Positions 1 to 48,700 of a DNA stretch of 48,700 bases are shown in pieces. Below the pieces are notes generated by a model. The model was not told the DNA's origin. It saw only the letters and a program-made list of their open reading frames with translations, and did no database searches. The translations under genes and the position numbers were made by a program. Source of the stretch: Bacillus sp. ISL-37 (GTDB lineage: Bacteria > Bacillota > Bacilli > Bacillales > Cytobacillaceae); the NCBI RefSeq assembly GCF_018613315.1, contig NZ_JAGGQL010000053.1, forward strand, positions 1 through 48,700, read 5' to 3'. Position 1 is the stretch's first letter. The number at the start of each line of letters is the position of its first letter.

Positions 1-372
1 GTCTGAAGTTGCACCGGGTTCTGACAATTTTTCGCTTTTGACCTGAGATTTTGTCTGAAGTTGCACCAGGTTCGGACATATTTTCGCTTCCGCTCTGGGA
101 TTTTGTCCGAAGTTGCACCGGATTCGGACATATTTTCACTTCCGCCCTGGGATTTTGTCTGATGTTGCACCGGGTTCGGACATATTTTCGCTTCCGGCCT
201 GAGATTTTGTCTGAAGTTGCACCAGGTTCGGACATATTTCCGCTTTAGACTAGTGATTTTGTCCGAAGTTGACCAGGGTTCGGACATATTTCCGCTTCGA
301 CCTTGGGATTTTGTCTGAAGTTGCACCAGGTTCGGACATATTTTCGCTTCCGGCCTGAGATTTTGTCTGAAG
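1..372. repeat. Tandem array, exact 52-bp period, about seven units
   Basis: The word GTCTGAAG or GTCCGAAG starts at 1, 53, 105, 157, 209, 261, 313 and 365, an exact 52-bp spacing with no net indel although the units differ by substitutions. Each unit holds an inverted repeat, GTCCGAA then an 11-nt loop then TTCGGAC, with G:U-compatible changes in some units. The array continues off the left edge. Because 52 is not a multiple of three, the short plus-strand open frame across it is not a credible gene. No spacers as in a CRISPR array. Confidence 0.9.
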
Positions 373-392
373 TTGAAGTTTAAAATAAAAAA

Positions 393-413
393 CAGAGCAC
401 ATAATGTGCCCTG
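393..413 (-). terminator. Terminator of the DUF2584 gene
   Basis: The arms CAGAGCACA and TGTGCCCTG pair with one mismatch. On the minus strand the hairpin is followed by a run of T, right after the stop codon of the DUF2584 gene. Confidence 0.75.
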
Positions 414-414
414 C

Positions 415-657
415 TTAGTTGGTTGAGTTCAAGGAAATTAACTGATACGTAAGTGTTGTAGTGTTTTCTGTCCATTCTACTTTTTTGATGACACCTGTTC
501 CGGTAAGGTCACCTTCAATTGTCTTTTTGACTTCAAGTGGAATGTCAACTGGATAAAGCCTGTAGCCTTCCTTTGTCAAAGAGAAGAAGTTGTCTTCGAG
601 CCTCTTTTCCCGGCCCTTCGTCACGATCATTGTATTCAACTCTAATGGCATCCCCAT
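415..657 (-). CDS. ytmB: DUF2584 family protein (YtmB-like)
   Basis: Small cytosolic protein of about 80 residues with no membrane segment. It resembles the DUF2584 family (B. subtilis YtmB), whose function is not known. The open frame runs upstream to 699, but I place the start at the ATG at 657 because GAGGAG lies about 8 nt before it and the protein then begins MGMPLELN, as family members do. It sits just downstream of the YtmA-like hydrolase on the same strand, the same pairing as in B. subtilis, so the two are probably co-transcribed. Family assignment is from recalled sequence resemblance and neighbourhood. Confidence 0.8.
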   Translation of the reverse strand: MGMPLELNTMIVTKGREKRLEDNFFSLTKEGYRLYPVDIPLEVKKTIEGDLTGTGVIKKVEWTENTTTLTYQLISLNSTN

Positions 658-712
658 TGTACTCGCTCCTCTATTGTTCATCATTAATATCAATTTCATT
701 TTATCATTCTTG

Positions 713-1501
713 CTATTGTGATTTCATCCAATTCGTTAAATCGGTGACTACTTTCCGGTTCATCACCGGTGGGAAGTAGTGTGTATAGTCATCAAAATAC
801 CAGCATTCGACAGGCTTGTCTAATTCTTTTAACCGTTTCTCGATCCGATAAGAGTGCTCAACCGACACATTGCGGTCGTTCCCGCCGTGAATCAGCAGCA
901 CCGGTGCTTTCAGGTTTTCCATATCGTATAAAGGCGTGCGAAACTTATAGCGGTTTGGCACCTTTTTAGGCGATCCGCCGATTACCCTTTTCATCATCCT
1001 GCGCAAGTCCTTTCTCTCTACATACGTTAAAAACATATCCGTTACCCCTCCCCAGGTAACGACCGACGCCGTCTCCGGGAATTTTATTGCAGTCAACAGA
1101 GCCATCAACCCGCCGCGTGAAAATCCAAAGACATGAGTCCTTTCAACCCATGGCAATGTTTGCAGCAGCGTGAATCCTGCAAATGCATCGACTCGGTCAT
1201 CGCCGCCGAAGTCCTCATCTCCTTCCCCTCCCTGATTCCCACGGTAAAAAGGAGCGAAAACAGTGAAGCCTTCAGACGCAAATTGCGCAATACGTGCAGG
1301 CCTTACCTTTCCTACATTTTTGATTCCACCGCGAAGATACAGGAATCCTTCAGTCCCGCTTCCATCAATCGGCCTGGCCAAAAGTCCTTTGACCCGCAGC
1401 CCGCCTGCATAGTAGGTCAACATTTGCAGCTCGACTGCCGAATTGGGGGAAGGAAATTTGTTAGCTGAGATTATTCGTCCGTCTTTTTCCAAAGTAAACA
1501 C
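713..1501 (-). CDS. ytmA: Alpha/beta hydrolase, S9 peptidase-like (YtmA)
   Basis: Cytosolic alpha/beta-hydrolase of about 260 residues. The nucleophile elbow GFSRG puts the catalytic Ser near residue 128. The acid is probably the Asp of GGNDRNV and the base the His of DYTHYFPP, giving a full triad. The fold is related to the dipeptidyl-peptidase/acylaminoacyl-peptidase (S9) group; the substrate is unknown. The frame opens with GTG at 1501, which abuts GAGAGGAG too closely, so the TTG at 1492 (about 8 nt after AGGAG) is the more likely start. It is divergent from ytlA and upstream of the DUF2584 gene, as in B. subtilis. Confidence 0.85.
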   Translation of the reverse strand: MFTLEKDGRIISANKFPSPNSAVELQMLTYYAGGLRVKGLLARPIDGSGTEGFLYLRGGIKNVGKVRPARIAQFASEGFTVFAPFYRGNQGGEGDEDFGGDDRVDAFAGFTLLQTLPWVERTHVFGFSRGGLMALLTAIKFPETASVVTWGGVTDMFLTYVERKDLRRMMKRVIGGSPKKVPNRYKFRTPLYDMENLKAPVLLIHGGNDRNVSVEHSYRIEKRLKELDKPVECWYFDDYTHYFPPVMNRKVVTDLTNWMKSQ

Positions 1502-1613
1502 TCCTCTCTTATATGAAATTCTTTAAATTTGGTTCCTGGGCATTCACACATTTTCAGGGAATTCATACGATACTGTAAGCCCAATTTAATACAGATTTTT
1601 AGGAGGCATCATT

Positions 1614-2609
1614 ATGAAAAAATGGTTCAAAGCCGGTTTTGCTTTATTTATGGTGGCTGTACTTATTATACCTCTCGCAGCCTGCGGTCAAGACAAGGTA
1701 CAGACTGTCAAAGTTGCAGAGGTAACACGTTCAATCTTCTATGCTCCTCAATATGTTGCCCTTGAAAAGGGATTTTTTGATGAGGAAGGATTGAAAGTTG
1801 AATTAACGACAACATGGGGCGGTGACAAGACCATGACAGCCGTACTCTCGAACGCAGCAGATATTGGACTCGTTGGTTCAGAGACATCCATCTACGTTTA
1901 TGCCCAGGGATCAAATGACCCGGTCATCAACTTTGCCCAGCTGACGCAAACAGATGGCACCTTTCTTGTATCCAGAGAAAAAATCGATGATTTTTCATGG
2001 GATCAGTTAAAAGGAGCGACCTATCTCGGCCAGCGTACGGGCGGAATGCCGCAAATGGTCGGTGAATTCGTCCTAAAGAAGCACGGCATCGATCCAAAGG
2101 CAGATTTAGAGATGATCCAAAATATTGATTACGCGAATATTCCCAACGCCTTCGCTTCCGGAACTGGTGACTTCGTCCAGCTATTCGAGCCACAGGCCAG
2201 CATGTTTGAATTGGAAGGCATAGGCCATATCGTCGCTTCTTTCGGAACTGAGTCTGGTCATGTACCATATACCACATTTATGGCCAAACAAAGCTACATG
2301 AAGAAAAATCCGGAGACAATCGAAAAATTCACCCGCGCAGTCCATAAGGCACAGAAGTGGGTGGAATCACACAGTGCCAAAGAAACAGCCGAGGTTATCC
2401 AGCCATTCTTTAAAGATACAGATTTATCGCTGATCGAAACGGTTGTTGATCGATACAAGAGCCAGGGATCATTCGCAACTGACCCGATTCTAGATGAAGA
2501 GGAATGGAAAAACCTGCAGGACATCATGGATGAAGCAGGAGAACTTCCTGAGGAAGTCAGCCATGACACCTTAGTAAACACAGAGGTGGCAGAAGAAATA
2601 ATGAAATAA
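1614..2609 (+). CDS. ytlA: ABC importer substrate-binding lipoprotein (NMT1/SsuA-like, YtlA)
   Basis: Solute-binding component of an ABC importer, 331 residues. The N-terminus has a basic MKKW start, a hydrophobic stretch and the lipobox LAAC at about residues 21-24, so it should be lipid-anchored outside the membrane. The mature part (VAEVTRSIFYAPQYVALEKGFF near the start) matches the NMT1/SsuA family that binds pyrimidine precursors, sulfonates or nitrate. The exact ligand is not readable from sequence. AGGAGG lies 8 nt before the ATG. The ATPase and permease genes follow at once, forming a three-gene operon closed by a hairpin at 4191-4215. No recognisable riboswitch fits in the 112-bp gap upstream. 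Confidence 0.88.
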   Translation: MKKWFKAGFALFMVAVLIIPLAACGQDKVQTVKVAEVTRSIFYAPQYVALEKGFFDEEGLKVELTTTWGGDKTMTAVLSNAADIGLVGSETSIYVYAQGSNDPVINFAQLTQTDGTFLVSREKIDDFSWDQLKGATYLGQRTGGMPQMVGEFVLKKHGIDPKADLEMIQNIDYANIPNAFASGTGDFVQLFEPQASMFELEGIGHIVASFGTESGHVPYTTFMAKQSYMKKNPETIEKFTRAVHKAQKWVESHSAKETAEVIQPFFKDTDLSLIETVVDRYKSQGSFATDPILDEEEWKNLQDIMDEAGELPEEVSHDTLVNTEVAEEIMK

Positions 2610-2625
2610 CAGGAGGTTGCAGCCA

Positions 2626-3402
2626 ATGGACTTTTTGACATTAACAGGGATCCAGCACACTTATTTCACACAAACAACTGCTGTCAATGCTTTGAACAAT
2701 ATTTCACTTCATGTCCAGGAAGGTGAATTTGTATCCTTCCTGGGTCCGAGCGGCTGCGGCAAAACAACGCTGCTTTCGATCATCGCCGGGCTGATTGAGC
2801 CTACCGATGGGCAGGTAAAACTGGAGGGGAAATCAGTCAAGGAAGCTACGAATCAAACCGGATATATGCTGCAGCAGGATTATTTATTTCCTTGGAAAAC
2901 AATTGAGGAAAATATCTTTCTTGGCTTGAAGATTAGCGGAACTTTGAAAGATACCAAGAAGGCTGAGGTTTTATCGCTGCTAAAGCAAATGGGTTTGGAA
3001 AATGTCGAAAAGCATTATCCAAAACAGCTCTCCGGCGGAATGCGCCAGCGTGTGGCACTGGTAAGGACACTGGCAACTGAACCTAAGCTGCTCATGCTCG
3101 ACGAACCTTTTTCCGCATTGGACTATCAAACGAAATTAAAACTAGAGGACCTGGTTTCAAATACCTTTAAGACTTTTGGAAAAACAGCGATTCTTGTCAC
3201 ACATGATATCGGAGAGGCGATAGCAATGAGCGACCGCATCTTCCTGTTTTCACCAAGACCAGGACGCCTGCACAGAACCTTTATCATTCCCGATGAGCTA
3301 AGGAACTTAAGTCCTTTTGAGGCCAGGAACCATCCTTTATACAATGAACTGTTCCAGACAGTATGGAAGGAGTTGGAGTCAATTGAGCCAGAAGAAAACT
3401 GA
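2626..3402 (+). CDS. ytlC: ABC importer ATP-binding protein (YtlC)
   Basis: ATPase of the same importer, 258 residues. Walker A is GPSGCGKTT (near residue 40), the Q-loop follows in [10 protein letters not shown], the signature is LSGGMRQR, Walker B is [12 protein letters not shown], and the switch His lies in VTHDIGEA. This arrangement is typical of the nitrate/sulfonate/taurine (SsuB/TauB) class. The ATG at 2626 is chosen because AGGAGG is about 9 nt upstream; a TTG at 2617 in the same frame is too close to it. The 3' end overlaps ytlD by 20 bp, pointing to translational coupling. Confidence 0.9.
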
Positions 3403-4189
3403 ACTCCTCCATCAAGAGTATCTTAAAAGATTAAGCCGCGAGAGAAAGATCGTCCGTATCTATCAATTGCTGATCTTCATTGCCTTCTTTGCCCTATGGG
3501 AAATCTCAAGCCAACAAAGATGGATCGACCCGCTCCTATTCAGTTCACCGTCAAAAATATGGAACATGCTAATCGTGAAGACGATGGATGGTTCCCTAGC
3601 TGTAAATCTTGGTGTGACATTAGCTGAAACCGTACTTGGATTTATCCTCGGTACACTCACAGGTACAATACTCGCAGCAATATTATGGTGGTCTCCGCTG
3701 CTTTCCAGGATTTTGGATCCATATCTTGTAATATTGAATTCCATGCCAAAGGTTGCGCTTGGCCCGATATTGATTGTTGCGCTAGGCACCAATATGACTT
3801 CGATTATTGCAATGGGTGCAATTATCTCAGTAATCATCACGACAATCGTTGTGTATACCGCTTTTAAAGAGGTGGACCCAAATTATCTGAAGGTGCTGCA
3901 GACATTCGGAGCAACAAGGACACAGTGTTTTCGGGAGGCGATCTTGCCAGCATCTTTTCCTACCATCATTTCCACTTTGAAAGTGAATGTCGGCCTGAGC
4001 TGGGTAGGAGTCATTGTCGGGGAATTCCTCGTTTCGGCCCGGGGTCTCGGATATATGATTATCTACGGTTTCCAGGTTTTCAATTTCACGCTCGTGTTCC
4101 TGTCGCTGCTGGTCATCGCCGTGTTCGCAACCGTAATGTACCAGCTGGTCGAACTGCTTGAGAAGAAACTGATTAAAAGCAATCAATAA
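3383..4189 (+). CDS. ytlD: ABC importer permease (YtlD)
   Basis: Membrane permease of about 268 residues with some six hydrophobic segments; belongs to the BPD_transp_1 (SsuC/TauC) family. The cytoplasmic EAA-type loop appears as [21 protein letters not shown] near residues 185-205, the contact point for the ATPase. The open frame begins at 3317, but the likely start is the TTG at 3383: AAGGAG sits about 10 nt upstream, and the product then begins [13 protein letters not shown]. The start lies inside the end of ytlC. Last gene of the ytlA-ytlC-ytlD operon. Confidence 0.87.
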
Positions 4190-4190
4190 C

Positions 4191-4215
4191 GAAGCCGGGA
4201 TTATGATCCGGCTTC
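4191..4215 (+). terminator. Terminator of ytlACD
   Basis: GAAGCCGG and CCGGCTTC form a perfect 8-bp stem with a 9-nt loop, followed by a short T-rich stretch, one base after the ytlD stop codon. Confidence 0.8.
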
Positions 4216-4265
4216 TTTACTGTCTCAAAAAAATCTGGCAAAAGTGAACTTGGTCGAAAAAAATT

Positions 4266-4322
4266 GATTTTCGCCAATAAAGTTGTGAACTCCGCCAATA
4301 AAATTAGATTTTCGCCAATATA
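4266..4322. repeat. Short degenerate repeat, about 20-bp period
   Basis: The word CGCCAATA recurs at 4272, 4293 and 4313, embedded in related AT-rich text, in the gap between convergent ytlD and ytkD. The period of about 20 bp is shared with the array at 24681-24760. No coding potential. Confidence 0.7.
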
Positions 4323-4380
4323 TCAGAATCAGGGTTAAAAACAACAGTTAATTACGATGCAATTTACCCAATTAACACAA

Positions 4381-4402
4381 AAAAAAGCGGCAATCGCCAC
4401 TT
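4381..4402 (-). terminator. Probable terminator of ytkD
   Basis: On the minus strand GTGGC, loop GATT and GCCGC form a short GC-rich hairpin followed by eight or more T, directly after the Nudix gene stop codon. Confidence 0.65.
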
Positions 4403-4870
4403 TTACAACTTTTCTTGCAAAAACTCAAGACTATGCTTGATCACATCGTCCTTCATGATAAAACTGTACTCGTCCCTCATTCTTTCCACAAGTATATCGC
4501 CACTTACTAGCAATGGGCCGCCTGTTTCCAGGTAATCGTCCTGTGGCAATATTTCTTCTGCTTCACCGAAAAAGATTCTTTTAACAAATGAATCTTCTTT
4601 ATCACTCACCTGATACTCCCCAATGCTCTCAAGCCTGCTTAAGACTGCGCCAGTCTCCTCCATAACCTCACGGCGAGCTGCATCTTCCAAGGTTTCGCCT
4701 TTCTCCACTTTGCCGCCAGGAAACTCAAGACCTCTAGCTTTATGTTGGGTCAAAAGCCATTTTCCTTGATATTTACAGATGACCAGCACATGGCACGCAC
4801 TTTTTTCAAAGACATTTTCCTGAAAGGATAAGGTCACCTCTCCGCCGTTTATATCTTTAAACTTTTCCAT
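4403..4870 (-). CDS. ytkD: Nudix hydrolase, probable 8-oxo-dGTPase (YtkD)
   Basis: Nudix pyrophosphatase of 155 residues, close in length to B. subtilis YtkD, which hydrolyses 8-oxo-dGTP and other nucleoside triphosphates and so limits mutagenesis. The Nudix box runs from about residue 52 to 74: GGKVEKGET, then REVMEETGA, giving the G-x5-E-x7-REUxEExGU pattern with the metal-binding glutamates intact. No signal peptide or membrane segment. In B. subtilis ytkD is next to dps, and dps is also close by here, consistent with an oxidative-stress neighbourhood. Confidence 0.88.
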   Translation of the reverse strand: MEKFKDINGGEVTLSFQENVFEKSACHVLVICKYQGKWLLTQHKARGLEFPGGKVEKGETLEDAARREVMEETGAVLSRLESIGEYQVSDKEDSFVKRIFFGEAEEILPQDDYLETGGPLLVSGDILVERMRDEYSFIMKDDVIKHSLEFLQEKL

Positions 4871-4931
4871 AAAAGTTCTCCCCCGCCACTAAACATGATC
4901 TAATTATATAGAAAATTAGACAATGAATAAA

Positions 4932-4951
4932 CCGCAGACATCTGTCTGCGG
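4932..4951 (-). terminator. Terminator of the small gene at 4957-5277
   Basis: CCGCAGAC, loop ATCT and GTCTGCGG form a perfect 8-bp stem, followed on the minus strand by TTTATT. Confidence 0.75.
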
Positions 4952-4956
4952 CTGTT

Positions 4957-5277
4957 CTATTTTTCAGGGAGGATCCCCATGCTTTCAATATGGTTCCTGG
5001 CTTCTTCATCGCCTAGTTTATAAATCATTTCATAGGTCTGGATCAGTTGTCTGTCGAGCGCATCATTTTCACGGTCATAATGGTATTGCACATATGGAAC
5101 GTGCGCCCTCATGAAATTTTGCCAGCCTGTGGAATGGCTCTGATCGAATATTTCCCTCAACGCGGTGATTTCCTCGTCATTTGCCTCAATTTTAAAATTC
5201 CATGGAGATGCAGTTGAAACGCTTTGAATCTCGCCATCACTGATGTTGATGTAGTATGTTTTTTTGCCTTCTGGCAT
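4957..5277 (-). CDS. Conserved protein of unknown function
   Basis: A 106-residue soluble, acidic protein without signal peptide or membrane segment. It begins MPEGKKTYYINISDGEI and contains a tryptophan-bearing segment (STGWQNFMRAHVPYVQYHYDRE). I recognise it only as a family kept beside ytkD in Bacillaceae; some databases label relatives simply as hydrolase, which I cannot support from visible motifs. The frame opens with a GTG at 5286 that lies inside the ribosome-binding sequence GAGGTGAGG, so the ATG at 5277 is the likely start. It has its own terminator and probably forms a single-gene unit. Confidence 0.7.
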   Translation of the reverse strand: MPEGKKTYYINISDGEIQSVSTASPWNFKIEANDEEITALREIFDQSHSTGWQNFMRAHVPYVQYHYDRENDALDRQLIQTYEMIYKLGDEEARNHIESMGILPEK

Positions 5278-5531
5278 ATGCCTCACCTCATGGATATCGT
5301 TCCCTGCGTCTATAATCGTTTATACTGAATATCTTTAAAATAAATAATTTTTTCTGCCCTCCAAATTACTCTTCAAGTTGTCTGTATGTTAAAATTAGAC
5401 CAAATATAGATATAGATAAATCAGCAAACCCAACAGGAAAATACTTCAATTCCAAGGCATATTTTTCCCGATGGAGGGTATTAAATAACTATAAGGAATT
5501 ATGGACGATTAAGAAGGAGAGGTGAAATCTA

Positions 5532-5789
5532 ATGAAACTGATTGATGAGCTATACGAACTGTACCGCAATAAATTGACCGGTGATGAAGAGGATATCGAT
5601 ATGCTCGCTTTTGCCTTCCTTGAAGAAATGAGCCGTGAGGACTTGTTGAAAATTATCCAGGACCTTGATAAGCAGGAGCTTTATGATTTGATGGGCCTTT
5701 ACTTGATCGAGAGCTTGAAGGGAAAGTTTGCCCAGGATGATTTCGGTGCACGGTCTGTCAATTCATATTCTTCCCGCAATGTGCACTAA
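5532..5789 (+). CDS. DUF6154 family small protein
   Basis: An acidic 85-residue protein, mostly helical by composition: MKLIDELYELYRNKLTG, then an EEM/LLKIIQDLDKQELYDLMG-like helix and a low-complexity tail with NSYSSRN. It matches what I recall of the DUF6154 family, found in Bacillaceae near dps; no function is known. AGGAGAGG lies about 8 nt before the ATG. It is monocistronic, closed by a strong hairpin at 5813-5833 and convergent with dps. Confidence 0.8.
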   Translation: MKLIDELYELYRNKLTGDEEDIDMLAFAFLEEMSREDLLKIIQDLDKQELYDLMGLYLIESLKGKFAQDDFGARSVNSYSSRNVH

Positions 5790-5812
5790 TCCTTGTAAAT
5801 AACCATACATAC

Positions 5813-5833
5813 AAACCGGCTGCAGGCCGGTTT
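5813..5833 (+). terminator. Terminator of the DUF6154 gene
   Basis: AAACCGGC, loop TGCAG and GCCGGTTT form a perfect 8-bp stem followed by a T-rich run. Confidence 0.9.
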
Positions 5834-5864
5834 TTCTTTTTGTCTTGTTCGTAGAACACTGAAA

Positions 5865-5890
5865 AAACTGGCCGATTTCCCGGCCAGTTT
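5865..5890 (-). terminator. Terminator of dps
   Basis: AAACTGGCCG, a 6-nt loop and CGGCCAGTTT make a perfect 10-bp stem; on the minus strand a T-rich tail follows. It ends a few bases from the dps stop codon. Confidence 0.9.
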
Positions 5891-5894
5891 CCTT

Positions 5895-6335
5895 TTATCC
5901 TAGATAAGCCTTGAACATCCACATATGCTTGCGAAGGCTCATTTTCACTTCTGTCATCATATCTGCTGTAGCTGTATCTTCTGCTTTTTCTGCTAGTTCA
6001 ATTGCTACCTGAAGCTCGTCCACGATTGTGGCAAAGTCATCATGCAGTTGTTTGACCATGTCCTCTTCTTTTTCTGAACCTGATGCTTCACTGATCGAGG
6101 ATAATTCAAGATACTCTTTAAGCGTTGCAACAGGCTTTCCGTCCAATGCAAGAATTCTTTCGGCGAATTCATCAATGATTGTCGCCGCTTCGTTATAAAG
6201 CTCTTCGAATTTTACATGCAGCGTGAAAAAGTGACGCCCTTTTACATACCAATGATAGTTGTGAAGCTTCGTGTAAAGAACCGTCCAGTTTGCAACTTGC
6301 TTGTTAACCGCTTGAATTAAATCTTTTTGTGCCAT
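5895..6335 (-). CDS. dps: Dps-family mini-ferritin
   Basis: DNA-protection/iron-storage protein of 146 residues, the usual Dps length. The ferroxidase-site signature is visible: NYHWYVKGRHFFTLH, then KFEELYNEAATIIDEFAER, supplying the conserved His, Asp and Glu ligands at the dimer interface. The family forms dodecamers that oxidise Fe(II) with hydrogen peroxide and limit Fenton damage. A GGGAGGATG-type ribosome-binding site precedes the ATG. Monocistronic. I looked for a clear PerR box in the upstream 130 bp and did not find one. Confidence 0.93.
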   Translation of the reverse strand: MAQKDLIQAVNKQVANWTVLYTKLHNYHWYVKGRHFFTLHVKFEELYNEAATIIDEFAERILALDGKPVATLKEYLELSSISEASGSEKEEDMVKQLHDDFATIVDELQVAIELAEKAEDTATADMMTEVKMSLRKHMWMFKAYLG

Positions 6336-6469
6336 GGTTTATTCATCCTCCCTTTTAGTCATAGTTTATATTCCCCTTTCTGTCTTATAAAAAACATGCT
6401 GCCAGCAACTTTTTACCTATATCGGAAGAGAACATGCTACAATAATTTTGAAGCAAAGGAGGTCGTTGT

Positions 6470-6637
6470 ATGTATACCGTTTTGATTATTTCAATCATAA
6501 TCGTTATCATTGTTTTAATATTAAGTGTAGTCACCACTTCAAAGGCATATCAGTATAAACATACCGTCGATCCGGTTGACAACAATAACAGCCATGCAGA
6601 TTCTAATGAACCAAAATCTCAGGATGAAAATAAATAA
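6470..6637 (+). CDS. ytzI: YtzI family small membrane protein
   Basis: A 55-residue protein with one N-terminal membrane helix (MYTVLIISIIIVIIVLILSV region) followed by TTSKAYQYKHTVDP and a polar Asn/Asp-rich tail. The KAYxYKHTVDP block is the hallmark of the Bacillus YtzI family, function unknown. An AAAGGAGG ribosome-binding site is about 8 nt upstream of the ATG. The gene sits between dps and yidD, as in B. subtilis, and is closed by the hairpin at 6638-6660. Confidence 0.87.
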   Translation: MYTVLIISIIIVIIVLILSVVTTSKAYQYKHTVDPVDNNNSHADSNEPKSQDENK

Positions 6638-6660
6638 AAGGAGCTGAAAATCAGCTCCTT
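6638..6660 (+). terminator. Terminator of ytzI
   Basis: AAGGAGCTGA, loop AAA and TCAGCTCCTT form a perfect 10-bp stem followed by TTTT. Confidence 0.9.
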
Positions 6661-6688
6661 TTTAGAGTTTAAAGAAGGGATGAACACC

Positions 6689-6943
6689 ATGTTAAAAAAA
6701 GCATTCATCGGCATCATTCGTTTTTATCAGGTTGTCATTTCGCCATTAAAGCCGCCTACATGCCGCTTCTATCCTACATGTTCCCATTACGGGCTTGAAG
6801 CGATTAAAAGATTCGGTCCCTTCAAAGGCGGTTGGCTGACGATTGTACGCATCCTTAAGTGCCAGCCCTTCCATCCAGGAGGCATGGACCCGGTACCGGA
6901 AGAGTGGCCATCAAAGAAAAATGCTAAAGCTCATAACCATTAA
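6689..6943 (+). CDS. yidD: Membrane protein insertion efficiency factor YidD (YtjA)
   Basis: YidD-family protein of 84 residues thought to help YidC-dependent membrane protein insertion. Signature blocks are present: [27 protein letters not shown] with the conserved Cys residues, then [30 protein letters not shown]. An ATG at 6680 in the same frame lies only 1-2 nt from the Shine-Dalgarno AAGAAGGG, so the ATG at 6689 (MLKKAF) is the likelier start. It lies directly after the ytzI terminator and is convergent with the carbonic anhydrase gene. Confidence 0.92.
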
Positions 6944-6946
6944 AAA

Positions 6947-7510
6947 TTACTTTTCATAGCCATTGATTACTTGATCAAGCCTTCCTGTTGAAGGATCGAT
7001 CACTAGTCCATGGACCGGTACATCCTTAGGCATCAAGGGATGGTTTTTAACGATTTCAACACTGTGGGCAACGCTGTCCTTGACATTGTCGAAACCGTGA
7101 AGCCATTCCTCTACGTTTATTCCCGAATAATTCAAAGTTCCCAGCATATCATCTGTAACACCGCGTTTTTTCATCTCATCAATCATGATGTCGGGCTTCA
7201 TCCCGCTCATTCCACAGTCATAATGGCCAATGATCGCCACTTCCTCCGCCTGCAGCTGGTAAACGGCAACAAGCAAACTTCTCATAATACTTCCAAACGG
7301 GTGCATGATCAGGGCACCTGCATTTTTGACAACTTTCACATCGCCATTTCGGATATTCAATGCCCTCGGTAAAAGTTCCACGAGCCTTGTATCCATACAA
7401 GTCAAAATAACCATCTTTTTATTCGGAAACTTAGTAGTGGTGAATTCTTCATACTTTTTTTCTGATACGAATTTTTCATTGAAATCAAGAATTTCATCAA
7501 GCATTCTCAT
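6947..7510 (-). CDS. Beta-carbonic anhydrase (YtiB)
   Basis: Zinc enzyme of 187 residues interconverting CO2 and bicarbonate. Visible metal ligands: Cys and Asp/Arg in LTCMDTRL (about residue 38) and His plus Cys in IGHYDCGMSG (about residues 95-101). The NAGALI motif between them is also typical. Length fits the small, plant-type/clade-C bacterial beta-CAs such as B. subtilis YtiB. A MLDE start two codons in is an alternative. Transcribed away from the zinc lipoprotein gene; the shared upstream gap contains Zur-like sites. Confidence 0.9.
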   Translation of the reverse strand: MRMLDEILDFNEKFVSEKKYEEFTTTKFPNKKMVILTCMDTRLVELLPRALNIRNGDVKVVKNAGALIMHPFGSIMRSLLVAVYQLQAEEVAIIGHYDCGMSGMKPDIMIDEMKKRGVTDDMLGTLNYSGINVEEWLHGFDNVKDSVAHSVEIVKNHPLMPKDVPVHGLVIDPSTGRLDQVINGYEK

Positions 7511-7625
7511 ACATTCTCTCTCCTCTTAAAAAATTTCCTTTCTAATAGAATACCTTAAACTGATCCCGAACCAAAATGTTTTACTTGATTTTGCTCCCAT
7601 CCTTTTGTATGATACAGAAGGTAAA

Positions 7626-7640
7626 TCGTAACCATTACGA
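7626..7640. promoter_or_regulatory. Zur-like operator upstream of the zinc lipoprotein
   Basis: TCGTAACCATTACGA is a perfect 6-3-6 inverted repeat and differs at one position from the Bacillus Zur consensus TCGTAATnATTACGA. It lies 95 bp before the ATG of a zinc-binding lipoprotein, so zinc-dependent repression of that gene is expected. Confidence 0.82.
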
Positions 7641-7698
7641 ATTAATATTTTTACCTATGATTAGAAAACTAATAACAAATACACTCCCAATTCATAAA

Positions 7699-7713
7699 TC
7701 GTAATGAGTCCGT
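7699..7713. promoter_or_regulatory. Possible second, degenerate Zur half-site
   Basis: TCGTAATGAGTCCGT keeps a complete left half (TCGTAAT) of the Zur box but a poor right half, 22 bp before the lipoprotein ATG. It could be a weaker second site or chance. Confidence 0.45.
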
Positions 7714-7734
7714 TTTGACTAACAGGAGGCATAT

Positions 7735-8754
7735 ATGAAAAAAACTGCATTTATTTTATCTATCTTTATGGTCATCGCTGTATTTCTAAGCGGCTGTGCC
7801 CAGGAACGTGCCGATCAAAAGAAGAACGAAGAACAGCTTCAAGTTTATACCACTGTTTATCCTCTCCAGTTTTTCGCACAGCAAATTGGCGGTGAATATG
7901 TAAACGTTGAAACCATTTATCCACCGGGAGCGGATGAGCATACTTTTGAACCTTCCCAAAAAGATATGATGGCACTGGCAGACTCAGACTTATTTTTCTA
8001 TATCGGGCTTGGCCTTGAAGGATTTGTTGATAAGGCTAACAAAACATTGAAAAACGAAGATGTGAAAATGGTGCCGGTTGGTGAATCTTTGCATCTGGAT
8101 GAGGCTGCCCATGAAGATGAGGTTCACACTGAGGATAGCTCGACTGAGGAAGGTCATGATGAAAAAACTCATGACGAAGAAGAACATGCTGATGAAGAGC
8201 ATTCAGAAGAGGATGGGCACAATCACGGAGATTTTGACCCTCACGTCTGGCTTGATCCGATTTACGCAAACGAGCTGGCACTCGCAATCAAAGAACAATT
8301 ATCAGAACAGATGCCTGAACATAAAGATACTTTCGAACAGAATTACACAGAGCTGACTGCGCAATTAAAGGATCTTGACAAGGAATTCTCAAAGGTTATT
8401 GGTTCAGCCAAACGCAAGGAAATCCTTGTATCACACTCTGCCTTTAGTTATTGGGAGGAGCGTTACGGAATCCAGCAAATCAGTATTTCTGGCCAATCAA
8501 CTACTAATGAGCCATCTCAAAAAGAGCTTCAAAAGTTGATTACCCACGCCAAAGATGAAAAAATCAAATATGTTTTGAACGAACAAAATTTCAACTCCAA
8601 GCTGGCAAAAATGGTCCAGGAAGAAATCGGTGCAAAATCGCTGACTCTTCACAACCTTTCCGTATTGACCGATGATGATCTTAAAAATAATGAAACCTAC
8701 TTCACGTTAATGGATAAAAATATCGCTACCCTTGGAAAAGCGTTGAATGAATAA
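7735..8754 (+). CDS. znuA: Zinc ABC transporter substrate-binding lipoprotein (ZnuA/AdcA-like)
   Basis: Cluster A-I metal-binding lipoprotein of 339 residues. Signal peptide with lipobox LSGC (Cys near residue 21). The first zinc-ligand region YPPGADEHTFEPS follows, then a His/Asp/Glu-rich loop at about 123-165, typical of zinc rather than manganese binders, then DPHVWLDP and a C-terminal half with SHSAFSYW. No C-terminal ZinT-like domain, so it is ZnuA-like rather than full-length AdcA. No permease or ATPase gene lies next to it; it must share a transporter encoded elsewhere. AGGAGG is about 7 nt upstream. The Zur-like box supports induction by zinc starvation. Confidence 0.9.
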   Translation: MKKTAFILSIFMVIAVFLSGCAQERADQKKNEEQLQVYTTVYPLQFFAQQIGGEYVNVETIYPPGADEHTFEPSQKDMMALADSDLFFYIGLGLEGFVDKANKTLKNEDVKMVPVGESLHLDEAAHEDEVHTEDSSTEEGHDEKTHDEEEHADEEHSEEDGHNHGDFDPHVWLDPIYANELALAIKEQLSEQMPEHKDTFEQNYTELTAQLKDLDKEFSKVIGSAKRKEILVSHSAFSYWEERYGIQQISISGQSTTNEPSQKELQKLITHAKDEKIKYVLNEQNFNSKLAKMVQEEIGAKSLTLHNLSVLTDDDLKNNETYFTLMDKNIATLGKALNE

Positions 8755-8763
8755 TAATTGGTT

Positions 8764-8784
8764 GCCTCCTTATTTGCGGGAGGC
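8764..8784 (+). terminator. Terminator of the zinc lipoprotein gene
   Basis: GCCTCC and GGAGGC flank a 9-nt loop and are followed by seven T. Confidence 0.88.
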
Positions 8785-8872
8785 TTTTTTTATTGCCTCG
8801 AAATTTGAGCACATAATATCTATTAAATTGAAAATAATATTGGGAGTTATATTACGGAAAGGAAGTTAAATA

Positions 8873-10234
8873 ATGGATGATGTTTTGATTGCCCGCTCTC
8901 TATTCGGCACAACAATGGGTTTCCATATTATCAATGCCACCATCGGGGTTGGATTGCCATTGATGATTCTGGCGGCAGAACTTCTCTACCAGAAAACCAA
9001 CGATAGTGATTATGCCGTTATGGCTAAAAGATGGACAAAAGCATTTGCGGTGACATTAGGTGTCGGCATCCCAACCGGAACGATTGCAGGAGTCCAGCTC
9101 TCTCTTCTATGGCCAGGATTCATGGAAGTTGTCGGCAGAGTAATGGCTCTGCCATTTCAGATTGAGATTTATGCTTTTTTTATCGAGGCTTTATTCATGT
9201 CTATCTATGTTTACGCAGCTGACAGGATCTCACCTTGGATGAGGATTGCCAGTCTAACCCTTGTGGCTCTCGGCGCTCTTGCTTCAGCTGTGCTGATTAC
9301 GAATGTTCACGCATTCCAGGGTACACCAAGAGGGTTCCGTGTGGAAAACGGTGAATTAGTGGACATTGACCCATGGGCTGCCTTTTGGAATCCAAGCTTT
9401 GTCGTAACAGGCGGGCATGTTGTCGTCACGGCCTATATGACCGGCGCATTCATCATCGCCACTGTAGCTGCCTATAAAATGTTGAGAAGTGATTTTGGTT
9501 CAAGAGTGTACAAATTCCACCAGAAGGCCCTTATGGCCAGCTTGATCATAGGCGGGATATTCTCCATCCTGACAGCCGTCAATGGTCATTCTGCCGCCCA
9601 ATACCTTCATGAATACCAGCCTGAAAAATTGGCAGGTGCTGAAGGGCTTTTTGAGACACAGAAATATGCGCCTCTTGCTATTGGCGGATTCACCGACCGG
9701 GAGACGGAATCGGTCAAATGGGGAATCGAGATACCATGGGCATTAAGCTTCCTTGCGGGCAATTCATTTGACACCGAAGTCAAAGGACTGAATGATTTCC
9801 CTGAAGAACATTGGCCGCCGCTGTTTATCCATACACTATTTAATGCAATGGTCGGTGTCGGGATGCTGTTGATCACTCTCTCTATGATTGCCTTTGTCTG
9901 GAACAAAATTTTAAAGAAAGAAAAGTTCCCGAAATTCCTGATGTGGCTTTTTGTCGCTACAGGCCCTCTAGCCATGCTCGGAATCGAATTCGGCTGGGTT
10001 TTTGCGTGTACCGGCAGGCAGCCTTGGGTAATCTACCATGTCCTTTCAACGGAGGACGCTGCAACCACCGCTTCAAACCTGGGTATTTTATTTATCCTGT
10101 TTGCCGGGGTTTATGTTTTACTCGGGGTGATGGAAATCATCGTACTTCGTTACTTCTTCCGTAAAAATACGGTTTTAGATGATTTAAACAGGGCACAGCA
10201 AAAAGAAATCCCTTTGTATGGTTCCAACTCATGA
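8873..10234 (+). CDS. ythA: Cytochrome bd-type quinol oxidase subunit I (YthA)
   Basis: Main haem-carrying subunit of a bd-type terminal oxidase, 453 residues, multi-spanning membrane protein. The N-terminal GTTMGFHIINATIG carries the conserved haem-ligand His at residue 18; a second His lies in VTGGHVVVTAYM (near 183). The C-terminal GRQPWVIY block is diagnostic for CydA. The Q-loop region is short, as in the cyanide-insensitive (CIO) subclass and B. subtilis YthA. It oxidises menaquinol and reduces oxygen to water. Co-transcribed with ythB 14 bp downstream. No CydDC assembly genes are nearby. Confidence 0.93.
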   Translation: MDDVLIARSLFGTTMGFHIINATIGVGLPLMILAAELLYQKTNDSDYAVMAKRWTKAFAVTLGVGIPTGTIAGVQLSLLWPGFMEVVGRVMALPFQIEIYAFFIEALFMSIYVYAADRISPWMRIASLTLVALGALASAVLITNVHAFQGTPRGFRVENGELVDIDPWAAFWNPSFVVTGGHVVVTAYMTGAFIIATVAAYKMLRSDFGSRVYKFHQKALMASLIIGGIFSILTAVNGHSAAQYLHEYQPEKLAGAEGLFETQKYAPLAIGGFTDRETESVKWGIEIPWALSFLAGNSFDTEVKGLNDFPEEHWPPLFIHTLFNAMVGVGMLLITLSMIAFVWNKILKKEKFPKFLMWLFVATGPLAMLGIEFGWVFACTGRQPWVIYHVLSTEDAATTASNLGILFILFAGVYVLLGVMEIIVLRYFFRKNTVLDDLNRAQQKEIPLYGSNS

Positions 10235-10248
10235 AAGGATGATCCATT

Positions 10249-11298
10249 TTGACTGACGCGCTAACTGCCATCACCGTACTGTGGGGCTTCGTCTTTATCT
10301 ATGCTGTTATGGCAACGATGGACTTCGGAGCAGGGTTCTGGTCGATGGTCTATATAAATAAAACAAAAACAAAGGCAACGAATATTGCCAACCGCTATCT
10401 GTCGCCGACATGGGAGGTCACGAATACATTTATCGTGGCGCTGGTTGTCGCGGTTTACAGCATGTTCCCTAGAGCTGCTTACACTTTGGGAACCGTATTG
10501 CTGATTCCCGGCAGTATGATTTTACTGCTATTGTCATTGCGAAGTGCTTTCCTCGTTTTTTCGAATATTGCGGAGGATTATCGGAAGGTGCTGACTTATA
10601 TTTCTGGAATTAGCGGAATTCTGATTCCAGGCTTGCTAATCAGCGTCCTGCCGATCACCCATGGCGGTTTTGTAGAGTTTACGGCTAGCGCACAGAATTT
10701 GGATTTGGGCAAATTGTTCACAAGTCCAAATGTCTACGCTTTTATTGGTTTCGCTGTTGCCAGTACACTTTTCCTGTCATCCCTGCTGCTAGCCGATTAT
10801 TCCAAAGCATCCGATGAACTTCAGGCTTATCACGTATATAGACGGGATGCATTAATTATGGGGCCGATTTCGTTAATCATGGCTTTTGCGATCATGCTGA
10901 CATTAAGAAATGAGGCAGCATGGATTTACGATAAAATGATGGATGACCTCTCCATTCTGATTCTTTCGGTTATATTATTTTTGATCGGAGGTCTGGCACT
11001 TATCCTTCCATCGGTAAATAATAAATCACTCAGAGGAATTCCAAGGCTTGCAGTCATCTTGATCACATTTCAATACCTGGCTGCAAGCTATGTTTACGGA
11101 AAGGCTCATCTGCCTTACATCGTATATCCAGAAGTAACAATCCAATCCGCTTTTACAGACCCCAACTCATTCCGGGCTGTTTTCACGACATACATTGTCG
11201 GATTTTTAATCCTTTTTCCCGGCTTTATTTATTTTTGGAGTCTGTTCATGCAAGATAAACGGTACTTGCGGCAGAAAAAAACGAAAGAACAAACTTAA
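10249..11298 (+). CDS. ythB: Cytochrome bd-type quinol oxidase subunit II (YthB)
   Basis: Second subunit of the bd oxidase, 349 residues, with about eight or nine hydrophobic segments. The N-terminal ATMDFGAGFWSMVY resembles the DFGxG segment found in CydB proteins. The sequence is less conserved than subunit I, as usual. It begins with TTG, with AAAGGATG about 9 nt upstream. It follows ythA closely, so the two form an operon. The protein stabilises subunit I in the membrane; haem ligands are not expected in it. Confidence 0.9.
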   Translation: MTDALTAITVLWGFVFIYAVMATMDFGAGFWSMVYINKTKTKATNIANRYLSPTWEVTNTFIVALVVAVYSMFPRAAYTLGTVLLIPGSMILLLLSLRSAFLVFSNIAEDYRKVLTYISGISGILIPGLLISVLPITHGGFVEFTASAQNLDLGKLFTSPNVYAFIGFAVASTLFLSSLLLADYSKASDELQAYHVYRRDALIMGPISLIMAFAIMLTLRNEAAWIYDKMMDDLSILILSVILFLIGGLALILPSVNNKSLRGIPRLAVILITFQYLAASYVYGKAHLPYIVYPEVTIQSAFTDPNSFRAVFTTYIVGFLILFPGFIYFWSLFMQDKRYLRQKKTKEQT

Positions 11299-11381
11299 AG
11301 CTTCCTGAATTTAGCGGGAATTGCCTCCGCCAGTTCGCCGCATGCTAAGGTTGTATCAAACCAAAAAGGAGTGGTACACCG

Positions 11382-11537
11382 ATGGCAAAAGATGTATTAT
11401 GTGAAGTTAATAACTGCCAGTACTGGAAAGACGGGAATCTTTGCAGTGCCGATCAAATATATGTTGTCAGCCATGTCGGCGAAACAGCCGATAACAGCAG
11501 GGAAACAGATTGCAAAACATTTGAGGCGTTGAGTTAA
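11382..11537 (+). CDS. DUF1540 domain small protein
   Basis: A 51-residue peptide: MAKDVLCEVNNCQYWKDGNLCSADQI, then a short linker and ETDCKTFE. The C-x4-C-x8-C spacing plus a later Cys matches the DUF1540 metal-binding-like domain, widespread in Firmicutes, function unknown. AAAAGGAGTGG precedes the ATG by about 8 nt. It is separate from ythB by 83 bp and ends just before a strong hairpin. Confidence 0.82.
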   Translation: MAKDVLCEVNNCQYWKDGNLCSADQIYVVSHVGETADNSRETDCKTFEALS

Positions 11538-11542
11538 TGAAT

Positions 11543-11565
11543 AAGACCGGGGCAGTCCCGGTCTT
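11543..11565. terminator. Terminator between the DUF1540 gene and the CPBP protease gene
   Basis: AAGACCGGG, loop GCAGT and CCCGGTCTT form a perfect 9-bp stem followed by TTT on the plus strand. The convergent CPBP gene ends 6 bp away, so it may serve both. Confidence 0.88.
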
Positions 11566-11571
11566 TTATAT

Positions 11572-12210
11572 TTACCGTATGATAAACCAATACACACAGA
11601 TGATTCCTAAGTCACTCAGAACATGGCCGAAGATTGCGGCTGTTATCGTCCCTGTTTTCTCTCTTATATAACCCCAAAATATGCCCGCAATGAAAACAGG
11701 CACAGCTGCAATAATGCCATAAAAACCGTCGAAAATCGGAATCACCGAGAGCAAATGGTACAAAGTATAAAAAGCTGCCGTCATTAACACCGCATACTTC
11801 GCTGACCCTTCCATTCTCAGCTTCTCATAGATATGCCCTCTCCAGTAAACTTCCTCCAGAATCGGATTAGCCACCAGCAGGACCAGCACGAGCCATATCT
11901 CACCGCGTCCAGAAAAACCCCATTCCCAAAGCAGAGCCCTTAATTGATCGATATCCATAAGATACATATGCAGCCAGTTTATCCCCCCATAAATGAATAG
12001 GAAAAAGAGCAGCCCGCTCCCAAATCCCAACATAACAGCCTTGCTTGTCACTTTGAATCTTTCCCTTTGAATTCCACGTCCAAGCAACGGGACTGCAAGA
12101 AGCCAGCTATAAAAGAGTATAAAGGTAGCTATGACGCTCTCCAGCACTTGCAGACCGATGAAAATCATGAACGCAGGCCCAAGCAAAAGTAAAAGTCTCT
12201 TCATATCCAC
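11572..12210 (-). CDS. CPBP (CAAX/Abi-like) intramembrane metalloprotease
   Basis: Integral membrane protein of about 212 residues with six or more hydrophobic segments. It carries the CPBP motif set: EExxxR in LEEVYWRGHIYE (residues 119-124), FxxxH-type FYTLYHLL (about 146-151) and HxxxD in GHVLSDLG (about 195). Relatives act in prenyl-protein processing, bacteriocin immunity or signal-peptide cleavage; the substrate here is unknown. The frame starts with GTG at 12210, directly after the stop codon of the upstream hydrolase gene; an ATG two codons later (12204) is equally possible. The two genes are clearly co-transcribed and probably coupled. Confidence 0.85.
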   Translation of the reverse strand: MDMKRLLLLLGPAFMIFIGLQVLESVIATFILFYSWLLAVPLLGRGIQRERFKVTSKAVMLGFGSGLLFFLFIYGGINWLHMYLMDIDQLRALLWEWGFSGRGEIWLVLVLLVANPILEEVYWRGHIYEKLRMEGSAKYAVLMTAAFYTLYHLLSVIPIFDGFYGIIAAVPVFIAGIFWGYIREKTGTITAAIFGHVLSDLGIICVYWFIIR

Positions 12211-13011
12211 CTACACCAGTCCTGCTTGCTTCTCTTTATTATCATTGAGCGGCTTTAAAAAAGCGTCGACAATCGCATTGAATTCATGATGTGACCTTGG
12301 TGGCAGCTGATGGGTGCCACTCTTTATATACACCACTTGGGTTTGGGGAGCATTTTTTTGAAAAGGAATGCGGTAGCGGTGCATCGGCTTTTCCAGTGAA
12401 CCGTATATCAGAAGGATAGGCATATCCAGCTTATGAAGCTGACTGGTGGAATCATAATGCAGCCCAGATTGGATATACTCATACGAACGCTGAGCATCTG
12501 ATCGCCTGGCTAACTCAAAGATTTCTTTTTCATCCTCAGATTCCCACTTATGAAACTTTGCCTGCCATTTTGCAGCAAGAGACACTTGACCGAATTTAAC
12601 CATCAGCTGCACTAACTTAATTACAAGCTTTGGGATAAAGGTATCAATCTTTGAAAAACCGCCAGATAAGATTAACGCAGATGAGCGTTCAGGATACCTC
12701 AGTGCAAATTCCTGGGCAACCAATCCTCCATGGGAATATCCGCATAGCACAGCTTTGTGAATACCTATTTCGTCCAGCAACATTTTTAGATCATCCGCAA
12801 GTCCCTCTATGCTTAAAGATTTATTTCCCTTCGAACTGCGCCCATGCCCGGCAATGTCGTAAAAGATGGTCTTACAGCGATCGGAGAGTGCCTCTTGATA
12901 CTTAAAAACATTGTGTCCCATCACAAAAGGATGAATGAACACAACAGGCAGCCCATCACCTTTTATTTGATAGTAAAGTGAGAGAGAGTCATCGATTTTG
13001 GCATATGGCAT
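12211..13011 (-). CDS. Alpha/beta hydrolase
   Basis: A 266-residue soluble alpha/beta hydrolase. The oxyanion-type HPFV loop is at about 27-30, the nucleophile elbow GYSHGG puts the Ser at 93, the acid is probably the Asp in the segment after LLIYGSLE, and the base a His in KSGTHQLPP. Closest in look to the esterase/lactonase/haloperoxidase-like group; substrate unknown. AAAGGGG is about 9 nt before the ATG. It is the first gene of a two-gene operon with the CPBP protease, abutting it without a gap. Confidence 0.82.
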   Translation of the reverse strand: MPYAKIDDSLSLYYQIKGDGLPVVFIHPFVMGHNVFKYQEALSDRCKTIFYDIAGHGRSSKGNKSLSIEGLADDLKMLLDEIGIHKAVLCGYSHGGLVAQEFALRYPERSSALILSGGFSKIDTFIPKLVIKLVQLMVKFGQVSLAAKWQAKFHKWESEDEKEIFELARRSDAQRSYEYIQSGLHYDSTSQLHKLDMPILLIYGSLEKPMHRYRIPFQKNAPQTQVVYIKSGTHQLPPRSHHEFNAIVDAFLKPLNDNKEKQAGLV

Positions 13012-13100
13012 AAATAGTTCAACCCCTTTATGCTTGCCTTTACCCGAATTTAAGGCACGGTAAGTAACTTTTATTATTGGCCTTTTTAAAAGTATGAGTT

Positions 13101-13586
13101 TTAGACATTCTCTCGTCTCTTCAACTCTTCCAGCTCGTGGATGAATAGGTCTGGATCAAGCCGTTCAAATAATGGTTCTACATGATTTAGGCCAATTGAT
13201 TTCACTTCTATAGGGACCCAGCTGTGTTCCGCTATTTGCAGCATGCTTTTAACCTTTTCGCTTGAAAAAGGAAGGAATGGCGACAGGATATTGGCTAGGT
13301 TCGCAATGATATATATGCTATCCGCCAGCGTCTGCTTGCATGCTTCAGGATTTTCGTGCACCTGCTTCCATGGTTGTTGTTCATCGAAGTATTTGTTTGC
13401 ATATCTCACTAATTCAAACACTTTTTCCAGTGCTTTTTTAAAGCCGGCGTTTTCGTTATTCCTTCCCGTTTCTACATAAAGCAAATCTACTCTGTTCACT
13501 ATTTCTTTGTTAATCTCTTTTTCAGGAAGAACGCCACCAAATGACTTTTGAGTTTTCAACCAATTCAAAGGATACTTTTTGTCCAT
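13101..13586 (-). pseudogene. Orphan C-terminal fragment of methionyl-tRNA synthetase
   Basis: A 161-residue frame that matches only the helical anticodon-binding domain of class I MetRS: FKKALEKVFELVRYANKYFDEQQPWK, a helix with ANILSPFLPFSSEKVKSML and a terminal EPLFERLD block. The catalytic Rossmann domain with HIGH and KMSKS is absent, and a stop codon lies two codons upstream of the first ATG. No Shine-Dalgarno is evident. Most likely a decayed remnant of a second metS copy. A stand-alone RNA-binding protein cannot be excluded. It lies downstream of the ECF anti-sigma gene. Confidence 0.72.
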
Positions 13587-13679
13587 GTTTTAGAAATCTG
13601 AATCCATCAGGAAACCTTTCAGAATCAAGTAAAATAGAACTGAAATCAAGAAAAAAATCGCTGATTGGTGAGTGTACTA

Positions 13680-14585
13680 TTATAAAGTGCTTTTCGGCTT
13701 CTTGATTGATATTTTTTTTAATATGTTCCTTCCAGCTAACAACGCAAAATATAAAGGAATTGTGACAAGTAATATTACATAAAGGTCTCGTCCAGCAAGG
13801 TAAGTGGCAGAGTGAAGACCTTTTATAAGTAAGTGAGCAAACAGGTACGAGATAGGCAATAGAATCGTTTTTTCTTGTCCATTTCTTATTTTTTCGTTCT
13901 TACGGAATATGACCAATCCAATTCCACAAATAAGTAAAAATCCTATAGCAAACAATACATAGTAACTTAAAAGAAGCCGAGGTAACGTCATGACAGAACC
14001 ATCCGTTATTGGATCTCCATAAATTAAAGTATTTTCAATTCCATCGGTATTGTAATAGTAGATCGAAGCGACCGTTTCCCCATTCGGGTTTAAGACCGTA
14101 TTTTCCAGGTTGTTTTTGTTTATTTTCTGTTGCCAAATCGTTTCCCATGTAGTTATATCATAGACATAACCTGAATTGTCTGCTGCTGGATATTGATTTA
14201 CATTATATCCAGAGACTTCTTCACTAAAATTCAAAAGTACAGTTCCGTCATCCTTTTCAATAACTGAAACCGCATTTTCATTATAAGAGATGTATGCTGG
14301 GGTTGTCAGATAAGCGATTGTAACCACTGCAAAAACCAATGTTACCATGACTGAAAGAATAATCGTTTGCAGCTTTTTCTTTCGCAATGTATTTTGTATG
14401 TTTCTTAAGGGAGCTATATCGGTATCTACTGGCGGTTCTTCAAAAGTCCTCATTTCTTCAAGTCGTTTTTTACAGTTTTCACAAGAAGCTATATGTTCTT
14501 CAACTAGATCTCTAGTATCTTGACTTGCCATATCCTCGACATATAACGGCAGTATATCCCTAATCATATTACAGCTAATTTTCAT
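13680..14585 (-). CDS. Anti-sigma factor with N-terminal zinc finger (zf-HC2)
   Basis: A 301-residue membrane protein. The first about 40 residues form a putative zf-HC2/ZAS domain: CNMIRDILPLYVEDMASQ, then HIASCENCKKRL giving the H-x3-C-x2-C zinc motif. A membrane helix follows at about 75-95 (TIILSVMVTLVFAVVTIAYL), then an extracellular region of some 100 residues, and two or three more hydrophobic segments near the C-terminus. It should bind and inhibit the cognate ECF sigma factor and sense an envelope signal. The start overlaps the sigma gene by 4 bp. Confidence 0.85.
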   Translation of the reverse strand: MKISCNMIRDILPLYVEDMASQDTRDLVEEHIASCENCKKRLEEMRTFEEPPVDTDIAPLRNIQNTLRKKKLQTIILSVMVTLVFAVVTIAYLTTPAYISYNENAVSVIEKDDGTVLLNFSEEVSGYNVNQYPAADNSGYVYDITTWETIWQQKINKNNLENTVLNPNGETVASIYYYNTDGIENTLIYGDPITDGSVMTLPRLLLSYYVLFAIGFLLICGIGLVIFRKNEKIRNGQEKTILLPISYLFAHLLIKGLHSATYLAGRDLYVILLVTIPLYFALLAGRNILKKISIKKPKSTL

Positions 14586-15070
14586 CGATAATCCTCCGAT
14601 CGCGCTTTAATTTTTTCTCTAGCACGGTGATAAGTAACACAAGCCCAGTTTTCACTTTTTCCAAACAATTTGCCAATTTGCTTAAATGACAGTTCTCCAA
14701 ATGCACGGAGAGTAAAGACCTTTTTGTATGGCTCTTTCAAATTCTGGATAACTTCATGTACCTTCATAGACGCTTCTGAAATGGCTATTTCTTGTTCTAC
14801 ATTGTCTCCACTAGCTGATTCTGGAACCGACTCAAGATCCACCAAGCTTTTATTCTTACGCAAATAAGAGTAATAACTGTTTTTGGCAATTTGGCATAAC
14901 CAAACACGGATATCACTATTCCCTCTGAAACTGTCTAGCGATGTTAATGCCTTCATAAAAGTTTCCGAAGTGATATCTTCAGCGATATGCTTATCGCCAG
15001 ACAAACTATACACATATAAAAATACATCTTTAAAGTATGTATTATAAATATCCTCAAGCTGTGTCACCAT
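14582..15070 (-). CDS. ECF-type RNA polymerase sigma factor
   Basis: A 162-residue sigma-70 family protein with only regions 2 and 4. Region 2 includes YNTYFKDVFLYVYSLSGD and AEDITSETFMKALTSLDSFRG; region 4 includes LKEPYKKVFTLRAFGELSFKQIG with a helix-turn-helix toward residue 150. This is the ECF architecture. The downstream overlapping gene codes a zf-HC2 anti-sigma factor. AAGGAGGTGAG is 3-6 nt before the ATG. A plausible ECF-type promoter lies directly upstream (15090-15115), so the pair is probably autoregulated. The regulon and the signal are unknown. Confidence 0.9.
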   Translation of the reverse strand: MVTQLEDIYNTYFKDVFLYVYSLSGDKHIAEDITSETFMKALTSLDSFRGNSDIRVWLCQIAKNSYYSYLRKNKSLVDLESVPESASGDNVEQEIAISEASMKVHEVIQNLKEPYKKVFTLRAFGELSFKQIGKLFGKSENWACVTYHRAREKIKARSEDYR

Positions 15071-15089
15071 CTCACCTCCTTACATATAA

Positions 15090-15115
15090 GACGCGATAAA
15101 CTCAAATATCTTACA
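15090..15115 (-). promoter_or_regulatory. Candidate ECF autoregulatory promoter
   Basis: On the minus strand TGTAAG (15115-15110) is followed after 16 bp by CGTC (15093-15090), the -10 core used by many Bacillus ECF sigma factors, about 20 bp before the sigma gene start. The -35 departs from the usual AAC core. Confidence 0.5.
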
Positions 15116-15221
15116 ATAATATAAGAAAAACCGTACAAAATACTAACGGGTTTACTTGTGAGGTGCAAACGTTAAATCACAGTGCTAATCGCAAGGCAAA
15201 TAGCAGTATATTTCACGGGCA

Positions 15222-15257
15222 AAAAGGCTCAGAGTTATTTTCTACTCTAAGCCTTTT
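15222..15257. terminator. Terminator-like hairpin, no certain parent gene
   Basis: AGGCTCAGAGT and ACTCTAAGCCT pair with one mismatch around an 8-nt loop. A T run follows on the plus strand and, by symmetry, on the minus strand. It lies between the ECF gene and the small membrane protein gene; no plus-strand gene clearly precedes it. Confidence 0.6.
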
Positions 15258-15341
15258 TGTGTTATGTTATTTAACTAAAGCACCCTTATGTTTAAGTACA
15301 TTTGTTCACAAACTTAGATGTATAACAGGAATGCTGCACTT

Positions 15342-15692
15342 TTAGTTGGAATTAGAAGTGTTCTTTTTTACTCTTGAAATTACAAAATAAGCAACCAGAT
15401 ATATTAGGCACAAAAAGAGAAATACTATTAAAACTGAAAGTAAGAACTTATCTTGATGCCATACTGTTCCACAACATCTTATTCCATAAAAATAAGGTAA
15501 AGGCGGATCAATGTTAACTACTGTCAGCTCCACAAACCCTATTGGGAAACCTATAAACATAGGGAAACTCTCTTTTAACTCGTCATATGTTTTGATCATT
15601 TTTCCGTCAAAAAAAGCGGTAGAATAAACAAAAATGCACGATATAAGAAACATCAATGGTAGAACTACAAACTTTTTTAAAAAGGGTCGCAT
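15342..15692 (-). CDS. Hypothetical membrane protein
   Basis: A 116-residue protein not assigned to a family. There is one hydrophobic segment at about 8-28 (VVLPLMFLISCIFVYSTAFF) and a second at about 85-108 (LLSVLIVFLFLCLIYLVAYF). The roughly 55 residues between are probably extracellular and contain a Cys-Cys pair (YGIRCCGT). The tail is basic and polar. Base composition is AT-rich like its neighbours, suggesting acquired DNA. Translation signals are modest, with GGTGA about 10 nt before the ATG. Confidence 0.55.
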   Translation of the reverse strand: MRPFLKKFVVLPLMFLISCIFVYSTAFFDGKMIKTYDELKESFPMFIGFPIGFVELTVVNIDPPLPYFYGIRCCGTVWHQDKFLLSVLIVFLFLCLIYLVAYFVISRVKKNTSNSN

Positions 15693-15787
15693 TTATAAAT
15701 CACCTCAATAAAATCCCTAAAATATCTATGTATGATTATTGTGCAAAACTGCTGCGTTAGTTAGTTACTGCTAAGGAAATAAACACC

Positions 15788-16231
15788 TTAATCCCAAAAA
15801 TTAAAAATTACATCTCCTATTCTATGAGGTTTCCAATATTTTATTTGTGCCAGCTCAGTTCTATTCAAATTATTGTTTTGATCCTCAAATAGCGTTTTGT
15901 GTAGATCCTCAGCTTTCAATACATTGTAAAAACCGCTAAACAGTTCACCTAAAGATGGTTCATCAATAAAATTTATTTGACCAATTCTTACATCAGAAGC
16001 AAAAGCTAAAAGGGGATAATGTTCGTTAAGTAGGATATGAAATGACTTATCTCGTATATTGACTTTAATATCAAAAAAGTTTGTATATTCCCGAGGTTCC
16101 CAAACCTCTAGGATTTTCCCGCCATTGGTCTTAACATAGTTAAAACATAAAGACTTTAACTGTTTTCTATCCATCTTTGGAGGTTCATTGCTGCCTTCAT
16201 AAAAACCTGTAACACCATTAGGAAGTTCCAT
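15788..16231 (-). CDS. Hypothetical protein
   Basis: A soluble 147-residue protein beginning MELPNGVTGFYEGSNEPP and ending KPHRIGDVIFNFWD. No signal peptide or membrane segment. It has the composition of a compact alpha/beta domain with many aromatic residues. I do not recognise the family; it resembles small solitary immunity-like or house-cleaning proteins only in size, which is no evidence of function. It lies 68 bp from the structured 332-bp element. Confidence 0.6.
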   Translation of the reverse strand: MELPNGVTGFYEGSNEPPKMDRKQLKSLCFNYVKTNGGKILEVWEPREYTNFFDIKVNIRDKSFHILLNEHYPLLAFASDVRIGQINFIDEPSLGELFSGFYNVLKAEDLHKTLFEDQNNNLNRTELAQIKYWKPHRIGDVIFNFWD

Positions 16232-16299
16232 ATATGCCCCTTCAAGATTAAATTTTGTATCTCCTTGTTCAACTCCCTCAGTTTAATACGGTTTACTCA

Positions 16300-16631
16300 C
16301 GAATGCTCGCTTATTCGCAGGATTTCATCCTCCATGGATATATATTTCTAAATTAAAAGGAGTAGATTCTGGACAAATGGCTACGTGAAGACATAGTTAA
16401 ATAGAGGAGTAGGTTTATACTCCATATTCTACCATATGATGTACTTCTCCACGCCAGCCCTTGGAGGCTTTCCCTCCCATGTCTCAACGGGTCAATTGCC
16501 CTCTCATTCCTTCGTCATGCCTATCCAAGGGGTGGAGGCCAGTTATGCTAACCTGATGGGTCAGTGCCCTTTTGTTGAACAAACCTGGTACTCCGTACAT
16601 ATTTGAAATCCTGCGAATAAGCCAACACTCG
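16300..16631. other. Structured non-coding element with 28-bp terminal inverted repeats
   Basis: Terminal arms at 16300-16327 and 16604-16631 are inverted copies matching 25 of 28 positions, with the inner 18 perfect. Inside are a hairpin at 16406-16423 (GGAGTA/TACTCC), a long bulged stem pairing 16447-16465 with 16524-16537 (14 bp, 5-nt bulge), a hairpin at 16571-16583 (TTTGTT/AACAAA), and two copies of GGGTCA(AT or G)TGCCCT at 16489 and 16558. No gene. It directly follows the IS110-type transposase on that gene's coding strand. It may be the guide RNA end of the IS or an independent MITE-like element. Confidence 0.65.
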
Positions 16632-16683
16632 ATCTTTAAAAATATAAGGGGTAATGATTCTCTTCGAGAAAAAGTGAATTGAA

Positions 16684-17958
16684 CTACGCTGCCAACTCAG
16701 TTAACGGCTTGATCTTCTTGGCACAATATGCTTCGTTTTTTCGCGCTATCCCTACAAATATCCTAGCTAACTTCCCGATCAGCTTCATAATAGATTTCAT
16801 TTTTTTCATTTTCTTGTCCTTAACATTATTCGAGTGGAGGGCTTTAAATTCCGGGTTGTTCATTACCAGACTCATAGTAGCTAAATAGAGGAAACGTCTT
16901 ATCCTCGACCTTCCACGCTTTGAAATGATAATTTGCCCTTTCCACTTCCCTGAACTGGCTTCGGCTAGATGGAGTCCTGCATGGCGAAGCAAAGAGTTGC
17001 CGTGTGAAAAACCACTTAAATCTCCTGCTTCCCCTAAAATACCAGCTAACGAAATTTCACTAATTCCCTTAATCATAAGTAACTTATTCGCGAAAGGGAT
17101 TTTAGGTAGTTCATCCTTGATTGCCAGCTCAACTCTTTCAAGTTGTTGAATCGCAAGGTCATACTCTTCGAGTAATTGTTCAAGATGAAATTTATAAGCA
17201 TCTAATGCTTGTCTTGTACCAACTGATTTCCTGGCTACATTGAGGAGTAAATAGGCTTTCTTTAATCCAGGCTGTCGCTTCATGAGTGACTTCCACCCGG
17301 CGACGATCTCTTCAGGCTTCATGGAACCCAGTTCCATTGGTGATGGGAAAAGCCGAAGTGTTGCGATGGCCCCTTTAGCAGTGATGTCTTTAAATACTTG
17401 CCTAAGCTCGGGGAAGACAATATCCACCCAGCGATTCAATTGATTAATCGAGCTTACAAGTCTCTTAACAATGACATCCCGATTTGACATGAGTACTCTG
17501 AGCTTTTCAAACGACTCAGAAGTATTCCTTACAAAAGCGTAGTAACCGTTCTTCACCATATCGGCTATTACAAGAGCGTCTTTTTTATCACTCTTTGATT
17601 GGGTATTATCACGGTTTTCTTTATTTCTTTTCACCAAATGAGGGTTAACTGTCACTACCTCAATATCTTGTTTCATCAGCCATTTAGAAAGGTTAATCCA
17701 ATAATGACCGGTAGGTTCCATACCAACTATGGCAGCCTCAAGTTTATGTAATCTTTTAAGGTTATTAATCCAGATTAATAGGGACGAAAATCCCTCTTCG
17801 TTGTTTGGAAAAGTGATTGGATCTCCTACGACAATCCCACGGAAATTCACTGCTCTGGCTACGTGAAACTGTTGTGCAATATCCACACCAACCACAAGAT
17901 GTTTATCAGTAATTCTTTCAATTAGTTGATTTTGTTTGTCCTGCATTTTAAACTTCAT
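16684..17958 (-). mobile_element. IS110-family transposase (element ends unresolved)
   Basis: A 424-residue DEDD-type recombinase. The N-terminal RuvC-like domain starts GVDIAQQFHVARAVN (near residue 24), with GMEPTGHYW and SDKKDALVIADM supplying further acidic residues. The C-terminal Transposase_20 domain shows MIKGISEISLAGILGEAGD and LLRHAGLH with the likely catalytic Ser in EASSGKWKGQ. Members of this family are guided by an RNA coded in a non-coding end of the element. The non-coding stretch is long downstream (16232-16683) and short upstream, the layout reported for IS1111-type members. I could not identify terminal repeats or target sequence, so only the gene is delimited. The reading frame is intact. 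Confidence 0.92.
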
Positions 17959-18079
17959 AGTAAGGGTTCCTCCTAAGTTTGAGTTAGAGTCGTGTCTTAC
18001 TCATATCTTACTGAGGAGCCCTATTTTTTTCAAAGCTTAAAAATAGCGATCTACAGGAATGCTAAACTGCATCTATAGC

Positions 18080-18934
18080 TCAATAAGAAGTCGTTTCTTT
18101 TAAGTAAGTTGAAATGACTTGTCTAAACAACGACTTTTCTTCAAGGAAGGGGTAATGATTGCTTTCATTAAAAACAATTAGTTGTGATTTTGGTATTAAC
18201 TCATTCATTTCTACGGAGAAAGAAAGCGGGCATTGTACATCGTTTCGGCCACTCAATATTAAAGTATTAGTTGAGATTTTTTCTAACTCACGGGTTACAT
18301 CAAAGATCATTTCTTCCCTAATAAAAAAGTTCATTCTTGGAGCAGACATCTTTTTATGTATGCCTAAAGAAAAGTATTCATCAAACTTATCAGGATAAAA
18401 TAGAGATAGCTTCGTTCTTTCTTTTGAGAAGCGTTCCCTTTCACTAGGTGATAAATCAGAGCGTTTTAAAGTCTCAATAAGTTGCTGCATTCGGTCGAAC
18501 TTTGGGTGTTCAGGATGATAGATACATTTTGAGGATGAATTAGCATATTTCCTGGCAGCTGCCCCGACAATTATTAGTGAAGTAAGTGACATTGAAAAAT
18601 GAATACCATAAATGACTCCTATCATACCTCCTGTCGAGTGTCCGGCAAAGCTCCATTTGGAATAACCCAGGGCCTCTCGGATTGCTTCAAGATCGTATAC
18701 AGCATCAAACATACTCAACTCATGAGCCTCATTTGCCTTACTTGAATTTCCAGCTTGTTTTAAATTCACAAGGTAGACCATATTATTTTCTGTAAAAGTA
18801 TCTGCAAAGTAATCACCTGTATGATTAAACTCTGAATAATGATGAGTAACGCAAATCGGATTGCCATCTCCTTTTACAAAGACCTCAAAGTATCCGCGTG
18901 CGGTATTAATTATTTTCGTTTCCCAGTAGGACAT
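18080..18934 (-). CDS. Alpha/beta hydrolase
   Basis: A 284-residue soluble alpha/beta hydrolase. The nucleophile elbow is GHSTGG (Ser near residue 98), the acid the Asp of LSGRNDVQCP (about 236) and the base the His of NESNHYPFLEE (about 260). No signal peptide. It resembles the proline-iminopeptidase/epoxide-hydrolase-like group; the substrate is unknown. AAGGAGATTC lies upstream of the ATG. A single gene between the IS110 transposase and a divergent recombinase gene, in an AT-rich accessory interval. Confidence 0.83.
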   Translation of the reverse strand: MSYWETKIINTARGYFEVFVKGDGNPICVTHHYSEFNHTGDYFADTFTENNMVYLVNLKQAGNSSKANEAHELSMFDAVYDLEAIREALGYSKWSFAGHSTGGMIGVIYGIHFSMSLTSLIIVGAAARKYANSSSKCIYHPEHPKFDRMQQLIETLKRSDLSPSERERFSKERTKLSLFYPDKFDEYFSLGIHKKMSAPRMNFFIREEMIFDVTRELEKISTNTLILSGRNDVQCPLSFSVEMNELIPKSQLIVFNESNHYPFLEEKSLFRQVISTYLKETTSY

Positions 18935-19079
18935 TACTGAATCTCCTTACTTTCCTAGTTATCTTTACATTAATAGTCTTTAAATCAATCTTTTAATTGC
19001 TATTGATTACCATGAGTCTTAATTTCTATGTAACAGGCAATAATTCCTCTTAGTATCCAATTAAATGGGAGGGATTTGT

Positions 19080-19919
19080 TTGTTATTATCAGATGCGTGG
19101 AAATCCTATGAAGCTGATAAACGTATAGAAGGCTTTTCATCCTATACTTTAAAAGCATATGGAATCCAGGCAAAGCTACTCATTGTTTATTTTAATGATC
19201 CGAATATTGATAGTATCGACACAGAAGGGTTAAAGGAATATCTTGCTACTCAAGGTAAGGACTTAAAACCCTCTAGTATGGCTCACAGGATTCGATTTAT
19301 GAAGTCATTGTTTCGCTGGTGTCACGAGGAAGGGCATATATCCTTTAATCCAGCAGCAAAGATCAAGGAGCCTAAAGCGGGTAAGAGCATTCCAAAATTT
19401 CTATCGGAAAGGGAGATTGAACTTTTACGTGAAGCCTGTCTAAGTCCTATGGAAATGGCACTTTTTGAATTTATGTTTTCAACTGGCTGCAGAATCGGTG
19501 AAATCGCTGCACTTGATCGCAATTGCATTAATTGGTCTAACCGTTCTGCAATCGTCAGGGGAAAAGGTGATAAGGAACGTGAAGTGTATTTTAATATTCG
19601 CGCAGAATTATGGCTTAAGCGATACATTGATAGCCGCCAGGATAAAGATCCGGCCATTTTTGTAACAGAGAGACAGCCACACAGGATGAGTATCGCACAG
19701 ATAAGGTATTACATTAAGAAAATCTCAGCGCGTGCCGGAATTAATAAGGAAATTCACCCTCACCAACTCAGACACAGCTACGCCACTCATTTATTAAACA
19801 ATGGAGCACCAGTAGAAGTCATTCAAAGCCTTTTGGGTCACGAGAAAAGCGAAACCACTAGGATTTATGCTCAACTAAGCGGAAGGCTCAGACAGGAGTT
19901 TTATCAGAAATACTTTTAA
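19080..19919 (+). CDS. Tyrosine recombinase (XerC/XerD-like integrase)
   Basis: Site-specific recombinase of about 279 residues. The N-terminal SAM-like core-binding domain covers about 1-95. In the catalytic domain the visible residues are R in TGCRIGEIAAL, K in RGKGDKEREV, the HxxR pair in HPHQLRHSYATHL, H in LLGHEKSETT and the nucleophilic Tyr in RIYAQLS. All six look intact. An ATG at 19065 overlaps the GGGAGGG ribosome-binding site, so the TTG at 19080 is the more likely start. A solitary gene, not beside dif or prophage genes. It may have mobilised part of this accessory region, but I found no attachment repeats. Confidence 0.88.
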   Translation: MLLSDAWKSYEADKRIEGFSSYTLKAYGIQAKLLIVYFNDPNIDSIDTEGLKEYLATQGKDLKPSSMAHRIRFMKSLFRWCHEEGHISFNPAAKIKEPKAGKSIPKFLSEREIELLREACLSPMEMALFEFMFSTGCRIGEIAALDRNCINWSNRSAIVRGKGDKEREVYFNIRAELWLKRYIDSRQDKDPAIFVTERQPHRMSIAQIRYYIKKISARAGINKEIHPHQLRHSYATHLLNNGAPVEVIQSLLGHEKSETTRIYAQLSGRLRQEFYQKYF

Positions 19920-19922
19920 CAA

Positions 19923-19954
19923 AGAGAAGCAACGCAAAAATGCGTTGCTTCTCT
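19923..19954 (+). terminator. Terminator of the recombinase gene
   Basis: AGAGAAGCAACGCA, loop AAAA and TGCGTTGCTTCTCT form a perfect 14-bp stem starting 4 bp after the stop codon. The T tract is weak. Confidence 0.8.
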
Positions 19955-20003
19955 ACTCTTGCACCCGTTAGAGTTCAATATGAATTTATAATAATGGAGG
20001 CTA

Positions 20004-20468
20004 TCAGACAGACAAATCAATAAATTCCAGTTCCATTTCTGCCTCTGCTTTCGAACTATAAACGGTAATTTTATCATAGGGTTTCAATTTATCTTGCCAT
20101 GTTCTTATATTACTCAGAAAATCTTCCCCGTTTTCAGATAGGATCCAGCACTCTAACTGCCTATTGATATAACAAATTGGTGCGTCACTTTTCAAATCAC
20201 ATTGTTGACCAACGGTTCCGATAAACCCGCCTTTACTATCTCTTGCCATAATATCTACATATGGAACTGTATAAAATTCTAATTGTGGAATATCATCGTC
20301 AAAGATAAATTGAATATCATAATCGCTAGCAAATTTTTGATACTCTTCATTTTTATGATAAACACTCATAGGAAAAATTGTTGTACCTGCTGTTATAACC
20401 TTGGTATCTGTTAAATTTACATTTATGGCTCCATTTAATTTTGTTCTATCTAGATAAACTTTTCGCAT
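20004..20468 (-). CDS. Hypothetical protein
   Basis: A 154-residue soluble protein beginning MRKVYLDRTKLNGAIN, acidic overall, ending EAEMELEFIDLSV. No signal peptide, membrane segment or catalytic motif that I can name. The look is of a small mixed alpha/beta protein with repeated aromatic-rich strands. Not recognised. AGGTTGAG precedes the ATG. It shares low GC content with the neighbouring hypotheticals, suggesting acquired DNA. Confidence 0.6.
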   Translation of the reverse strand: MRKVYLDRTKLNGAINVNLTDTKVITAGTTIFPMSVYHKNEEYQKFASDYDIQFIFDDDIPQLEFYTVPYVDIMARDSKGGFIGTVGQQCDLKSDAPICYINRQLECWILSENGEDFLSNIRTWQDKLKPYDKITVYSSKAEAEMELEFIDLSV

Positions 20469-20575
20469 CTCAACCTCCGTTTAATCTTATTTGAAAGTAA
20501 ATGCTCATTACTTTTGTGATCTTATTGTGTATCCTGCCACTTGTGTTTAATAAGGAAATTCTACAAAAAAGGAGG

Positions 20576-20893
20576 CTAACCCTTTCTTAGATACACACGC
20601 TTTTTTCTAACATATAAATAAATAATCATTATAAATAAATTTGTTATAAAAACGAAGATTGTAAATACTGTCCCGCTCAAGATTAGTGTTTCTATATCCC
20701 ATCCTATATCAGCGTAAAAACTATAATACGTCCATCCTATAAGACAGCCAGAGTAAAGAATTAAGTTAACTAAACTAGTGAGAAATACTGCTGCCAATAA
20801 AGAATTGCTTTTCATATAGAAAAATAATGTAATCTTGTATTGGTAAATAAACGGGATAAGAAACAAAATCACCGTGTAAATTAATACCTCCAC
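20576..20893 (-). CDS. Hypothetical small membrane protein
   Basis: A 105-residue protein made mostly of hydrophobic segments: about 1-22 (MEVLIYTVILFLIPFIYQYK), about 30-55 (LLAAVFLTSLVNLILYSGCLIG) and about 70-98 (TLILSGTVFTIFVFITNLFIMII), ending in the basic tail RKKRVYLRKG, probably cytoplasmic. Three membrane helices are predicted by eye. Family not recognised. Ribosome-binding sequence AAGGAGTTG precedes the ATG. Confidence 0.6.
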   Translation of the reverse strand: MEVLIYTVILFLIPFIYQYKITLFFYMKSNSLLAAVFLTSLVNLILYSGCLIGWTYYSFYADIGWDIETLILSGTVFTIFVFITNLFIMIIYLYVRKKRVYLRKG

Positions 20894-20987
20894 TTTATCA
20901 ACTCCTTATCCTACATGAACCGTTGGAGTCATTAATTGAAAAGGCTGCCAAAATCAGCAGATTTAAACAAAATGATTTCAACACAAG

Positions 20988-21218
20988 TTAGCTCTGGTCC
21001 CTTGTATTTGTAAGACATTTACTTTCTAGCGACTCTACACGTTGCTTTAAAGAATATATCTCCTTCATTAAATCTTGCTCACTCTTCGTTTTTGACTTTA
21101 GTGATTTAAAGATTTGATTCGCTCCCCAATACATCAATAAAAAGCATGATCCTAGTATGAATAAAATAATTAAAATAGCAATTAGAGTATCAAAAATAAT
21201 CCCCACTCCTTGTTTCAT
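20988..21218 (-). CDS. Hypothetical small membrane-anchored coiled-coil protein
   Basis: A 76-residue protein with one membrane helix at about 7-32 (IIFDTLIAILIILFILGS) followed by a charged heptad-like stretch (LMKEIYSLKQRVESLESK) that should form a short coiled coil in the cytoplasm. The layout resembles small phage-shock or divisome accessory proteins, but I cannot name a family. GGAGTGGGG lies in the early codons; the upstream signal is weak. Confidence 0.5.
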   Translation of the reverse strand: MKQGVGIIFDTLIAILIILFILGSCFLLMYWGANQIFKSLKSKTKSEQDLMKEIYSLKQRVESLESKCLTNTRDQS

Positions 21219-21645
21219 TATCGAATAAATAAATATTATTTCCTGATAACTGTTCTACGAATGTAATTCATTATTGTTTCAAAAAGGGTCTGGAATTTTA
21301 TGCATCATTGCCTTTACCTCAACATTATGCAACTTTAGTACAGTTAGAAAAAAGGGTGCAACCTATTATCGATCGCACTACTGTTGCCCAAATCGCCTCT
21401 TCTATCCAATAATTGTTAGTTCCTATTCTCCTTGGAAGCTTAATTTCCCTCCTTTTTATTCCAACAAAAAAGGCATTAATCCCTAACGGATCATGCCCTT
21501 GTTGCTTGACGACGAGATTTTTACCCGTCTATATAGTAGAAACAAATAAGAGAAATGGCGTAGGTATTTTCCACGCCATTTGTTTTGTCATTTTTATCGT
21601 ATGTCCATTAAACAAACAGTTTATTGCAATTAACCAGTTTGATTC
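21219..21645. other. Intergenic stretch, no supported gene
   Basis: This 427-bp gap between two minus-strand genes has two overlapping plus-strand open frames (21274-21486, 21413-21649), both Cys-rich and low-quality and without a ribosome-binding site, so I do not call them. A hairpin with AAATGGCGT at 21554-21562 and ACGCCATTT at 21574-21582, followed by a T-rich run, looks like a plus-strand terminator without a gene. It may be the end of a lost gene or a small RNA. Confidence 0.5.
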
Positions 21646-22245
21646 TTAAAGCTGAATGGCTGTAACAACTAACCGCTCCTCGTGATTTTTTGTGAGGGGG
21701 TTGAACCATCCTGTGCATGTGATTAATTGCAAACGTTTTTGGGAAGTAAAGCCGAATATCTCTTCGATTGGTCCATCATCATAAGGATAGGATTCAATCT
21801 TTACGATTTTATATCGCAAAGAATTTTTACTGTCTGATATAACCACTTCATCATCAAGAGAGACATCTTCCAGATCAAAAAAGACACCTTTTCCAAGATA
21901 GTTATCGACATGCCCAGCTAAGACGACATTCCCATTTTCGCCTGGCATTGCGCCCTTAGTGTACCAACCAATTTCCATCACATCTTCCGGGACTTCCATT
22001 GCTCCATCCTCTTGGAGTCCAACTGGAATGATTTTTGCATCAAGTTCGATCGATGCAATGGTTAGGTTTAAAGGGACCATGCCTTTTTCTTGGTTGACCT
22101 TTTTGGCGGAGGGCTTCGAAGTTGAAGCTGGTGAATGAACAACTGGTTCTGCCTTAGCTTCTTCAATATCCACAATCGGCTCTGAGTACATGGATTGACA
22201 GCCTGCAAGAATGACAACTAGTAAAAGATTAAGCTTGAAAAGCAT
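21646..22245 (-). CDS. Class F-like sortase with a lipobox N-terminus
   Basis: Sortase-fold transpeptidase of about 199 residues. The catalytic His lies in VLAGHVDNYLGKG, the Cys in QLITCTGWFNPLTKNHEERLVV, and the Arg in the same ERLVV strand, a complete His-Cys-Arg set; PVGLQEDGAMEVP is typical of class F. The N-terminus is MLFKLNLLLVVILAGCQS, whose LAGC reads as a lipobox, so it may be a lipoprotein rather than a transmembrane sortase. The frame opens with GTG at 22278, but the ATG at 22245 suits the signal peptide. It overlaps the end of the DUF4397 gene, whose product carries a sorting-type C-terminus and is its likely substrate. Confidence 0.83.
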   Translation of the reverse strand: MLFKLNLLLVVILAGCQSMYSEPIVDIEEAKAEPVVHSPASTSKPSAKKVNQEKGMVPLNLTIASIELDAKIIPVGLQEDGAMEVPEDVMEIGWYTKGAMPGENGNVVLAGHVDNYLGKGVFFDLEDVSLDDEVVISDSKNSLRYKIVKIESYPYDDGPIEEIFGFTSQKRLQLITCTGWFNPLTKNHEERLVVTAIQL

Positions 22246-23035
22246 TTTTTCTTTTATAGAAAAAGAAACCGACTGCACCGATCACCAATACAAATGGCAG
22301 CATGCTCATCATCAGACCTGTTACTCCGCCCTTACCTGTGTCAGGCATTTCCTTAGGCATCACAGTTGTTGACGGATCCGCCAGGACAATGGCATCAAGT
22401 GCAGGCTCCCCGCTGGCAAGCCCAACAGCAAGCACAGTATAAATCATATCTGCTTTAAGCTCAGTTCCTGGTAAAGACAGCACCACATCCTGCGTACCAG
22501 CTGCCCTAACTTCTAAATCCAATGTTGCCGGATCAACTTCCAAGTAGTCCGTTACACCCTTGAAAGGCGCGTTTGGAAAAAGAACATCTCCACCAGTCAC
22601 TGCTACATCAACAGCTGGCGCATCTGGAGAAAAATGGCCGACTCGAACCTTTGTCTTGCCTTTTTCTGTCATCATGTCATCATTCATGACGGCTACTTCC
22701 AATGCCTCCAGTTTGTTGACCGCCAGAACGGTGTAAGCCTGATCTGCTTCAACCGTTAAATTAGTTGTCAATACCGGCTTGCCGTCAGCTACTGTACCGG
22801 CAGCAAAAATGCTTACTTCATGCTCACCTGATGGCACCATCAGGTAATCTGTTACAGCCTTAAACTCTGCGTTTTCTACAACTACATCACCATTCACAGT
22901 GATATCGACTGCTGGCGCATCAGGGGATGCATGAACAATACGTACCTTCGCCTTGTCATGACCATCTGCGAGTACAGAACCTCCAAACATGGATAAAATC
23001 AGCGTGAAAATCAGCAAAAACGAAAACTTCTTCAT
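22229..23035 (-). CDS. Two-domain DUF4397 surface protein with sorting signal
   Basis: A 268-residue secreted protein. The signal peptide is about residues 1-24, ending near VLADG. Two DUF4397 repeats follow (each with VRxxHxSPDAPAVD and a TDYLxV strand), a beta-rich adhesin-like domain found in cell-surface proteins. The C-terminus has MPDTGKGG, then a hydrophobic stretch (MLPFVLVIGAVGFFFY) and a KRK tail: an LPXTG-like wall-sorting signal with Met in place of Leu. The ATG at 23035 is preferred over 23041 because AAAGGAG is about 8 nt upstream. It is in one operon with the sortase. Confidence 0.88.
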   Translation of the reverse strand: MKKFSFLLIFTLILSMFGGSVLADGHDKAKVRIVHASPDAPAVDITVNGDVVVENAEFKAVTDYLMVPSGEHEVSIFAAGTVADGKPVLTTNLTVEADQAYTVLAVNKLEALEVAVMNDDMMTEKGKTKVRVGHFSPDAPAVDVAVTGGDVLFPNAPFKGVTDYLEVDPATLDLEVRAAGTQDVVLSLPGTELKADMIYTVLAVGLASGEPALDAIVLADPSTTVMPKEMPDTGKGGVTGLMMSMLPFVLVIGAVGFFFYKRKNAFQA

Positions 23036-23115
23036 CTCCATCTCTCCTTTGTTTAATTAATGTATAACTTATCGGCTGATTATGTATAAATTCAGCGTAA
23101 TTAGTTATACAATAC

Positions 23116-23145
23116 TTATACAAAGTTTGTATAGCATTTGTCAAT
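23116..23145 (-). promoter_or_regulatory. Sigma-A promoter with an embedded perfect 17-bp palindrome
   Basis: On the minus strand TTGACA (23145-23140), an 18-bp spacer, then TATAAG (23121-23116). The palindrome TATACAAAGTTTGTATA (23118-23134, 8-1-8, perfect) fills the spacer and overlaps the -10. This is the position expected for a repressor or a MerR-type activator of the DUF4397/sortase operon. Confidence 0.72.
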
Positions 23146-23188
23146 TGATAACGCTTTCGAATGTGCTGAGTGGAAAAATGGACTAAAA

Positions 23189-23220
23189 AAGGCACCCTTC
23201 AATTGATGAAGAGTGCCCTT
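23189..23220 (-). terminator. Terminator of hmp
   Basis: AAGGCACCCTTCA and TGAAGAGTGCCCTT pair with small imperfections around a short loop. On the minus strand the hairpin is followed by TTTTT. It lies 6 bp from the hmp stop codon. Confidence 0.85.
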
Positions 23221-23225
23221 TTGTA

Positions 23226-24440
23226 TTATGCTTCTAGACTTGCCATTGGCCCGAAGAATTCGAAGTGAATTCTGTCTTCTGTGACGCCTAGGTCCTTTAA
23301 CGCTGTGTTGATTGCTTTCATGAATGAAACTGGTCCGCAGAAGTAAAAGTCAGCTTGTTCAAGATTGACGTTTTCTTTCAACCATTCTTTTGTTACATAA
23401 CCCTCAACGTCAAAGCTGCTGTTCACGCGGTCTTCTTCAGTTGGCTGGTCGTAGAATACAACTGAGTTGACCTTTGCTTTTGCAGCAGTTGCTGCGACTT
23501 CGTCTTTAAGAGCATGGACTTTGCCGTTCTGGGCTGCATGGATGAAGGTCACTTCTTTTTCCGGCTGCAGTTCTGCTACTGTGTTCAGCATGCTGACCAT
23601 TGGAGTCAGGCCAACACCGCCGCTTAACAGGACAACTGGCGTATTTTTTTCTGTATCGAGGAAGAAGTCTCCTGCTGGCGCACTGATCTGGAGAACTTCT
23701 CCTTCCTCCACAGTATTGTGAAGGTAATTGGATACCTTTCCATCCGGAGTTTCCATGCCAGCTTCCTTTTTAACGCTAATACGGTAATAATCTTTTCCAG
23801 GAGCATCTGACAGGCTGTACTGGCGGATATGCGTAAATTCTTCGCCTTCGATTTCAAGCTTGATGCTGATATACTGTCCTGGCTTGAATGAAGCAATTGT
23901 CTTTCTATCCACAGGTTTCAGGTAAAAAGAAGAGATGACTTCACTTTCCTCCACCTTTTTCTCCACTATAAATGGACGGAATCCATCCCAGCCGCCTCTT
24001 TGGTTAGCAGCAGCATCATACATTTCCGCTTCAACAGAGATGAACGCATCCGCAATCACGCCATATGCCTCTGCCCAAGCATTGATGATTTCGTCTGTAG
24101 CCGCATCTCCAAGCACTTCTTTGATCGCAATCAGGAGGTGCTTTCCGACGATTGGGTAGTGCTCAGGAAGGATGCCAAGACTGCGGTGCTTATGGGCGAT
24201 TTGGTTTACAACCGGAAGGATTGCTTCTAGATTATCGATATATTTAGCAGCTGCATAGACAGTTCCAGCTAACGCTCTTTGCTGTCGGCCCTGCTTTTGG
24301 TTCGCATGGTTAAAAATATTCAAAAGCTCTGGGTGATTTTCAAACATTGTTTTATAAAATACTGTAGTGATTTGCTCACCGTGAACTTCAAGAACCGGCA
24401 CTGTGGATTTGATGATTTCAATCGTTTTTTGGTCTAGCAT
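23226..24440 (-). CDS. hmp: Flavohemoprotein Hmp, nitric oxide dioxygenase
   Basis: A 404-residue cytosolic enzyme that turns nitric oxide plus oxygen into nitrate using NAD(P)H. The globin domain covers about 1-145 with the proximal-His region NQIAHKHRSLGI near residue 85. The FAD domain has the RQYSLSDAPG motif (near 205) and the NAD domain VVLLSGGVGLTPMVSML (near 270) and FYFCGPVSFM. The domain order is the standard Hmp order. The ATG at 24440 (MLDQKT) has AGGGGAG 9 nt upstream; an earlier GTG at 24449 is unlikely. Single-gene unit. An Fnr-type box and a sigma-A -10 lie upstream. Confidence 0.94.
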   Translation of the reverse strand: MLDQKTIEIIKSTVPVLEVHGEQITTVFYKTMFENHPELLNIFNHANQKQGRQQRALAGTVYAAAKYIDNLEAILPVVNQIAHKHRSLGILPEHYPIVGKHLLIAIKEVLGDAATDEIINAWAEAYGVIADAFISVEAEMYDAAANQRGGWDGFRPFIVEKKVEESEVISSFYLKPVDRKTIASFKPGQYISIKLEIEGEEFTHIRQYSLSDAPGKDYYRISVKKEAGMETPDGKVSNYLHNTVEEGEVLQISAPAGDFFLDTEKNTPVVLLSGGVGLTPMVSMLNTVAELQPEKEVTFIHAAQNGKVHALKDEVAATAAKAKVNSVVFYDQPTEEDRVNSSFDVEGYVTKEWLKENVNLEQADFYFCGPVSFMKAINTALKDLGVTEDRIHFEFFGPMASLEA

Positions 24441-24502
24441 AATATACACTCCCCTATGTTTGTATCTTCTCGTTGAGGTTTGTTTACCTCATTCCCATAG
24501 TG

Positions 24503-24545
24503 ATTATAATAGATAAATTAAACAGACTAAGTGATGCAAATCACA
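24503..24545 (-). promoter_or_regulatory. Fnr/CRP-type activator site and -10 of hmp
   Basis: On the minus strand TGTGATTTGCATCACT (24545-24530) matches the Fnr consensus TGTGA-n6-TCACA at 9 of 10 positions. TATAAT lies at 24508-24503. With the start site about 6-7 nt further on, the box is centred near -41, the class II activation position. No good -35 is present, as expected for an activator-dependent promoter. Confidence 0.75.
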
Positions 24546-24680
24546 CTATCGTAAAATAGGGCTTTCGAATTACAGTTTCGAAGGAAATTTGCTTCCTACC
24601 AAACGAATTTTTTATTTAAAATACTCCTTACTAGGAAATCTGACTATTTAGACCGACTGCAGCCTTACGAAAAATGTTCG

Positions 24681-24760
24681 AGAATAATTTTTTTTAGCGA
24701 GATTTTCATTTTTATAGCGAAAATTCTATTTATATAGCGGCTTTTTCATTTTTATAGCGA
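24681..24760. repeat. Four-unit AT-rich repeat, 20-bp period
   Basis: The words TTAGCGA, TATAGCGA, TATAGCGG and TATAGCGA end at 24700, 24720, 24740 and 24760, exactly 20 bp apart, in units resembling ATTTTCATTTTTATAGCGA. It lies past the menC terminator. Confidence 0.8.
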
Positions 24761-24798
24761 ATTGGAAATTACGGTTGATTTTTTCCAGTTAAAAAAAG

Positions 24799-24822
24799 GA
24801 AGCACTGCCTAAGCAGTGCTTC
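24799..24822 (-). terminator. Terminator of the men operon
   Basis: GAAGCACTGC, loop CTAA and GCAGTGCTTC form a perfect 10-bp stem followed on the minus strand by TTTTTTT, after menC. Confidence 0.92.
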
Positions 24823-24827
24823 TCCAC

Positions 24828-25940
24828 CTAAAATTTAAAACGTTCTTCAAAAACAGTCACTTCCTTCAACCGTTTCCTGTTCAGTTCAAAGCCAATGCCC
24901 GGCTTCTCAGGCACCTTGATCATTCCGTTTTCCACTTTGATTTCTGGCTGAATGATATCCTGCTCCCAATAGCGGTCAGAGCCGGATATATCGCCTGGTA
25001 TCGTGAATCCTGGAAGCGATGCGAGAGCGATATTGTGCGCTCTGGAAATGCCAAACTCAATCATCCCGCCTGCCCAGACCGGAATCCCTTTAGAGACACA
25101 ATAGTCGTGGATTCGTTTTGCTTCTCCAAGTCCGCCAACCCGGCCGATTTTAATATTGATGACCCCACAGCTGCCTAACTCGACTGCTTTCCTTGCATCA
25201 TCAAAAGTAACGATGCTTTCATCGAGGCAGATTGGTGTGTCGATCTGACTCTGCAGCTTGGCATGGTCAACAATGTCGTCAAAACCAAGCGGCTGCTCGA
25301 TCATCAGCAGGCCAAACTCATCCAGTGCTTTTAAGCGGTCAACATCTTCCAAAGAATAAGCCGAGTTGGCATCCGCCATCAGTTGTAAATCAGGAAATTT
25401 TTCACGAATGCCTGATATATATTGATAATCATCTTCAGGACTGATTTTTACCTTAACACGCTTGAAACCCTGCTCAAGATAACCTTCAATTTGTTTCAAT
25501 GCCTCAGGCAAATCTGGATTGCCTACAACGACTCCGGCTGGGATGGCTTCCCTGGTTCCCCCAATCAGCCTAGATAATGGAATGCCCTCTTTTTTCGCCT
25601 GCAAATCCCAAAGTGCTGTCTCGATTGCAGCTTTTGCCATATGGTTTCTGCGCACGGAACTGAACAAGTCGAAAGCTTTGTCAGGATGACTGAAGCCCTT
25701 CCTTTTTAAAAGAGGGATGAGAAAATCTTTGAGCGTATGGTATGAGGTCTGAACCGTTTCCTCGGTATACCATGGAGACGAAAAAGCAACACCTTCGCCA
25801 TAACCGATCAAACCATTGCGATCTTCAACCTCAACGATAATCGCTTCTCTCTCTGTCACTGAACCCAAATGGGTGGTGAAAGGGTTTTTCAATGGCATTT
25901 TAATAATTGATAAGTTAACAGCTTTAATGTCCAATGCCAT
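24828..25940 (-). CDS. menC: o-Succinylbenzoate synthase
   Basis: Enolase-superfamily enzyme of 370 residues that dehydrates SHCHC to o-succinylbenzoate in menaquinone synthesis. The catalytic Lys pair is seen in KRVKVKISPE (second Lys of KxK, near 163); metal-binding acids lie in LMADANSAY (Asp), MIEQPL (Glu) and LDESI (Asp), and the second acid/base Lys in GVINIKIGRVGG. It is the last gene of the men operon and overlaps menE by about 17 bp. The ATG at 25940 is used; a GTG directly before it is an alternative. Confidence 0.93.
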   Translation of the reverse strand: MALDIKAVNLSIIKMPLKNPFTTHLGSVTEREAIIVEVEDRNGLIGYGEGVAFSSPWYTEETVQTSYHTLKDFLIPLLKRKGFSHPDKAFDLFSSVRRNHMAKAAIETALWDLQAKKEGIPLSRLIGGTREAIPAGVVVGNPDLPEALKQIEGYLEQGFKRVKVKISPEDDYQYISGIREKFPDLQLMADANSAYSLEDVDRLKALDEFGLLMIEQPLGFDDIVDHAKLQSQIDTPICLDESIVTFDDARKAVELGSCGVINIKIGRVGGLGEAKRIHDYCVSKGIPVWAGGMIEFGISRAHNIALASLPGFTIPGDISGSDRYWEQDIIQPEIKVENGMIKVPEKPGIGFELNRKRLKEVTVFEERFKF

Positions 25941-27414
25941 CACCCTTTGCTTCCAGCCACTCGCGGAGCGTTCGCCTTAATAATTTCTTCGCGGCATTCC
26001 TTGGCAGACTCTCTACAAAGTAGAATTTTTTCGGAAGTTTGTATTTTGCAAGTTTCTCCTCACAAAGAGCCAGCAATGAATCTTCAGAAATATCTGTATC
26101 GCTTTTCACAATAAAAGCGACAGGCACTTGTTGCCACTTTTCATCTGGGGCCCCGATCACTCCAGCGTCGGAAACTCCGGGATGTGAAAGCAGTACGCCT
26201 TCAATTTCGGCAGGATAGATGTTTTCTCCCCCTGAAATGATTAAATCTGAGCGGCGATCAAGGACGAAAAGGAAGCCTTCACTGTCCAAATAGCCGATAT
26301 CACCTGTGTGAAGCCATTTTTCCCGGATTTTATCAGCAGTTACATCTGGTCGATTCAAATAGCCAATCGTCACATTTGGACCTTTGACCAGGATCTCTCC
26401 CTCAACTCCCTGTGGAACATCTTTCCCAACTGAATTGACAATCCGGATCTGATTAGGAAATAAAGCTTTTCCGGCAGAACCGAGGCGTTGAATGCTGTAC
26501 TCCGGAGATAAGGTTGCAAATTGTGACGAAGTTTCCGTCATTCCATATGTCTGGAATACAGGAATATCTTTATCAATGCAGGATTCCAATAAAGGCAGTG
26601 GAGCAGGCCCGCCTCCTAGCAGCATGCAACGGAAGGAGACCGGCAGTTTTTCTGAGCCAAGCTCCGTCACGACTCTCCTCAACATAGTACTGACCACCGA
26701 TATCACTGTAACTTGATATTTTCGAATATCCTCAATTACCTTTTTTTCTTCAAAAGAAGAATGCAAAACAACTGGCATCCCATATATTTGGCTCCTCATT
26801 AAAATTGAGTATCCGCTGATATGAAAGATTGGCACAGTGCAAAGCCACTTATCGTGTTGATGCAAACCGAGATTGAGGGCAGATGCATTGGCGCTCCACC
26901 AATGGTTGCCATATGTTTGCATGACACCCTTCGGATTGCCGGTCGTGCCTGATGTATACATGATCGTCGTGACATCGTCCAAATTGAACTCTTCAAGAAT
27001 AGAGGCAGTCTTTTCCTGCACCTGGCTCCATTCATCTGTACTGATTTTTCTTATCTTAGGGTTAACCTCTGACACTTTGTCTTCAAATCGATTCTCATAT
27101 ACAAGTACTTTCGCATCACTATCACCAAGCTGCCATGACAGCTCTTCGGATGTAAGGCGATTGTTCAAAATAACCGTCCTAATTCCAGCCATTTGGAAGG
27201 CATATAAAATAAACACAGATTCCGCCTGATTCGAAAACAGCACCGCCGCTGTTTCACCTTTATGCATACCGAGTGCGCCAAGCTTCGCTACATAGGATTT
27301 TGCCTTTTCAAAAACTTGTTTAAACGTATATGTATTCCCTTCGAAAATCAGTGCTTCGCGGTCAGGAGACAGATCTGCCCGCTTTTTCAGCCAGTTTGGC
27401 ATGGTTTCAGTCAT
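25924..27414 (-). CDS. menE: o-Succinylbenzoate-CoA ligase
   Basis: Acyl-adenylate-forming (ANL) enzyme of 496 residues that activates o-succinylbenzoate to its CoA ester. The P-loop-like motif TIMYTSGTTGNPKGV is near residue 155, the A5-type YGMTE near 290, and the hinge/A8 region HTGDIGYLDSEGF and DRRSDLI near 385-400; the C-terminal Lys in NAAKKLLRR is the catalytic adenylation lysine. The frame extends to 27465, but AGAGGTG about 6 nt before the ATG at 27414 fixes the start. A hairpin with a short T run separates it from menB. Confidence 0.94.
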   Translation of the reverse strand: MTETMPNWLKKRADLSPDREALIFEGNTYTFKQVFEKAKSYVAKLGALGMHKGETAAVLFSNQAESVFILYAFQMAGIRTVILNNRLTSEELSWQLGDSDAKVLVYENRFEDKVSEVNPKIRKISTDEWSQVQEKTASILEEFNLDDVTTIMYTSGTTGNPKGVMQTYGNHWWSANASALNLGLHQHDKWLCTVPIFHISGYSILMRSQIYGMPVVLHSSFEEKKVIEDIRKYQVTVISVVSTMLRRVVTELGSEKLPVSFRCMLLGGGPAPLPLLESCIDKDIPVFQTYGMTETSSQFATLSPEYSIQRLGSAGKALFPNQIRIVNSVGKDVPQGVEGEILVKGPNVTIGYLNRPDVTADKIREKWLHTGDIGYLDSEGFLFVLDRRSDLIISGGENIYPAEIEGVLLSHPGVSDAGVIGAPDEKWQQVPVAFIVKSDTDISEDSLLALCEEKLAKYKLPKKFYFVESLPRNAAKKLLRRTLREWLEAKGDGIGH

Positions 27415-27442
27415 GGATGTCACCTCTTCTCTACATACTAAA

Positions 27443-27470
27443 ACAGCTTGATGGAAGTCCATCAAGCTGT
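27443..27470 (-). terminator. Intra-operon hairpin between menB and menE
   Basis: ACAGCTTGATGGA and TCCATCAAGCTGT are a perfect 13-bp inverted repeat; on the minus strand TTTTAG follows. It lies 15 bp past the menB stop codon and before the menE start, so it may partly terminate transcription or stabilise the upstream mRNA. Confidence 0.75.
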
Positions 27471-27485
27471 CTGGAAACTATAAAA

Positions 27486-28304
27486 TCAAGGGAATCTTGG
27501 GAACTGGCCGAAGTCAGGCTTGCGCTTTTCTTTGAACGCGTCGCGGCCTTCTTTCGCTTCTTCTGTTGTGTAGTAAAGCAATGTTGCGTCCCCAGCCATT
27601 TGCTGAAGTCCAGCAAGTCCATCAGTGTCTGCATTCATGGCAGCTTTCAAGAAACGAAGTGCTGTTGGGCTCTTCTCAAGGATTTCCTCACACCACTTGA
27701 GTGTTTCTTCTTCAACCTGGTCAAGAGGTACAACTGTATTGACAAGCCCCATGTCCAGAGCTTCCTGGGCATTGTACTGGCGGCACAGGAACCAGATTTC
27801 GCGAGCCTTTTTGTGGCCAACGATTCTAGCAAGGTAGCCTGAACCATAACCAGCATCAAAGCTTCCTACTTTTGGTCCAGTCTGGCCGAAGATAGCATTA
27901 TCTGCTGCAATTGTCAGGTCACATACAACATGAAGTACATGTCCCCCACCGATTGCGTACCCTTTAACCTGAGCGATTACAGGCTTAGGAATCACACGGA
28001 TTAAACGCTGAAGATCAAGGACATTCAAGCGAGGAATTTGGTCTTCACCAACGTATCCGCCATGTCCGCGCACTCTCTGGTCTCCACCGGAGCAAAATGC
28101 ATCATCTCCAGCACCAGTCAGGACGATTACGCCAACACTTGAATCATCGCGTGCATAAGCAAATGCATCGATCAATTCCATAACCGTTTTAGGACGGAAA
28201 GCATTGCGCACTTCCGGGCGGTTAATGGTAATTCTGGCAATGCCATTATATGTTTCATACAGAATATCTTCATACTTGCGTTCTGAAACCCATTCAACTG
28301 TCAT
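27486..28304 (-). CDS. menB: 1,4-Dihydroxy-2-naphthoyl-CoA synthase
   Basis: Crotonase-fold enzyme of 272 residues that closes the naphthoquinone ring in menaquinone synthesis. Oxyanion-hole motif [10 protein letters not shown] (near residue 83) and the [11 protein letters not shown] segment (near 130) are typical, as are [15 protein letters not shown] (bicarbonate/aspartate site region) and the conserved C-terminal [16 protein letters not shown]. Full length. The next gene, menE, follows after the hairpin. AGGAGGTTGTC lies about 8 nt before the ATG. Confidence 0.96.
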
Positions 28305-28319
28305 TTAGACAACCTCCTA

Positions 28320-29129
28320 TTATGTATTCGACAAAAACTCACTTACTATTGTACCAAATTTTTCACGTTCTTCCACATGAATTGCATGGCCGCAGCCATT
28401 TATCGTCAAATGTGTCGGATTTGGGAGCCTGGAAGCCATGTCTTTCGCTATTGTACAGAACTTTTCATCAAGCTCTCCAGTAATAAGAAGTGTCCCAAAA
28501 TCAAAATCCTTCAGCTTGTCCCACCATGATGGCTGGGCACCTGTCCCCATTCCCCTCAGGCTGTTAGACAATCCGACGGGATCATTCCTCAGCCTTTGAC
28601 TTCTTATTTGTTCCCTTACTTCTGCCGGAAGATTCAACTGTGACTGAAAAAGCGGGATCGATTCCCAAAAATCAATGAATCTCTCAAGGCCTTCATTCTC
28701 GATTCTATCTGCCAGCTTGTGATCCTGTTGGATTCTCGCTTCACGATCTTCAGGATTGACCAAACCTGGTGTCGTGCTTTCTAGCAGCAGCTTCCTGATT
28801 CTTTCTGGATACATACTTGCAAATGTGATCGCTGTTCGGCCGCCCATAGAATACCCAAGCATATCGGCTTTTTCAATCCCCAGCTCGTCTAAAAGCACTT
28901 TCAGGTCATTTGCGGCCTTCTTAATATCATATCGCGCCATATCGCCTGGCGATTCAGTCTCACCGTGGCCAATAAGGTCCACCATCATCAGCGTTGAATG
29001 ATTCCCCCATATAGGACAAAACGGCTTCCAAGTAGAAGCCGCCCCTGTAAAACCATGAAGCAGCACAAGAGGGAAACCATCTCCGCACTGCTCGACATTA
29101 TATCGCACGCCATTGATCATGGTCTTCAT
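28320..29129 (-). CDS. menH: SHCHC synthase
   Basis: Alpha/beta-hydrolase-fold lyase of 269 residues that removes pyruvate from SEPHCHC to give SHCHC. LLHGFTGAASTW is the oxyanion loop, GYSMGGRTAI holds the nucleophile Ser (near 96), and the His base is in NGCGHAIHVEE (near 248). The ATG overlaps the menD stop codon as ATGA, a classic coupling junction. In B. subtilis the same gene was called ytxM. Position between menD and menB is standard. Confidence 0.92.
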   Translation of the reverse strand: MKTMINGVRYNVEQCGDGFPLVLLHGFTGAASTWKPFCPIWGNHSTLMMVDLIGHGETESPGDMARYDIKKAANDLKVLLDELGIEKADMLGYSMGGRTAITFASMYPERIRKLLLESTTPGLVNPEDREARIQQDHKLADRIENEGLERFIDFWESIPLFQSQLNLPAEVREQIRSQRLRNDPVGLSNSLRGMGTGAQPSWWDKLKDFDFGTLLITGELDEKFCTIAKDMASRLPNPTHLTINGCGHAIHVEEREKFGTIVSEFLSNT

Positions 29130-30877
29130 TTTGTGTCACCTTTTAGCATTGCAGTTATTTCCCGGGAAACAGAATTCCACAAATCTCGATGTTCCTTCAG
29201 GTTGGAATCCCTTGTAGTCCTGATTTCCATCACTTTTAAGCCTCCAACCTCTTGATTTTTGGCAAAAGTATCTGAAAAATGCTCCCAATCTTGGATTAAA
29301 TCATATTTCCCGTTGTACATTTCGACAACATGGCTGAAATCCAGATCCAAAGGTGTACCGAAAAGCTTTTCAAAATGCTTTGGTTCCTTTGCCTGAGGCA
29401 GGAACGAGAAGATTCCGCCGCCATTATTGTTGATCATCAAAATATTGATATCGATAGTATATAATTTTGAAGCCAATAAACCGTTCAGATCATGATAGAA
29501 TGTCAAATCGCCCAATACAAGGTAGCATGGCTGCGATACACTGGCTACTCCAAGTGCGGTAGAAACGATACCGTCTATACCGTTTGCTCCTCTGTTTGCC
29601 ATTACTTTGATATTCTTTTTATTTAATAGGAAGAACGAATCAAGATCCCTGATTGGCATGCTGTTGCCGACAAACAATGTCGATCCATCCGGAAGCATTT
29701 CAGCAAGCTGCTGGAATAGCTTACCTTCACTTAAATCCTCAACTTCAGAAATAGCAGATAACTGTTCTTTTGCCAGTTCATTGACGGCGAGCCATTTGTT
29801 CAGATAGTCAGGATTGCCTGATGGTGCAGCAACCTCACCAACTTTTTTACAGAACAAAGCTTCATCACAATATAGCATTTCAGAAGCTGACATCGTAGGT
29901 TCACGCCAGCCGGCGCCGCTGTCGACAACGAATTGTCGGGCAGTCCGGTTTTCTTTTATAAAAATAGTCAGAGCTTTTGAGATTGGCATTGCTCCAAACC
30001 GTATGATGACTTCCGGCTTCAATGCTTCTTTCGCATCTTCATTCCTTAAAAATGCATCATATGCATCAATGATGTGATGGCCATCATGTTCTCCGCTCCG
30101 TAATTGTGACAGTGGATCAGCGATGATTGGGAATTGTAATTTACCAGCAAGGGCAATGACTTCATCTGTAAATTCACTATTGTCGAGCTGTCCGCAGACA
30201 ATAATGCCTTTTGTATATGAAGCGATATCCTCCCTGATTGCTGCAAACGTTTGATCAGATAAACTGAGGTGACCTGTCTCGATTTCCACATACCCGCCAA
30301 CGCGCTCAGGAAGCTCGAACATGTTTTCATCCATAATCGGAATCAACGGTTCCCTGAACGGGAAGTTCAAATGGACCGGTCCCTGCGGATAGCTTGATGC
30401 GGTAGCCGCTGCCCTGCCACAAACTGTCCGGGCATAGCGGATCATATCCTCCGTTTTTTCCGGCGGTGCCATTTCGACAAACCATTTTACATTTTTTCCA
30501 TAAAGATGAATTTGATCAATCGCCTGAGGCGCACCGACATCACGTAATTCATGCGGACGGTCTGCTGTCAGGACAATCAATGGAACCCTTGAAATACTGG
30601 CTTCAATCACCGCTGGATAATAGTTCGCCGCAGCAGTACCTGATGTACATAGCAAAGCAACAGGCTTTTGAGTGGCCTTTGCAATCCCAAGCGCGAAAAA
30701 GGATGCAGATCGCTCATCAACCTGGATATGGATGCGCAAGTCCGGGTGTTCAGCCATAACCAGTGCCATTGGCGTTGACCTAGAGCCTGGACTGATGACT
30801 ACATCCCTTACACCTGTTTTGGATAATTCCGCAACGAATGCTGCAATATATGCTGTTAAACCTTCCTGGTGGCTCAT
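29126..30877 (-). CDS. menD: SEPHCHC synthase (MenD)
   Basis: Thiamine-diphosphate enzyme of 583 residues that joins 2-oxoglutarate and isochorismate. The N-terminal Pyr domain has the VISPGSRSTPMAL signature (near 23) and the conserved Glu in QVDERSASFFALG (near 55). The C-terminal PP domain has the ThDP/Mg motif GDLTFYHDLNGLL ending NNNGGGIF (about 440-475). Start overlaps the menF stop codon by 4 bp. Cytosolic. Confidence 0.96.
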   Translation of the reverse strand: MSHQEGLTAYIAAFVAELSKTGVRDVVISPGSRSTPMALVMAEHPDLRIHIQVDERSASFFALGIAKATQKPVALLCTSGTAAANYYPAVIEASISRVPLIVLTADRPHELRDVGAPQAIDQIHLYGKNVKWFVEMAPPEKTEDMIRYARTVCGRAAATASSYPQGPVHLNFPFREPLIPIMDENMFELPERVGGYVEIETGHLSLSDQTFAAIREDIASYTKGIIVCGQLDNSEFTDEVIALAGKLQFPIIADPLSQLRSGEHDGHHIIDAYDAFLRNEDAKEALKPEVIIRFGAMPISKALTIFIKENRTARQFVVDSGAGWREPTMSASEMLYCDEALFCKKVGEVAAPSGNPDYLNKWLAVNELAKEQLSAISEVEDLSEGKLFQQLAEMLPDGSTLFVGNSMPIRDLDSFFLLNKKNIKVMANRGANGIDGIVSTALGVASVSQPCYLVLGDLTFYHDLNGLLASKLYTIDINILMINNNGGGIFSFLPQAKEPKHFEKLFGTPLDLDFSHVVEMYNGKYDLIQDWEHFSDTFAKNQEVGGLKVMEIRTTRDSNLKEHRDLWNSVSREITAMLKGDTK

Positions 30878-32280
30878 GTGATCTTTCCTCCAAGTGCTGT
30901 AAGCATCGGCCTGAACTTGATGCTAGTCTCTTTATATTCACTTTCGGCATTTGAATCTGCCACAATGCCGCAGCCGGCAAATAGCGAAGCCTCATTTCCC
31001 TGAATGAGTCCTGAGCGGATTGCTACTGCAAATTCACCATTTCCCTGATAATCCATCCAGCCAACAGGAGCTGCATAAAGGCCTCTATCAAGTTGTTCAA
31101 TTTCCCTGATTTTCACGATGGCTGCCTGTTTCGGCAATCCGCCAAGTGCTGGAGTCGGGTGAAGTCTGTTTACTAAATGAAGAAGAGATGTACCTTCCCG
31201 GTTCTTTCCGATTACTGGTGTATACAAATGCTGTATATATTTCATTTTCATTAGTACAGGCTGTTCAGGAAGAAGCACCTCATCACAGGTCTCTTCCATC
31301 GCTCCCTTAATCATATCCACTACATATTGATGCTCGATTAAGTTTTTCTCATCTGTTAAAAGTTCTTCGCCGAGATTCCTATCTTCTTCAGGAGTGCTGC
31401 CCCTGGCAATTGAACCGGCCAGGCAGGCTGAAAACAGGCTTGCTCCATCCTTCTTGACCAACCGTTCAGGAGAAGCTCCGATAAAGCAATCACCATTTGA
31501 TTCGAAGGCAAATGTAAAGCTTTTTTGCTGATTCTCAAGTAGATTCGCCAGAACACTTTCTGACTGGACTTCATCTGTAAAGTGAAGACGCAACTCCCTC
31601 GCAAGCACGACTTTCTTCAGTTCGCTATTTTCAAAACCGGCTACAACATCAGTTACTGTCTGCTTCCATGCCTCAGGATCAATTTCAATAATATCCTTAA
31701 GATCAAGCCTGGCTATCACTGGTTTCTGTCCAGCCTTCGAAAGAACCTCTTCCCTCTCCCTTGTGACTTTATCAAATAGTGACATATCGTCGTGCTGGGT
31801 GCAGACTACATTGGTTGTAAAGTACGCCTCTCCCTTGACAATAGTTAGCATATATTTCGGAATGTGGAAAAGAGCTTCCGAAAATTTGGACCATAAGCCT
31901 GTTTTCTTCTTCAGTGGATCAAAGGTAAATCCGCCAAACATAGATGGCCCTGTCCCATTTACATTGTATTTATTAAACACCAGTGCTGTATCCATGAAGC
32001 GCTTCCACTCTTTTTCAACATGAAAAAAGCGGTCAGCTCCCTGATCCGACTGTATTTGTCCGCATATACCCAATCCAGCTAGGAAGTGTTCCCCTTCAGG
32101 ATCCTTCCAGAAAAAGCGTTCTCCAAAAAACTTTTCCCTGCCTGAAGCAAAAAAATAAAAAGGATCTATACGATCTATTTTATGGACCTCGCTGACCAAA
32201 ACCGACTGAAATTGTCCTTTGGCCCGCTCAATCGCATCAAGAATTCCCTGTCTAAGTTCCGTTTCCTGAATGGCAACCAA
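30874..32280 (-). CDS. menF: Menaquinone-specific isochorismate synthase
   Basis: Chorismate-binding enzyme of 468 residues that makes isochorismate, the entry step of menaquinone synthesis. The C-terminal half carries the family blocks: VVLAREL (near 230), FIGASPERLV (near 280), ACLAGSIARG (near 300), LHPTPALGGLPK (near 378) and GWMDYQGNGEFAVAIRS (near 410), with the metal-binding glutamates. First gene of the men operon. Divergent from menA across a 330-bp gap. Confidence 0.94.
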   Translation of the reverse strand: MVAIQETELRQGILDAIERAKGQFQSVLVSEVHKIDRIDPFYFFASGREKFFGERFFWKDPEGEHFLAGLGICGQIQSDQGADRFFHVEKEWKRFMDTALVFNKYNVNGTGPSMFGGFTFDPLKKKTGLWSKFSEALFHIPKYMLTIVKGEAYFTTNVVCTQHDDMSLFDKVTREREEVLSKAGQKPVIARLDLKDIIEIDPEAWKQTVTDVVAGFENSELKKVVLARELRLHFTDEVQSESVLANLLENQQKSFTFAFESNGDCFIGASPERLVKKDGASLFSACLAGSIARGSTPEEDRNLGEELLTDEKNLIEHQYVVDMIKGAMEETCDEVLLPEQPVLMKMKYIQHLYTPVIGKNREGTSLLHLVNRLHPTPALGGLPKQAAIVKIREIEQLDRGLYAAPVGWMDYQGNGEFAVAIRSGLIQGNEASLFAGCGIVADSNAESEYKETSIKFRPMLTALGGKIT

Positions 32281-32469
32281 AAATATCCCCCCAATAACAG
32301 CCTCTCATCTGTTATTACACGTTTTAAAGCTTATTTTAAGATACACCTCATACATCACGATGTCAATAATGGCGGGCTTTCCTCACCTGTTATCATCCTT
32401 ATTATATATTACACGCAAACAGCTGAGACAATCTGGAAAATCCATCCTCATTATACGTGAAAATACTAA

Positions 32470-32498
32470 TTGACAGTGTATATGTGAATATCTACACT
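32470..32498 (+). promoter_or_regulatory. Upstream menA promoter candidate
   Basis: TTGACA (32470-32475), a 17-bp spacer and TACACT (32493-32498). AGTGTA and TACACT also form an inverted repeat across the spacer. Confidence 0.55.
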
Positions 32499-32539
32499 AT
32501 TAATTGTAAGGTAATTTAGCCTAGATATGAAAGGTCTTT

Positions 32540-32568
32540 TTGACAATTTTGGTTCTTTTAGATAAAAT
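32540..32568 (+). promoter_or_regulatory. Main menA promoter candidate
   Basis: TTGACA (32540-32545), a 17-bp spacer and TAAAAT (32563-32568), 11 of 12 consensus positions. The predicted leader is about 36 nt and includes the AAGGGAGAGA ribosome-binding site. Confidence 0.78.
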
Positions 32569-32610
32569 ATAAAGGTTTGATAGATTGATATATAAGGGAG
32601 AGAATTAGTT

Positions 32611-33543
32611 ATGCAACCACAGCTACAGCCTAGTTCTTCACCAGCAGTCAATGGCGCAGACTGGAGAGTCTGGTGGCAGCTTACACGGCCGCACACTTTG
32701 ACTGCCGCATTTGCCCCTGTCCTTTTAGGGACTGCTTTAGCGATAGAATATAGCGGTGGAATCCATTGGGGAATGTTCCTCGCGATGTTAATAGCAAGCC
32801 TGCTAATCCAGGCAGCAACGAATATGTTCAATGAGTATTATGATTTTAAACGTGGACTTGATAATGAAAATTCCGTTGGGATCGGCGGAGCGATCGTCCG
32901 CCATGGCATTAAGCCTAAAACGGTCTTGAATCTGGCGTTTGGCCTTTATGGAATTTCAGTCCTTCTTGGCGTTTATATTTGCATGAGTACCAGCTGGTGG
33001 GTCGCTGCTGTCGGTGTCGTTTCCCTGGCTGCTGGTTATCTTTATACAGGCGGTCCATTGCCGATTGCCTACACTCCTTTCGGGGAGCTTGTCGCAGGAT
33101 TTTTCATGGGCGTGTTGATCATCCTGATTTCCTTCTACATCCAGACTGGCACGGTAACTCCTACTAGTGTACTTGTTTCTTTTCCTAGCTTTTTGCTTGT
33201 CGGCGCGATTTTGCTTGCGAATAATATTCGTGACCTTGATGGCGACAAGGAATTCGGCCGGAAAACACTGGCGATCCTGCTAGGACGAAAAGGTGCCATC
33301 AAGCTGCTCGCGGGTATGTTCATTGTATCCTACGTGTGGGTAATCGGCTTAATCATTGCTGGTGTCGTTTCACCTTGGCTGGCGATTGTCGCTCTTAGCA
33401 TTCCTAAGGCTGTAAAAGCAACAAAAGGCTTCATCGGGAAATCAAATCCGTTACAAATGATGCCGGCCATGGCAGCAACAGCGAAGACAAACACCATTTT
33501 CGGCTTACTTTTATCAGTAGGAATTTTCATCAGTTTAATATAG
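32611..33543 (+). CDS. menA: 1,4-Dihydroxy-2-naphthoate polyprenyltransferase
   Basis: UbiA-family membrane prenyltransferase of 310 residues that attaches the isoprenoid tail to DHNA. The first Asp-rich motif reads NMFNEYYDFKRGLD (near residue 78), the second RDLDGDKEFGRKT (near 208); both bind the diphosphate through Mg. About eight or nine membrane helices. AAGGGAGAGA about 8 nt before the ATG. Single-gene unit, divergent from menF, with its own terminator. Confidence 0.93.
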   Translation: MQPQLQPSSSPAVNGADWRVWWQLTRPHTLTAAFAPVLLGTALAIEYSGGIHWGMFLAMLIASLLIQAATNMFNEYYDFKRGLDNENSVGIGGAIVRHGIKPKTVLNLAFGLYGISVLLGVYICMSTSWWVAAVGVVSLAAGYLYTGGPLPIAYTPFGELVAGFFMGVLIILISFYIQTGTVTPTSVLVSFPSFLLVGAILLANNIRDLDGDKEFGRKTLAILLGRKGAIKLLAGMFIVSYVWVIGLIIAGVVSPWLAIVALSIPKAVKATKGFIGKSNPLQMMPAMAATAKTNTIFGLLLSVGIFISLI

Positions 33544-33554
33544 TTACACTTGAG

Positions 33555-33579
33555 AAGCTTCTGCCTTTGGCGGAAGCTT
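33555..33579 (+). terminator. Terminator of menA
   Basis: AAGCTTCTGCC, loop TTT and GGCGGAAGCTT form an 11-bp stem with one G:U pair, followed by TTTT. Confidence 0.88.
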
Positions 33580-33653
33580 TTTCTATGTTTCTTAAAATCA
33601 CGAGCGGGTATTTAGTACGTATGACCACGAATCAAAACTAAGGATGTGTAAAT

Positions 33654-34421
33654 ATGCTGACAAATGACCAGCTTAACCAACTGAAGCAAACACTTATAGA
33701 TGAAAAAGAAACGCTGATTTCACAAATAGATAACAATGAAGAGGAAGGTTATCTGCATGGCAGCCAGCGTGAATCGACAGGAGAACTGTCTTCCTACGAT
33801 AACCATCCGGCTGACAGCGGAACAGAACTATTTGAGCGCAGCAAAAATTTAGCGATGGACGAGCATCATGATGAACAGATTGAAAAAGTCGACAGCGCCC
33901 TGAAGGCGATCGAGGATGGCACATACGGAAAATGTGCGGAATGCGGGAAAGAGATTCCTTTTGAGCGACTTGAAGCAGTACCTTATACTTTATATTGCGT
34001 CGAGCACTCTGCCGATCAAACTCTTTCAAATGACCGTCCAGCTGAAGAAGATATTCTTGAATATACCCATGAAGCCGACTTCGATCGCAGGCAGAACGAA
34101 GAAATGACCGACAACAGGAACAGCTTCAATGATGTAGCCGAGTTCGGTACATCTGAAACACCTTCTGATCTTACTGGAGACCATGAAGACTACAATAAGC
34201 TCTACATTGATAATGAAAAAGAAAAAGGGTTCACGGAAGACTATGAATCCTTCAGCGCAACTGACATTGAAGGGGATGACCGACAAGTATTCCAAAGTGA
34301 CACCGAAGAGGATTACGAGGAAATGCTGGACGAAGCCGGCACCGAGTCCGAGCTTGGAGATATCCCTTATAAAGAGGGAGACAGTTATATCGATGATAAT
34401 AAAAAGAAGAATAAGGAATAG
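33654..34421 (+). CDS. yteA: TraR/DksA-type zinc-finger protein YteA
   Basis: A 255-residue, strongly acidic protein. The N-terminal coiled-coil region (about 1-80) leads to the finger YGKCAECGKEIPFERLEAVPYTLYCVEH at about 92-119: C-x2-C, then a Cys with His in the place of the fourth Cys, as in other YteA proteins. The long C-terminal extension rich in Asp, Glu and Asn is typical of the yteA family rather than of proteobacterial DksA. Its role is not known; an effect on RNA polymerase is inferred from the fold. In B. subtilis it also neighbours menA. The finger is otherwise intact. Confidence 0.87.
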   Translation: MLTNDQLNQLKQTLIDEKETLISQIDNNEEEGYLHGSQRESTGELSSYDNHPADSGTELFERSKNLAMDEHHDEQIEKVDSALKAIEDGTYGKCAECGKEIPFERLEAVPYTLYCVEHSADQTLSNDRPAEEDILEYTHEADFDRRQNEEMTDNRNSFNDVAEFGTSETPSDLTGDHEDYNKLYIDNEKEKGFTEDYESFSATDIEGDDRQVFQSDTEEDYEEMLDEAGTESELGDIPYKEGDSYIDDNKKKNKE

Positions 34422-34425
34422 TAAG

Positions 34426-34457
34426 CAGCCTCAGTTCACTGTATCGAACTGAGGCTG
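34426..34457 (+). terminator. Terminator of yteA
   Basis: CAGCCTCAGTTC, an 8-nt loop and GAACTGAGGCTG form a perfect 12-bp stem followed by TTGTTTTTT. Confidence 0.93.
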
Positions 34458-34755
34458 TTGTTTTTTGGAGGGATTTTATAGAGCAAACAAAAAACTAGAT
34501 TGTATTGGTGAACATAAATCCTAAATTAAGGAAGATAAGTTCATTAATAAAGCCTTTAGGTAACAAAAATTGTCATATTGTGTAAAAAACAGGTGCTAAT
34601 AAAGCTGATTGGAGATGATAATAGCAAGTTTTTGGAAAATGTGTACACCAATAAAGTCGATTGGTTACCTAAATACCAATATTTCCGAAAATAAGGTCAC
34701 CAATACGCTCGGCCAGCGACATAATTGGTGCGCGATGCTTGTTACACCATTCCAT
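34458..34755. repeat. Intergenic region with degenerate repeat words
   Basis: About 300 bp without a supported gene. Words such as CTAATAAAGCTGATTGG (near 34594) and ACCAATAAAGTCGATTGG (near 34648) recur, related to the CGCCAATAAA array at 4266-4322. The period is irregular. A plus-strand frame at 34609-34929 overlaps the secreted-protein gene on the opposite strand and lacks translation signals. Confidence 0.5.
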
Positions 34756-35217
34756 TCACTTTCCGTTTTCAACAACTACATTACTAATGATTGCTTTCCC
34801 TCTATAAGCCAATATCCCGTGATTATTGGAATTGAGTGTAACCATTATTTCATTCTTCCCCTTCTTCAAGTCACCAAGGTTGTAGTATTCTCCATACAGC
34901 CGATTGATCTTTTTCCCATTGATGTATAAGTGGGCATGTCCTTCATTATAGCTTGGCGTTTCTTCCCCTACCTTCTCAGGAGTGAACATGAAGTTCTCCG
35001 CCTTTACCTTCAATAGCCACGTACCGGCTGGATCTTGCGTCACGCTCACATCAACAGTAGGAATTTGATATTCTTCTGGAATCTCTACAAGACCATGACC
35101 CATATGTTTTTTTGATGCATTGGCACTTGAAGGATTGTGTTCATTATTACTCGTAAAATAAAAAAAGAACACAATGAACGGTATGAAAAAGACTAAAAAA
35201 CTCCTCAACCTTTTCAA
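34756..35217 (-). CDS. Secreted/membrane-anchored protein of unknown function
   Basis: A 153-residue exported protein. Residues 1-22 form a signal anchor (MKRLRSFLVFFIPFIVFFFY). The rest is a beta-rich domain: KKHMGHGLVEIPEEYQIPTV, LLKVKAENFMFTPEKVG, EGHAHLYINGKKINRLYGEYY and NEIMVTLNSNNHGILAYRGKAI. Conserved-looking Met, His and Asn residues (HMGH, GHAHLY, NNHG) hint at metal, possibly copper, handling, an inference only. It starts 17 bp after the DUF2243 gene and is probably co-transcribed with it. Confidence 0.72.
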   Translation of the reverse strand: MKRLRSFLVFFIPFIVFFFYFTSNNEHNPSSANASKKHMGHGLVEIPEEYQIPTVDVSVTQDPAGTWLLKVKAENFMFTPEKVGEETPSYNEGHAHLYINGKKINRLYGEYYNLGDLKKGKNEIMVTLNSNNHGILAYRGKAIISNVVVENGK

Positions 35218-35233
35218 TTTCTACACCTCACCC

Positions 35234-35677
35234 TCATGCATTTGGCTCCAGCCGCTTAATCATGAAACCAATTACGACCAATAATGCCCCGATTGCTAAA
35301 AATGCCAGGTCGTACATTAAAGGATTTTCTGCCAATGGTTTGACCCGATGCACTTGCAGGATATGATGATCGACAATTCCTTCAACGAGATTAAACGCTC
35401 CGCCGCCGATGAATATCCCTCCAAGGAAGATTCTCCAGCTTGATCCAAGCTGGTTCTTTCGCGCATCCTGAAAGATTTTCACGCCGCCCCAGAGGAGTTT
35501 TGCAGAAAACAATGCGGTGAATAAGCCGTCTGTAAAAATCTCCAACTGAATATTATCGCTAAGAACCATATGATGCCACTGGAGCAGCTGGTGGAACACT
35601 ATCCCATCTATCGCGCCTAATAATCCTAATCCCAGGATGAATCCTGCGATAAATAAATTCTTGTTTTCTTTTTTCAA
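35234..35677 (-). CDS. DUF2243 membrane protein
   Basis: A 147-residue integral membrane protein with four hydrophobic segments. The N-terminal GFILGLGLLGAIDGIVFHQLLQWHHM and the later FNLVEGIVDHHILQVHRVKP show repeated D-x-IVxHxxLQxHxx motifs with paired His residues, the signature of DUF2243. The family's function is unknown; the spaced His residues could bind a metal or haem. Upstream in a two-gene unit with the secreted protein. Paired motifs suggest an internal duplication of a two-helix unit. Confidence 0.85.
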   Translation of the reverse strand: MKKENKNLFIAGFILGLGLLGAIDGIVFHQLLQWHHMVLSDNIQLEIFTDGLFTALFSAKLLWGGVKIFQDARKNQLGSSWRIFLGGIFIGGGAFNLVEGIVDHHILQVHRVKPLAENPLMYDLAFLAIGALLVVIGFMIKRLEPNA

Positions 35678-35753
35678 CTAAAAACACCCTCTTAGAAGAA
35701 TACATACTATCACGATTAGTGCCCAAAAGTTTTCAGTATTATACGGTAAATCT

Positions 35754-35784
35754 AAAAAAAGATTGGAGACAATAACCTCCAATC
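35754..35784 (-). terminator. Terminator of the ferritin/cupin gene
   Basis: GATTGGAG, an 8-nt loop and CTCCAATC form a perfect 8-bp stem; on the minus strand seven T follow. Confidence 0.87.
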
Positions 35785-35798
35785 CCTGTATTCAATAT

Positions 35799-36680
35799 TT
35801 ACTCGGCTGCTTCAGCATCTGCTTTTGTTTCGTGGACAGTTCCGAATGGATGCTCAGGCGGTGCATAAATTACATATACTTTTAGCTTCGTATCACCAAT
35901 ATTCGTGACATTATGCCATTTTCCCTCAGGAATCATAATTGCAAAGTCATCAGATACCCTGGACTCAAAATCGAGGTTATCTTTGCTGTCCCCCATTTGT
36001 ACAAGTGCTTCTCCTTCTTCTACTCGGATGAACTGATCACCGGTTTCATGGACCTCCAGACCAATATCTTCACCGACATCGATGCTCATCACTGTCACCT
36101 GAAGCTTGTTCCCTGTCCAAATCGCTGTACGGAATGTTTCGTTTTGCAAGGTAGCGTCTTCAATATTTATGATAAAAGGCTGCTTTCCATTATCCATTAA
36201 TGGCCTGTGCCCTTCTTGCCTTAAACAGCCAAATCTTGTTGCATGCTCAATCTCATCAGCAAATGCCCGAAAGAAGACATTCCCTACCGGGAGAAACTGA
36301 GTCAGCAAATAACTATTGCGATATTCATAGTAATCTTCCACTTCTGCTTCATATGCCTTTTGCAAGCCTTCCTGATAAGAGCGGAAATCCACTTGTTCGA
36401 TCTGATACTGCGGCGATTGTCCCGTAAGTGTGATAAACAGATCGGTAAATTGTTTTAGGTGGACTTGCTTATCCTCCAAAGCCTGCTGTATTGCTTTCTT
36501 ATGCCTTTGATTTGGTGCAGCTTGTGCCAGGCGACTGTAAAAATCAACAGCTGAAGCTTCCCCTTTTATTCCAGCAAGCAGCGCTTCAAGTACTTGCTGA
36601 TGATTATTTTGGCTCGATCTTTGGTTATATGCTGAAGAATCAACATAATATGGATAGGAATAGGATGGAACGTTATACAA
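35799..36680 (-). CDS. Ferritin-like domain fused to a cupin domain
   Basis: A 293-residue soluble protein with two domains. Residues about 25-160 are a helical ferritin-like/rubrerythrin-type region with KGEASAVDFYSRLAQAAP, ALEDKQVHLKQF, AYEAEVEDYYEYR and FRAFADEIEHATRFG, giving E-x-x-H-type iron ligands. Residues about 185-275 are a small cupin: VMSIDVGEDIGLEVHETGDQFIRVEEGEA and IPEGKWHNVTNIG supply the two-motif metal site. The N-terminus is Tyr/Ser-rich (YNVPSYSYPYY), reminiscent of spore-coat proteins. The cupin resembles stand-alone YrkC-like cupins. Role unknown; metal or peroxide handling is inferred. Divergent from the EamA gene. Confidence 0.78.
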   Translation of the reverse strand: MYNVPSYSYPYYVDSSAYNQRSSQNNHQQVLEALLAGIKGEASAVDFYSRLAQAAPNQRHKKAIQQALEDKQVHLKQFTDLFITLTGQSPQYQIEQVDFRSYQEGLQKAYEAEVEDYYEYRNSYLLTQFLPVGNVFFRAFADEIEHATRFGCLRQEGHRPLMDNGKQPFIINIEDATLQNETFRTAIWTGNKLQVTVMSIDVGEDIGLEVHETGDQFIRVEEGEALVQMGDSKDNLDFESRVSDDFAIMIPEGKWHNVTNIGDTKLKVYVIYAPPEHPFGTVHETKADAEAAE

Positions 36681-36821
36681 TTAGCTCATTCCCTTCACAG
36701 GTTTTATCAACCTATCCTATGCCCAGTACCCAGGAAACGTACATTGTTCGATTTTTGGACAAGAATATTCCTGCAGCAGATTCCCAAACTAAGAGTACCT
36801 TATTAGAAATGGAGATAAACG

Positions 36822-37694
36822 ATGAGTATCATTTTAGCTTTACTGGCCGCGCTTTTTGCTTCCTTTACCGCAATTCTTGCGAAAATTGGAATCGAGGATG
36901 TCGATTCAAACCTAGCAACTGCCGTCAGGACGATCGTCGTTGTGATCATGGCCTACCTGATGGTTGTGATCACTGGGCAAACCGGAAACATAACCACAGT
37001 GTCAACGAAATCATTCATTTTCCTGGTCCTTTCCGGATTGACGACCGGTCTTTCCTGGCTTGCTTTTTTTAAAGCGATCCAAATTGGAGATGTATCCAAA
37101 GTAGTCCCGATTGATAAGGCCAGTGTCGTATTGACGATTGTGTTGTCTTTTATAGTATTAAAGGAGCCTGCGACAATGCCTGTAGTTGCTGGTGGCGTGG
37201 TTATATCCATCGGAACCTTTGTACTGATTGGAAAAGACAAAAAGAAGAAAAAGCAGAGAAAAAAAGGGTTCAACACCAAATCATATATTTTTCTCGCCAT
37301 CATGTCAGCAGTATTCGCTGCCCTGACCAATATCCTCGCAAAGATCGGAATTGAAGATGTTGATTCCAATGTCGCCACCTTCATCCGGACAGTCGTGATC
37401 ATCCTTTTTGCATGGGGAATCGTGTTTTTCCAGGGAACTGTGAAGGACCTCAAAAAGATCTCAAGGAAATCCTACATATTCCTCATCCTGTCTGGCGCTG
37501 CAACAGGCTTTTCATGGTTATGTTATTTTGCAGCACTGGCAATCGGCAAAGTGAGCATCGTCAATCCGATTGATAAATTCAGCGTAGTGTTAACGATGAT
37601 CTTAAGCTTCATCATTTTAAAAGACAAACCAACAAAATCTACCGTCACTGGTGCAGTGCTGATCACAATTGGAACTGCTTTGTTGATTTTATAG
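36822..37694 (+). CDS. EamA family (DMT) transporter
   Basis: A 290-residue membrane protein of ten helices in two EamA repeats. The halves are unusually alike: AKIGIEDVDSNLATAVRT near residue 20 returns as AKIGIEDVDSNVATFIRT near 170, and GLSWLAFFKAIQIG returns as GFSWLCYFAALAIG. A basic linker (KDKKKKKQRKKG, about 138-150) joins them. The family exports amino acids or other metabolites; the substrate cannot be read. Monocistronic, divergent from the ferritin/cupin gene. GAGATAA-type signals precede the ATG weakly. Confidence 0.87.
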   Translation: MSIILALLAALFASFTAILAKIGIEDVDSNLATAVRTIVVVIMAYLMVVITGQTGNITTVSTKSFIFLVLSGLTTGLSWLAFFKAIQIGDVSKVVPIDKASVVLTIVLSFIVLKEPATMPVVAGGVVISIGTFVLIGKDKKKKKQRKKGFNTKSYIFLAIMSAVFAALTNILAKIGIEDVDSNVATFIRTVVIILFAWGIVFFQGTVKDLKKISRKSYIFLILSGAATGFSWLCYFAALAIGKVSIVNPIDKFSVVLTMILSFIILKDKPTKSTVTGAVLITIGTALLIL

Positions 37695-37727
37695 ACATTC
37701 TGTTTAGATGAGACTCTCGACATAGCA

Positions 37728-37760
37728 AACAGGCCAAATCGTCCAACGATTTGGCCTGTT
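37728..37760. terminator. Bidirectional terminator between the EamA gene and glgP
   Basis: AACAGGCCAAATCGT, loop CCA and ACGATTTGGCCTGTT form a perfect 15-bp stem between convergent genes, with a T-rich tail on the plus side. Confidence 0.92.
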
Positions 37761-37765
37761 GATTT

Positions 37766-40171
37766 TTAAACTTTTAAAGCAGATTGTACCTTCCAGATTT
37801 GATCCGCATATTCCATAATGGTCCTGTCACTGGAGAAATAACCTGACTTCGCGATATTAACAAGGCTCTTTTGCAGCCACGCGTTTCGGTCCAAATAACT
37901 CCGGCTGACATCCTGGTGTGCCTCTGCATAGGAAGCAAAGTCCCTCAACACGAAATACTGATCGTTATGGCCGAGCAAAGTATCAAATATTTCGTTAAAA
38001 TGGTTTTCCGTATCCGGGAAAAATCCATTGACCAGCTGGTCGACCACTCCCCGGATCCGTTCATCATGGTGATAATATTCGAGAGAATGGTAGCCGCCAT
38101 TATTCTGGTAATCAAGCACTTCTTCTGCCGTCAACCCGAACAGGAAGATATTTTCCCTGCCGACCAAATCGGTGATTTCGACATTGGCGCCATCGAGTGT
38201 TCCAAGTGTCATAGCTCCGTTCATCATGAACTTCATATTACCTGTGCCTGATGCTTCTTTGCTGGCGGTTGAGATTTGTTCACTGATATCCGCTGCCGGA
38301 AAAATTTCTTCAGCAAGCGATACTCGGTAATTCTCAAGGAAAACAACCTTCAGCTTGCCATTCGTTTCCGGGTCATTATTCACCTTGTCTGCTACGCTGT
38401 TAATCAGCTTAATGACCTTTTTGGCAAAATAGTAACCTGGAGATGCCTTTGCCCCGAAAATAAATGTGCGCGGATATAGCAATGCTTCAGGATCCTTTTT
38501 CAAAGCATTATACAGATGCATGATGTGCAGGACATTCAGCAGCTGCCGCTTATAGGCGTGAAGCCTTTTTACCTGGACGTCAAAAATCGATTCCGTATCA
38601 ACCTGTATCCCCGTTTTATCCAAAATCCGCTTTGCCAGGCGCTCTTTGTTTGCCTGTTTGATTTCATGCAATTTTTCAAGGAAAGCGGAGTCGTTCTTAA
38701 ACCGCATTAACTCTTCTAACTTTTGAGGAGAAGAAACCCAGTCACTACCACCAATAGCATCCGTAATCAATCCTGACAGTCCAGGATTCGCCTTCAGCAG
38801 CCAGCGGCGGTGGGTGATCCCATTTGTCTTGTTGTTAAACCGTTCAGGATAAAACTGATAAAAAAGGTTCATCTCGCGGTTTTTCAAAATCTCTGTGTGA
38901 AGCTGTGCAACTCCATTGACACTGTGGCTGCCGACAATGGCAAGCGGCGCCATGCGCACTTCGTCATGGGCGATGATCGCCATGCTTTCAACCCTGCCCC
39001 AGTCGCCAGGATACTGCTCCCAAACCTGCTTACAGAAACGCTCATTGATTTCCTCGACAATCATGAAAATGCGTGGCAGCAATGGCTTGAAGATTCGAAT
39101 CGGCCATCTCTCCAGTGCCTCAGCCAGCGTCGTATGGTTCGTATAGGAAAGCGTCTGGACGGTGATATTCCAAGCATCCTCCCAGCCCAGGCCTTCCTCA
39201 TCCATCAATATTCTCATCAGTTCAGGAACGGCAATCGCAGGGTGCGTGTCATTAATATGGATGCTCACATAGTCATGAAACTCTAGCAAACTCTTATTCT
39301 TCTTTTTAAAAGAATTCACAATCGCCTTCAAACTGGACGCGACTAGGAAGTATTGCTGCTTGAGACGAAGGATCTTCCCTTCATCATGCGTATCATCCGG
39401 ATATAGAAATTCAGAAACCGATTCGGTATCCTTCTTGTATTTAAAAATATCCGCATTTGCCGGGAACCTGGATGGCTCGGCATTCCACAGCCTCAAGGTG
39501 TTGACTGTCTGAGTCTCGTAGCCGATGACAGGCAAATCGTAAGGCACAGCCATGATTGTTTCGGCGTTCAAATGCCTGAAAACAAGCCGACCATTTTCCA
39601 TCCTGCTTTCGATTTCGCCCCAGAACGGAACCTCAACCGCATCATCCGCCTTTCGCACCTCCCAAACATGGCCATGTCTCAGCCATTGCTCAGGAAGCTC
39701 CACCTGATAGCCATCGACGATTTTTTGCTCGAATAGACCGTGTTTATAGCGAATCCCACAGCCATGTCCAGGAAGATCAAGGGAAGCGAGGGAATCTAGG
39801 AAGCAGGCTGCAAGGCGGCCGAGACCGCCATTGCCAAGCCCGGCATCCGCCTCGATTTCCTCCAGCTGATCCAGCTCGATGCCCAGGTCCCTGAGCCCTT
39901 CACAGACCACTTTTTCGACGCCTAAATTAATCAAATTATGCCTAAACAGCCGGCCCAGCAGGAACTCGATCGACAAGTAATAAACCTGCTTTTTCGCGCC
40001 AGCACGATATAATTCGTTTGTTTTGATCCAATCAGAACTCACATGCTCCCTGATCATATGCCCGAGAGTCTGGAACTGCTCCCGGCTCGTGCTTTCTTCA
40101 AAGCTAGTTCCAAACATCATCTCGAGTTTTTTCAAGAAAGCATTTTTGAACTTGGGAACACTAGAAAACAT
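37766..40171 (-). CDS. glgP: Glycogen phosphorylase
   Basis: PLP-dependent enzyme of 801 residues that releases glucose-1-phosphate from glycogen. The N-terminal half has [25 protein letters not shown] (near 100) and the conserved [19 protein letters not shown] segment; the PLP-binding Lys is in [26 protein letters not shown] (near 640). The frame opens further upstream, but AAGGAGTG about 8 nt before the ATG at 40171 and the MFSS start fit. It overlaps the glgA stop by 11 bp. Last gene of the glg operon. Confidence 0.95.
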
Positions 40172-41612
40172 GCGATTCACTCCTTGAGATGAGATCGGAA
40201 TACAATTCTTTGTATTGTCTGGCAGACTGTGCCCAACTGTAGTCTGTCTCCATAGCATTTTTCGTCAGCTTAAGCCATTTTTCGCGCTCATGGTAAAAAG
40301 ACAGCGCCCGTTCAAGTGTAAATAACATGTCATGGGCGTTAAAGTTTGCAAAGGAAAATCCATTGCCTTCTCCGTTAAATTCATTGTAAGGCTGTACAGT
40401 ATCGTTCAGGCCGCCTGTTTCTCTTACAACAGGAATTGATCCATAGCGCATCGCGATCATCTGGCTGAGCCCGCATGGCTCGAACTGGGATGGCATCAGG
40501 AACAGATCGGAGCCAGCATAGACTTGATGAGCCAAATTCTCATCAAAACCAATGTATACGCCACACTGTTCAGGGTAACTCGCAGACATTTCCCTGAAAA
40601 ATTGTTCAAACTCAGGGTCGCCTGTTCCCAGCACGACAAGCTGCATTCCGGTCGCCATGATTTCATGGAAAACTCCCCGTACCAAATCGAGACCCTTCTG
40701 CTTCGTCAGCCTCGTAATCATTGCTGCAACAGGGATATTCTCGTTTTCCGGTAAACCGAAATCACGCTGTACCTGAAGCTTGTTTTCTACTCTTCTTTCA
40801 AGTGAGCCTACTCCAAAATTGGCAGGCAATCCTGGATACTTTTCAGGATCATATAAATCGTGATCAATGCCATTCAGGATTCCCAATAGATCCTCGCTTC
40901 TTTTCCGCAGGATGCCATCCAGCTTTTCACCATAAAAGTCTGTCTGGATTTCCTCCATGTAAGTGGGGCTGACGGTAGTGATATGGTCAGCAGCAATCAA
41001 AGCCGCTTTCATGAAATTGGCATTCCCGAAAAACTCCAGCTGCTCTTCATTGAAGTAACGATTGTCAATATGAAGCAGGTCACCAAGCACTTCTGGAGGG
41101 AAGATTCCCTGGAACTGCAGATTATGAATCGTGAACACGGACCGGATCAATCCGTACCCTGGCCGCTTATAGTACTCTGTCCTGAGTAAAAATGGAATCA
41201 TACCTGTATGCCAGTCATGGCAATGAATGACATCAGGGTAAAATTCAATTTCTGCGATGAACTCGAGAACAGCCCTGTTGAAGAACGCGAACCGTTCTCC
41301 ATCATCATAATGCCCGTAAAGGCTATCGCGCTTGAAGTAATACTCATTATCAACAAAATAGAAAGTCACGCCTTCATACTCAAGAGTTTCAATGCCACAA
41401 TATTGCGAGCGCCAGCCTAATTGCACATTATACTCTTTCACTTTCTTCATTTCAGAGCGGAATTTCTCAGGTATTAATCCGTACTTCGGTAAAATGACTC
41501 TGACATCCGCTCCAAGCTTATTCAATTCCTTTGGAAGCGAGCCCGCTACATCCGCCAGTCCGCCTGACTTGATGAACGGGACGCATTCCGATACGGCAAA
41601 TAACACCTTCAC
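40161..41612 (-). CDS. glgA: Glycogen synthase
   Basis: ADP-glucose-dependent GT5 glycosyltransferase of 483 residues that extends glycogen. The N-terminal [16 protein letters not shown] (residues about 15-30) is the ADP-glucose-binding KxGGL motif. The C-terminal domain has [14 protein letters not shown] (near 296) and [19 protein letters not shown] (near 375), the conserved EPCGLxQ motif with the catalytic Glu. Starts 4 bp inside the end of glgD and overlaps glgP, so the operon is tightly coupled. Confidence 0.95.
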
Positions 41613-42637
41613 GACTGGCTCCCCACTCCCTGGACCGAACCCTTGCGGATAACAGCCGGTGAGTCTGCTGGCGCTGTAATCACTGTTCCTGCTTCAATTC
41701 TTGCATCCTTATCGACAATCACGGAATCCAATAGACAATTCTCCTTAATCTGTGTCTTCTGCATGATGATGCAGTTGCGGATGACGGTACCTTTGCCGAT
41801 TTTCACACCGCGGGCAATGATGCTGTTCTCGACCGTGCCTTCAATCATTCCGCCATTGGCAACCATCGAATTTTTTACGGACGCATCAACGTCATATCGG
41901 GTAGGCGGCTCATCCTTCACCTTAGTCAGAATCGGCCTATCCTTCGGGAAAAGCTCCTTCCAGACTTCGGGCTTCATCAGGTCCATACTGGTCCTGAAAT
42001 AGTTTCCAATTGTATCAACCATAGAGGCATACCCTTCAAAATTGTAATAACAGAGATGGAACTGGCTATCCAGGTCAGTCGCGACATCCCTCATATTCGA
42101 GTAGCCAGTTTCATTGCGCGTCGTAATCAAATCCATTAATAATGTCTTTTTAACAAGATATATGCCTAATGATTTGCCTTCCTTCTGGACCTCCGTGATA
42201 TCACAGCCTGACTTGATATGCCAATCTAGCAGCGGCTGGAAATCCATATTGAATACCGTATAGGAATTAGCAATCAGCGCATACTCCTGAGTGCTTCTTT
42301 CAAAAAAGTCAATGTTGTCAGCAAAGTGGTCGAGCGTCCCGATTCCCGTATAATGTTTATCCAGGTTAGGCGCAGGGAAGAAAAATAGTCCATCCCTTTT
42401 CCGATTAAGGTCCCAGTTCCTGCCTGACCCTAAATGGTCCATCAGCGACCTGTATTGGAATTTAGGAAAAATCGCCACGCTCTGGATACCAGAGTTGACC
42501 ATATTTGATAGGATAAAATCAATCATCCTGTATCTTCCGCCAAAAGGGATTGCTGCCACCGACCGGTGAATGGACAGTTCATGCAGATCATCGTGAACCG
42601 TTGTCGCATCTATTACTCCTAATAATTGTTTGTTCAT
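41609..42637 (-). CDS. glgD: Glucose-1-phosphate adenylyltransferase regulatory subunit
   Basis: A 342-residue GlgC paralogue that in B. subtilis forms a complex with GlgC and modulates ADP-glucose synthesis. The nucleotide-binding N-terminus is degenerate: [26 protein letters not shown] is kept, but the GGxGxRL loop of the active subunit is missing, as expected for GlgD. The C-terminal left-handed beta-helix has hexapeptide repeats (about 250-335). AGGAGGAAAAAG precedes the ATG. It lies 22 bp from glgC and overlaps glgA by 4 bp. Confidence 0.94.
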
Positions 42638-42659
42638 TTCTTTTTCCTCCTGAATCGGT

Positions 42660-43808
42660 TCAATTGGATTGCAATTCTCCGATTGTTTCTTCAGATACTA
42701 GTGTAATCTCATTCGCGCTCCCGCCCGGCTTTATAATTGTTCCATCCGGAACATAGACTCCTGGGGATACAATCGCCCTTTCAATCACACAGTTGTGTCC
42801 GATGACAGCATCCGGCATGATAACCGTTTCCTTTACAACAGCTCCCTTTTTCACGGTCACTCCCTGAAACACAACCGTTCTGGAAACCTTTCCTTCGATC
42901 TTGCAGCCCTCATTGACCAGCGACTCTGATACTTCCCCTTCAGGGCAAATATACTGCGGCGGCTGATTTGGATTGACAGAGTAGATTCGCCACGAATGAT
43001 CAAACAGGTTCAATTCACATTCTTTATCCAATAAATCCATATTCGCTTCCCAAAGACTTTGTACTGTACCAACATCTTTCCAATAGCCTTTAAAAGGATA
43101 GGCAAATAAGTTCATATTTTCTTGTATTAGCAGAGGAATGATATCCTTTCCAAAATCGTGGCTGGAATCAGGATTATGGTCATCTCTTATCAGATATTCC
43201 CTTAAAACGCTCCATTTAAAAATATAAATCCCCATCGAAGCGAGATTATTTTTCGCTACATCCGGTTTTTCTTCAAATTCAGTGATTCTTAGGTCAGCAT
43301 CCGTGTTCATGATGCCAAAGCGATTTGTCTCTTCCCATGGAACCTCAATGACCGAGATCGTCACATCAGCTCCTTTTTCGATATGGTAATTGAGCATCAA
43401 CTCATAATTCATTTTATAAATATGGTCACCCGAGAGAATCAACACGTACTCAGGGTTATACTGATCAAGATAGTTCAAATTCTGAAAAATGGCGCTTGCC
43501 GTACCAGAATACCATTTCACTTCGGAGCTCTCGGCATAAGGCGGCAGCACAGTCACTCCACCATCCTTCCTGTCGAGGTCCCAGGCGCTGCCGATGCCAA
43601 TATAAGAATTAAGCAGGAGCGGCTGGTACTGCGTCAATACGCCCACTGTATGGATTCCTGAGTTCGTGCAGTTGCTTAACGGGAAATCGATAATTCGATA
43701 TTTGCCGCCAAAAGGGACAGCTGGTTTAGCGAGATTCTTCGTCAGTGAGTGCAGCCGGCTTCCTTTTCCTCCTGCCAACAGCATTGCTACGCATTTCTTC
43801 TTTTGCAT
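42660..43808 (-). CDS. glgC: Glucose-1-phosphate adenylyltransferase catalytic subunit
   Basis: ADP-glucose pyrophosphorylase of 382 residues, the committed step of glycogen synthesis. The pyrophosphorylase loop [16 protein letters not shown] is intact (residues about 8-23), followed by [20 protein letters not shown]; the substrate-binding Lys region FEEKPD (near 170) is present. C-terminal hexapeptide repeats form a left-handed beta-helix. It starts inside the last 83 bp of glgB. The GGAGAAACA upstream of the ATG is in glgB coding sequence. Confidence 0.95.
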
Positions 43809-45681
43809 GATTGTTTCTCCCCTTTCTTTTTATAACAGGACGTAAAACTGAGATTCCGAATGGAGAAATGCTCATCTCTATAGAATATGGCCTTCCATGG
43901 AAGGCTATTTCTTCAGCTTTCAAAACTTTTTTGTTTATAACGCCTGAACCTCCAAAGACTGTAGCATCGCTGTTCAAAATTTCCCGATATTCGCCAGGCT
44001 TCGGTACACCGATTCGATAATTGCTATATACTTTCTCTGTGAAATTGCAAACTATGACCAGGAGTTCTTCAGGATTCTTTCCTTTCCTGATAAAAGAAAA
44101 AATCGACTGGTCCCGGTTATCAGCATCGATCCACTCAAAGCCTTCATAGCTTTGATCGATCTCATACAGCGGCTTTGACCGCTTATACAATTTGATAAGT
44201 TCCTTATTATATTGGTTCATCTTTTCATGCATTTCATAATCGAGGAGATTCCAGTCCAACTGTTCTTTGTCCTTCCATTCCGAAAACTGCCCAAATTCTG
44301 TCCCCATGAAGGTCAGCTTCTTGCCGGGGTGCGCTGCCATGAACCCAAGCAATAGCCGGAGTTGTGCGAACTTTTGCCAGTAATCGCCCGGCATCTTATC
44401 AAGAAGCGATTTCTTCCCGTGAACAACCTCATCATGTGAAAAAGGCAGGACAAAATTCTCTGAAAATGCATAAAGCAGCGAAAAGGTAACTTTATCATGT
44501 ATATGCTTCCTGTTATGGGATTCTTCCTCCATATACTTCAAAGTGTCATTCATCCATCCCATATTCCACTTGTATGTAAAACCAAGACCGCCATACTCCA
44601 CAGGAGCTGTCACCTGCGGCCAGTCAGTCGAATCCTCTGCAATCATCAGCGCTCCCGGCTCATACTCTTTGACCGCTTTGTTCAGCTTCTTTAAAAAGTC
44701 CACTCCATACTGGTTCGCAGCCTGAATTGAATTCGGCCAGTAGATAATATTGGCCACTGCATCAACCCTGAAGCCGTCGATATGATATTTTTCCAGCCAG
44801 AAAAGCGCACTCGAGATCAGGAAGCTCTGGACCTCTGTTTTTCCCAGGTCGAAATTGGCTGTTCCCCATACATGGTTCTCACGATCATTCTCACGCTGAT
44901 ATTCAAACACATAGCTGCCATCAAATTTGTACAGTCCATGCGCATCCTTGCAAAAATGCCCCGGAATCCAATCAAGGATGACCCCGATGCCGTTTTGATG
45001 GCACATATCAACGAAATACATGAAATCATGAGGCGTTCCATATCGGCTCGTAACTGAAAAATAACCAGTAGATTGATAGCCCCAGGAGATGTCGAGCGGA
45101 TGCTCAGTTAGAGGCAATAATTCAATATGTGTGTATCCGTGCGCAACAATATATGGGATCAATTCATCAACAATCTCACGGTATGTAAGGAACGAACCAT
45201 TATCATGCTTTTTCCAGGAACCCACATGAAGTTCATAGATGAACATCGGCTCGCCAAGTGTGCTCCTCTTTTCACGCTTTTGCAGCCATTTCTGGTCATT
45301 CCATTTATAGCCGTCCATTGGGTAGACGATTGAAGCCGTATTTGGTCTTACTTCCGAGAAAAATGCATAAGGGTCAGATTTGAGCAATCGCTCACCCGAC
45401 GGCGTTACAATCTCATATTTATAAATAGTACCAGTCAAATCACCCTCAAGAGCGAGCTGCCAGACCCCCTCCTGATTGACTTTATGAAACTCATAGCCAT
45501 TCCCATCCCAATTATTAAAATCACCTGTAAGCCTTACCTGAGTCGCATTTGGAGCCCACACACAAAATCGAGTATATGTTTCAGTTCCACTTTTAATGAC
45601 ATGTGCTCCAAATAAATTGTAGCTTTGGAACAGATTCCCTTCATGGAACAAATGCAATTCAAACTCTGTAGGATTTATCAC
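43726..45681 (-). CDS. glgB: 1,4-Alpha-glucan branching enzyme
   Basis: GH13 branching enzyme, about 651 residues, that adds alpha-1,6 branches to glycogen. An N-terminal CBM48 (about 20-110, [19 protein letters not shown]) precedes the (beta/alpha)8 domain with the nucleophile Asp in [14 protein letters not shown], the acid Glu in [11 protein letters not shown] and the third Asp in [11 protein letters not shown]. The start is uncertain: GGTGGAAGG precedes TTG and GTG codons; GTG at 45681 (MINPTEF) fits best. The C-terminal 25-30 basic residues extend past the usual end and overlap glgC by 83 bp. First gene of the glg operon. Confidence 0.93.
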
Positions 45682-45708
45682 CAAGATCCTTCCACCTGCC
45701 TTCTGCAA

Positions 45709-46289
45709 AACTTATAAAAACTCCCTTTTTCAGTAGTATTCTAGTTACCATCCGAAATTCCTTGTAAACATTTTTTTAATATTTCGACAATAATACTTAT
45801 AAATGTGGTACTTTCGACAAATTCAACTAAATGGTAGCGCTTTAATGTACTAAATCTTCCAATTACGCGAAATTTGGAGAACGAAAGTTGAAATAGAATA
45901 ATAATTTTGTGGAAGGTTGTGTTGATTTTATTGGGTTTGATAGAGAGAACCAGCGGAAATTTATTTTTGATTGATAGCGTATTCATCTTATCGAGGAAGT
46001 GATTGGATAGCGATTTAACGTAAGGGATACTAGGTTGGACTTGCTACTGATGTGGATCCAGCAATTCTGTATAGTCATCCATTAGAGGAACCCTCTATCA
46101 CTGCCTTATGTGACCAGTTTTTCCCTTGCTTCTCTAAACAGGGCACATATCTCTTAGTCACCTTTTGAACATCTTATTTTCTTAGTGCAAGCTGCTTATG
46201 TATTTATTAAATAGAAGGTCAGAAGCATTATTCGAAGTTAATACCTAGTTACTCTGTGGATTCCAAAATTTTTATAAAACATAAAAAAA
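45709..46289. other. Intergenic region between the glg operon and the tRNA array
   Basis: About 580 bp upstream of glgB. The minus-strand frame at 45741-45986 is AT-rich and without a ribosome-binding site; I reject it. The glg promoter must be here, probably within 45720-45800, but no clear match is seen; in B. subtilis this operon is sporulation-controlled (sigma-E). The words GATAGCG recur near 45973 and 46008. Nothing else is recognised. Confidence 0.6.
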
Positions 46290-46317
46290 AAGCCGTTAGC
46301 ATAATTGCTAACAGCTT
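46290..46317 (-). terminator. Terminator of the 5S-tRNA transcript
   Basis: On the minus strand AAGC(T)GTTAGC and GCTAAC(G)GCTT pair around a 7-nt loop and are followed by eight or more T. It comes directly after the last tRNA gene. Confidence 0.92.
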
Positions 46318-46323
46318 TCCTTA

Positions 46324-46395
46324 TGACCCCTACGGGATTCGAACCCGTGTTACCGCCGTGAAAGGGCGGTGTCTTAACCGCTTGACCAAGGGGCC
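46324..46395 (-). tRNA. tRNA-Glu (anticodon TTC)
   Basis: Reverse strand folds with a 7-bp acceptor (GGCCCCT/AGGGGTC), loop CTTTCAC and discriminator A. CCA is not encoded. Last gene of the array. Confidence 0.97.
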
Positions 46396-46398
46396 TTA

Positions 46399-46489
46399 TG
46401 GCGGAGAAGGAGGGATTTGAACCCTCGCGCCGGTTACCCGACCTACACCCTTAGCAGGGGCGCCTCTTCAGCCTCTTGAGTACTTCCCC
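46399..46489 (-). tRNA. tRNA-Ser (anticodon GCT)
   Basis: Long variable arm, acceptor GGGGAAG/CTTCTCC, anticodon loop CTGCTAA, discriminator G. CCA encoded. Confidence 0.97.
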
Positions 46490-46496
46490 ATAAAAA

Positions 46497-46571
46497 TGGC
46501 TCCGCAGGTAGGATTCGAACCTACGACCGCTCGGTTAACAGCCGAGTGCTCTACCACTGAGCTACTGCGGA
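46497..46571 (-). tRNA. tRNA-Asn (anticodon GTT)
   Basis: Acceptor TCCGCAG/CTGCGGA, loop CTGTTAA, discriminator G. CCA encoded. Confidence 0.97.
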
Positions 46572-46584
46572 ATAATACAAAAAA

Positions 46585-46658
<74 letters not shown>

Positions 46659-46661
46659 TTA

Positions 46662-46735
46662 TGGAGCGGGTGAAGAGAATCGAACTCTCATCATCAGCTT
46701 GGAAGGCTGAGGTTTTACCACTAAACTACACCCGC
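46662..46735 (-). tRNA. tRNA-Gly (anticodon TCC)
   Basis: Acceptor GCGGGTG/CACCCGC, loop CTTCCAA, discriminator T. CCA encoded. Confidence 0.97.
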
Positions 46736-46741
46736 AAAAAA

Positions 46742-46818
46742 TGGGGCGACTGATGGGAATCGAACCCACGAATGCCTGAACCACAATCAGGTGCGTTAAC
46801 CACTTCGCCACAATCGCC
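46742..46818 (-). tRNA. tRNA-His (anticodon GTG)
   Basis: An extra 5' G pairs with C73, the histidine identity element, and is encoded in the DNA. Loop TTGTGGT. CCA encoded. Confidence 0.97.
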
Positions 46819-46854
46819 ATATCTATAATGAATATTAATTGAAATTAAATAAGG

Positions 46855-46927
46855 TGGCTCAGGACGGAATCGAACCGCCGACACAAGGATTTTCAGTCCT
46901 TTGCTCTACCGACTGAGCTACTGAGCC
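46855..46927 (-). tRNA. tRNA-Phe (anticodon GAA)
   Basis: Acceptor GGCTCAG/CTGAGCC, loop CTGAAAA, discriminator A. The 3' flank is CCT, so CCA is not encoded. Confidence 0.97.
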
Positions 46928-46932
46928 ACAAA

Positions 46933-47008
46933 TGGCGGTCCCGACCGGGATCGAACCGGCGATCTCCTGCGTGACAGGCAGGCATGTTAACCGCTACACC
47001 ACGGGACC
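46933..47008 (-). tRNA. tRNA-Asp (anticodon GTC)
   Basis: Acceptor GGTCCCG/CGGGACC, loop CTGTCAC, discriminator G. CCA encoded. Confidence 0.97.
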
Positions 47009-47049
47009 AAATTCTTTTCAAGGAATTAACTTGAAAAGAACATTATGAA

Positions 47050-47123
<74 letters not shown>

Positions 47124-47149
47124 ACGATAAAAACTGTTTCAAAAAAATA

Positions 47150-47242
47150 TGGAGGAGGTAGAGGGATTCGAACCCCCGCGCGGTGTTACCCGCCTGTCGG
47201 TTTTCAAGACCGATCCCTTCAGCCAGACTTGGGTATACCTCC
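47150..47242 (-). tRNA. tRNA-Ser (anticodon TGA)
   Basis: Long variable arm, acceptor GGAGGTA/TACCTCC, loop CTTGAAA, discriminator T. CCA encoded. Confidence 0.97.
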
Positions 47243-47259
47243 GTGTTAAAAATAAGCAA

Positions 47260-47336
47260 TGGTGGACCTTGTAGGACTCGAACCTACGACCGGACGGTTA
47301 TGAGCCGTCTGCTCTAACCAGCTGAGCTAAAGGTCC
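47260..47336 (-). tRNA. tRNA-Ile2 (CAT, expected lysidine-modified)
   Basis: The anticodon reads CAT, but the body (GGACCTTTAGCTC... and AAGGTCC acceptor) matches the B. subtilis minor tRNA-Ile read through lysidine at position 34, and its place between Met and Ser(TGA) agrees with trnB. Automatic tools may call it Met. CCA encoded. Confidence 0.87.
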
Positions 47337-47375
47337 AGGATATCCTAGATTGAATAGGTTCAACCAGATTGAAAT

Positions 47376-47452
47376 TGGTAGCGGCGGAGGGGATCGAACC
47401 CCCGACCTTACGGGTATGAACCGTACGCTCTAGCCAGCTGAGCTACACCGCC
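47376..47452 (-). tRNA. Elongator tRNA-Met (anticodon CAT)
   Basis: Starts GGCGGTGTAGCTC as the B. subtilis elongator Met tRNA; acceptor closes with wobble pairs; discriminator A. CCA encoded. Confidence 0.93.
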
Positions 47453-47474
47453 AAATTATTATTTAAAGTGAATA

Positions 47475-47550
47475 TGGTGGAGCCTAGCGGGATCGAACCG
47501 CTGACCTCCTGCGTGCAAGGCAGGCGCTCTCCCAGCTGAGCTAAGGCCCC
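47475..47550 (-). tRNA. tRNA-Ala (anticodon TGC)
   Basis: Acceptor GGGGCCT/AGGCTCC, loop CTTGCAC, discriminator A. CCA encoded. Confidence 0.97.
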
Positions 47551-47567
47551 ATATAAAATAAGTAGCA

Positions 47568-47644
47568 TGGTCGGGAAGACAGGATTCGAACCTGCGACCC
47601 CTTGGTCCCAAACCAAGTGCTCTACCAAGCTGAGCTACTCCCCG
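47568..47644 (-). tRNA. tRNA-Pro (anticodon TGG)
   Basis: Acceptor CGGGGAG/CTTCCCG, loop TTTGGGA, discriminator A. CCA encoded. Confidence 0.97.
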
Positions 47645-47661
47645 ATAAAGAGTAAATATAA

Positions 47662-47738
<77 letters not shown>

Positions 47739-47761
47739 AAATTTAATAATTTCAGCTAACT

Positions 47762-47850
47762 TGGTGCCGAGGACCGGAATCGAACCGGTACGGTAGTCAC
47801 CTACCGCAGGATTTTAAGTCCTGTGCGTCTGCCAGTTCCGCCACCCCGGC
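47762..47850 (-). tRNA. tRNA-Leu (anticodon TAA)
   Basis: Long variable arm, acceptor GCCGGGG/CCTCGGC, loop CTTAAAA, discriminator A. CCA encoded. Confidence 0.97.
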
Positions 47851-47857
47851 TAAGAAA

Positions 47858-47932
47858 TGGAGCGGAAGACGGGATTCGAACCCGCGACCCCAACCTTGGC
47901 AAGGTTGTATTCTACCACTGAACTACTTCCGC
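47858..47932 (-). tRNA. tRNA-Gly (anticodon GCC)
   Basis: Acceptor GCGGAAG/CTTCCGC, loop TTGCCAA, discriminator T. CCA encoded. Confidence 0.97.
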
Positions 47933-47940
47933 ATTTATGG

Positions 47941-47968
47941 AAAGTTTTTTTGCTTGCGCAAAAAACTT
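47941..47968. other. tRNA-spacer hairpin between Leu(TAG) and Gly(GCC)
   Basis: AAAG-T7-GC and GC-A6-CTTT pair with one bulged base around a short loop. It fills the whole spacer and touches the CCA of the Leu gene. Confidence 0.6.
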
Positions 47969-48053
47969 TGGTGCGGGTGAAGGGAGTCGAACCCCCACGC
48001 CTTGCGGCGCCAGATCCTAAGTCTGGTGCGTCTGCCAATTCCGCCACACCCGC
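47969..48053 (-). tRNA. tRNA-Leu (anticodon TAG)
   Basis: Long variable arm, acceptor GCGGGTG/CACCCGC, loop CTTAGGA, discriminator A. CCA encoded. Confidence 0.97.
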
Positions 48054-48070
48054 ATATAAGATAATAAGTT

Positions 48071-48116
48071 TTCGCTGTCGCGAAGATAAGTAAGTTTATT
48101 TTCGCTGGCGCGAAAA
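48071..48116. other. Two mini-hairpins in the Lys/Leu spacer
   Basis: TTCGC-TGTC-GCGAA at 48071-48084 and TTTTCGC-TGGC-GCGAAAA at 48099-48116, both perfect, in the spacer between tRNA-Leu(TAG) and tRNA-Lys. Confidence 0.75.
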
Positions 48117-48121
48117 AAACT

Positions 48122-48197
48122 TGGTGAGCCATGAAGGACTCGAACCTTCGACCCTCTGATTAAAAGTCAGATGCTCTACCGACTGAGCTAATGGCTC
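48122..48197 (-). tRNA. tRNA-Lys (anticodon TTT)
   Basis: Acceptor GAGCCAT/ATGGCTC, loop CTTTTAA, discriminator A. CCA encoded. Confidence 0.97.
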
Positions 48198-48204
48198 GTA
48201 CAAG

Positions 48205-48280
<76 letters not shown>

Positions 48281-48297
48281 ATTTGTGGAAGATTATT

Positions 48298-48340
48298 TTC
48301 ACTAGCGTGAAGTTAAGGGTATTTTTTCACTTTCGTAAAA
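48298..48340. other. Mini-hairpins in the Val/Thr spacer
   Basis: TTCAC-TAGC-GTGAA at 48298-48311 is perfect; a second, imperfect TTTTTTCAC-TTTC-GT-AAAAAA follows near 48322-48342. Same design as the spacer hairpins at 48071-48116. Confidence 0.7.
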
Positions 48341-48346
48341 AAAACT

Positions 48347-48422
48347 TGGTGGAGGATGACGGGATCGAACCGCCGACCCTCTGCTTGTAAGGCAGATGCT
48401 CTCCCAGCTGAGCTAATCCTCC
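48347..48422 (-). tRNA. tRNA-Val (anticodon TAC)
   Basis: Acceptor GGAGGAT/ATCCTCC, loop CTTACAA, discriminator A. CCA encoded. First tRNA after 5S rRNA. Confidence 0.97.
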
Positions 48423-48432
48423 ATTTGAAACT

Positions 48433-48548
<116 letters not shown>

Positions 48549-48570
48549 CATTTTTTTTAAGACAATATCT

Positions 48571-48598
48571 ATTATACTGACTTTAAGTTATTTTGCAA
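48571..48598 (-). promoter_or_regulatory. Promoter candidate between 23S and 5S rRNA
   Basis: On the minus strand TTGCAA (48598-48593), a 16-bp spacer and TATAAT (48576-48571). The start site would be about 16 nt before 5S rRNA. It could supply extra transcription of the 5S-tRNA array beyond read-through from the rRNA operon. Confidence 0.5.
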
Positions 48599-48700
48599 GA
48601 GAAATTTTAAAAGAAATTTTACTTTGAAAATATCTTTATTCCCTCAAAACTAGATAATGTGTAAGAAGAATTCAAGAAGAACGAGTAATCTATTTGGTTA

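Follow-up and report, generated by a model that had tools for sequence, protein, structure and literature searches.

A predicted bridge-type guide RNA within an IS110-family element of Bacillus sp. ISL-37, and a possible integron-like cassette array as its target

In a 48,700-nucleotide stretch of the Bacillus sp. ISL-37 genome (contig NZ_JAGGQL010000053.1; the whole stretch is hereafter called the window), a strongly structured non-coding sequence of 332 bp lies next to an IS110-family transposase gene. This raises the question of whether the structure belongs to the insertion sequence (IS) and specifies a guide RNA, as an earlier note on the sequence proposed, or whether it is an unrelated mobile or regulatory element. 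Element ends, an AG core, a conserved fold and target guides that track the flanking DNA can all be read from the sequence itself, and on these grounds the stretch is best explained as encoding, on the minus strand, a bridge-type guide RNA of its own IS110-family element (probability about 0.9). The features concerned are collected in Table 1.

Table 1. Positions of the IS, its predicted RNA and the surrounding genes and sites (window coordinates unless a fetched region is named)
Feature	Position	Strand	Basis or remark
Diverged array site after 147-aa ORF	15735..15762	minus	score -3.2
Cassette-like ORF, 147 aa	15788..16231	minus	no family match
Target site, right half	16261..16272	minus	same comparison as left half
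IS110-family insertion sequence	16273..18063	minus	1,791 bp from left AG core to right AG core; blastn alignment
IS right end CTGAGGGAG	16273..16281	minus	copy alignment and location in sequence
3' non-coding region, 411 nt	16273..16683	minus	ORF end and IS end
Predicted bridge-type guide RNA (332-bp element)	16300..16631	minus	conserved fold, 34 non-redundant of 68 copies
P1 closing helix, 3' arm	16300..16327	minus	8 of 26 P1 pairs with both bases changed in at least one copy
Long stem, 3' side	16447..16464	minus	pairs with 16525-16537; 5-nt bulge, 13 pairs
Candidate left donor guide TGAGACATGGGAG, for IS right end CTGAGGGAG	16474..16486	minus	analogy and inspection by eye
Donor-loop hairpin, motif copy 2 (GGGCAATTGACCC)	16489..16501	minus	conserved fold
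Right donor guide AGGAATG	16505..16511	minus	complementary to IS left end CATTCCT
Target-loop stem, 3' side	16534..16542	minus	one pair A-U to G-C in 15 of 34 copies
Left target guide CAGGTTAG	16548..16555	minus	matches left flank plus AG core
Hairpin between target guides, motif copy 1 (GGGCACTGACCC)	16558..16569	minus	conserved fold
Right target guide TTGTTCAAC	16574..16582	minus	complementary to right flank
Target-loop stem, 5' side	16585..16594	minus	conserved fold
P1 closing helix, 5' arm	16604..16631	minus	complementarity and conserved fold
Transposase/recombinase gene, 424 aa	16684..17958	minus	Pfam, NCBIfam and structure-chain match
IS left end AGCATTCCTGTAG	18051..18063	minus	copy alignment and location in sequence
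Target site, left half	18062..18090	minus	IS-free sites after the same gene in L155-L158
Alpha/beta hydrolase gene, first cassette-like gene, next to recombinase	18080..18934	minus	domain match
XerA/XerD-like tyrosine recombinase	19065..19919	plus	profile matches; divergent from the small genes
Diverged array site	20520..20547	minus	score -1.7
Copies of a cassette of about 460 bp	L198:18744-19204, L203:16058-16530, L203:7240-7707, L202:11535-12046		

The extent of the element was read from a blastn alignment of its copies. Of 92 long copies (those aligned over more than 1,500 columns), 85 had both ends within the same 35-base ranges, the left end in 18060-18092 and the right end in 16245-16275, and the conserved ends seen in the flanks were AG-CATTCCTGTAG and CTGAGGG-AG. 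Because the aligned copies end beyond it, the 332-bp stretch lies inside the IS, 27 bases short of the right end, and occupies most of the 3' non-coding region. The 28-bp repeats had been put forward as possible element ends; the copies instead end at 16273 and 18063.

Relatives of the IS occur in 115 of 193 genomes of the family, the source genome counted (DNA search, E up to 0.001), and the named carriers are mostly Bacillaceae and Paenibacillaceae. In a protein search, the best 80 of 219 loci were kept. After 21 exact duplicates and three copies without a recognisable end had been dropped, 68 distinct elements were left, 56 of them with a transposase gene that was uninterrupted by our own criterion. 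The source genome holds one full copy, that of the window, and two partial pieces. The latter lie side by side at 4683-4882 of contig C44 (L002, L003), are 78-79% identical and probably represent the decayed remnant of a related IS.

A covariance model built from the two RNA loops (R1) matched in 99 of the 193 genomes and at one place in the source genome. Transposase sequence, sometimes in pieces, was found beside all 20 strong matches sampled, and among 20 weaker matches a transposase lay in the expected direction in 14. Of the other six, one stood at a contig end (L142), three were partial RNAs only (L145, L151, L152), one was scrambled, with a short transposase piece on the other strand (L153), and one had the last codons of a transposase-like frame upstream (L148). 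An alternative is that the 28-bp repeats delimit an independent, MITE-like element that stands beside the IS by chance. It can draw on the long, near-perfect repeats and on the five weaker matches without a detected transposase in the fetched stretch (L153, with its opposite-strand piece, being the sixth), but it has almost no chance of being correct, given that copies extend beyond the repeats by 27 bp and share one IS end there, that transposase accompanies the strong matches sampled and most weaker ones, and that each exception is cut, partial, scrambled or preceded by the end of a transposase-like frame.

The neighbouring protein places the element in the IS110/IS1111 family. It matches Pfam PF01548 (E 1.4e-32) and PF02371 (E 4.9e-17), scores 201.8 bits against NCBIfam NF033542 (cut-off 140) and matches the IS621 chain 8wt6 with an E of 1e-9. 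The DEDD N-terminal domain and the PF02371 C-terminal domain expected of this family are thus both present, and in silico the element also has a long non-coding region of the kind seen in the family, whose predicted RNA carries guides for both strands of the target. The only element names among the plasmid matches listed (60 of 2,325) were ISEc21, ISEc20 and ISSfl4, at about 22-26% identity, and no named IS1111 member was found among these 60 records. The stop codon of the gene (16684-16686) does adjoin the structure, as had been observed, at a distance of 52 bases rather than 53.

That the 332-bp structure is real is borne out by its pairing and its folding energy. The arms of the closing helix (P1), 28 nt long and 276 nt apart, are complementary at 25 positions (89%), as counted before, with an inner perfect stretch of 19 rather than 18. 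Two of the three mismatches become G-U pairs in a minus-strand RNA and are A-C and C-A on the plus strand. Compared with shuffled sequences, the minus-strand fold of 16290-16683 gave a z of -5.8 (none of 100 shuffles as good), against -3.35 (one of 100) for the plus strand. The conserved structure, consisting of P1, the target-loop stem and the hairpins, was tested in 34 copies of less than 90% identity picked from the 68; 96.0% of cells were paired, compared with 92.7% in shuffled and at most 49.2% in slid versions. In 11 of 45 pairs, both bases had changed in at least one copy, and the covariation score was reached by none of 500 shuffles. Frequent U-G pairs on the minus strand, in 32 and 20 of the 34 copies at two P1 pairs, favour an RNA of that strand.

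Within P1, each loop is laid out as stem, right guide, hairpin (GGGCA..TGACCC) and left guide. The duplicated motif described earlier is present in both loops, but its two copies are hairpins between the guides and not the guide pair itself; since they part the right guide from the left, both loops are alike in build and follow the IS1111 guide order. Of the other internal features reported, the long stem spans 16447-16537 with its 5-nt bulge, although 13 pairs were counted instead of 14, and it shares two bases with a hairpin. The palindrome at 16571-16583 exists, but what was described as a hairpin covers the right target guide, which is palindromic because its target is. A search of 16250-16700 with Rfam returned no family match and one chance match (Six3os1_2, E 0.76), and at the gathering score the whole window yielded nothing but 21 tRNAs and a 5S rRNA, the genes for which form a cluster on the minus strand at 46324-48548.

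The assignment of the target guides comes from a scan in which 8-base windows of the aligned 3' non-coding regions, at columns filled in most copies, were compared with each copy's own flank, in the 65 of 68 distinct copies whose flanks could be used. For the complement of the right flank, the peak was at 16575-16582 (TTGTTCAA), with 6.92 of 8 letters (5.22 with permuted flanks, z 13; next window 4.63). The left flank plus AG peaked at 16548-16555, with 6.78 of 8 (permuted 5.29, z 9.8; next window 4.52). For either guide none of 200 permutations was as high; these permutations ignore relatedness, for which the highest z of two wrong-strand control scans, 4.3, gives a gauge of what relatedness alone contributes. 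Other windows in the correct-strand scans reached z 6.0 (GAGTACCA, a neighbouring window with just 2.68 of 8) and z 4.1. As examples of the correspondence, RNA ACTTAAAC occurs with the flank complement ACTTAAA, RNA GATTAATC with GATTAAT and RNA CTTGTCC with CTTGTC, while three copies match poorly at the right guide (L060, L072 and L094, 4 of 8 each).

When the complement of the left IS end was scanned for, the top-scoring window (6.66 of 8; next window 5.2) contained the putative right donor guide. Permuted ends score like the real ones here (6.64) and no covariation is seen, because this donor guide hardly varies. No distinct peak for a left donor guide appeared in the column scan of the 65 copies, and the candidate given in Table 1 was placed by analogy.

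Across copies, the target guides appear to have been rewritten repeatedly. Guides and flanks were sorted separately into classes drawn by eye on the same data, with flank ties going to the second class, and on this sorting guide class equals target class in 55 of 66 copies (23 + 32), while six disagree and five have guides in neither class. On a tree of 55 transposases, the class changes required by well-supported branches number at least seven for one label and at least nine for the other. When the joined IS targets were scored as array sites with the model described below, 42 of 65 exceeded all 325 shuffles, 26 in one orientation and 16 in the other, and 23 did not. Related copies seem to be programmed to either arm of a palindromic site.

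A sister group of IS, found among the weaker RNA-model matches, has a transposase of about 40% amino acid identity with the same ends and RNA motif. Its insertion point in the same target lies 5 bp further left, with a corresponding shift of its guides; an example of the offset is GGGGCAG / TTTAGTTCAATAAGG (L137, sister group) compared with GGGGCAGTTTAG / TTGAACAAGG (L033). In 12 sister copies read, 11 with a visible left end, guides with C at the seventh letter from the cut had a flank with C in five of six, those with G had a flank with G in five of five, and guide and flank agreed fully over the last seven letters in six of 11. The sister group (L134-L147) comprises two subtypes with the right ends ATAGAGGGAG and ATTGAGGGAG, which differ in donor-loop letters, a possible case of donor covariation.

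These observations bear on a further alternative, namely that the structure is a 3' untranslated region or terminator through which the transposase is regulated, with no guide function. Such an element would have a strong fold at the 3' end of the gene, as is found; it predicts neither two RNA windows that track the flanking DNA of each copy nor the shifted guides of the sister group, and we regard it as very improbable. The proposal that the stretch specifies a guide RNA of the IS110 type, with one loop for the target and one for the donor, is in turn supported by the guide scan, the conserved fold and the sister-group guides together.

By comparison with IS621, ISEc11 and their kin, the transposase would bind this RNA, and the excised circle would be held by the donor loop, with AGGAATG on the left IS end and, on the right end, a left guide near GGGAG. 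Pairing of the target loop with one arm of the palindromic target site would follow, strand exchange would take place at the AG core, and the landing site would be a point where two cassettes of an integron-like array adjoin. Collectively, the copies amount to an extensive natural record of how the guides of a programmable recombinase have been rewritten, and because the flanks report the target each time, guide-target rules could be read without experiment. The lineage also offers new recombinases from Gram-positive hosts.

The nature of the target site is the second question raised by this locus. The target-consensus pattern, with up to three mismatches, matched in 146 of the 193 family genomes, with a single match in the source genome, and its reversed control had no match among the matches listed. 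The matches cluster on one strand (40 versus 1 in G019) and number up to 86 (in G157). With the best-known target consensus, again at up to three mismatches, the source genome gave 7 and 7 matches versus 3 and 2 for the control, so that conservation of this consensus there is poor. A site model was then built from ten array regions of other genera and seeded with 99 matches, and the window target site, with its halves joined, scored 30.1 on this model (maximum of 325 shuffles, -16.0). The model identified 132 sites in 15 of 20 fetched regions, namely those with at least two sites, and within each of the 15 all sites lay on one strand. None or one site was found in the other five (L195, L196, L197, L211 and L213), three of which are from the source genome. 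In the window itself the model found only two weak, diverged sites, both on the same strand as the IS-bearing site; no score above -12.1 was obtained in 20 shuffles of a 20-kb stretch.

Within the window, the recombinase gene points to the right and the hydrolase gene and small ORFs to the left, and the IS sits in the site after the hydrolase gene. By coordinates, the hydrolase gene also stands beside the recombinase in five relatives (G074, G080, G082, G087 and G088). Among nine relatives examined after this gene, four have a site-like sequence without the IS (L155-L158), three have more diverged sequences (L160, L161 and L163) and two relatives of the genus (L159 and L162) carry the left end of a sister IS, 5 bp from the window insertion point. 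In L155-L158, similarity to the joined flanks of the window ends 10 to 19 bases beyond the insertion point. On the minus strand, the window also contains overlapping genes for a sigma-70-type factor and a zinc-finger, anti-sigma-like protein (13680-15070).

There are 102 inter-site intervals shorter than 2.5 kb, with a median of 645 bp. ORFs of 60 codons or more are present in 88 of them, 96 ORFs having the orientation of the sites and 23 the reverse. Gene ends do not as a rule fall in the site, in that 20% of stop codons lie from 40 bases inside to 60 before the core and the median is 80 before. Where array regions, within one genome or between genomes, have a homologous piece in common, 23 of the 52 ends of such pieces lie no more than 60 bp from a site, against 8% for random placement, and both ends are near sites in five of 26 pieces. 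A cassette of about 460 bp recurs in array regions of three genomes (G019, G022 and G017; two copies in G022), and its ends coincide with sites or lie close to them. Integron-like arrays, in which short genes on one strand accompany palindromic direct repeats and a XerA-like recombinase is divergent, can be seen at 15342-20893 of the window and, for example, in L198, L205 and L206.

A recombinase 83-94% identical to that of the window occurs in nine regions, six of them chosen for the recombinase and two showing one site only, and it is on the opposite strand to the sites in all nine. It scores 206.2 against the XerA model (cut-off 220) and lies below the cut-off of every model listed; with 89.5 bits against the integron integrase model TIGR02249 (cut-off 265), it does not qualify as an IntI. 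Same-direction genes separated by direct repeats, the arrangement expected of an integron, are present. No attI-like site was seen by eye between the recombinase and the hydrolase gene, and some sites, by eye, fit the attC box GTTRRRY while many do not.

It may be asked whether the target is instead an ordinary dispersed transcription terminator or REP-like palindrome and not a recombination site of a cassette array. Such elements would likewise be palindromic, intergenic and located after genes, the source genome has few, scattered sites (7 in five stretches fetched), and REP sequences are targeted by IS621 and ISPa11 (PMC11208160, PMC11187229). We nevertheless consider this explanation unlikely. 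It does not account for 132 sites in 15 regions with one strand per region, for a recombinase on the opposite strand in nine of nine (with the selection described above), for homologous pieces ending near a site well above the random 8%, or for homology next to the shared hydrolase gene that ends in the site in four relatives. On balance, there is somewhat better reason to accept than to doubt that Bacillaceae possess a hitherto unrecognised integron-like cassette system with a XerA-like recombinase and short palindromic sites, exploited by a bridge-RNA lineage whose guides have been redirected repeatedly, to one or the other arm of the site or to a position 5 bp away, and whose RNA resembles a duplicated single-guide module. 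If confirmed, the array would represent integron-like gene capture in a group with hardly any known integrons (PMC9024848), and it could account for many of the strain-specific small genes whose function is unknown.

Compared with known systems, the predicted RNA shares with the IS621 bridge RNA two similar loops of stem, guide, hairpin and guide (PMC11208160, PMC11208158), a predicted specificity for both target and donor, and a palindromic repeat as target. It differs in being downstream of the gene, where that of IS621 is upstream; in having the right guide first, whereas IS621 has stem, left guide, hairpin and right guide (PMC11208158); in its size, about 330 nt including a 28-bp closing helix where the IS621 RNA has 177 nt; and in its transposase of 424 aa, against 328 (chain 8wt6). 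Neither the upstream non-coding region nor the reverse guide order of the IS110 group (IS621, ISEc21) is found here. A downstream non-coding region is shared with the seekRNA-encoding IS1111 members ISEc11, ISPa11, ISKpn4 and ISPst6, and as in their seekRNAs the top-strand complement precedes, on its 5' side, the bottom-strand complement (PMC11187229). The earlier suggestion of an IS1111-type element therefore holds for the downstream RNA, but not for the subterminal inverted repeats or the transposase length. No repeats of the IS1111 type (7-17 bp, usually 11-13) were found between the first and last 60 bp of the IS, the best match being 7 bp, 47 bp inside the left end and equalled by 42 of 200 shuffles, and the transposase is longer than the 330-350 aa of IS1111 members (PMC11187229). 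The peak seekRNAs of IS1111 were reported at 82-96 nt (PMC11187229), compared with about 330 nt predicted here. Some IS110-type elements with a downstream non-coding region are mentioned in PMC11187229, where the passages on them describe no RNA. Judged from its sequence, the element thus appears to mix features: a downstream RNA and IS1111 guide order with an IS110-like length and no subterminal repeats.

As to the target, IS1111 members that insert into the attC sites of integrons are already known (PMC11187229; Post and Hall 2009 as cited in PMC11208160), ISKpn4 and ISPst6 among them (PMC11187229); unlike those attC targets, the present sites belong to a XerA-like and not an IntI system. 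The arrays resemble integrons (IntI/attC; PMC9024848, PMC8618304) in their short head-to-tail genes of one direction, palindromic junction sites, divergent tyrosine recombinase and cassette content that differs at site boundaries. They differ in having no IntI and in a site core of about 35 bp. In Xer/pdif modules of plasmids, genes are flanked by Xer-type sites; unlike these modules, the arrays have many sites in direct order and a dedicated recombinase. With IntegronFinder 2.0, one complete integron of Firmicutes (Limnochorda pilosa) and a few integrase-less clusters were reported (PMC9024848, PMC8618304), and in the open-licence PubMed Central literature we found no report of the Bacillaceae arrays or of the present RNA. 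Bridge RNAs have been predicted by models in 85.7% of the IS110s and 93.0% of the IS1111s of ISfinder (PMC11208160). The bridge RNA of an IS110-family element is therefore of a known kind, from which its mixed features set the present one apart. An integron-like row of small genes beside a recombinase gene is a set-up hardly known in Bacillus-type bacteria.
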